IMG/VR virus record: IMGVR_UViG_3300047564_001819
Coordinates: 1-32,581 of that record
DNA length: 32,581 bases
Direction: 5' to 3' (one strand)
Source: a virus
Shown: positions 1-32,581 of the stretch, one piece after another
How the letters are laid out: every line of letters begins with the position of its first letter
Numbering within the stretch: the stretch's first letter is position 1
Translations under genes and position numbers: made by a program
The notes under the pieces: generated by a model
Database searches by the model: none
What the model saw: only the letters and a program-made list of their open reading frames with translations
Told to the model about the DNA's origin: nothing

Positions 1-132
1 TTGTCCAATCGTGACTATGATGATGAAGACATGTATTTGGCATCTAATTATTTGGTGACAGAAGCAGCACATCCACTTATGTTTGAACTGGAAGTAGACG
101 ATCCAGAACTTTTACCTAAAGATGATTCATGA
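1..132 (+). CDS. 3' end of an unknown gene (partial)
   Basis: An open frame runs in from the left edge and stops with TGA at 130-132. The visible 43 residues are acidic (several Asp/Glu pairs) and match nothing I recognise. The stop overlaps the start of the cpeT-like gene by 11 bases, so the two are probably translated from one message. The true start lies outside the window. Confidence 0.6.
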   Translation: MSNRDYDDEDMYLASNYLVTEAAHPLMFELEVDDPELLPKDDS

Positions 133-622
133 ATTTCGTAATCGCTTAATTGGCACATTTGAGAACAAACGTCAAGCATTTCGTAATCCTTCTCGGTTTG
201 CGTATGTTAGAATTGTTCACAAGGATGTGGATGGATCTCTGATCTATGGCGAGCAAGCATACCACTATATGCTAAACTCTCCATATCGGAAGTTTGTCCT
301 AGAACCAGTTGAAGATAACGGAAGACTAGTAATTAAAAATTACTCAGTGATTGATCATAATCTTCCCATCACGAAAGATAATCTCTCCTATCGTGATGGT
401 TGTGACATCTATTTTAATCTAATTGATGATGTCTTTGTTGGATCCTCAGAAGGATGTAATTGCGTCGTGATGAGAGGAGGTAAGGAAACTTACTTCACAA
501 CAAAAGCACAGATTGGACCAAACTATTATCATGTTATTGATCGTGGTTTTGATCCAGTCAGCAAGAAACAAATCTGGGGAACTGAATATGGTCCCTTTGA
601 ATTTTCTAAACTCTCTATATAA
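122..622 (+). CDS. cpeT: CpeT/CpcT-type phycobiliprotein lyase
   Basis: 166 residues with the CpeT family pattern from end to end. Visible motifs are GTFENKRQAF near residue 11, EQAYHYMLNSPYR at 44-56, DGCD at 92-95, KETYFTT at 121-127, and DRGFDP followed by IWGTEYGPFEF at 140-161. Family members attach or chaperone bilin chromophores on phycobiliproteins, and shorter forms are known as auxiliary metabolic genes in marine cyanophages. At 166 residues this is shorter than typical cyanobacterial forms of about 200. It overlaps the preceding gene by 11 bases and is followed 20 bases later by an HNH gene. Identification is strong. Whether it attaches bilin or only binds it cannot be read from sequence. 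Confidence 0.9.
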   Translation: MIHEFRNRLIGTFENKRQAFRNPSRFAYVRIVHKDVDGSLIYGEQAYHYMLNSPYRKFVLEPVEDNGRLVIKNYSVIDHNLPITKDNLSYRDGCDIYFNLIDDVFVGSSEGCNCVVMRGGKETYFTTKAQIGPNYYHVIDRGFDPVSKKQIWGTEYGPFEFSKLSI

Positions 623-642
623 TTTGGAAGACGGTAAAAGTT

Positions 643-1113
643 ATGGACTACCCAGACCCGTATAAACCAGTTCTAGTATTGAATAGTTCTTACGAACCAA
701 TCAACATCACAAATTGGAAACGAGCAATCGTTCTACTTCTCAAAAATAAAGCACATATGCTCTCTAAGAGAGTTATCAGACTAGTTAATTACATTGCTCT
801 CCCTCTTAAAAAGATGAGAGTAACACAACCAACTCGTAAGATGATTTACCAACGAGATGACAACAAATGTCAGTATTGTGGATCAACCAGACATCTTACA
901 ATTGATCATGTAATTCCTAGATCTAAAGGTGGCGGGGATACGTGGGAAAACATGGTGGTTGCCTGTTCGTCATGTAATACGAAAAAAGGTGATAAATATC
1001 TTGAACAAACTGGTATGAAATTGGCGAAAAATCCTAGAGCACCCATCAACACCATGTTTTTATCTTTAGAAAAATCTAAGGATCCAGAGTGGACAGAATA
1101 CGTCTTCATGTGA
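643..1113 (+). CDS. HNH endonuclease
   Basis: 156 residues. The C-terminal half holds an HNH fold with zinc ligands: C76-x2-C79, the IDHV segment with D88/H89, the central N103 in WENMV, and C108-x2-C111. The N-terminal part (VLVLNSSYEPINITNWKRA, then a hydrophobic stretch) is the usual leader of free-standing HNH proteins of cyanobacteria and their phages. It lies just upstream of a tRNA cluster. It could be a homing-type nuclease or a housekeeping HNH protein; sequence does not decide. No intron is visible around it. Confidence 0.88.
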   Translation: MDYPDPYKPVLVLNSSYEPINITNWKRAIVLLLKNKAHMLSKRVIRLVNYIALPLKKMRVTQPTRKMIYQRDDNKCQYCGSTRHLTIDHVIPRSKGGGDTWENMVVACSSCNTKKGDKYLEQTGMKLAKNPRAPINTMFLSLEKSKDPEWTEYVFM

Positions 1114-1119
1114 TATAAT
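1090..1119 (+). promoter_or_regulatory. sigma70-like promoter before the tRNA cluster
   Basis: TGGACA (1090-1095) and a perfect TATAAT (1114-1119) are 18 bases apart. They overlap the 3' end of the HNH gene and precede tRNA-Thr by about 48 bases. The leader folds into a nested hairpin: AGAGGG 1123-1128 with CCCTCT 1156-1161, and inside it GTCC 1139-1142 with GGAC 1151-1154. It probably drives the tRNA transcript with host polymerase. Confidence 0.6.
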
Positions 1120-1166
1120 ATGAGAGGGAATACAAAAGGTCCGAATAGCAGGACGCCCTCTTTCTT

Positions 1167-1238
1167 GCCTAATTAGCTCAGTGGTAGAGCACTCGCCTTG
1201 TAAGCGAGCGGTCGTCAGTTCAAGTCTGACATTAGGCT
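1167..1238 (+). tRNA. tRNA-Thr (UGU)
   Basis: 72 bases, full cloverleaf. The acceptor stem GCCTAAT pairs with ATTAGGC, the D stem is GCTC/GAGC, the anticodon stem CTCGC/GCGAG has loop CTTGTAA, and the T stem is GTCAG/CTGAC with loop TTCAAGT. The anticodon TGT reads ACA codons. CCA is not encoded. Confidence 0.95.
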
Positions 1239-1419
1239 CTTGGTAGTCCTTAGCGATTAACCATGATCTCCAGATGCCATTTGGTAGTTTCCTTAGTCTG
1301 GGGTGATATAAAGGGTCAAACTACCTGTAGGAACCAAAACCTCTCCTTGGTCTTAGTATTCTGTGACCAAGTGAAGTAAAGAGGGGGGCTTAAGGTGATG
1401 CTCCCCCCTCCTACCACAA
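1239..1419 (+). other. Structured spacer between tRNA genes; possible small RNA
   Basis: 181 bases with no ORF but strong folding potential. GGTAGTTT (1283-1290) pairs with AAACTACC (1318-1325). CTTGGTC (1346-1352) pairs with GACCAAG (1365-1371). GAGGGGGG (1381-1388) pairs with CCCCCCTC (1403-1410), ending ten bases before tRNA-Ala. An imperfect direct repeat (TTGGTAGTCCTTAG at 1240-1253, TTGGTAGTTTCCTTAG at 1281-1296) gives AAACTACC two possible partners. There is no U-tract, so these are not classical terminators. It may be a processing leader, a small RNA or a decayed tRNA. Confidence 0.5.
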
Positions 1420-1492
1420 GGGGAATTAACTCAGTTGGTAGAGTATCTGCTTTGCAAGCAGGCTGTCAGCGGTTCAAGTCCGCTATTCTCCA
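1420..1492 (+). tRNA. tRNA-Ala (UGC)
   Basis: 73 bases. The acceptor stem GGGGAAT pairs with ATTCTCC and contains the G3:U70 wobble that is the classical alanine identity element. The D stem is ACTC/GAGT, the anticodon stem TCTGC/GCAGG has loop TTTGCAA (anticodon TGC), and the T stem is AGCGG/CCGCT with loop TTCAAGT. The discriminator is A and CCA is not encoded. Both anticodon and G3:U70 agree on Ala. Confidence 0.95.
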
Positions 1493-1540
1493 TGGGTAGT
1501 TTGCGCCGGAAAGATAAACCGGAATGCCGCTACCCTTTAA
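1493..1540 (+). other. Hairpin spacer between tRNA-Ala and tRNA-Asn
   Basis: GGGTAG (1494-1499) pairs with CTACCC (1530-1535), enclosing CCGG (1506-1509) paired with CCGG (1519-1522). This compact nested hairpin is followed by TTT and then directly by tRNA-Asn. It is likely a processing structure of a polycistronic tRNA precursor. Confidence 0.5.
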
Positions 1541-1612
1541 TCCTCTGTAGCTCAGCGGTAGAGCGAGCGGCTGTTAACCGCTTGGTCGCAAGTTCGATCC
1601 TTGCCGGGGGAG
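1541..1612 (+). tRNA. tRNA-Asn (GUU)
   Basis: 72 bases. The acceptor stem TCCTCTG pairs with CGGGGGA using two G-U pairs. The D stem is GCTC/GAGC, the anticodon stem AGCGG/CCGCT has loop CTGTTAA (anticodon GTT), and the T stem is GCAAG/CTTGC with loop TTCGATC. The discriminator is G, as usual for Asn. CCA is not encoded. Confidence 0.95.
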
Positions 1613-1628
1613 TTGTTAACAATTTATT

Positions 1629-1802
1629 ATGAAAATTAATCTTTGGTATTGCGAATCTTTTAAAGAATGGAGATGGACTTTAACTGATGATCATCGTCCT
1701 ATTGTAAAACAGGAATCTGGTAGCAGACCTTTTTTGAGAGACGCTATGAATGATATCGCAAACACTGTAGAATACATGATATCATCTCAGCAAAATATTT
1801 GA
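1629..1802 (+). CDS. Small hypothetical protein (57 aa)
   Basis: ATG at 1629 and TGA at 1800-1802 give 57 residues rich in Trp near the N-terminus (LWYCESFKEWRW), with a mixed helical C-terminal half. It fills the space between the tRNA cluster and the late promoter on the coding strand. No function recognised. It could be a chance frame, but the aromatic, ordered composition argues for a real gene. Confidence 0.55.
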   Translation: MKINLWYCESFKEWRWTLTDDHRPIVKQESGSRPFLRDAMNDIANTVEYMISSQQNI

Positions 1803-1808
1803 CACTGG

Positions 1809-1816
1809 TATAAATA
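1809..1816 (+). promoter_or_regulatory. T4-type late promoter TATAAATA
   Basis: A perfect TATAAATA lies 31 bases upstream of the giant virion gene. T4-like phages, including cyanophages, use this -10 box with the gp55 late sigma factor and no -35 element. It fits as the promoter of the structural block. Confidence 0.75.
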
Positions 1817-1847
1817 ACTCAGAAGAATTACCAGTAGCGCAATAATT

Positions 1848-4800
1848 ATGTCTCTTACAAGACTTGATAATCTGTATTCCAGCAAAACTGGAAAGTATCT
1901 GTATGTCTCTCCCGACGACTTTAACGCTACGGATACATTAGATAACAGAGGAAACTCACCACTCCGTCCATTCAAGACCATTCAAAGAGCATTCTTAGAA
2001 GTATCTCGCTTCTCATATCAGCCTGGTGCTAATAATGATCGTTTTGATCAATTCAGCATCATGCTTATGCCTGGTGATCACTATATTGATAATAGACCAG
2101 GACTAGTTAATTACAGTATCAATGGTAGTAATCAAAATAAAAATAGATATTACGATGCTGGTAATTTAATTGAATTAAACAGAGAATTTATTGCAAATGA
2201 AGCATATGCAAAGATGCTCAATGCAAATCCTGGATTTCTACCATCTACTGGAACCGTAGAAAATTTTATTAATAATGTTGCTGAAGTAATTGACTCGATC
2301 ATTTACAATATTAAATTTGGCGGCAACGATAAAACTTTTGATGCATCTTTAGTATATCAAGATAACGCCACTTTATTTCAAAATGAACAGGCAGAATTAT
2401 TAGAAATTTATGAAAATGCAGCTGAAATTGCTACCTCAATAATTAAGCAAGAAATTATTATAACGTTATATCAAACTACATACACACAATCTTTCGACCC
2501 ATCAATTTCTGTGGGACCATCTGAATCCGGAGCAACGACACCGGATATTCCTTATGGTCAATTAGAAACATGTGCTGATGTTACAAGTGATTTAAATACA
2601 TTATTTGATATTATTGCTTCTGGTATTAATCAAATTTTAGATTTAGGTGATCGCACAGAACCAGAAACTTTTGGTGAACTTCCTATCTTTAATTTTAACC
2701 AGGCAACTGGACAGTGGGAAGATAATTCCATCATAGATTTAAGAAGTCCAGACAATATCTATTGGAAGTTCAATGCTTCTACTGGTGGTGCAATTGTTCC
2801 TAGAGGTTGCTCACTGGTTGGATATGATCTTCGTAGAACTATTGTAAGACCACTCTATGTTCCTGATCCATCTGATGGAACACAAGAAAGAACATCAATA
2901 TTTAATTTAACTGGTGGTTGTTATATTTGGCAGTTTACAATTAAAGACGGAGACCTCTCTTCAAATTCTCCATTGTATGATTCTGCCGATAAAGTTGGTA
3001 AAGTATATTACCAAAAAGGAAATGTTACTAATTTAGCTGTTCCTGAATATTCACACCACAAAATCTGCATTATGGAATATGCAGAAAATTTTGAATTAGA
3101 TGCTTATTATAAAAAAGTTGCCGTTGCGTTTTCAAAATATCAACCAACTATTGATGATCCTGGTGAATTTGATGTATTGGTTCAGGAAAATAGAATTGTT
3201 GGACCTCTTTCGGATACAACTTTTATCGAAAGTATTAAACCAGTAGATACCAACTTAGGTGAACCCAATCAAAAATTAGTATTAAATGTAACAACTAAAG
3301 TTAATCATGGTTATTTTAAGGATCAGTATGTTGCAGTATTAAATCTTGGTTTAGACGAAGAGTTAAACGGCACATTTAAAGTAGCAAGCATTGATGCTAA
3401 TAATCCCAAAGTATTCACTTACGAAATTCCTGGAAAGGTAGCAGCTGGATTAGGACTTACAAATAATGCTGTATATACATCAGGTTCCTCACTCAATTCA
3501 AATGCTGTAGTTCAAGCTGAAATTGACTCTGTTGAATCTGCATCTCCATATGTATTCAACTGTTCGATTCGTTCGATCTGGGGTCTATGCGGTATGTGGG
3601 CAAATGGATCCAAGTCAACTGGATTTAGATCCATGGTTGTCGCTCAATATACTGGTGTATCCCTGCAGAAAGACGATAGAGCATTCATTCGCTACGATGA
3701 ATTTACTAACACTTGGAATCAAGCATCGTTAACAGATGCCTTTGCTTCTGTTCCTTATCATGCAAAGGGCGATTCTTACTGGAAGGATGAATGGAGAAAC
3801 TTCCACATTCGTGCTTCAGATGATGCATTCGTTCAGTGTGTGTCTGTGTTTGCTGTGGGATTCTTTGACCACTTCTTGATGGAATCTGGTGGCGACATGT
3901 CCATCACCAACTCCAACTCAAACTTCGGTAACACTTCACTTCACTCTGTAGGTCATAAAGGATACTCATTTAACCAGGATAAGGGTGGATATATTACTCA
4001 TATTATCCCACCTCAGCAAATTGTTGGTGGATATCGCCCTACTATTTTTGGTGATTCTATTAATTCAACTGAAATTCCATACTATCCAATTGATGTTCCA
4101 ACTTCAAACGATCCTGGTAATTTTACTCGTCTTTACTTAGGAACCAACGAAGCATATGATCCATCTAAAAAACCAGCCTCAACATTAAGTGGATACCGAC
4201 TTGGTGCTAGACCGGGAGAAAAATTATATGTTGAATTGGAACCAATTACTCCAGGTGGAAATAATTTATTTGAAGCAACTTTAACTCCAACAGGAATTGA
4301 AACGTATAATGTTTCTGTAAATTTCTTAAATCCTACTGGAATTACCATTAATCAGAGAGCACAGGATGCTTCTAATTTAATTGGATATAATAAACAATTC
4401 ATTCAAGATGAAGTGTATGGATATATTACCGCAAAATATCCCGATCTTTTGAATAATTCAAATATTGACATCCTTACATGTAAAAGAGATATTGGTTATT
4501 ATGTAGATGCTGTAGTTAAAGATTTGAGACTTGGGGGAAATGTTAATAGCGTTCAGACAGCAGAAGGATATTTTTCTGCAAATGAATTAATTTACATTGA
4601 AAATGAGTTAAGTGAAACAATTGATGCTCTTGGCGTAACAAAAGATTTTTGCCTCGCAGCAATGCGTAACTGGAATTACCTACTGACTGGATGCAAAACT
4701 GAAACAAGCAGTAGTATTATTGAAGTCCCATCAACAAAGGGATTAGTTGTTGGTATGAAGGTTACTTCATACTCTTCTTACGATTCATTAACTCAGACGG

Positions 4801-7800
4801 AACCAACTGGATCTCCAACTGCAACAATTCCACCCGGTTCTTATATTAGATCTATTATTGATGATACAAATATTGAAATTGGCGTAAAAGGATCTTATAA
4901 TTTTGGCGTGGATCCAGGTCAATATTTTAATCCATCCTCACAAACTAAGGTAGCAACACAGGAGTTAACTGGTGCAATTCTTTATTTTACATTAAGAGAC
5001 GAAACTGAATTTACATCATATCCAAATGGACCTGTTGCCGTAAGAGATGGTATTTTCTCAACTGAAAGAACTATCTATGATGATACTATCCCTAAAGATA
5101 CAGTTAATGTATTAAATAATGAAACTGAATACGACGACATTGAAACAATTATTGATGGATATTTTGTAGACATTACAAGTATTTTATCTTCAGATCCAGA
5201 AAATGCTGGTGTCGATAAAATTGAACCAACTACAGACTTCTCGGTTCTTTCTAGGAGAGCAACACTCTTCACTATAGTTGGTGGACAAGCTCACCAAATG
5301 GAAACAGGAACAGCTGTTCGTCTTTCTCCAAAACCTGCTCCAGGAACTAATCCAGATCCTAGAGTTATTCGCCTACCAAAAGGATTTAATACTAATACAA
5401 CATATTATGTAATTGCTCCAGGAAGAAAAACTTCTCCGGAAGATTTCTCAAGCACCACAATTTTCGATGGATCTGATCAACAGGTCTTCTTACTTGCAAC
5501 AACTTTAGAAAATGCAAAAGCAGGTAATTATATTTACTCTCCAGAAACTGATTCAATAAATCCTGATGTAGTAATTGAAGTAAACAAATATATTTTAGAT
5601 GCACAATATGATTTATATCAATATATAACTTCTGTATCTACAGATGCAGGAACTGGTGTATTAAAAACTTCAGTCTCACACTCATTTGATATTCCTTCTG
5701 ACTCTATTGATCCAATTGATCACCAAAAAGTATTCTTTAGACCAATTAATGGATCAAATTTACCTGTAAGAACTATTTCTGTTGCTGGTGTAACTACTCA
5801 AGTAACTTTAGATCCCCAAGATGAATTTTGGGTTAGATATTATAGTCCAAATGAATTTACAATTTATACATCATACGATGATTCCAAAAATGATGTAAAT
5901 CGTGTTGTTTTAAATGGAAATCTTACATTTTTAACATATTCAAATAAGAGATTTTCTCCACTGAGATTTGAACCAAAACCAACTAGTAATCAATCTGTCA
6001 GAAATTCAACTGGACAGTGGTATTTACGTTGTGTGGACGAAATTAGTGATGAAGATAATGAAAATACAAATCATATTTTGTATAGATTTAATTCTGGCAA
6101 TGTATATTCCGGACCAAATCCTGGAGAGGTCAGGACATCCGATACATTCTTTGAAAGAGTTAATGATGATAGAATTAAAGAAGATAGAATTTACAAACTT
6201 AGATATGTAATTCCAAAATATCTAGAGACAGTTAGAGATCCATTAAATGGATTTGTATTAAAAATCAGAACAGACAACAAACGAAGATTATTACCACAAA
6301 AAATTGTACTCAAACCAATTATTTCCGATAGTCACTTAGAGGAAGCTGGGTATTCTTCTTCGTCAATTGCCAAATTTTTAAATAATTCTGGCATAAATCC
6401 AGATTTTGATAATACAGATGAGCAAATTGGTTGGGATAGAAAAACATATGGGAGTATTATAGAACCTAAATATGATCCATATAGTAATCCAAAAGTTGTA
6501 GAGACTAAAAACGGAAAAATTGCTTTTACTATTCAATCAGCAAAAATTATTTCCCAAGATAATGGAAGCGGAACAAACTTTAGTTACTTAGAAGTTGTTG
6601 CTTTTGACCACACTATTTTAAATCAAGCAATTAAGAATGAAAAATTTACAATAGTTAAAATTGAACCCCCACAGGGTTCAGTTGGAATTTTCTCCGCAAA
6701 TGCCACTTCAAATACCAATGGAAATTTAATTCAATGGTCTGGGCATAGTTCTGGCACTGGTTATTTACACGGATATTTTACAACATCTGATAAACCATTT
6801 ACATCAAGTTCTGTAACTAATCAAGATCATTATTTAATAATTAAAAATATTACTGATGGTGAAATCAATTTCAGTAAAATAAATCAAACGACGTTTTTCC
6901 AGGGAGGTTCTACACCTCTTGGATCTACAGTGTTTGCAAAACTTCTAGCAAAACCAGATAGCGTGGGTGATGCAAATGGAAATAGTAAGTCATTAAAGAG
7001 TGATTATCTTTACTCCCTTAAAGGATCAAATGTATTCACTCTAGTGCCCGGCGACATTGTTTCCGATGACACTGGAGCAGAATTTTATATTGATAGTGTA
7101 GAAGATGTTGGAGAAATTGAAGATACATTCTACATTTTTGATATTGAAGAAATTAAGGAAAGAATTCCCGGACAACAAGATGGTATTTACTATCTAACTT
7201 GTCTGAAAGGAAATGTTTCTCCGTTCCCAACAGGTCCAGGTGTTGGAAATAATTTCAGAAACTTTAAATTCTCGCAACCAGTAGCATACATTTATCCACA
7301 AAATTACAAAGATGATCCTTTATGGTATGAAAAATTAGATTCTGATTATTATGGTGATGAAATTAATGATCCTCCAGCATCATACTCTGCTGCCGATAAT
7401 TATGTTCATGGATTAGTTACTGTTAACAACTCAAAATTCAGTTCCACGAAGGAAGCAGTAACATTTTTAGTTAATAGTCCAGCACTTAATGAATATGAAT
7501 ATGATGAATATGTTGATGTTGCTCCAGAATATTCTGTTGACGCTAGATTGAGGGCACAAGTTGGAAATGCTGAATCTGGATCTGAAGATAGACTCATTCC
7601 AATTAGAGGAACCTCGCTGTTTCCAACAGAAGAAAGACTCTATGTAGAACTTCGTAGACCATCTATTGCTCGTTCTGGAAACCACACCTTTGAGTATCTT
7701 GGATTTGGTCCTGGTAACTACTCAACTGGTTTCCCACTACGTCAGGAAGTTATTCTTACTGATAAGCAAGACTTCTATGCTCAGGCAAAGAGAGAGGATG

Positions 7801-10800
7801 GTGGTATCGTATTCTACACTGGATTAAACTCCAATGGAGACCTTTACATCGGTAACAAGAAGATTAATGGTATTACTGGTGAAGAATCATTCTTAGAATC
7901 TGCAGAATTAGTTGGATTTGGCGAAGAAGATGATGATCTTGGATCTGCTTTGGTAACTACGTTTACTTCACCAGTTACATTTAGAGAAAAAATTACTGTT
8001 AAAGGAACTGCGGATTTTTCACAACCAGTTACAATAAGAGTTCAACCAAATGATGCCAAAGAACCAGTTGCTGCTCTGTCAATTCTAAGTCTAGTTGATC
8101 CAAGTGTTCTTGGTGAAGATCCAACATTAGATAGAACTGCATTTCCGGATGAAAAATTAGGGGATATTCGTTTATCGAAAAATAGAATTAATTCTGCAAT
8201 ATTTGCAATTAATCCTAGAGGAAATGGTGCATCGGGAGCTTCTGGTCAAGATTATTCAATCAGGACTCACTATAATTTCCAGGAAAGTGGGGGATCTCCA
8301 TCAAATACAACTCCAGAGCAATCTCCGGAAATTTATTCACCTACAAATTTAAATTCAAATAAACTATTTTCAGATCAAGATGTTTATTATGGAAATACTG
8401 GAAATCAACCTATCCCCGGTGATATACTATTTAAAGGTAAAGAAGTAGGTAAATCCGGATCTTTAGGTTGGATTTATGCCAATACTTTTGAAATTATTCC
8501 AAATTCATTGATTCAAACTGTAGCAACTCCAAAAATTAATGATGCAACATTAAATTTAGAAGTTGGAACTGGTGGCGGAGAAGGATACACTGCAACTAAT
8601 CTGATTCGTTTAATCTGGTCTGTATCTGGTGGAGTTGGTGGATCTCCCATCACAAATAGAGAATTAAATCTATCATATGGTCTTACTTTAGATTCTATTA
8701 TTCGCACCATTAATGTTGATGGTCAAGAATTGGAACAAAGATTTAATGGAAGATTTACAATTCACGAAGATACTTGGGATATTGATGGCGAATTTATTGA
8801 TATTGAAGTCAATGGATTAGTTACATTTGATTTAGTAGAAAATTGGAATGCGGTTGGAATTGGACAGGGTGCTCAAGTATCTGTTACCAATTCAAACTGG
8901 AAAGAACTGGGAGTTATTGGTTCTGAATCAATTAGAACCTTTACTTCAACACTTGGAGATTATAGAGTAGGCATTAACACAGTTGCTAGATCACCTCATA
9001 GTGCCTACAGTAACTCTTATGTTGACTCGGCAACAACTGATCCTAGAGCAAATCTTGACGTTGTTGGTAATGTTTTTATTACTGGTAAGGCAGTTCCTGA
9101 TTATAGAAGTCAGTCTAATCCTTCTAATAGAGTTGCACAATCATTAAATAATGCATTTGTCCTTGGTTACAATTTCCTCAATTCTACTGATACTTTAATT
9201 TCGCAAAATGCTGCTACATTCAGAATAGCAACTACAGATGCAACAACACCTGGCACTACTTATCAAAGTGGCGGCAGAGTTGGAATCAACACTCAATTGA
9301 GCGACCTTGATAGAAATTTTGTAGTCAAAGGAAATGCTAGAATTACTGGAGACTTCTTATTTGAAAATGATATTGACATTAATGGAGGAGGTGGAACTAA
9401 CACTGCTGATGTAAGAACTAGTATTACTACTGGAACTTTCAATTTCATCTCAAATAGTGGATTTGTTGGAACAGCAAATCTTACAACTTGGGCAGAAGTA
9501 GTTAATTTTGCCAGCAGAGCTTCTACAATCGCAATTGGTAATGTTGAATCCACAACTCAGGTTATCAATATTGGTAATCTTGCTGCCACACAAACAATTG
9601 ATATTGGAAATACCTCGGATACATTCACTATTACGCTAGGAAACGCTAGCACAACTTCTGCAGTATCTAGAGTTAATATTGGTGGAGCATACAGCAGAAA
9701 TCAATCATTGAGCTTTACCACAATAAAGACAAAGCAAACCAATATTTGGGGAGATCTGTCAATTGGATTAAACAAAGCATTTAGTGATACATTAGATGTT
9801 ACTGGATCTGCTGGCACTGTTAATTTCTTTAGTAATTCTGGAGCAACCTCAACATTAAATTTTGCAACAAACGCAGCACTTGTTACTATGGGTGCTCAGG
9901 GTGGAACAACAACTATCCGCAATAGTTTGACGGTTGATGCAACTCTAAGTGTAAAAGGAAATTCTATAGTTGTTGGTGGAACAGCAGCATTTTCATTTAA
10001 TGCAACACGATCTAGATTGGGATCAACTCAGACAACACATACAGGAACACCATCCGGCATTCCTGCTGATAAAAATGTTGATTTTGTTATAATTACAACT
10101 ACTACAAATGTGTTGGATACTGCTGGTGCAGGAACTTGGGGAGGAACTTTCTTCCAGCAAGCAATTCCTACCTATACAGCAGATGATGGGACAGCACTTG
10201 CTGCTTTAACTGGAAATCAATACTATTTACCAATTGTTAATGCACCAGTTGGTATTTCGGAAGGAAATGATCTTTTAATTGATACTGCAGTTTCTGGTTC
10301 TAGTCACCCTGAAATTGTTAGAGTTTCTATAGGAGGATTGAGAAGAGTTAATGCTTCTCCATATTATCTTATTGTTGAGAGACAACCATACGGAACATTC
10401 TTACCTACAAGAACTGATCACCCAGACGCAACTACAATTAGAAAAGTAATTACGTCATTTGATAGCACTTGGTTAACTTCTAACGTTGACGGAACTGGAA
10501 CAACCGATGTAGTCTCTCTTGCTGAATTTGGTGGAGAACTATCACAAGGAAGTTACTTATTCCTGTCTAGAAATACTTCTGGAACTACAGGAGAAGCTAT
10601 ATTAGTTGGAGCATCCACATCAGCAATTAATAAAAAGTTTCAGGTTTATAACGGTGCAAACGTCTTAAAATTTGAAATTGATACAATTACTGGTGCTACC
10701 TTAATTAGTGATAATATTACTAATGGAGGATTGACGGTTTATGGACCAATTGATTTTAATGGATCTTTAAATGTTGACGGAAATGCAACATTTAATACGC

Positions 10801-11627
10801 CAAATAATTTAACTATAAATGGCGGAAACTTCATCATTAACGATTCTGCAGGAACTTCCAATAAATTAACGCTTACTAATTCTACTGGAAATCTGTTTAT
10901 TTCTGGCGACCTGACAGTTGCTGGAAATGACATTAGTTCAAGCACAAATGTTGCTTTAACTTTATCTGGCGCAAATGTTACTGTTGCTGGAGATCTACAG
11001 ATCAATGGAAATGATATTAAATCCAGCACTGGTGCTACAGTTCTTAGTCTTAGTGCTAATGATGCAACATTTGCTGATAATGTAACAATTGGGGGAGACC
11101 TAACATTAGATGGTGGCGACTTTACTATTAATTCTGGTGGTATCGAAAAATTTGCTATTAACTCTACTGGATCTATTGATTTTGCCGGAATCACTAATTA
11201 CATTACAAATACTGGAGGATTTAAGTGGGTATTCATTAGCACTGATTCAAATAGTGAAGCATCAATTGGACCAAGTGAACTTTTAAAATCAAATACAAAT
11301 TATTTCGTTAGACCTTCTGGATCCAATGCTGCCTTGATATTAAAACTACCAACAACAGCACAAACTGGAGATATGATTAGAATCGTTGACGTTGGAGGAA
11401 GTTTAAAATATAATACACAATTGGTTCTCAGAGCACCATCTGGTGTTGCAATACAGGGAGATACAACAGGAACAAATATTGGTCTTACTTCAGGAATATA
11501 TAGTGGTGGGGAATTAATTATTAATACGCCAAATGCTGCATTTGGACTTATCTACGCAGGTGCTACTGATGGAGATGGTAATTCAATTCCATCTTCAAAC
11601 AGAGGGTGGCATTTAATGGAGATTTGA
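1848..11627 (+). CDS. Giant virion structural / tail-fibre-like protein (3259 aa)
   Basis: The N-terminus reads like the opening of a right-handed beta-helix (SPLRPFKTIQRAF around residue 42, then LMPGDHYID near 75). A helical unit occurs twice: residues about 104-175 (LIELNREFIANEAY to KFGGN) and 843-905 (LIGYNKQFIQDEVY to RLGGN). Residues about 580-725 (AQYTGVSLQKDDRAF, HKGYSFNQDKGGY) resemble a block I associate with cyanophage virion proteins. Fibre-type segments appear at about 2371-2420 (VGINTVARSPHSAY) and 2477-2510. From about 2960 to 3120 short GDLTV/GDLQI-type beta repeats dominate. It follows a late promoter and is three bases from the first collar gene. Most likely a long adsorption fibre or baseplate-attached adhesin; the exact virion position is unknown. 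Confidence 0.85.
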   Translation: MSLTRLDNLYSSKTGKYLYVSPDDFNATDTLDNRGNSPLRPFKTIQRAFLEVSRFSYQPGANNDRFDQFSIMLMPGDHYIDNRPGLVNYSINGSNQNKNRYYDAGNLIELNREFIANEAYAKMLNANPGFLPSTGTVENFINNVAEVIDSIIYNIKFGGNDKTFDASLVYQDNATLFQNEQAELLEIYENAAEIATSIIKQEIIITLYQTTYTQSFDPSISVGPSESGATTPDIPYGQLETCADVTSDLNTLFDIIASGINQILDLGDRTEPETFGELPIFNFNQATGQWEDNSIIDLRSPDNIYWKFNASTGGAIVPRGCSLVGYDLRRTIVRPLYVPDPSDGTQERTSIFNLTGGCYIWQFTIKDGDLSSNSPLYDSADKVGKVYYQKGNVTNLAVPEYSHHKICIMEYAENFELDAYYKKVAVAFSKYQPTIDDPGEFDVLVQENRIVGPLSDTTFIESIKPVDTNLGEPNQKLVLNVTTKVNHGYFKDQYVAVLNLGLDEELNGTFKVASIDANNPKVFTYEIPGKVAAGLGLTNNAVYTSGSSLNSNAVVQAEIDSVESASPYVFNCSIRSIWGLCGMWANGSKSTGFRSMVVAQYTGVSLQKDDRAFIRYDEFTNTWNQASLTDAFASVPYHAKGDSYWKDEWRNFHIRASDDAFVQCVSVFAVGFFDHFLMESGGDMSITNSNSNFGNTSLHSVGHKGYSFNQDKGGYITHIIPPQQIVGGYRPTIFGDSINSTEIPYYPIDVPTSNDPGNFTRLYLGTNEAYDPSKKPASTLSGYRLGARPGEKLYVELEPITPGGNNLFEATLTPTGIETYNVSVNFLNPTGITINQRAQDASNLIGYNKQFIQDEVYGYITAKYPDLLNNSNIDILTCKRDIGYYVDAVVKDLRLGGNVNSVQTAEGYFSANELIYIENELSETIDALGVTKDFCLAAMRNWNYLLTGCKTETSSSIIEVPSTKGLVVGMKVTSYSSYDSLTQTEPTGSPTATIPPGSYIRSIIDDTNIEIGVKGSYNFGVDPGQYFNPSSQTKVATQELTGAILYFTLRDETEFTSYPNGPVAVRDGIFSTERTIYDDTIPKDTVNVLNNETEYDDIETIIDGYFVDITSILSSDPENAGVDKIEPTTDFSVLSRRATLFTIVGGQAHQMETGTAVRLSPKPAPGTNPDPRVIRLPKGFNTNTTYYVIAPGRKTSPEDFSSTTIFDGSDQQVFLLATTLENAKAGNYIYSPETDSINPDVVIEVNKYILDAQYDLYQYITSVSTDAGTGVLKTSVSHSFDIPSDSIDPIDHQKVFFRPINGSNLPVRTISVAGVTTQVTLDPQDEFWVRYYSPNEFTIYTSYDDSKNDVNRVVLNGNLTFLTYSNKRFSPLRFEPKPTSNQSVRNSTGQWYLRCVDEISDEDNENTNHILYRFNSGNVYSGPNPGEVRTSDTFFERVNDDRIKEDRIYKLRYVIPKYLETVRDPLNGFVLKIRTDNKRRLLPQKIVLKPIISDSHLEEAGYSSSSIAKFLNNSGINPDFDNTDEQIGWDRKTYGSIIEPKYDPYSNPKVVETKNGKIAFTIQSAKIISQDNGSGTNFSYLEVVAFDHTILNQAIKNEKFTIVKIEPPQGSVGIFSANATSNTNGNLIQWSGHSSGTGYLHGYFTTSDKPFTSSSVTNQDHYLIIKNITDGEINFSKINQTTFFQGGSTPLGSTVFAKLLAKPDSVGDANGNSKSLKSDYLYSLKGSNVFTLVPGDIVSDDTGAEFYIDSVEDVGEIEDTFYIFDIEEIKERIPGQQDGIYYLTCLKGNVSPFPTGPGVGNNFRNFKFSQPVAYIYPQNYKDDPLWYEKLDSDYYGDEINDPPASYSAADNYVHGLVTVNNSKFSSTKEAVTFLVNSPALNEYEYDEYVDVAPEYSVDARLRAQVGNAESGSEDRLIPIRGTSLFPTEERLYVELRRPSIARSGNHTFEYLGFGPGNYSTGFPLRQEVILTDKQDFYAQAKREDGGIVFYTGLNSNGDLYIGNKKINGITGEESFLESAELVGFGEEDDDLGSALVTTFTSPVTFREKITVKGTADFSQPVTIRVQPNDAKEPVAALSILSLVDPSVLGEDPTLDRTAFPDEKLGDIRLSKNRINSAIFAINPRGNGASGASGQDYSIRTHYNFQESGGSPSNTTPEQSPEIYSPTNLNSNKLFSDQDVYYGNTGNQPIPGDILFKGKEVGKSGSLGWIYANTFEIIPNSLIQTVATPKINDATLNLEVGTGGGEGYTATNLIRLIWSVSGGVGGSPITNRELNLSYGLTLDSIIRTINVDGQELEQRFNGRFTIHEDTWDIDGEFIDIEVNGLVTFDLVENWNAVGIGQGAQVSVTNSNWKELGVIGSESIRTFTSTLGDYRVGINTVARSPHSAYSNSYVDSATTDPRANLDVVGNVFITGKAVPDYRSQSNPSNRVAQSLNNAFVLGYNFLNSTDTLISQNAATFRIATTDATTPGTTYQSGGRVGINTQLSDLDRNFVVKGNARITGDFLFENDIDINGGGGTNTADVRTSITTGTFNFISNSGFVGTANLTTWAEVVNFASRASTIAIGNVESTTQVINIGNLAATQTIDIGNTSDTFTITLGNASTTSAVSRVNIGGAYSRNQSLSFTTIKTKQTNIWGDLSIGLNKAFSDTLDVTGSAGTVNFFSNSGATSTLNFATNAALVTMGAQGGTTTIRNSLTVDATLSVKGNSIVVGGTAAFSFNATRSRLGSTQTTHTGTPSGIPADKNVDFVIITTTTNVLDTAGAGTWGGTFFQQAIPTYTADDGTALAALTGNQYYLPIVNAPVGISEGNDLLIDTAVSGSSHPEIVRVSIGGLRRVNASPYYLIVERQPYGTFLPTRTDHPDATTIRKVITSFDSTWLTSNVDGTGTTDVVSLAEFGGELSQGSYLFLSRNTSGTTGEAILVGASTSAINKKFQVYNGANVLKFEIDTITGATLISDNITNGGLTVYGPIDFNGSLNVDGNATFNTPNNLTINGGNFIINDSAGTSNKLTLTNSTGNLFISGDLTVAGNDISSSTNVALTLSGANVTVAGDLQINGNDIKSSTGATVLSLSANDATFADNVTIGGDLTLDGGDFTINSGGIEKFAINSTGSIDFAGITNYITNTGGFKWVFISTDSNSEASIGPSELLKSNTNYFVRPSGSNAALILKLPTTAQTGDMIRIVDVGGSLKYNTQLVLRAPSGVAIQGDTTGTNIGLTSGIYSGGELIINTPNAAFGLIYAGATDGDGNSIPSSNRGWHLMEI

Positions 11628-11630
11628 TAA

Positions 11631-12704
11631 ATGGCAACGCATTACAATAATGTCAAATCGATGAAATCTTGCTCCATAGGAACTATAATTCCATGGGCTG
11701 GTAACATAAGTAGCATTCCACCTGGGTGGTTAAAATGTGATGGTGCTACAATCTCACCACAAGATTTTCCTCTGTTGTATGAAATAATCGGTACTCGCTA
11801 CGGTGGTGATGGTATCACATTCAATTTACCTCAACTTTTATCTAAAGCAATTGCTGACTTCCATCCAAATCATCAGAATATATCTGGATTGGGAATGTCC
11901 AGTAACTTTGCGGCAAGAATAGGTACGGATACTGCTAATAGCACTGCTGGCACTGTATCTAATATAGATTTAAGATTTGGTATTTCTACGAGAAATACTT
12001 TTAGTGCGTCTGTAACTGGAATAGGTATTAATCCTCCGTCTTATGGAGAAAGTGTATCTATTATTCCTAGATTGATGGGAGATCACCATATGGGTGGTCA
12101 TAGTCATACATCTCAAAATGGATATAGTTCCGTTGGTCCGGCTTCTCAATGGGTTGAGCGTTGTCAAGGTGGTGAATTGACTAATTGTGGATTCTTTTGT
12201 CCTGATGATTGTGAAAATGTTTCTTTCTATACTTCCGAATCAAACTCAAACGCTGAATTTGATCGATCATCATATGTCATCCCGGAATCAGCATCTGGTA
12301 ATAATTTGGGGTATAATTTACAATCTGGCGGAGCTAGTAGAAATGAATACGCTACTGGTCAATTAGAAGCATCAAATATTTCTGGAGTTAGAAATTTTTT
12401 ACAACCTTCAGATGATACATTAGAGTCAAATAATACTGGAAATGGTGGTAGATTTGGATATCCAGTTGCATTAAATCATCCAGAAGTTAATTTTGTTAGT
12501 AGGGCATTAGGACATACACATGATTCTGTTGATTTTACAATAACTATTGGCAGTGTAAGGACTCCAAATACTATAAGTATTAACACTATTGGAACTGGAA
12601 ATGTTACTCCAATCAATGAGGGCACAGAACAAATAGCAACAATACGAGTAGATAATATAGACACACCTTCATTATCCATAATCCACATTATAAGGGCATA
12701 CTAA
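11631..12704 (+). CDS. Phage tail collar domain fibre protein 1 (357 aa)
   Basis: Residues about 17-69 form a phage tail collar domain (GTIIPWAG, PPGWLKCDGATIS, YGGDGITFNLPQL). HxH motifs occur at H157/H159 (GGHSH) and H295/H297 (GHTH); GxHxH motifs coordinate metal in the T4 gp37 fibre tip, and an HxH pair does so in T4 gp12. A cysteine cluster C178, C186, C190, C194 lies between them. It ends in a beta-rich segment. First of three adjacent collar proteins of different length and low overall similarity. Probably a trimeric short fibre or receptor-binding protein. Confidence 0.87.
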   Translation: MATHYNNVKSMKSCSIGTIIPWAGNISSIPPGWLKCDGATISPQDFPLLYEIIGTRYGGDGITFNLPQLLSKAIADFHPNHQNISGLGMSSNFAARIGTDTANSTAGTVSNIDLRFGISTRNTFSASVTGIGINPPSYGESVSIIPRLMGDHHMGGHSHTSQNGYSSVGPASQWVERCQGGELTNCGFFCPDDCENVSFYTSESNSNAEFDRSSYVIPESASGNNLGYNLQSGGASRNEYATGQLEASNISGVRNFLQPSDDTLESNNTGNGGRFGYPVALNHPEVNFVSRALGHTHDSVDFTITIGSVRTPNTISINTIGTGNVTPINEGTEQIATIRVDNIDTPSLSIIHIIRAY

Positions 12705-12706
12705 AA

Positions 12707-13582
12707 ATGGCAAAAAATTATTCGTTTGAGAAGGGAAAATACGGAATAGTTACTGGAACCATAATGCCATTTGGTAGATATCTAGATGGAACAAATCCTG
12801 AAGGAACTGATTGGGTTAATTATGTCCCCGCAGGATTTTTAAGGTGCAATGGATTAATTTACAAGGCCAGAGATTTTAGAGCTCTAGCAGAAATATTGGG
12901 AATTGGATCTGATTGTAAATTTGCTAAAGAAGGATTCTCATTAGAAGAGGCTAATGATGATTTAACTTTGGGACAATTTCAGTTGCCAGATTTGGGATCA
13001 AAATATGTAAAAGCATCTAATGCAAGTGGAATTTATGATAATTTGGTAATTTTAAATCCAAATACTGGTGTTGAAACTACTAGAGTTGGTTTGGAAGTTG
13101 AAATGAGTTTAAATAGAGGTGAAGAAATTGAAACTTTTTTCTCTGGTGAGTTTGCTGTTCCTCAGACAGAAGTTCCATTCCCTGCTACTCAAAATTTCGG
13201 AACAACACTTTCCGGTCAAGTTCCTGCTACTGCATTTCAGCAAGATAATCTTCTACCACATGGACATTATTCTAACGCTGCTGTTGTTCGTAGCGGTCCA
13301 TTTTCGGCCCAAGTGGCAACATGGCCTGGCGATTTAAAAGCTGGATACTATTCTGATCAAGTAGAGACTCAAACTGCACTAGGAGGAAGTGCTACTGGTG
13401 TAAGTCATAATCATAGTCTACAGAGATCTACAGTTAGCAGATCCACCACTCATAATATAAGCGCATTTGATCTTTCTGCTGATCAGATCGTTACGACAAC
13501 ACGGATAAATATGGATAATACATTCAAAATGGATGATCTACAGCACAAATATATTCTAGTTGAATATTTAATTAAAACTTAA
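12707..13582 (+). CDS. Phage tail collar domain fibre protein 2 (291 aa)
   Basis: The N-terminus carries a collar-type domain (GTIMPFG, PAGFLRCNGLIYKARDF, FQLPDLGSKYVKA) with an insertion compared with its neighbours. HxH motifs are at H185/H187 (LPHGH) and H234/H236 (GVSHNH), and the C-terminus is KYILVEYLIKT. It is two bases downstream of collar protein 1 and one base from collar protein 3, with the common ATGGCA start context. Likely another subunit or paralogue of the adsorption fibre. Confidence 0.85.
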   Translation: MAKNYSFEKGKYGIVTGTIMPFGRYLDGTNPEGTDWVNYVPAGFLRCNGLIYKARDFRALAEILGIGSDCKFAKEGFSLEEANDDLTLGQFQLPDLGSKYVKASNASGIYDNLVILNPNTGVETTRVGLEVEMSLNRGEEIETFFSGEFAVPQTEVPFPATQNFGTTLSGQVPATAFQQDNLLPHGHYSNAAVVRSGPFSAQVATWPGDLKAGYYSDQVETQTALGGSATGVSHNHSLQRSTVSRSTTHNISAFDLSADQIVTTTRINMDNTFKMDDLQHKYILVEYLIKT

Positions 13583-13583
13583 A

Positions 13584-14702
13584 ATGGCAGTAAGATATTC
13601 TAAACAGACACAAAAAACTGGTGCATCGATTGGAACTGTGATTTCAGTTCCAAAACCATCTACCTGGACAAATAGTAGTAATTTAGCAACTGAATCTTCA
13701 AATTGGAATATAGAAACACTGTATCCTGGGTGGTTAGAATGCGATGGTAGATTACTTAATGTTTCTGATTATCGAGCATTATATCAAGTCCTTGGTAATA
13801 CTTATGGTGGAACACAAAATTCTACATTTAGATTACCAGATTATAGATCTAAAAAATTAATGGGAACTGGAGTTCTTGATGGTAATATTGGTGCTGGATT
13901 ATCTTTAACTCCCGTCACCAATCCAACTGGAACTCCTGGAGGATCTATAGATACTCCAGGAACTCAAGGGGGATTATATAATGTAAGCACGGTCAGGCAA
14001 TTACCTCCAGGGTCTGAAATTACTCCTGGAAGTCCTGGCAATCCAGTATCTATTGGTGGAAGTTCAGAAGATACTTTTGAATTGGGTAGTTTTTTTACAA
14101 CTGGATTTGATAAAACAACTACTGAAGTTGAGCCAAACTATAGTGGAACTGCATCTTTCAGTGCCGGAAGCTCAAATGGCACAGAACCTAGACTAGTATC
14201 TGCAGCTCCAGTGCATGATCATGTTATGAGACATGTTCTCAGGAGTGATGATCAAGCATCTTCTGGTAGTCCCTACTATTCTGATGCTAGAGTTGGATTT
14301 GTTAATAAAACTAATGGCACACCACTGACTTTTAGTAGAAGCGGATCTCCATTACGAGCTCATTCTCATTACATCACTTGGGGAACGGCAGCACCAGTAT
14401 CTTCATATGGTCATGATGAAGGTCCAGGTGGAGCTCTGTATAATGGAAATTTAAACCCAGCAAATCAGACTGCACACGATACTTTTGTTGCAAATCCAAG
14501 TAATAATTTAGGCACAACCATCAACAAAACAATTAATTTAGTTAATGATGCTGGTGTAAATTTGAATCCTGGTAATATAGTTATGAAAACTTCTTCCAGA
14601 TCAGAGTTTGATGCTGCATTGAGTGTAAGGTTACAGGCCGCGGAAGAAATTCTGTTGATGAGTCCATATTTTCGTCTTAAATATATAATAAAAGCATACT
14701 GA
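13584..14702 (+). CDS. Phage tail collar domain fibre protein 3 (372 aa)
   Basis: The collar domain spans residues about 15-95 (GTVISVPKPS, YPGWLECDGRLLNVSDYRAL, YGGTQNSTFRLPDYRSKK). A Gly/Pro/Thr-rich linker follows at about 105-160. HxH motifs are at H211/H213 (PVHDH) and H260/H262 (RAHSH). The C-terminus RLKYIIKAY resembles IHIIRAY of collar protein 1, suggesting a shared trimerisation or attachment end. Probably a paralogue from the same duplication series. Confidence 0.86.
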   Translation: MAVRYSKQTQKTGASIGTVISVPKPSTWTNSSNLATESSNWNIETLYPGWLECDGRLLNVSDYRALYQVLGNTYGGTQNSTFRLPDYRSKKLMGTGVLDGNIGAGLSLTPVTNPTGTPGGSIDTPGTQGGLYNVSTVRQLPPGSEITPGSPGNPVSIGGSSEDTFELGSFFTTGFDKTTTEVEPNYSGTASFSAGSSNGTEPRLVSAAPVHDHVMRHVLRSDDQASSGSPYYSDARVGFVNKTNGTPLTFSRSGSPLRAHSHYITWGTAAPVSSYGHDEGPGGALYNGNLNPANQTAHDTFVANPSNNLGTTINKTINLVNDAGVNLNPGNIVMKTSSRSEFDAALSVRLQAAEEILLMSPYFRLKYIIKAY

Positions 14703-14709
14703 AAATACT

Positions 14710-15363
14710 ATGTCTATAATACCAATTAAACCTCCCGAGTTAATGGAGGGAAAATTTGATGATTTCATTGGAGTTTGGGAAGATCATGTTCCTAAATTTG
14801 TTTGTGATAAAGCCATTAAACATATCGATGAAGTTTTACTGAATTGTTCGACCAATCAATTACAACTTAACGATTCAATGGATATTGAACCCATGGAGGG
14901 GGACCGTCAATTCAAAACTAAAAATCTCGGTCGTCAAGATTATAGTGTAATGATTAATCATACTGCTGCGGCATTATGTAATGAATTTAATCAATATTTA
15001 CACTCTTGCTTTCTAGATTATATTGATCAATATGGACAACTTGCAAATACACCATTAATTGCTACAGATTCTAAACTACAAAGAACTGAACCTATGGGTG
15101 GGTATCATGTTTGGCATTATGAAGATACTGGATATGATATGGCACAAAGAGTTTTGGTTTGGATGATATATTTAAATGATCTTCCGGAAGGTGAGGGCGA
15201 GACAGAGTTTTTATATCAAAAAAGAAGGATCAGACCCAAAAGAGGAACATGTGTAATTTGGCCTGCAGGATATACTCATGTGCATAGAGGTTTAACTGTT
15301 TATTCTCAGAATAAATATATATTGACGGGTTGGTATATAAACGCCCCAGTATTACGTTACTAA
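14710..15363 (+). CDS. 2OG-Fe(II) oxygenase (prolyl-4-hydroxylase-like), 217 aa
   Basis: Double-stranded beta-helix oxygenase with a plausible Fe(II) triad: H136 and E138 in HVWHYED (HxE variant of the usual HxD) and distal H190 in GYTHVHRG. K202 near KYILTGW is a candidate 2-oxoglutarate ligand. Strand segments VLVWMIYLND and GTCVIWPAG are typical of the P4H branch. It lies seven bases after the collar genes, so likely co-expressed late. The substrate is unknown; a hydroxylated virion protein is a contextual guess. Confidence 0.8.
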   Translation: MSIIPIKPPELMEGKFDDFIGVWEDHVPKFVCDKAIKHIDEVLLNCSTNQLQLNDSMDIEPMEGDRQFKTKNLGRQDYSVMINHTAAALCNEFNQYLHSCFLDYIDQYGQLANTPLIATDSKLQRTEPMGGYHVWHYEDTGYDMAQRVLVWMIYLNDLPEGEGETEFLYQKRRIRPKRGTCVIWPAGYTHVHRGLTVYSQNKYILTGWYINAPVLRY

Positions 15364-15377
15364 TAAACAAAATTAAT

Positions 15378-16343
15378 ATGGAAAACCCAGAAAGAGCACC
15401 AGTTCTACAATTTTATCTTCGTGAAAAGAAGATATATTGGGGTGGAAATATGCATTTAGTTGACGAAGAATCTCTGAAAGAATTTATATCATCTATTGAT
15501 AAATCTATTTGGTCTGAAGATGACCAAATTGTATTCTTTAATTGGTATAATGACGAAACTTTTTCTTGTGAAAAGGAAAAAAATGCCTATGATTATAGGT
15601 TACAGAAAAAGGTTCCAGTAATGTATAATGCAAATCTTACTCCAGAACAGGGATTTAATTTATATAATAAATTTTTGAATCTTTATGAAGAAGTAAGAAT
15701 AAAATTTTTACGAAATTCTAAAGAAGAAGTAAAAAAACAAATTGTTCAGCAATTCGATTTTATTGTTGCAAATTTGAGAGGATTAAGATCAAGTTTGCTC
15801 TCAAAATCAGATTGGACTCAGATTCCAGATGTCCCGTTGGATGAAGACGTTAAAATTATGTGGTCAAAATATAGACAAACTCTTAGGGATGTTACAAAAA
15901 ATCCTAATTGGAGTAATGAAAATATCCTAAACATTGAGTTTCCAATAGATCCAGAAAATTATTTACTAAGATATCCAAATAAAGATGTTGAGTATCTTTC
16001 TACTCCAGATCAGTTTGAAAATCATGCTTTAATGCTAACAAAAGTAAAACTTTTAAAATTTGCTACGTATATATCTTTACCCATGGACGAAGATCTTAAT
16101 TTACTTTCTTATAGTGAATTGAAGGAAAAAATTACCAAAGCAATTCAAAAAATTGATAAAAATTTGGAACTTACAATTAATTATAAAACTGGATACATGG
16201 GAGCTTGTTCAGATAGTGCAACTAACTTACAATCTGGATTAACTGATGAAGCTAGGGAAGTTCTATCTGAATTACTTCAAAAAAATCCAGAGGTTTACTA
16301 CCACGACGCTGCAACACAAGCACTAAATAAAATTTCGGAATAA
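15378..16343 (+). CDS. Protein with a phage tail assembly chaperone-like domain (321 aa)
   Basis: I start it at ATG 15378, after the preceding stop; an upstream in-frame start would overlap the oxygenase gene by 34 bases. Around residues 140-180 is SDWTQIPDVPLDED followed by SKYRQTLRDVTKNPNW, the signature of the phage tail assembly chaperone (APC) domain often encoded beside tail fibre genes. The N-terminus (PVLQFYLREKKIYWGGNMH) and a helical middle are unassigned. Probably helps fold or assemble the neighbouring fibres. Confidence 0.7.
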   Translation: MENPERAPVLQFYLREKKIYWGGNMHLVDEESLKEFISSIDKSIWSEDDQIVFFNWYNDETFSCEKEKNAYDYRLQKKVPVMYNANLTPEQGFNLYNKFLNLYEEVRIKFLRNSKEEVKKQIVQQFDFIVANLRGLRSSLLSKSDWTQIPDVPLDEDVKIMWSKYRQTLRDVTKNPNWSNENILNIEFPIDPENYLLRYPNKDVEYLSTPDQFENHALMLTKVKLLKFATYISLPMDEDLNLLSYSELKEKITKAIQKIDKNLELTINYKTGYMGACSDSATNLQSGLTDEAREVLSELLQKNPEVYYHDAATQALNKISE

Positions 16344-16352
16344 CTAATCATT

Positions 16353-17036
16353 ATGTTTCATACATTAACTCTTTTGAATGAACAGAATATTCAAAAATTA
16401 AATTCTCTTTATGATGCTGCTGAATTTAAAGCAGGTCTTATGACAAAGGTTGAATTTGTGCCACAAATTAAAAATAATCTAGAAATGACAAGAGGTGAAG
16501 GATATTTTACCGAAAGTGAAAAAATTATAGTATCATCAGTTGCTGAAAATTATGATTTTCAGGAGTATACAGCACTGAGAAAATACGGACCCATTTTATT
16601 TTCTCAGTATACTAGCGGTATGTATTATCACAAGCACAATGATTATTACAAAATGGGATCTGTTAGAACAGATTATAGTTGTACAGTTTTTCTGTCTAAT
16701 CCAGATGAGTATTCTGGTGGTGAGTTGATGATTGATATCGGCAATAAAGAAATCCCTTTTAAATTGGATGCCGGAGATGCTATAATATACCCAACTGGTT
16801 ATACACATAGAGTAAATGAAGTTACATCTGGAGTAAGACGTGTTTGCGTATTTTGGATCGAATCTACTATTCAAAACAGTGTTTTGAGGCAAATTAATTC
16901 AGATATGCATGGTATTATGAAAAATTACGCTGTTCCTGATAATTGGAAGGAAAAGCAACCAGAATTGTATGAAAATTTTGTTAAAATTAAATTTAATTTA
17001 CTAAGAAACTTTGGAAATTTTGAGGGAATGAACTAA
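16353..17036 (+). CDS. 2OG-Fe(II) oxygenase, PKHD-hydroxylase type (227 aa)
   Basis: Resembles PiuC/YbiX-type Fe(II) dioxygenases. H95/D97 in YYHKHNDYY form the HxD pair, H152 in YTHRVNEV is the distal His, and R162/R163 supply the 2-oxoglutarate arginine. The core strands CTVFLSNPDEYSGGEL and DAGDAIIYPTGY are diagnostic. All catalytic residues are present. Its stop shares one base with the next ATG (TAATG). Second of three oxygenases in 3.2 kb; substrate unknown. Confidence 0.87.
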   Translation: MFHTLTLLNEQNIQKLNSLYDAAEFKAGLMTKVEFVPQIKNNLEMTRGEGYFTESEKIIVSSVAENYDFQEYTALRKYGPILFSQYTSGMYYHKHNDYYKMGSVRTDYSCTVFLSNPDEYSGGELMIDIGNKEIPFKLDAGDAIIYPTGYTHRVNEVTSGVRRVCVFWIESTIQNSVLRQINSDMHGIMKNYAVPDNWKEKQPELYENFVKIKFNLLRNFGNFEGMN

Positions 17037-17374
17037 TGGAAAATTTAAGAATTTCTGATCTAATCAGCGATTATTGCATCAAAAATAGAGTAAGTTTAGT
17101 CTATTATGAAATTAAATATTCAACGATAGAAGAAAGGGAAAAGATATGTGATTTCTATGACGATAAAGTTGATATGGAATTTATCAATGCAATGAGAAAT
17201 GATGATGATTGTTTTTTCTCTTTCTCTAATGCATTAACAGCTGTTGAAATTGCGGAAATGAATTTCCCAACCAAGAGAGAAATATTGGGAATGACCAATG
17301 ACTTACTTTTATATGTTTTTTGTTGTGTTTATGATGAAAATGGTAATTTCCTCTGGGATAACTCTTTAGAATGA
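17036..17374 (+). CDS. Hypothetical protein (112 aa)
   Basis: Acidic protein with a helical N-terminal half and a C-terminal strand segment LLLYVFCCVYDENGNFLW. It overlaps the preceding stop by one base and the following start by four (ATGA), so it is translationally tied to two oxygenases. No family recognised. Confidence 0.7.
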   Translation: MENLRISDLISDYCIKNRVSLVYYEIKYSTIEEREKICDFYDDKVDMEFINAMRNDDDCFFSFSNALTAVEIAEMNFPTKREILGMTNDLLLYVFCCVYDENGNFLWDNSLE

Positions 17375-17865
17375 TAAAAGCTTTTGAAAATGTATTTTGT
17401 GACCAGCAACGTGATGAAATACAAAATTATTTGAGATCATCTTCCTGGCGTTATGGACATGTCAGTAAATCGGGAGATGACAACAAGAAATTTTGGATTA
17501 TGAATCTAAATGATCATGATTTTTTCACTAAACATTTGTTTGGATGCATAAAAGATCTAATTCAAATGGATGTTACTCTCTTGAATGTTTATGCTAATGG
17601 TCAAACATACGGACAATCTGGATCGTGGCATTTAGATTCTAATTCAAGCAATGAATATACTTTTTTGTTTTATGCAAATCCTCACTGGAACGTTAGTTGG
17701 GGAGGGGAGACGGTGTTTAATTTAAATAATGCATTATATTATTTTATACCAAAACCAAATACTGGACTATTATTTCCTGCAAATATTTGGCACTATGCAA
17801 AGTCTCCAGAAAAAGATTTTTTTGATCTGAGAACTACAATAGCTTTTAAGCTGAAATTAGCGTAA
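17371..17865 (+). CDS. 2OG-Fe(II) oxygenase (164 aa)
   Basis: Compact oxygenase. H87 and D89 in SGSWHLDS form the HxD pair, H141 in ANIWHYAKSP is the distal His, and R154 in DLRTTIAFKL is the 2-oxoglutarate ligand. GGETVF follows the WHLD strand, as in many 2OG enzymes. It ends the late cluster; a palindrome and strong promoter follow at once. Closer to cyanobacterial and phage 2OG proteins that lack an accessory domain. Substrate unknown. Confidence 0.85.
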   Translation: MIKAFENVFCDQQRDEIQNYLRSSSWRYGHVSKSGDDNKKFWIMNLNDHDFFTKHLFGCIKDLIQMDVTLLNVYANGQTYGQSGSWHLDSNSSNEYTFLFYANPHWNVSWGGETVFNLNNALYYFIPKPNTGLLFPANIWHYAKSPEKDFFDLRTTIAFKLKLA

Positions 17866-17872
17866 TGGGATA

Positions 17873-17897
17873 GTGTGCAGTCTGCAAACTGGCACAC
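17873..17897 (+). repeat. Imperfect palindrome, AACTGGCACA family (copy 1)
   Basis: GTGTG-CAGT pairs with ACTG-G-CACAC around a six-base loop, with one bulged G. The 3' arm continues six bases before the helicase promoter -35. A near-identical structure is at 21679-21700. It could be an operator or the end structure of the late transcript; there is no U-tract. Confidence 0.6.
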
Positions 17898-17902
17898 ACC
17901 CC

Positions 17903-17931
17903 TTGACGTGGGCGGCAAATGACCCTATAGT
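17903..17931 (+). promoter_or_regulatory. Strong sigma70-like promoter for the helicase gene
   Basis: TTGACG (17903-17908), a 17-base spacer, then TATAGT (17926-17931) preceded by CCC. The helicase ATG follows 22 bases later. The near-consensus form suggests immediate-early transcription by host polymerase and marks the late/early boundary. Confidence 0.75.
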
Positions 17932-17953
17932 ATGAAGACAAACGTGATTCGTT

Positions 17954-19207
17954 ATGAACCTCCGTCCCCACCAGCAACGTGCTCTCGCCGCTATGGAGAA
18001 GCATAACACGGGTCGTATTATCATCCCTACGGGTGGTGGTAAGACTCTGATTGCTATTGAGGATCTCAAGCGTCGTCTGCTCGCTTCTGATGCCCCTAAG
18101 ACTGCTGTAATCGTTGCTCCCCGCATTCTGCTTGCTAACCAACTCTGCGAAGAGTTCTGGTCTGCTCTGAATGGTGATGTTCATGCTGCTGTGGGTCACG
18201 TTCACAGCGGTGAGACTGATCACTTTCACAGCACCAAACCTGCTGTAATTCGTGGTTTCAACGATGTCACTCTGAACGCTGGTCTTCACTGCCTGCTGTT
18301 CACCACCTATCAGTCTCTCAATCGTATTGTTGAGAGTGAGATTGATGTGGACTTCGTTTACTTTGACGAGGCACATAACAGCGTTCGTCGTGATTTCTTC
18401 CCGACTGTTGCTGACGTTGCTGGTAACGCCACCAACGCTTATTTCTTCACTGCTACGCCTAAGTATCACAACAATCCTTATGCCAATGGTATGAACAATA
18501 CCATGGTGTATGGTGAGGAACTGATCAGTGTGCCTGCTCCTGAACTGATTGAGAACGGCAGCATTCTTCCTCCTACCATCAAGTCGCACAAAGTAGACTT
18601 TGCTCGCCAAAAGTCTCTTGCCGCAGCTGACAATGACAAGCAAGTTCTGCTTGACATTATTGACGAACTGGATGACGAACATGCCCAGAAGATTCTGGTT
18701 GCTGCTCCTAACACTAAAGTTCTGTGGCGTCTGCTGACCAAGACTGATGTGATCTCTCACTTCACTGCTCATGGTTACAACGTGCTTCATATCACTGCGA
18801 AGCATGGTGCCTATGTCAATGGTCAGAAAGTTGGTCGTGAGGTGTTTTTTAACACTATGACCAAGTGGGGCGAAGATCCTACTATCAAGATGATCATCTT
18901 CCACTACAGCATTCTTGCTGAGGGTATCAATTGCCCTGGTCTCACTCACACCATCCTGCTGCGTTGTCTGCCCGTCATTGAGATGGCACAGACCATTGGG
19001 CGTGTGATTCGTCTTGACCGCCGTGATGCTGCTGATATTGCCTCTGGCAAGATTGCTGCTGGTGCGTGTGAGTTCTATCGTAAGAAGACTGGTTTCGTGA
19101 CTGTGCCTGTGTTCGCCAACTATGGTCAGCGCACTGAGAAGCGTCTTCAAGCGATCATTGAGAACATCTTCATCAAAGGTATCGCTGCTACCGAATATTC
19201 CATCTGA
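17954..19207 (+). CDS. SF2 DEAH-box helicase (417 aa)
   Basis: RecA-like domain 1 has Walker A PTGGGKT (25-31), DEAH (138-141) and motif III FFTATP (164-169). Domain 2 has motif V-like LAEGINCPG near 321 and motif VI QTIGRVIRLDRR (346-357). It belongs to the Rad3/Ssl2-like group that includes T4 UvsW; UvsW-type enzymes unwind branched DNA and R-loops. It lacks the N-terminal domain of UvsW, so I give no symbol. Third codon positions are clearly richer in C/G than in the structural genes. It has its own strong promoter and starts the early module. Confidence 0.88.
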   Translation: MNLRPHQQRALAAMEKHNTGRIIIPTGGGKTLIAIEDLKRRLLASDAPKTAVIVAPRILLANQLCEEFWSALNGDVHAAVGHVHSGETDHFHSTKPAVIRGFNDVTLNAGLHCLLFTTYQSLNRIVESEIDVDFVYFDEAHNSVRRDFFPTVADVAGNATNAYFFTATPKYHNNPYANGMNNTMVYGEELISVPAPELIENGSILPPTIKSHKVDFARQKSLAAADNDKQVLLDIIDELDDEHAQKILVAAPNTKVLWRLLTKTDVISHFTAHGYNVLHITAKHGAYVNGQKVGREVFFNTMTKWGEDPTIKMIIFHYSILAEGINCPGLTHTILLRCLPVIEMAQTIGRVIRLDRRDAADIASGKIAAGACEFYRKKTGFVTVPVFANYGQRTEKRLQAIIENIFIKGIAATEYSI

Positions 19208-19217
19208 TTTTATCACC

Positions 19218-19412
19218 ATGACATACTACAAACCATATACACCTGAGTGGAATCGTCAGAGGTATCTGCGAGAAGCACTTTACACATACATTGAGGATGG
19301 TGTTGATACTGATACTATTCTTCAAGAGATCTGTGATATTGTTTATGAACGCTCTGAGCAATCATATCAGGACTTTGCTAAGTGTAATGATCTAGCAGAA
19401 CGATTTAAGTGA
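19218..19412 (+). CDS. Hypothetical protein (64 aa)
   Basis: I start it at ATG 19218, just after the helicase stop, because the upstream in-frame start would overlap the helicase by about 86 bases. Tyr-rich N-terminus (MTYYKPYTPEWNRQRYLREA), then an acidic helical region. No function recognised. Confidence 0.65.
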   Translation: MTYYKPYTPEWNRQRYLREALYTYIEDGVDTDTILQEICDIVYERSEQSYQDFAKCNDLAERFK

Positions 19413-19417
19413 CCCGT

Positions 19418-19438
19418 GCTAAATAACCCTATATGGAG
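19418..19438 (+). promoter_or_regulatory. Possible promoter (TAAATA / CCCTATATG) and RBS
   Basis: CTAAATA (19419-19425) resembles the late box, and CCCTATATG (19427-19435) matches the CCCTATANT element seen before other clusters. GGAG (19435-19438) sits seven bases before ATG 19446 and supports that start over GTG 19416. Confidence 0.4.
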
Positions 19439-19445
19439 ATTACAT

Positions 19446-19766
19446 ATGCTCTCTACGCAATATCGCCTTCGTCTGGAAGGTATTGGTAAGAAGATTGCGC
19501 TTCATGAGGAAGTCAGTCTGGAAGACATGATCTGGGCAGAGAAATTGGCAAAAGCAAATCGCTCTGCTGCTACCATACTCCGTCAGGCAAGAAGAAGGGC
19601 AGAGAATCCTGATATGGTGGAGGGTGATCTAGATGACTTTCTAAATCAGCTGGATATTGGTGGAACAGGACATGAATCCAAGGGAATTAGTGGATTCAAT
19701 AGTGTAGATGAGATTGCCGATTGGTTCAAGCAAGATAAACCCGAAGACTGGAGGCAGCGTGACTGA
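19446..19766 (+). CDS. Conserved cyanophage-type hypothetical protein (106 aa)
   Basis: Start chosen at ATG 19446 because of the GGAG site. Basic helical N-terminal half (QYRLRLEGIGKKIA, then DMIWAEKLAKANRSAATILRQARRRAENPDM), then an acidic segment and a Gly-rich, disordered end. I recall similar proteins across T4-like cyanophages, all without known function. The last eight bases overlap the next gene. Confidence 0.72.
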   Translation: MLSTQYRLRLEGIGKKIALHEEVSLEDMIWAEKLAKANRSAATILRQARRRAENPDMVEGDLDDFLNQLDIGGTGHESKGISGFNSVDEIADWFKQDKPEDWRQRD

Positions 19767-19986
19767 ATTTTACTACTACGCATTACTCACCATATTTGCT
19801 GTTGTAGTGTATATGATGGCAGTTGATGAGAATGTTGGTAAGTGGATTCTGTTACAAGTTCAGTTGATCCGTATCAATATCATCAAACGCTGGTTTGTCT
19901 TGACATTAGGCATCCGTATACGCTATGATAACTACAAACTCAAACGTGCTCTAGAGAAGATACGAAAAGACTACAACATTAAGTAA
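19759..19986 (+). CDS. Small single-span membrane protein (75 aa)
   Basis: Start chosen at GTG 19759, with GGAGG four bases upstream and a short overlap with the previous gene. One hydrophobic helix (YYYALLTIFAVVVYMMAV) lies near residues 4-21, followed by an amphipathic basic region (RINIIKRWFV, KLKRALEKIRKDY). Likely an inner-membrane protein with a cytoplasmic basic tail. Function unknown. Confidence 0.6.
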   Translation: MTEFYYYALLTIFAVVVYMMAVDENVGKWILLQVQLIRINIIKRWFVLTLGIRIRYDNYKLKRALEKIRKDYNIK

Positions 19987-19987
19987 T

Positions 19988-20203
19988 ATGAATGAAGAAG
20001 ATTTTTGGATTGATGATTGCTTTCGTGTCCAGCAGAGTAGATGGGGAACATGGAACAGCTATCTTAAAGATGGCACAGCAGTGATTCTTTCTCTCACCAA
20101 GCATCATTGTGTTCATGCTACACGATGGTATCTGAAGGGCAAGCAAGAAGGATTTAACGAGCCGCTCAAAACTCATGATGGAATTGTAGGAGGTAAACTC
20201 TAA
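19988..20203 (+). CDS. Hypothetical protein (71 aa)
   Basis: Small, Trp- and His-containing protein (DFWIDDCFRV, LTKHHCVHATRWYLKG). It ends in TAATG, sharing one base with the next start. No function recognised. Confidence 0.6.
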   Translation: MNEEDFWIDDCFRVQQSRWGTWNSYLKDGTAVILSLTKHHCVHATRWYLKGKQEGFNEPLKTHDGIVGGKL

Positions 20204-20409
20204 TGGCGTTATCACAATCAGTTACCGATTCTTTAAAGGAAGCAGAGTATTCTCTGAGAAATGCTCTAGCATATGCTGCGAGAACAGAGAGACCGTCAAC
20301 AGCAAAAAACATTGCTGAGTTGATACATAATATTGATATGTTGATTCGCACTGATGAATTACTAGATCATATTGATGACATGAAGCAATCACTTAAAGAC
20401 AATAACTAA
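20203..20409 (+). CDS. Hypothetical helical protein (68 aa)
   Basis: Predicted all-helical (SVTDSLKEAEYSLRNALAYAART, then IAELIHNIDMLI). It overlaps the preceding stop by one base. No function recognised. Confidence 0.6.
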   Translation: MALSQSVTDSLKEAEYSLRNALAYAARTERPSTAKNIAELIHNIDMLIRTDELLDHIDDMKQSLKDNN

Positions 20410-20410
20410 A

Positions 20411-20620
20411 ATGGACATCCATACACATATTGAAAAAGACAGACAAATTTTAGGAGATCCTATGGTATCTTCTCAGTCTCGCCGTCATGTTGAAGAAGAA
20501 TTAGAGTCTCTGGAGCGTTATGCTGCTTCTCATCCAGACGATGAGCATGACCCAACTGCTCTAGAACTCTATTGTAACGATAATCCGGAAGCATTGGAAT
20601 GTAAAGTTTATGACGTGTGA
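20411..20620 (+). CDS. Hypothetical acidic protein (69 aa)
   Basis: Acidic, helical (QSRRHVEEELESLERYAA), with a Glu/Asp-rich end. It starts one base after the previous stop and overlaps the next gene by 11 bases. No function recognised. Confidence 0.58.
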   Translation: MDIHTHIEKDRQILGDPMVSSQSRRHVEEELESLERYAASHPDDEHDPTALELYCNDNPEALECKVYDV

Positions 20621-20924
20621 AATTGATCCATCTTTGAACACTTACCCACATAATTACATGGAAAAGACTTATCAATCTGTTCGCAAAGATCGTCTTGTTG
20701 ATGTCATTGGTGATTATCTCACTGATGAAGAATGTTCAGCAGAACAATTCTATAACGAATTAGTTGGTGAAATTGATACCTGGATTGAATATCATCGTAA
20801 ATTCCTTGAGAAGGCTAAACTTGTCAAGAAAATGGTAAATGGTCATCGCCCACTGACTTTTGAAGATGACACCATCACCAACTATAGTCCACAATATCTT
20901 GCTGAAGATATTCTCGCGCTGTGA
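20610..20924 (+). CDS. Hypothetical protein (104 aa)
   Basis: Helical and acidic (VDVIGDYLTDEECSAEQFYNEL, then HRKFLEKAKLVKKMV). ATG 20610 overlaps the previous gene by 11 bases; ATG 20658 is an alternative start. Its stop is inside the GTGA start of pebS, so it is translationally coupled to it. No function recognised. Confidence 0.58.
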   Translation: MTCEIDPSLNTYPHNYMEKTYQSVRKDRLVDVIGDYLTDEECSAEQFYNELVGEIDTWIEYHRKFLEKAKLVKKMVNGHRPLTFEDDTITNYSPQYLAEDILAL

Positions 20925-21541
20925 AAAACCTCTGGAAAAACTATAAGCAAGCAATTCACGATACCTTCCCAGAACTCAAACAAGTAGAACTCTGGAATCA
21001 CTGGGAAGGTAAGATGACGATGGATGCTTATGTCTATCGTGGTGGTCATTTCATGCGAACTAGAGAAGCACTGGTCCGCAATGATACTACAGACATTTAC
21101 AATCATGTGCTGTATCCCTACACTGGCAAGAATACACCATGCTTCAGTGTAGACTTGATGGGATTCTTTGAGAACAAAGTGATCATCGTATTTGATTTCC
21201 AGCATCCTGTAGAGAACTATAAGTTCAGTGTTGGTGATAGACTACCCAAAGACACTGGTAAATATAGATTTTTTGAGATGGGAAATCATTTTAGTGAGCA
21301 TATCTTTGTTCGCAAATGTACAATGTCAGAGGTTGATAACTATCTGGATGATTTTGTATCTTATTTGTCAGTATACAAGGAAATAGTTTATAACGATGCT
21401 CCTTTTAGTATAGATACATCAGCATACAAAGATTTTGACTCATATATGCGTAAACTTGACCCCATTTCTGGGTATATGAATAACATTTACGACAAAGATA
21501 AGTCTAAATCATTTGTTGAAGAGTTCCTATTCATTTACTAG
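20921..21541 (+). CDS. pebS: Ferredoxin-dependent bilin reductase, PebS type
   Basis: 206 residues closely resembling phage phycoerythrobilin synthase (PebS), which reduces biliverdin IXalpha to phycoerythrobilin in two ferredoxin-dependent steps. Signatures are YPYTGKNTPCFSVDLMGF (residues 65-82), VIIVFDFQHP (88-97), GKYRFFEMGNHFS (113-125) and KLDPISGYM (178-186). D78 and D180 align with the two catalytic aspartates I recall in P-SSM2 PebS (D105, D206). The N-terminus is about 25 residues shorter than P-SSM2 PebS as I recall it, starting at GTG 20921 in a GTGA overlap. PcyX-like activity is the main alternative. No heme oxygenase gene is in this window. Confidence 0.9.
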   Translation: MKNLWKNYKQAIHDTFPELKQVELWNHWEGKMTMDAYVYRGGHFMRTREALVRNDTTDIYNHVLYPYTGKNTPCFSVDLMGFFENKVIIVFDFQHPVENYKFSVGDRLPKDTGKYRFFEMGNHFSEHIFVRKCTMSEVDNYLDDFVSYLSVYKEIVYNDAPFSIDTSAYKDFDSYMRKLDPISGYMNNIYDKDKSKSFVEEFLFIY

Positions 21542-21542
21542 T

Positions 21543-21704
21543 ATGACTAAACCAAACTGGGATCAACTTAAAAGTGTACTATCCACAGAAGAATGTGGAA
21601 TGATGAAAGAATTATACAAACGACTAGAAGACTTAGAAGACAAGATTGACATATCTTGCGATGATATTAAAAAGTATGGTGGCAGTTCGCAAACTGGCAC
21701 ATAA
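21543..21704 (+). CDS. Hypothetical protein (53 aa)
   Basis: Start at ATG 21543, one base after the pebS stop. Helical, acidic (EECGMMKELYKRLEDLEDKI). Its last codons encode SQTGT from the palindrome at 21679-21700, so the 3' end doubles as a regulatory element. No function recognised. Confidence 0.55.
   Translation: MTKPNWDQLKSVLSTEECGMMKELYKRLEDLEDKIDISCDDIKKYGGSSQTGT
21679..21702 (+). repeat. Imperfect palindrome, AACTGGCACA family (copy 2)
   Basis: GTG-G-CAGTT pairs with AACTG-G-CAC around CGCA, with a single G/G mismatch. It shares GCAAACTGGCACA with copy 1 at 17873-17897. It lies across the end of the upstream CDS, before the 21758 gene. Confidence 0.55.
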
Positions 21705-21720
21705 AACCTCCAATTCACCA

Positions 21721-21737
21721 AATAATGATGTATTATT
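21721..21737 (+). other. AT-rich hairpin in the gap after the pebS operon
   Basis: AATAAT (21721-21726) pairs with ATTATT (21732-21737) around GATGT. It is weak, with no proper U-tract, and is the only structure in the short gap 21705-21757. Confidence 0.3.
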
Positions 21738-21757
21738 GATTTATTGATGCAATTTAC

Positions 21758-22054
21758 ATGAGTAAAGTTACACTACCTAAGGCACCAGATGGATACAAAT
21801 TTGTTGTTCAGCGGGATTTTGATGCTAAGCATCATGCTATCTGGTTACATCATTCTTTTCCGTATAGTTACACAACTGAAGAAGTAAAGACTATCTGGGG
21901 ATTTCTTCGCAAGAAGGATATGAAGATTGTATCCCCAGTCAATGCTAAGAAACCCGGTAAACTTGCTGAATTTGTAACACCATATTCTGCCATGCCGCCG
22001 CCGCAGGGTGCCAGTTGTTTTAGTGTCACACACCTCGTCGTCAGCACCACCTGA
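21758..22054 (+). CDS. Hypothetical protein (98 aa)
   Basis: N-terminal part APDGYKFVVQRDFDAKHHAIW suggests a small alpha/beta fold, with basic residues in the middle. The final 15 or so residues are read through the GTGCCAGTT half-site and the next promoter, so the C-terminus is probably not conserved. No function recognised. Confidence 0.6.
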   Translation: MSKVTLPKAPDGYKFVVQRDFDAKHHAIWLHHSFPYSYTTEEVKTIWGFLRKKDMKIVSPVNAKKPGKLAEFVTPYSAMPPPQGASCFSVTHLVVSTT

Positions 22055-22059
22055 GACCC

Positions 22060-22065
22060 TATAAT
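22060..22065 (+). promoter_or_regulatory. -10 box TATAAT within CCCTATAAT
   Basis: A perfect TATAAT preceded by GAGACCC, like GACCCTATAGT before the helicase. No good -35 is visible at 17 bases. A GTGCCAGTT half-site is at 22008-22016. The next ATG follows 22 bases later. Confidence 0.55.
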
Positions 22066-22087
22066 AAAGAGATCAAGAGGACAGACC

Positions 22088-22522
22088 ATGACCAGCGCCA
22101 CCTTCGATCAATTTGTTGCTCAGCAAGACGCTAAGAATACCATTCAATTGAATGTTACTAAGTGGACTTGGGAACTATGTGAGGCACTGCGTCAGAACTT
22201 TATTGATTACTCTATTCGGTCTCACGCACTTCGCACATCTGATGTGGAGTATCATGATGCCTGTATTGCTGAATTGAGGCAAGGTAAGTGTAACTATGAC
22301 TTCACTTTTGAGTCGGGTCGTAAGTATCACAAGATCATCATGACTGCGGATGGTTCCCGTTCTGTTCACGCATTTGTGGACAAGAAGACTGGTGAAGTCT
22401 ATAAATCTGCCTCCTGGCAGTCTCCTGCTAAGGGTGTTCGTTACGATCTCCGCGTCATTAGTGAGCGTGAATGGTTGTTTGAGAATGCTGACTGGGCAGG
22501 TTCTTATCTGTATGCCCGTTGA
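22088..22522 (+). CDS. Conserved cyanophage-type hypothetical protein (144 aa)
   Basis: The C-terminal half contains HAFVDKKTGEVYKSASWQSP followed by AKGVRYDLR and DWAGSYLY, a pattern I recall from many cyanophage early regions, without known function. The N-terminal half is helical. It has its own promoter and C/G-rich third positions like the helicase, suggesting strong early expression. Confidence 0.75.
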   Translation: MTSATFDQFVAQQDAKNTIQLNVTKWTWELCEALRQNFIDYSIRSHALRTSDVEYHDACIAELRQGKCNYDFTFESGRKYHKIIMTADGSRSVHAFVDKKTGEVYKSASWQSPAKGVRYDLRVISEREWLFENADWAGSYLYAR

Positions 22523-22547
22523 CAAGCGGAGATTTCTCTGCTAAATT
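22519..22547 (+). promoter_or_regulatory. Promoter with hairpin in its spacer
   Basis: A consensus TTGACA (22519-22524) overlaps the preceding stop, followed by 17 bases and TAAATT (22542-22547). The spacer folds as AGCGGAG/CTCTGCT (22525-22542, loop ATTT). It may serve both as promoter and as a weak transcript end. Confidence 0.55.
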
Positions 22548-22575
22548 ATAGTAATCCTTCATTCCGGTGTTCAAA

Positions 22576-22821
22576 ATGCTTCACGAAGACGATCTCTACA
22601 TTGTTATTGGTCCTCTCGGTATTGCTGTAAGTCTTGATCACACTGGTGGTGTCTATCAGATGCCTATGTGTCAAGATGGCACTCCCGATTGGGATAGTGA
22701 ATGGGATATTGAGTGGGATGAGCTAAATCCTACTGAATATGCTCTGTATAAGACCGCATACGATTGTCTGGTTCGTATGTATGAACTCTCTGTAAAACCT
22801 AACGTGGTATTTGTCAAATGA
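22576..22821 (+). CDS. Hypothetical acidic protein (81 aa)
   Basis: ATG 22576 preferred over GTG 22567. Strand-rich N-terminus (DDLYIVIGPLGIAVSLD), then an acidic Trp/Asp segment (WDSEWDIEWDELN). It joins the next gene by ATGA. The negative charge pattern is that of a possible DNA-mimic or inhibitor, but this is only a thought. No family recognised. Confidence 0.62.
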   Translation: MLHEDDLYIVIGPLGIAVSLDHTGGVYQMPMCQDGTPDWDSEWDIEWDELNPTEYALYKTAYDCLVRMYELSVKPNVVFVK

Positions 22822-23063
22822 AAGCACAAAAACTCTCTCAATTTGTAGTGTCTGATCTCCGTCAATGGATGGAGGTTAATTACGACAACATGAGTGTTCG
22901 CCCCAAGGATACTACTTCTACGCGAGAGAAGAAAGTCTTCTGGATCTATCATCACAAGTTTCCCCTGGAGTTTGTGAACGCGATTCAAGAGAAACTTGAC
23001 GGATACAAGTTAGTATCCTATGATCACCTTAACAACAAACTGGAGTGTACACCCATTGAGTAA
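22818..23063 (+). CDS. Hypothetical protein (81 aa)
   Basis: Starts inside the previous stop (ATGA). Mixed helical/strand (VVSDLRQWMEVNYDNM, KKVFWIYHHKFP). Its N-terminus KAQKLS is echoed by the next gene. No function recognised. Confidence 0.62.
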   Translation: MKAQKLSQFVVSDLRQWMEVNYDNMSVRPKDTTSTREKKVFWIYHHKFPLEFVNAIQEKLDGYKLVSYDHLNNKLECTPIE

Positions 23064-23301
23064 AGCACAGAAATTATCAGATCAAGTTGAGACTATCATG
23101 AAGAATCGTGAGCGTAGGTTCATGTATCTGATTCGTAATGGTCGTAATGATGATGCCATTGCTGTAGGCGATGAGTTCATGGAATGGTTGAATCCTGATG
23201 TAGAAGATCCCATTGTGTGGTATGATGAGGATGAACTGGTAGATCTGTACGAACAACTCAAGAAAGAACAGAAGCGTCGTCGTAGAGGTAAAAGTCAATG
23301 A
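23056..23301 (+). CDS. Hypothetical basic-tailed protein (about 81 aa)
   Basis: No ATG fits well at the front. TTG 23056 gives SKAQKLSDQVETIMKNRERR and overlaps the previous stop by eight bases, with GGAG ten bases upstream. ATG 23098 would give a 67-residue form. It has a helical body and a very basic C-terminus (KKEQKRRRRGKSQ) that could bind nucleic acid. It ends in ATGA with the next gene. Confidence 0.52.
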   Translation: MSKAQKLSDQVETIMKNRERRFMYLIRNGRNDDAIAVGDEFMEWLNPDVEDPIVWYDEDELVDLYEQLKKEQKRRRRGKSQ

Positions 23302-23588
23302 AACTCATTAAATTTAATCACCGCTATGATTATGGTCATGACTGGTTTGTTCAAATTTTGAACACTGGTAGACATGTTCCTAGTCCATTCAAAGATTGGT
23401 CACTGATTCAACTATCAGTAAGTTGGAATGATTATGCTTCATGGCCCTATATTCAGATCAAATCTGGAACTGGAACTCTCTTCAGTGTAATGTTTTGGTG
23501 CTACAAATTTGGCATTGACATTGGATTCTTTGAACGCACTTGGAACTTTGATTATTTGGAGAATGTAAATGATGAAAGCGAAGACTAG
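23298..23588 (+). CDS. Hypothetical protein (96 aa)
   Basis: Aromatic-rich, predicted strands (DWFVQIL, LIQLSVSW, GTLFSVMFWCYKFGIDIGFF), acidic end. Coupled by ATGA to the previous gene and overlapping the next by about 20 bases. No function recognised. Confidence 0.62.
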   Translation: MKLIKFNHRYDYGHDWFVQILNTGRHVPSPFKDWSLIQLSVSWNDYASWPYIQIKSGTGTLFSVMFWCYKFGIDIGFFERTWNFDYLENVNDESED

Positions 23589-23751
23589 AGTAATTCTTGA
23601 GGAAGCACTTGAAGAAGGTATCCGCATTGGATATCGTAGATCATTCAAGCATACTGATACTCCAGAAGAACATTGGGTGATAGAAAACATCCAGAATGAG
23701 ATTATGAATTGTATTGATTTGCGTTTTGATTTTGAGGAGAACTATCAATGA
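23569..23751 (+). CDS. Hypothetical protein (60 aa)
   Basis: Helical protein beginning with a double ATG (23569 and 23572): KAKTRVILEEALEEGIRIGY. It ends in ATGA with the next gene. No function recognised. Confidence 0.55.
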   Translation: MMKAKTRVILEEALEEGIRIGYRRSFKHTDTPEEHWVIENIQNEIMNCIDLRFDFEENYQ

Positions 23752-24041
23752 GCGGCGGGCACTTTGGAAATTATGACTACTACAAAGTAGATCAGTTTGC
23801 TGATGAGTTGGAAGTAGAGATTGAGAATAATGGTAAAGCAAAAGATGATAGTGGATACTATGGTGAGAAATGGTATCCTAGCCATGATCCTGATGTGATT
23901 GATGTGTTGCGAGAGCAAATCCCCAAACTGCGTAAGATGGCAACGATTATGAGAGACATTGATTATCTCTATAGTGGTGACATTGGCGATGATGGTTTCC
24001 TGCTGCGTATGAAAGAAACTGAGGTGAAGTATGACTTTTGA
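23748..24041 (+). CDS. MSGGHF-type hypothetical protein (97 aa)
   Basis: The N-terminus MSGGHFGNYDYYKVDQFADE matches a small family I know from phages and bacteria with unknown function. The rest is acidic and helical (VIDVLREQIPKLRKMATIM). Joined to its upstream neighbour by ATGA; overlaps the next gene by 11 bases. Confidence 0.65.
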   Translation: MSGGHFGNYDYYKVDQFADELEVEIENNGKAKDDSGYYGEKWYPSHDPDVIDVLREQIPKLRKMATIMRDIDYLYSGDIGDDGFLLRMKETEVKYDF

Positions 24042-24696
24042 CATGCCTTGGGTTAATCTAACTCAAAAAGAAATCAATGAACTTCGTAATAAGAAGTTTG
24101 AACTTACTGAATATGGTAAAGACAAATTGAGAGAACTTATGAACAATCAAGAACCATATCCTGATGCTATGTTTGAAGAAGCAATGTCTGATCAAGTAAT
24201 GAAAACTGCTCTAGAAGGTATTCATCAGTATGATGGAGCACTGAAAGAACTTGCTGCTTCCGAGAAAGAAGAGTTGTATGAACAACTTGAAGCACTAAAG
24301 AAAGAGAACTTTCAAAAGGTTGCTGAGTGTTGTATAGAAGAATACAATCAAAAGTATGGTGATCATAAAGAAGATCCATATTGGGTCTATATGATTTCTG
24401 AATACTTTGCTACTGGTGAAGGACAAACTATTTGTCTAATGATCACACAAGGACTACCATATGGCAATGACTTTGGACCTGATGACAATTACAATCCAGT
24501 TACCACAAAACAATATCGTGCTGTGAGGGAGTTTCATGAAAAGTTTGGGACATGGCATTTACATGGTCTTCGCTTTCTATCTAAAGAAGCATTCTATACT
24601 GAGTGTGCTTATTTCATCCCACCTGTGATGATGAAACTCTCCAATGCCAAGTGCTATAAAAACTTCTATAGTCAAGTTCATTATAACTTTGGATAA
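24031..24696 (+). CDS. Hypothetical protein (221 aa)
   Basis: The N-terminal 110 residues are helical and charged with a likely coiled coil (LKELAASEKEELYEQLEALK). The C-terminal half is globular (YWVYMISEYFATGEGQTICL, FHEKFGTWHLHGLRFLSKEA). Larger than its neighbours; no domain recognised. Confidence 0.68.
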   Translation: MTFDMPWVNLTQKEINELRNKKFELTEYGKDKLRELMNNQEPYPDAMFEEAMSDQVMKTALEGIHQYDGALKELAASEKEELYEQLEALKKENFQKVAECCIEEYNQKYGDHKEDPYWVYMISEYFATGEGQTICLMITQGLPYGNDFGPDDNYNPVTTKQYRAVREFHEKFGTWHLHGLRFLSKEAFYTECAYFIPPVMMKLSNAKCYKNFYSQVHYNFG

Positions 24697-24702
24697 TTAA
24701 AA

Positions 24703-25266
24703 ATGAAAGACAATCTACCTGACACCACAATCAAACCTATTGATCTTTCACCTGGACGCCACGAGGGACGAGGAGTGCAAGTAGAAGTTTACGAACTTTC
24801 AGATTGTTATAAAAAAATATGGAAATTTTTGCCCGAAATTCCTGATTTTCAAATAGAGCAAGGATTATCACATCATGTTGAAATTATGAAAATAGTTAAT
24901 CCTGATTATATAAAAAGATATGGTTGGGATAAGGATGAAAAAACTGTCTGGATGGAACTTAAAAAAATATCAGGAGATACTGCTGATAAGTTCCCCCACA
25001 CTCCCGAATTTATAAAAAAAGTATATCAATTTTGTTTAGATAATATTAAACAGACTTTTCCTTATGCTCATCAAGATTGGCACTTGGATAATATTATAGT
25101 TGATGGTGATAACATGTCTATGGTAGATTGGGATAATGTAGATTTATATAGCTATCATGAATCAGTAAATAGACTACATGATAATCTTCGCAATTCTGAA
25201 CGTGGATTCGGGGAAAAATTTGAACAATACTTACGATCAGAATTACCCGATTCTGAACAATCATGA
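24703..25266 (+). CDS. Minimal APH/kinase-fold protein (187 aa)
   Basis: Residues 121-146 hold the catalytic core of the aminoglycoside/choline-kinase fold: H123-x-D125 with N130 (HQDWHLDN matches the HGDLHPGN pattern), then D142 in MVDWDNV as the metal-binding aspartate. The N-terminal part is short (candidate lysine and glutamate around EIMKIV and WMELKKI) with no glycine-rich loop, so the ATP lobe is reduced or lost. The gene is more A/T-rich than its neighbours. It could be an active small kinase or a binding-only relative; substrate unknown. Confidence 0.62.
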   Translation: MKDNLPDTTIKPIDLSPGRHEGRGVQVEVYELSDCYKKIWKFLPEIPDFQIEQGLSHHVEIMKIVNPDYIKRYGWDKDEKTVWMELKKISGDTADKFPHTPEFIKKVYQFCLDNIKQTFPYAHQDWHLDNIIVDGDNMSMVDWDNVDLYSYHESVNRLHDNLRNSERGFGEKFEQYLRSELPDSEQS

Positions 25267-25457
25267 CTGACAAAGAACTCTATAATCCAGACGAGTTTCT
25301 TCTGGATGATATTAAATCGTATCACTATGAGGTGATGGATGAAGGGCATCATGTTTGGATGGCATTCTATTTTGAGGATGGTCGCACAGGACACTTGAAT
25401 ATCTTCACCAATGATGGTAAGATCAATACGAGATACGAGGAATGGAATGAGATTTGA
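25263..25457 (+). CDS. Hypothetical acidic protein (64 aa)
   Basis: ATGA overlap with the kinase-like gene. Strand-rich (HHVWMAFYFEDGRTGHLNIF), acidic. No function recognised. Confidence 0.58.
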   Translation: MTDKELYNPDEFLLDDIKSYHYEVMDEGHHVWMAFYFEDGRTGHLNIFTNDGKINTRYEEWNEI

Positions 25458-25788
25458 AACTCAATCAAAGTGGCAAGACTTCCTAGATGGATTTCGTAAT
25501 GTCTTGTGTATTGTAGATTGTTATAATGATGGTGATGAATGGGGTTATGGTGAGTTCTGGGAATCCTTAAGTATTGGATGGTTTCAAGAATACATCTATC
25601 CATATGATGATCCATACAATTTAACTATCAGTCCAGAACGCAAGTTGAGATTGTCGCAAGAACTACCAAAGATTCTACTCTCAGTAGAGGATTACAATGA
25701 ACTTGTGAGACGAATCAATGAACCACCAGATCCTGCTGTAGCAGAAAGAATAAAAGAACTGATAAATCGTAAAGCACCATGGGACTAA
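25447..25788 (+). CDS. Hypothetical protein (113 aa)
   Basis: Start at ATG 25447, overlapping the previous gene by 11 bases; an upstream in-frame start at 25411 is less economical. Aromatic middle (GYGEFWESLSIGWFQEYIYP), helical charged end (PAVAERIKELINRKAPWD). No function recognised. Confidence 0.6.
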   Translation: MRFETQSKWQDFLDGFRNVLCIVDCYNDGDEWGYGEFWESLSIGWFQEYIYPYDDPYNLTISPERKLRLSQELPKILLSVEDYNELVRRINEPPDPAVAERIKELINRKAPWD

Positions 25789-25792
25789 ACAA

Positions 25793-25978
25793 ATGAAAGA
25801 ACTTCCGGACAAACGTAACCTAGACCTTATGTGGACAGTAGCAACCAGTGGAGCTTTAGAAACTGGCACACGTCCCCACCATGGATTTGCTGAGCTGCTG
25901 TATGATTATCTCACAGACGGAACACTCAACAAATACAACATCAAACTCGATGATGAGAAAAGTCCTAGTCAAACCTAA
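25793..25978 (+). CDS. Hypothetical protein (61 aa)
   Basis: Small protein (RNLDLMWTVATSGALETGT). It contains an AAACTGGCACAC element at 25860-25871 inside the frame. It overlaps the next gene by about 29 bases. No function recognised. Confidence 0.52.
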   Translation: MKELPDKRNLDLMWTVATSGALETGTRPHHGFAELLYDYLTDGTLNKYNIKLDDEKSPSQT

Positions 25979-26165
25979 GAGTAGCAAGGCAAAGAATCGT
26001 CTTGCTAATATAATGGAAAACAATCCTGTTTGTATTGTAGAACAGGATACTGGCGGTGAGTTGTTCCTTGCATCCGAGAATCGTAAATACTTCTTTTGGG
26101 TCAGCACTCGGACTGGAACTAATCGTTTTGGTGATAAATCTGATGCACACTGGGAGATAGTATGA
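25950..26165 (+). CDS. Hypothetical protein (71 aa)
   Basis: Tandem ATGs at 25950 and 25953. Basic N-terminus (RKVLVKPKSSKAKNRLANI), then strands (CIVEQD, FFWVSTRTGTNRFGD). Ends in ATGA. No function recognised. Confidence 0.55.
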   Translation: MMRKVLVKPKSSKAKNRLANIMENNPVCIVEQDTGGELFLASENRKYFFWVSTRTGTNRFGDKSDAHWEIV

Positions 26166-26335
26166 TTGATTGTAAAGAAACACAAGATGGTTTTGAAATT
26201 ACATGGGATCCTGATGATCCTGTGGAGTCTGTGTTCAATACCTGGACCGAACAAGACTTTATAAATGTCATTATGGCAGAGTGTAACCGAGTAATTGAGG
26301 AACATGAGAAAAACAAAGAGCAATCTGAAAACTGA
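26162..26335 (+). CDS. Small acidic hypothetical protein (57 aa)
   Basis: ATG 26162 overlaps the previous stop (ATGA) and TGA ends at 26335. Strand-like start (GFEITWDPDDPVESVF), helical charged end. The overlap pattern matches its neighbours, which supports a real gene. Function unknown. Confidence 0.55.
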   Translation: MIDCKETQDGFEITWDPDDPVESVFNTWTEQDFINVIMAECNRVIEEHEKNKEQSEN

Positions 26336-26753
26336 AGATCTATTTCCACACTCAAACTTTGGGTATCGCCTAGAGCATAAGGATAGGAATGACAATAAGA
26401 TCTGTTGGTTCTGTCATCCTACTCATGTTGGTAAGTATCTTGAAAAATACAAGATTGATGTGAGTCAGTGTAAGATTGATGTGCATCCAGATTATCCACC
26501 ACTAGAGGAAAAACAAGAGAAAGTTAAGAAACCACGCACTACAAAGAAAGACAAGGTATTTGCTGATCTTGACACCTATGTTAAGATCACTGATGTAGAA
26601 GAGAAACCAAAGCGGACACGCAAGAAGACTGCTGAGGCACCGCCAGCAGCGCCCAGGAGCGGCAGGAAGACCCCTGCTAAGACTCCTAAGCAGTCTGCTG
26701 CTGCTCCCGCTGCCAAGACCCCTACAGCGTCCCCTAGGAGCAAGAAAAAATGA
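26304..26753 (+). CDS. CxxCHxxH protein with histone-like basic tail (149 aa)
   Basis: Start at ATG 26304 (TTG 26295 is an alternative). Residues 34-41 read C34-W-F-C37-H38-P-T-H41, a possible zinc knuckle. Residues 101-149 form a low-complexity tail: 16 Lys/Arg in 49 residues, almost all the rest Ala, Pro, Thr or Ser, with short KTP/AKTP repeats and only one acidic residue. Such tails resemble histone H1 and bacterial Hc1-like proteins and suggest DNA or RNA binding. The tail-coding DNA is markedly GC-rich compared with the front half. It ends in ATGA. Confidence 0.7.
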   Translation: MRKTKSNLKTEDLFPHSNFGYRLEHKDRNDNKICWFCHPTHVGKYLEKYKIDVSQCKIDVHPDYPPLEEKQEKVKKPRTTKKDKVFADLDTYVKITDVEEKPKRTRKKTAEAPPAAPRSGRKTPAKTPKQSAAAPAAKTPTASPRSKKK

Positions 26754-26926
26754 TTGTATCAACTGATGTGGTTCTGAATAACAAAGAGATTGCATTTATT
26801 ATTGATTTGATGTGGGCAACTGATGAGCGTATTGCTAAACAGATTGCTAACAGGCATGGCGTGAGCGATCAAGAGCTAGAGTGCCACTTGTCAAGGTGTC
26901 TGGGTGCTGCCCTATCGGGCGACTGA
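26750..26926 (+). CDS. Small hypothetical protein (58 aa)
   Basis: ATGA overlap with the basic-tail gene. N-terminal part VLNNKEIAFIIDLMW, then a helix-turn-helix-like run (RIAKQIANRHGVSDQELE). The last dozen residues are encoded by the GTGCCAC / CCCTAT regulatory element. Possibly a tiny DNA-binding protein; low certainty. Confidence 0.52.
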   Translation: MIVSTDVVLNNKEIAFIIDLMWATDERIAKQIANRHGVSDQELECHLSRCLGAALSGD

Positions 26927-26937
26927 CCTGCTACAAT
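26881..26937 (+). promoter_or_regulatory. Candidate promoter region, TGCCAC / CCCTAT element
   Basis: GTGCCAC (26881-26887) overlaps TTGTCA (26888-26893), followed by GCCCTATCGGGC (a short palindrome) and TACAAT (26932-26937). The pairing of -35 and -10 is uncertain (TTGTCA to CCTATC is 17 bases; TACAAT has no clear -35). The nuclease-like gene begins 22 bases later. Confidence 0.45.
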
Positions 26938-26958
26938 TAATTCATAATCAAACAAACC

Positions 26959-27393
26959 ATGATTCAACTCAATCAAGTTTATAACTTTGAGTGCCCAGCA
27001 GCATTTGGAACTCTCTCGCAAGAGCGTGTGAATAAACTATTCACTGATGGTCGTCGTGCATCTGGTTTTCTTGAATTGCAACTTGAAGAATGGTTTCCTG
27101 AATTGATGTTTGTTGATGGCAAGGGATACGATCATGTAGATCCCAATGGTGTCAAGTATGATGCCAAATGTTTCACTAAAGGTGGTGCCAAATTCTGTGC
27201 ATCCAAATATCTTGGTGTTGGTCGGTCTGTTGATATTGATGAGCATCGTGAACATTCTATGAAGATGATCTACATCTTCTGTGATGTGGTAGAATTCCCT
27301 AAGGTTCGCGTTGTATTCAAACGTGGATCTGATCTGACTCAATATACTAAGGGTTCTATTCCATTTGGTGATCGTAATGCTCTATTTGCTTGA
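26959..27393 (+). CDS. Possible PD-(D/E)XK nuclease (144 aa)
   Basis: The spacing E39/E43 in FLELQLEEWF, D58 or D61 in YDHVDPNG, then D68-A-K70 in YDAKCFT matches a PD-(D/E)XK active site, and the segment ends CFTKGGAKF. Its 3' end overlaps the methyltransferase gene by 17 bases, the arrangement expected of a compact restriction-modification-like pair. I do not recognise a named family. A structural or recombination protein remains possible. Confidence 0.5.
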   Translation: MIQLNQVYNFECPAAFGTLSQERVNKLFTDGRRASGFLELQLEEWFPELMFVDGKGYDHVDPNGVKYDAKCFTKGGAKFCASKYLGVGRSVDIDEHREHSMKMIYIFCDVVEFPKVRVVFKRGSDLTQYTKGSIPFGDRNALFA

Positions 27394-28156
27394 TTGTTTG
27401 ACTGGTATGAAGCAATTGGAGAACGAGAGTGTTGATGCTATCATCACCTCTCCTCCATATAATCTTAATATCAAATATGGTAAATATTCTGATGACAAAC
27501 CACGCCAAGAGTATATTGATTGGTTGGTAGAGATATTTCGTGAAGGTAAGCGTGTGCTCAAGGATAATGGGCATTTGTTTGTGAACATGGGATATTCTAA
27601 TGTTGATCCATGGGTGGGCATGGAGGTCGGTCTTGCACTCAGAAATGATTGGATTTTGCAAAATCACATTAACTGGGTGAAATCTATTCATGTAAATGAC
27701 AAGACAAGCGGACATTTCAAACCAATTAATAGTAAAAGATTTCTATGTCCTACATGGGAGCATCTCTTTCACTTCACAAAAGATGGTAATGTAAATGTAG
27801 ATCGTCTTGCAGTTGGTGTTAAGTATGAATACTACGAAGCAAACATTCGTGGTAAGAATACTATTGACACCAAACCAAATTTGAGAGACAAGGGCAATTG
27901 CTGGTTTATACCATACGAAACTATTAATAGTAAAGAACTCAGAGGCAAGCATCCAGCTACATTTCCAGTTAAATTGGTTGCGGATTGTATTAAACTGACT
28001 GGTATTGAGAATGGTATAGTTCTTGATCCATTCATGGGCACAGGGACTACAGCAGTTGCCGCAATTAATCTTGATTGGGATTATATTGGTTACGATATTG
28101 ATGCAGACTATATTGATTATGCCAGGCAGCGGATCGAGGCGTGTGCCACCTCATGA
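27377..28156 (+). CDS. Beta-class DNA methyltransferase (259 aa)
   Basis: Motif IV TSPPYN (residues 24-29) comes first and motif I DPFMGTGTT (217-225) last, so the domain order is that of beta-class amino-methyltransferases (N6-adenine or N4-cytosine). HPATFPVKL near 192-200 precedes motif I as usual. Start at ATG 27377 rather than upstream TTG/GTG codons. Likely modifies phage DNA to protect it from host or self-encoded nuclease. Target sequence unknown. The final CATS residues are read from the next TGTGCCAC element. Confidence 0.88.
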   Translation: MLYLLDCLTGMKQLENESVDAIITSPPYNLNIKYGKYSDDKPRQEYIDWLVEIFREGKRVLKDNGHLFVNMGYSNVDPWVGMEVGLALRNDWILQNHINWVKSIHVNDKTSGHFKPINSKRFLCPTWEHLFHFTKDGNVNVDRLAVGVKYEYYEANIRGKNTIDTKPNLRDKGNCWFIPYETINSKELRGKHPATFPVKLVADCIKLTGIENGIVLDPFMGTGTTAVAAINLDWDYIGYDIDADYIDYARQRIEACATS

Positions 28157-28199
28157 GCTGTCCACCATTCTCCCCACTGCCCACCAGATGCCCTATACT
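28142..28199 (+). promoter_or_regulatory. TGTGCCAC element with CCCTATACT -10 box
   Basis: TGTGCCACC (28142-28150) and GCTGTCCACC, then GCCCTATACT with TATACT at 28194-28199. No good -35 is seen. The layout parallels 30415-30473, where TGTGCCAC, AGCTGTCCACC and a TATATT box occur in the same order. Confidence 0.5.
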
Positions 28200-28226
28200 G
28201 ATTACATCAGCGAAAGACACGCACTC

Positions 28227-28499
28227 ATGACTGACTACCTGCTCATCACTTTCGGTCCTGCTGAGGATGTAGAGCGTAACGGATGGTATAACTGCAAAGA
28301 GCGTTTCAACTCCAAACGTGCTGCTATTCGTAAAGGTCTTGACTCTCTCTGTATTGCTGGTTGCTTCGGTTATGTTGTGATTGAAGATGGTGAGGACTGG
28401 TGGCAGATCATTGATGAGTCTGGCACTGAGAATGCTACTATCACTGCCAAGCGTTTCACTTTCCAAGTCTCTCCTGCTCCTAAACTCCAACTGGTCTGA
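28227..28499 (+). CDS. Hypothetical protein (90 aa)
   Basis: Start at ATG 28227, after the promoter element. Alpha/beta pattern (LLITFGPAEDVERNGWYNCK, SKRAAIRKGLDSLCIAG, YVVIEDGEDWWQII). C/G-rich codons like other promoter-proximal early genes. Shares one base with the next start. No function recognised. Confidence 0.65.
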   Translation: MTDYLLITFGPAEDVERNGWYNCKERFNSKRAAIRKGLDSLCIAGCFGYVVIEDGEDWWQIIDESGTENATITAKRFTFQVSPAPKLQLV

Positions 28500-28702
28500 T
28501 GACACTCTCATTCAAATCTAAAGAAGAGCATATTGCTGCTCTGTATGATGCTCTCATGCTGATTGCTGAGACATACTATGCTACTGATCTGCTAGATGGT
28601 GCGGATTTCGGACTCACAACTCCGTATCACTTTGCTAAGTCTGCGCGAGCAGCATTAGATTCTATTGCTAAACAACAAGATGGACAACAAGAAACTGCTT
28701 AA
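28499..28702 (+). CDS. Hypothetical helical protein (67 aa)
   Basis: Helical (KEEHIAALYDALMLIAETYY, HFAKSARAALDSIAKQQ). TGATG junction upstream; overlaps the next gene by about 20 bases. No function recognised. Confidence 0.58.
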   Translation: MTLSFKSKEEHIAALYDALMLIAETYYATDLLDGADFGLTTPYHFAKSARAALDSIAKQQDGQQETA

Positions 28703-28892
28703 GAAACTGGAGAATGCTTACACCTCATGTTTTGATTGTGGTGCTGAGTATGGTGTGTATTCTGTAGGATGCTCATCTGTGTGGAATGGTAAATGTGATG
28801 TCTGTGGTGAGACCAAACCTATCACAGAATCGCGTGACTTTGGATATTTTATTACTGGTATTCGTAAACTCAAACTGGAGATGAACAAATGA
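28680..28892 (+). CDS. Zinc-ribbon-like small protein (70 aa)
   Basis: ATG 28680. C-x2-C (SCFDCG) and a second C-x2-C (KCDVCG) about 20 residues apart, with an extra Cys between, typical of a zinc ribbon. The flanking TKPITESRDFGYF recalls a cyanophage protein of unknown role. ATGA junction to the next gene. Confidence 0.65.
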   Translation: MDNKKLLKKLENAYTSCFDCGAEYGVYSVGCSSVWNGKCDVCGETKPITESRDFGYFITGIRKLKLEMNK

Positions 28893-29296
28893 AACAACAA
28901 AACGGATTTATTGACCCTGCCATTGCTCTCATTGCTGTTGGTGTTGTGGTAGTTGGTGGTCTCATCTTTATTGGTGGTCCACAATATAATGTGTGGCAAC
29001 AATCGCTTGCTGGTAAGGCAGAACTTCAGAAAGCAGAGTATACTCGTCAGGTAGCAGTGTTGGAAGCACAAGCAAAGAAAGATAGTGCTCAACAACTAGC
29101 TGATGCTGAGATCATTCGTGCTACTGGTGTTGCTAAAGCAAACCAGATCATTGGTGATAGTCTGAAGGACAATCGTGAGTATCTTCAGTATCTGTATATC
29201 ACTGGACTTGAAGAGGGTGCTAACAAAGGTAACGTGACCATCTACGTTCCTACCGAGGGTGGTATGCCTGTGCCCACACTTCAGATGAATAAGTAA
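28889..29296 (+). CDS. Membrane protein with a prohibitin-like C-terminal region (135 aa)
   Basis: A transmembrane helix lies near residues 12-31 (ALIAVGVVVVGGLIF). A coiled coil rich in Ala/Gln/Lys follows (KAELQKAEYTRQVAVLEAQA, then AEIIRATGVAKANQIIGDSL), and then YLQYLYITGLEEG and VTIYVPTEGG. The order and wording resemble the C-terminal part of prohibitin/SPFH proteins without the SPFH domain. Likely an oligomeric inner-membrane or thylakoid protein; role unknown. Confidence 0.6.
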   Translation: MKQQNGFIDPAIALIAVGVVVVGGLIFIGGPQYNVWQQSLAGKAELQKAEYTRQVAVLEAQAKKDSAQQLADAEIIRATGVAKANQIIGDSLKDNREYLQYLYITGLEEGANKGNVTIYVPTEGGMPVPTLQMNK

Positions 29297-29370
29297 CACT
29301 AATTGATTATGGGGTTGCCAGATCCCCTCAAAACTGGTATGATAACCATATCAGAGAAAGTGATTGGCAC

Positions 29371-29399
29371 TTGATCTGATGTTCATAACACATTGAATT
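29371..29399 (+). promoter_or_regulatory. Weak promoter candidate before the ParB-like gene
   Basis: TTGATC (29371-29376), 17 bases, TGAATT (29394-29399). The gap 29297-29406 also holds TTGCCAG, AACTGG and TTGGCAC fragments related to the boundary elements and a short GGGG/CCCC hairpin (29311-29327). No terminator with a U-tract is seen. Confidence 0.4.
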
Positions 29400-29406
29400 A
29401 ACTATC

Positions 29407-30414
29407 ATGAAACAAAAACTTAAAGTCAAGGACTTCACCTACAAATTTGTAGCAACTCCTGGTATCTCCGCTGCCCTTGGTGGTAGATCTGAGGAACGGG
29501 GTGGTGGTGGATCTGGTCGGGCATCTATCACACTTGCTGATATCTATACTGGACAAACTGAAACCAATCCTGGTCGTGTTCATGGCGCATTGCGTAAGAA
29601 TGTGTCTAAGATTGAGAACTCTTTGCGTGATCGTGGTGTTGATTACTCTCTTCCCGTTCCTGTAGTTGAACGATTGAAAGATCCCATTGTTGCTAATGGC
29701 AGGAAGTATTACTATCGTTTGATTGATGGTATGAATCGCTTCAAGGCATTTCTCAACATCGGATACACTGAATGGGTATTTGATGTAGTCAACATCGGTG
29801 TGAATGGTGTGAGTCGTGAGTATGCCCTAGAGACATTTGCTCAGATTCGTAATGATCATGCTCCCAGTGAAGCACATAGCGTGGAAGATGTTCATGCTTC
29901 TGCGACTCGTTTGATTGGATCTGGTGATCTAGAAGATAACGAAGATTCTATCCGTGAATGGGTGTATTTGGTATGCCAGAACATGCCCACACAGACTAAG
30001 AATCAGATTGTGGCAGAGATCATCAAGAACAACGATATTCCTACTGCTACGATTAGCTGGACTGATAAGAGTGCTACTGCTTGGGCACAGCAACCTGATA
30101 CGAATTTGCCTGTAGAACCAGATTACTTTTTCCCTGGTCATTACTTCCAAGATCGTATCTACTCTCTCATGAAGCAATATTCTGATACTAAGAAAGTCCA
30201 GAATGTTTATCTTCATGTTGATGGCAAAGATGAGAAGTCTATCGTGAAGCAACGAGAGGATACTATGGACAAATTTGATAACTTTGAACAGATCGTTCGT
30301 GATGTTGCTGGTTATCTTTTTGTGAATGGTAGTCTTCCCTTTAACTTCATTGGTTTTGCTCCGCAGATCAATGATAAAGAGGATCCCACTACTTGCGTTC
30401 CTATTGCCTCATGA
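29407..30414 (+). CDS. ParB-like nuclease-domain protein (335 aa)
   Basis: Residues about 82-128 (SLPVPVVERL, then YYYRLIDGMNRFKAFLNIGY) match the ParB/sulfiredoxin-like core, with IDGMNRFKA in place of the usual GxxR motif. A Gly-rich stretch (RGGGGSG) precedes it. The remaining 200 residues are unassigned. ParB-like domains occur in DNA-binding, nuclease and CTP-dependent proteins; the precise role is not readable. It stands alone with its own leader and a GC-rich hairpin after it. Confidence 0.7.
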   Translation: MKQKLKVKDFTYKFVATPGISAALGGRSEERGGGGSGRASITLADIYTGQTETNPGRVHGALRKNVSKIENSLRDRGVDYSLPVPVVERLKDPIVANGRKYYYRLIDGMNRFKAFLNIGYTEWVFDVVNIGVNGVSREYALETFAQIRNDHAPSEAHSVEDVHASATRLIGSGDLEDNEDSIREWVYLVCQNMPTQTKNQIVAEIIKNNDIPTATISWTDKSATAWAQQPDTNLPVEPDYFFPGHYFQDRIYSLMKQYSDTKKVQNVYLHVDGKDEKSIVKQREDTMDKFDNFEQIVRDVAGYLFVNGSLPFNFIGFAPQINDKEDPTTCVPIAS

Positions 30415-30473
30415 TGTGCCACTAGGCAAGCTGTCCACCTCACCCCCCGGTGGGGTGGATTCTCCTGTATATT
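30415..30473 (+). promoter_or_regulatory. GC-rich hairpin and TGTGCCAC promoter-like element
   Basis: TGTGCCAC (30415-30422), then a ten-pair stem CCACCTCACC/GGTGGGGTGG (30435-30444 with 30449-30458, loop CCCC, one G-U), then TATATT (30468-30473). It may end the ParB-like transcript and start the next one. Not followed by a U-run, so not a standard terminator. Confidence 0.5.
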
Positions 30474-30499
30474 ACATAGGTAATCAAGGAAACGCCCCG

Positions 30500-30694
30500 A
30501 TGGTCTTCCACTACACTGCTGGTCACGGCAAGCAAGGCACCCTAACTCTGGTTCCTTCCATGTCTATGCTCAAGTCTGAATATATTTGTGTTGCTCAGGT
30601 TGGTGACAACATGATGGTTGTTTCTAATCCTCGCCCTCTTGATGAAGCACTCAACTGGGCACAAAACTACTGCGGTTCTTTCTGCCTGATCTGA
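30500..30694 (+). CDS. Hypothetical protein (64 aa)
   Basis: ATG 30500, after the promoter-like element. Strand-rich small domain (TLTLVPSMSMLKSEYICVAQ, DNMMVVSNPRPLDEALNWAQ). C-rich third positions, as in other promoter-proximal genes here. No function recognised. Confidence 0.6.
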   Translation: MVFHYTAGHGKQGTLTLVPSMSMLKSEYICVAQVGDNMMVVSNPRPLDEALNWAQNYCGSFCLI

Positions 30695-30696
30695 AA

Positions 30697-30903
30697 ATGG
30701 TATTCCTCATCTCTGAAGTTAACGGTTGCACTTACACTCTGGATGCTAACAATCAGCGTGTGCTGATGTATGCTCCACTGCTGTCTGATGGTTCATACGA
30801 AACTGCTGGTTCTGCTTATGATTATGTGGAGTGGGATTGTCTAGATGAAGATGTCTTGATGGAGGCAGATCGTTGTCACAAACTCTTGCTTGCTGAAGTA
30901 TGA
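30697..30903 (+). CDS. Hypothetical protein (68 aa)
   Basis: Begins two bases after the previous stop. Strand-turn N-terminus (FLISEVNGCTYTLDANNQRV), acidic C-terminal half. ATGA junction to the next gene. No function recognised. Confidence 0.58.
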   Translation: MVFLISEVNGCTYTLDANNQRVLMYAPLLSDGSYETAGSAYDYVEWDCLDEDVLMEADRCHKLLLAEV

Positions 30904-31088
30904 ACTACCTGTGTTTGATTGATGGTGTTGTTGAGTTTGGCAGCACCAGTTTACATGAGTTTGCTCGTTACTTTGTCATGTATGATGAAGAAGTAAGACA
31001 GGCAGAAGAGAATAATACATTAGAGATTCTCAATCTCACTGATGAAGAGCTTGCCGCTATGTTTCCTGTAGAGGATGAAGAAGAATGA
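30900..31088 (+). CDS. Hypothetical acidic protein (62 aa)
   Basis: ATGA overlaps at both ends. Strongly acidic C-terminus (LTDEELAAMFPVEDEEE). No function recognised. Confidence 0.55.
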   Translation: MNYLCLIDGVVEFGSTSLHEFARYFVMYDEEVRQAEENNTLEILNLTDEELAAMFPVEDEEE

Positions 31089-31270
31089 AACATGTGAAGT
31101 TTGTATCAGTCACCCGTGTGATTGATCCTAAGACACGCATACACTATCTGGATGCTATTGATGTAGATGGCATTCACTGGACAGCAGAGATGGATCATCT
31201 ACAAGAGCCATGGTTGTGCTATAATGAGATGTGGCGTCAAGATCCCCAACAACCAAAGAATTATGACTGA
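31085..31270 (+). CDS. Hypothetical protein (61 aa)
   Basis: Likely small beta domain (HVKFVSVTRVIDPKTRIHYL, IDVDGIHWTAEM). Its end overlaps the next gene by eight bases. No function recognised. Confidence 0.55.
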   Translation: MKHVKFVSVTRVIDPKTRIHYLDAIDVDGIHWTAEMDHLQEPWLCYNEMWRQDPQQPKNYD

Positions 31271-31454
31271 CACTAAAATTCTACTTCAACGAATTTCTAC
31301 GGCAATCTCTACTGCTCCACAAGGAGAAACTTATGAGGATTGTCGTAATAATGAGGCAAAGGCAGCACTTTTGGAGATTACTGATTGGTTAGAACAAGTT
31401 AATGATGGTGATTTTGATTTTATCCTTTGGAGATTGAAAGAGGAATTAAAATGA
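31263..31454 (+). CDS. Hypothetical protein (63 aa)
   Basis: Start at ATG 31263 near the previous stop. Helical (ILLQRISTAISTA, AALLEITDWLEQV), acidic. ATGA junction downstream. No function recognised. Confidence 0.55.
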   Translation: MTDTKILLQRISTAISTAPQGETYEDCRNNEAKAALLEITDWLEQVNDGDFDFILWRLKEELK

Positions 31455-31732
31455 CTGAATTTCAACCAAAACCACAAACACCAGATGAAGTAGATGCTGG
31501 TCTCCGTGATGCTATGAAACAAGCAAAACTAGAGGGTGTATTCAAAATACCAGATGATCCCTATAGTAAAATCAATTTTCCAAAGCATTCCAAATGGACA
31601 TGCTATATGTTTGGCAATCGTCCTGGTGCTAATTATGGTATTGCTTATACACCACAAGAAGGAAGAGTTCCTAATCGTTTTGTGAGGTGGATGATGTATC
31701 TGTGTTTTGATTGTATGTGGGTGAAGAAATGA
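31451..31732 (+). CDS. Hypothetical protein (93 aa)
   Basis: Start at ATG 31451 (ATGA overlap). Proline-rich N-terminus (FQPKPQTPDEVDAGLRDAMK), then an aromatic and cysteine-bearing end (WTCYMFGNRPGANYG, WMMYLCFDCMWVKK). No function recognised. Confidence 0.57.
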   Translation: MTEFQPKPQTPDEVDAGLRDAMKQAKLEGVFKIPDDPYSKINFPKHSKWTCYMFGNRPGANYGIAYTPQEGRVPNRFVRWMMYLCFDCMWVKK

Positions 31733-31929
31733 AACTGAATGCTGGTGATTTGATGGTCATTGTGGACACTCTCAATCATAGTTTGAAAGTTATGAACTAT
31801 GAAGGATTCACAGACGCAACGAGAGAGCGTGTGAGAGATCATGTGCTGAATATGATGAGTCAAATTGAGGTTGAAGTTGTGTGTGGTAATGTAGAGCCTG
31901 TTGTGATTAGTGGTGATGTTGGAGGTTGA
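31729..31929 (+). CDS. Hypothetical helical protein (66 aa)
   Basis: Start at ATG 31729 (ATGA). Helical N-terminal (AGDLMVIVDTLNHSLKV), strand-like end. GGAGG near its stop serves the next gene. No function recognised. Confidence 0.55.
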   Translation: MKLNAGDLMVIVDTLNHSLKVMNYEGFTDATRERVRDHVLNMMSQIEVEVVCGNVEPVVISGDVGG

Positions 31930-31931
31930 CC

Positions 31932-32279
31932 ATGACTAAGCAACCTAAAAAAATTCAAGTCAAAGAAACTCAACGATACTGGGGGGACTTTGATGGTACT
32001 CTTAAGAGTATTATTTCTTCACTTCAAGCAGAATTAGATGCTGGTTGGGAAGGTATAGAGATTGATTATGAACGAGGTTATGGTGATTGTCACGACCACG
32101 AAGTTCCTTATCTCTACAAGCATCGTGAAGAAACCGACAAAGAGTATGAGAAACGGATGAAGCAACTGGAGAAAGAAAAAGCAGAGAAAGCAAAGGCAAA
32201 GGAACAAAAACTTAAGCAACTCAAGAAAGACCTTGCTTCCTTGACTGATGAAGAAAAAGAACTTCTGGGGTTAAAATGA
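31932..32279 (+). CDS. Hypothetical coiled-coil protein (115 aa)
   Basis: ATG 31932 is chosen because GGAGG (31921-31925) is six bases upstream; TTG 31926 is the longer alternative. Globular N-terminal half (YWGDFDGTLKSIISSLQ), then a long Lys/Glu coiled coil (from EYEKRMKQLEKEKAEK to the end). No function recognised. Confidence 0.62.
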   Translation: MTKQPKKIQVKETQRYWGDFDGTLKSIISSLQAELDAGWEGIEIDYERGYGDCHDHEVPYLYKHREETDKEYEKRMKQLEKEKAEKAKAKEQKLKQLKKDLASLTDEEKELLGLK

Positions 32280-32458
32280 CTAAACTCTATGATAAGATAT
32301 GGAAGATTGTGGGCACCAGAGTAGGATATGGTATTGAGTGTGATGTGGTTACAGATCAACTCATTGATGCTGTAGATGAATGGTTGCCTCAGGAACATGA
32401 TACAAACTCCTATAAATGGAATCAATGCGTAAACACAATGAGAGGTAACTTACGATGA
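32276..32458 (+). CDS. Hypothetical protein (60 aa)
   Basis: ATGA overlaps at both ends. Small protein (DKIWKIVGTRVGYGIE, DVVTDQLIDAVDEWLP). No function recognised. Confidence 0.55.
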   Translation: MTKLYDKIWKIVGTRVGYGIECDVVTDQLIDAVDEWLPQEHDTNSYKWNQCVNTMRGNLR

Positions 32459-32581
32459 ACATGACAATGGATCAACTCTTTGAGTATGTGACCAAGACGA
32501 TTGCTTCACCACATACTTCTATCACTGAACATGATAAACGTCGTGCGGCGCTCATCTTTACATACTTTGATGAGTATATGA
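32455..32581 (+). CDS. 5' part of a hypothetical gene (runs off the window)
   Basis: ATG 32455 (ATGA overlap) opens a frame that stays open to the right edge, 42 residues visible (MDQLFEYVTKTI, then HDKRRAALIFTYFDEYM). Helical. Further ATGs two and four codons in are alternative starts. Confidence 0.5.
   Translation, partial: MNMTMDQLFEYVTKTIASPHTSITEHDKRRAALIFTYFDEYM

Follow-up and report, generated by a model that had tools for sequence, protein, structure and literature searches.

A predicted phycoerythrobilin synthase (PebS) in a T4-like cyanophage whose genome map holds no detected heme oxygenase gene

Introduction

What kind of bilin reductase does a cyanophage carry when no heme oxygenase gene (ho1) lies next to it, and where would its biliverdin come from? 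This question is raised by a gene at 20921..21541 (forward strand) of the IMG/VR record IMGVR_UViG_3300047564_001819, the 32,581-nucleotide stretch of DNA that was analysed here (the window). PebS is a well-studied gene known only from phages (PMC13198022), and its expression in a cyanobacterium yields phycoerythrobilin that enters phycobilisomes (PMC13197396). An initial annotation of the window had read the gene as a convincing PebS, remarked on the lack of an ho1 neighbour, and proposed that the shortened N-terminus and GTG start might mark a distinct subclass.

Results

A closed phage map without a detected heme oxygenase

The window differs at only 6 of its 32,581 positions from part of a longer record, IMGVR_UViG_3300047510_001256 (G001; 144,687 bp). 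All six fall in the helicase gene at window positions 18847-19018, and their packing within 172 bases suggests a short stretch of recombination or a mixture of strains. The two ends of G001 are shared with another record, IMGVR_UViG_3300047564_002687 (G024; 57,535 bp), over 1,930 bp at 99.8% identity and 186 bp at 100%, and together the records close a T4-like cyanophage map of ~200.1 kb, a usual size for the group. G001 and G024 come from two different metagenome samples, and the searches and comparisons were made on them in pieces; the circle thus joins near-identical phages and is not a single assembly. G001 encodes terminase, portal, major capsid protein, DNA polymerase, helicase, ribonucleotide reductase and psbA. 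The bilin reductase gene is phage-encoded, the window being that of a T4-like cyanophage with tail-fibre genes and its parent record carrying the terminase, portal and major capsid genes. Close together beside the tail-fibre genes, the window also holds three genes of 2OG-Fe(II) oxygenase / endonuclease V-like type (14710-15363, 16353-17036 and 17371-17865).

No heme oxygenase gene was found in the window, as first remarked, and the search of the rest of the genome, which the initial annotation had called for, returned none on the ~200.1-kb map of G001 and G024. The PF01126 profile detected none in G001, even at E<=10, and none in G024, which holds no second bilin reductase either; tblastn with cyanophage and pelagiphage heme oxygenases gave only noise on the phage map, and phmmer found none on its ~200 kb. 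A copy elsewhere in the phage was rejected on the basis of these profile, tblastn and phmmer searches. It is improbable that a phage heme oxygenase exists and escaped them. The IMG/VR records are fragments, one junction of the map rests on 186 bp, and PF01126 would miss a biliverdin-forming enzyme that is highly divergent or not homologous; however, at the same settings this profile caught ho1 at E<1e-50 in 9 of the 16 records with pebS and nothing here, where the tblastn queries, too, met only noise.

The window gene belongs to the PebS clade

The 206-residue product of the gene matches PF05996 (E=4.6e-15; 56.3 bits against a Pfam cut-off of 31) and PHROG 7278 (phrog_7278; E=4.8e-49), a match far beyond chance. 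Among solved structures, PebS of phage P-SSM2 (2vck) was the closest at E=1.2e-68, with 51.6% identity over the whole length, and was followed by PebA (2x9o) at only 4e-7, while PcyX (5owg) and the PcyA structures gave no match at E<=0.001 in this PDB sequence search. We then placed the protein in a tree of 72 bilin reductases, comprising 33 PebS, 8 PebA, 8 PebB, 8 PcyA, 4 phage PcyA and 11 PcyX (including EBK42635/5owg), with PebA, PebB and most PcyA drawn from picocyanobacterial genomes. PebS came out as a single clade in each of the 200 bootstrap trees, and the window protein lies inside it at 100/100. With three relatives (L002, L003 and L004) it makes up a four-row subclade, again at 100/100, whose identity to full-length PebS genes in deposited phage records is 46-56%. 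On this phylogeny the predicted enzyme is a PebS, apart from PebA, PebB, PcyA and PcyX, which settles the question of PebS or PcyX that had been left to a tree. As judged from its sequence, it is a known kind of enzyme that adds a new, fairly deep PebS subclade with genome context.

Catalytic positions and selection

N88, D105 and D206 of P-SSM2 PebS are catalytic residues. Their counterparts in the window are N61 (codon 21101..21103), D78 (21152..21154) and D180 (21458..21460; all on the forward strand), each invariant in 94 PebS sequences; the two aspartates had been aligned correctly from the start. Where at least 95% of the 94 PebS agree, the window protein deviates at two columns only, both beside D78. 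Unlike most PebS, its clade has S and V at P-SSM2 positions 103 and 104, beside D105, and H in place of T or N beside N88. These changes, close to catalytic positions, could alter the rate or the product. Pairwise dN/dS is 0.09 against relative L002 and 0.08 against L003; the gene is under strong purifying selection, and other contigs hold intact copies 68-100% identical to it.

We consider it very improbable that the enzyme has come to perform only a two-electron reduction in the manner of PebA, leaving the host PebB to complete the reaction. The clade-specific changes do adjoin catalytic positions, and, according to work cited in PMC13198022, a change of an active-site aspartate in PebS halts the reaction at 15,16-dihydrobiliverdin; against this, N88 and both catalytic aspartates are retained, selection is strong, and the gene falls in the PebS clade and not with PebA. 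That it is a decaying or non-functional remnant is harder still to credit. Such a remnant apparently occurs in phage S-T4 (MH412654.1, locus L099 ~1934-2692), where a C-terminal match of only 61 residues persists in small separate frames between the cobS-position gene and gp45, the pebS site of several relatives, but in the window the frame is intact, with dN/dS of 0.08-0.09, and the copies in other contigs are intact as well. Lastly, there is next to no chance that the enzyme is a phycoerythrobilin synthase of the PcyX type or a PcyA of phage origin. These phage-encoded reductases are comparable to it in size, and wrong names have been given to such phage enzymes in the past (PMC13198022), yet PcyX and PcyA stand across a 100/100 branch from the window protein, on which ground they were rejected, neither 5owg nor PcyA was matched in the structure search at E<=0.001, and the gene has no adjoining ho1, unlike PcyX loci.

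The short N-terminus is the common form of PebS

An in-frame stop lies five codons 5' of the GTG with no further start codon in between, and GTG is therefore the only possible start; a longer N-terminus read from upstream was rejected on the same grounds. The GTG overlaps the stop of the preceding gene as GTGA, which suggests translational coupling between the two. This preceding gene (20610..20924, forward strand) is a small cyanophage gene (phrog_535, E=4.2e-26), the like of which occurs in 296 phage records. Relatives start at the same position, with GTG in L001, L002, L004 and L005 and ATG in L003. Moreover, a plausible start can be placed no more than 8 codons before or 3 codons after that of the window in 93 of the 94 PebS genes, a few of which have ATGs further upstream too, and 206 residues is the commonest length. 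P-SSM2 alone, taken at its annotated start, begins further out, 19 codons upstream. Given that nearly all starts lie nearby and that 206 residues is the commonest length, the short N-terminus is the PebS norm and, with a start common to the nearest relatives, does not mark a subclass. In length it is the crystallised P-SSM2 enzyme that is unusual.

Heme oxygenase genes lie next to pcyX, not pebS

The remark on the missing neighbour presupposed that phage pebS genes often sit beside ho1. We searched the flanks of these loci, which for PebS amount to ~890 kb, by tblastn with one heme oxygenase from a cyanophage and one from a pelagiphage. None was found in the flanks of the 94 PebS loci, whereas 77 of 81 PcyX loci had one. 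In ten records that carry both genes, pebS and ho1 are 16-90 kb apart, counted around the circle. The adjacent ho1-pcyX cassette is a published property of PcyX (PMC11480375), and the premise seems to have been carried over from it. A 2010 survey of 16 T4-like cyanophages recorded pebS in four genomes, the very four that had ho1 (PMC3037559, Table 3), which is co-occurrence and not adjacency. Moreover, by profile search, isolates S-BM3, S-8S55, Sf-FS3, S-SCSM1 and S-PRM1 carry pebS without any ho1. A pebS without a neighbouring ho1 is thus the rule and not an oddity.

Some single loci are of interest in themselves. The ho1 of S-SSM7 (GU071098.1 225042-225645) is split into two frames and is whole in the very similar S-SSM6a. 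In P-RSM6 (L089:5965-7297), pebS and pcyA are adjacent and overlap, and this phage could make both phycoerythrobilin and phycocyanobilin. In S-PRM1 (L095:2486-3115) and in AG-345 single-cell virus records, pebS is annotated as a hypothetical protein or left unannotated.

Other photosynthesis-related genes and the probable host

The CpeT lyase that the initial annotation had placed some 20 kb from pebS was recovered at 122..622 (forward strand), ~20.3 kb upstream, as a putative T-type (CpeT/CpcT family) phycobiliprotein lyase gene (PF06206, E=3.2e-34). The closest solved structure to its product is CpcT (4o4o, E=3.1e-20), and the match to the cyanophage CpeT (5hi8) is partial (E=2e-4). G001 also encodes a plant-type [2Fe-2S] ferredoxin (64869-65159; PF00111, 5.3e-26), which matches 6vjv, presumably the P-SSM2 ferredoxin, at 5.1e-41, and an hli-like gene (65259-65519) recognised by motif, its Pfam match being under the cut-off. 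Its psbA (62235-63314) is closest to those of the Synechococcus CB0101 phages S-SZBM1 (85.9%) and S-CREM1 (82.1%), which makes a coastal or estuarine Synechococcus the likely host. The PF01126 search recovered a heme oxygenase from each of the eight picocyanobacterial genomes to which it was applied.

Outside the window, a gene for a full-length, cyanobacterial-type SLH-OprB porin of 491 residues (G001 65876-67351, reverse strand; L182:5876-7351; PF04966 3e-15, PF00395 6e-10) adjoins the ferredoxin, hli and psbA genes. Its only full-length relative in the phage collection is that of S-SRM01 (68%). Carried by a phage, such an outer-membrane porin of host type could influence the uptake of nutrients or superinfection.

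Promoter motifs and insertion site

On its main coding strand G001 has 30 copies of the late motif NATAAATA, versus 6 on the opposite strand; the motif mostly stands 20-57 bp ahead of a gene, in many cases a virion gene. In the window, a late-promoter-like TATAAATA is present at 1809..1816 (forward strand), 39 bp before a tail-fibre gene. The scan of G001 found NATAAATA directly upstream of neither pebS nor cpeT, and a late promoter ahead of either gene was rejected. Sigma-70-like sites barely exceed those in shuffled sequences (25 versus 18.5, sd 4.8), and no early promoter is claimed. pebS is one of a series of closely spaced small genes that follow the helicase gene. These features weakly favour early or middle expression for both genes. 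Since neither has the late motif directly upstream, their positions lend no support to the different timing that had been suggested for them. Comparison with the pebS-less relative S-H9-1 gave no clean empty site: the helicase and phrog_535 genes are common to both, the genes that follow differ, and no simple insertion is readable.

Discussion

Taken together, these data make it very probable that the window encodes an ordinary, functional PebS, in a phage that has a ferredoxin and no heme oxygenase, with biliverdin provided by the host and the product passed into host phycobiliproteins. The enzyme would reduce biliverdin IXa to 15,16-dihydrobiliverdin and on to phycoerythrobilin, a ferredoxin-dependent four-electron reduction by one protein. 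Electrons could be supplied by the plant-type [2Fe-2S] ferredoxin of the phage, or alternatively by a host ferredoxin. As the near-complete phage genome has no heme oxygenase, biliverdin would have to come from the host, through the host's own heme oxygenase. The phycoerythrobilin formed, a pink light-harvesting pigment, may then join host phycobiliproteins, possibly aided by the phage T-type lyase, and light harvesting would be upheld or changed during infection.

Among the pebS-bearing isolates tested by profile search, ho1 is present in all four from Prochlorococcus versus one of the six from Synechococcus (Fisher p=0.048, uncorrected for relatedness); a ferredoxin is present in 4 of 6 ho1-less versus 1 of 7 ho1-bearing records (p=0.10). 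For the host-genus comparison the PebS tree offers only one or two independent pairs, too few to rely on, and a statistical link between ho1 and host genus was therefore rejected. We tentatively raise the possibility, which we regard as doubtful, of two strategies according to host: Prochlorococcus phages would bring ho1 where host biliverdin is scarce, and most Synechococcus phages, including the window clade, would omit it, often bring a ferredoxin, and tap the large phycobilin flow of the host. A comparison of Prochlorococcus and Synechococcus phages makes the biliverdin source of ho1-less phages testable.

Comparison with known systems

The best-known relative is PebS of P-SSM2 (2vck; PMC13198022), which shares with the window enzyme its clade, the residues N88, D105 and D206, and 51.6% identity over the full length. 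It differs by a 19-residue N-terminal extension, the longest of the 94 with the starts as chosen, and by a short loop, both of which the window enzyme lacks; P-SSM2 also carries ho1, ~90 kb from pebS, whereas the phage of the window has none.

In its lack of ho1 by profile search this phage resembles S-BM3, S-8S55, Sf-FS3, S-SCSM1 and S-PRM1, and S-BM3, S-8S55 and S-SCSM1 likewise have a ferredoxin. Their pebS sites differ from that of the window, being the cobS/gp45 interval in S-BM3, S-8S55 and Sf-FS3 and the vicinity of talC and psbD in S-SCSM1. The PebS proteins of these five Synechococcus phages are 48-53% identical to that of the window, and a CpeT-family match is absent from all of them except for a partial one in S-SCSM1, whereas the phage of the window has one. 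The ho1-pcyX cassette, known from pelagiphages and from uncultured marine viruses (Mosig EXVC030M, EBK42635/5owg; PMC11480375), also involves a phage reductase that makes phycoerythrobilin, but it belongs to another clade and has ho1 in 77 of 81 loci, and the window gene shares neither feature.

The 122-622 product is of the same Pfam family as CpcT (4o4o) and the cyanophage CpeT of P-HM1 (5hi8). It is longer than the P-HM1 form and nearer to CpcT by score, and both lyase and pigment carrier are candidate roles for it. The presence of cpeT together with pebS is already known from P-HM1 and P-HM2 (PMC3037559, Table 3).
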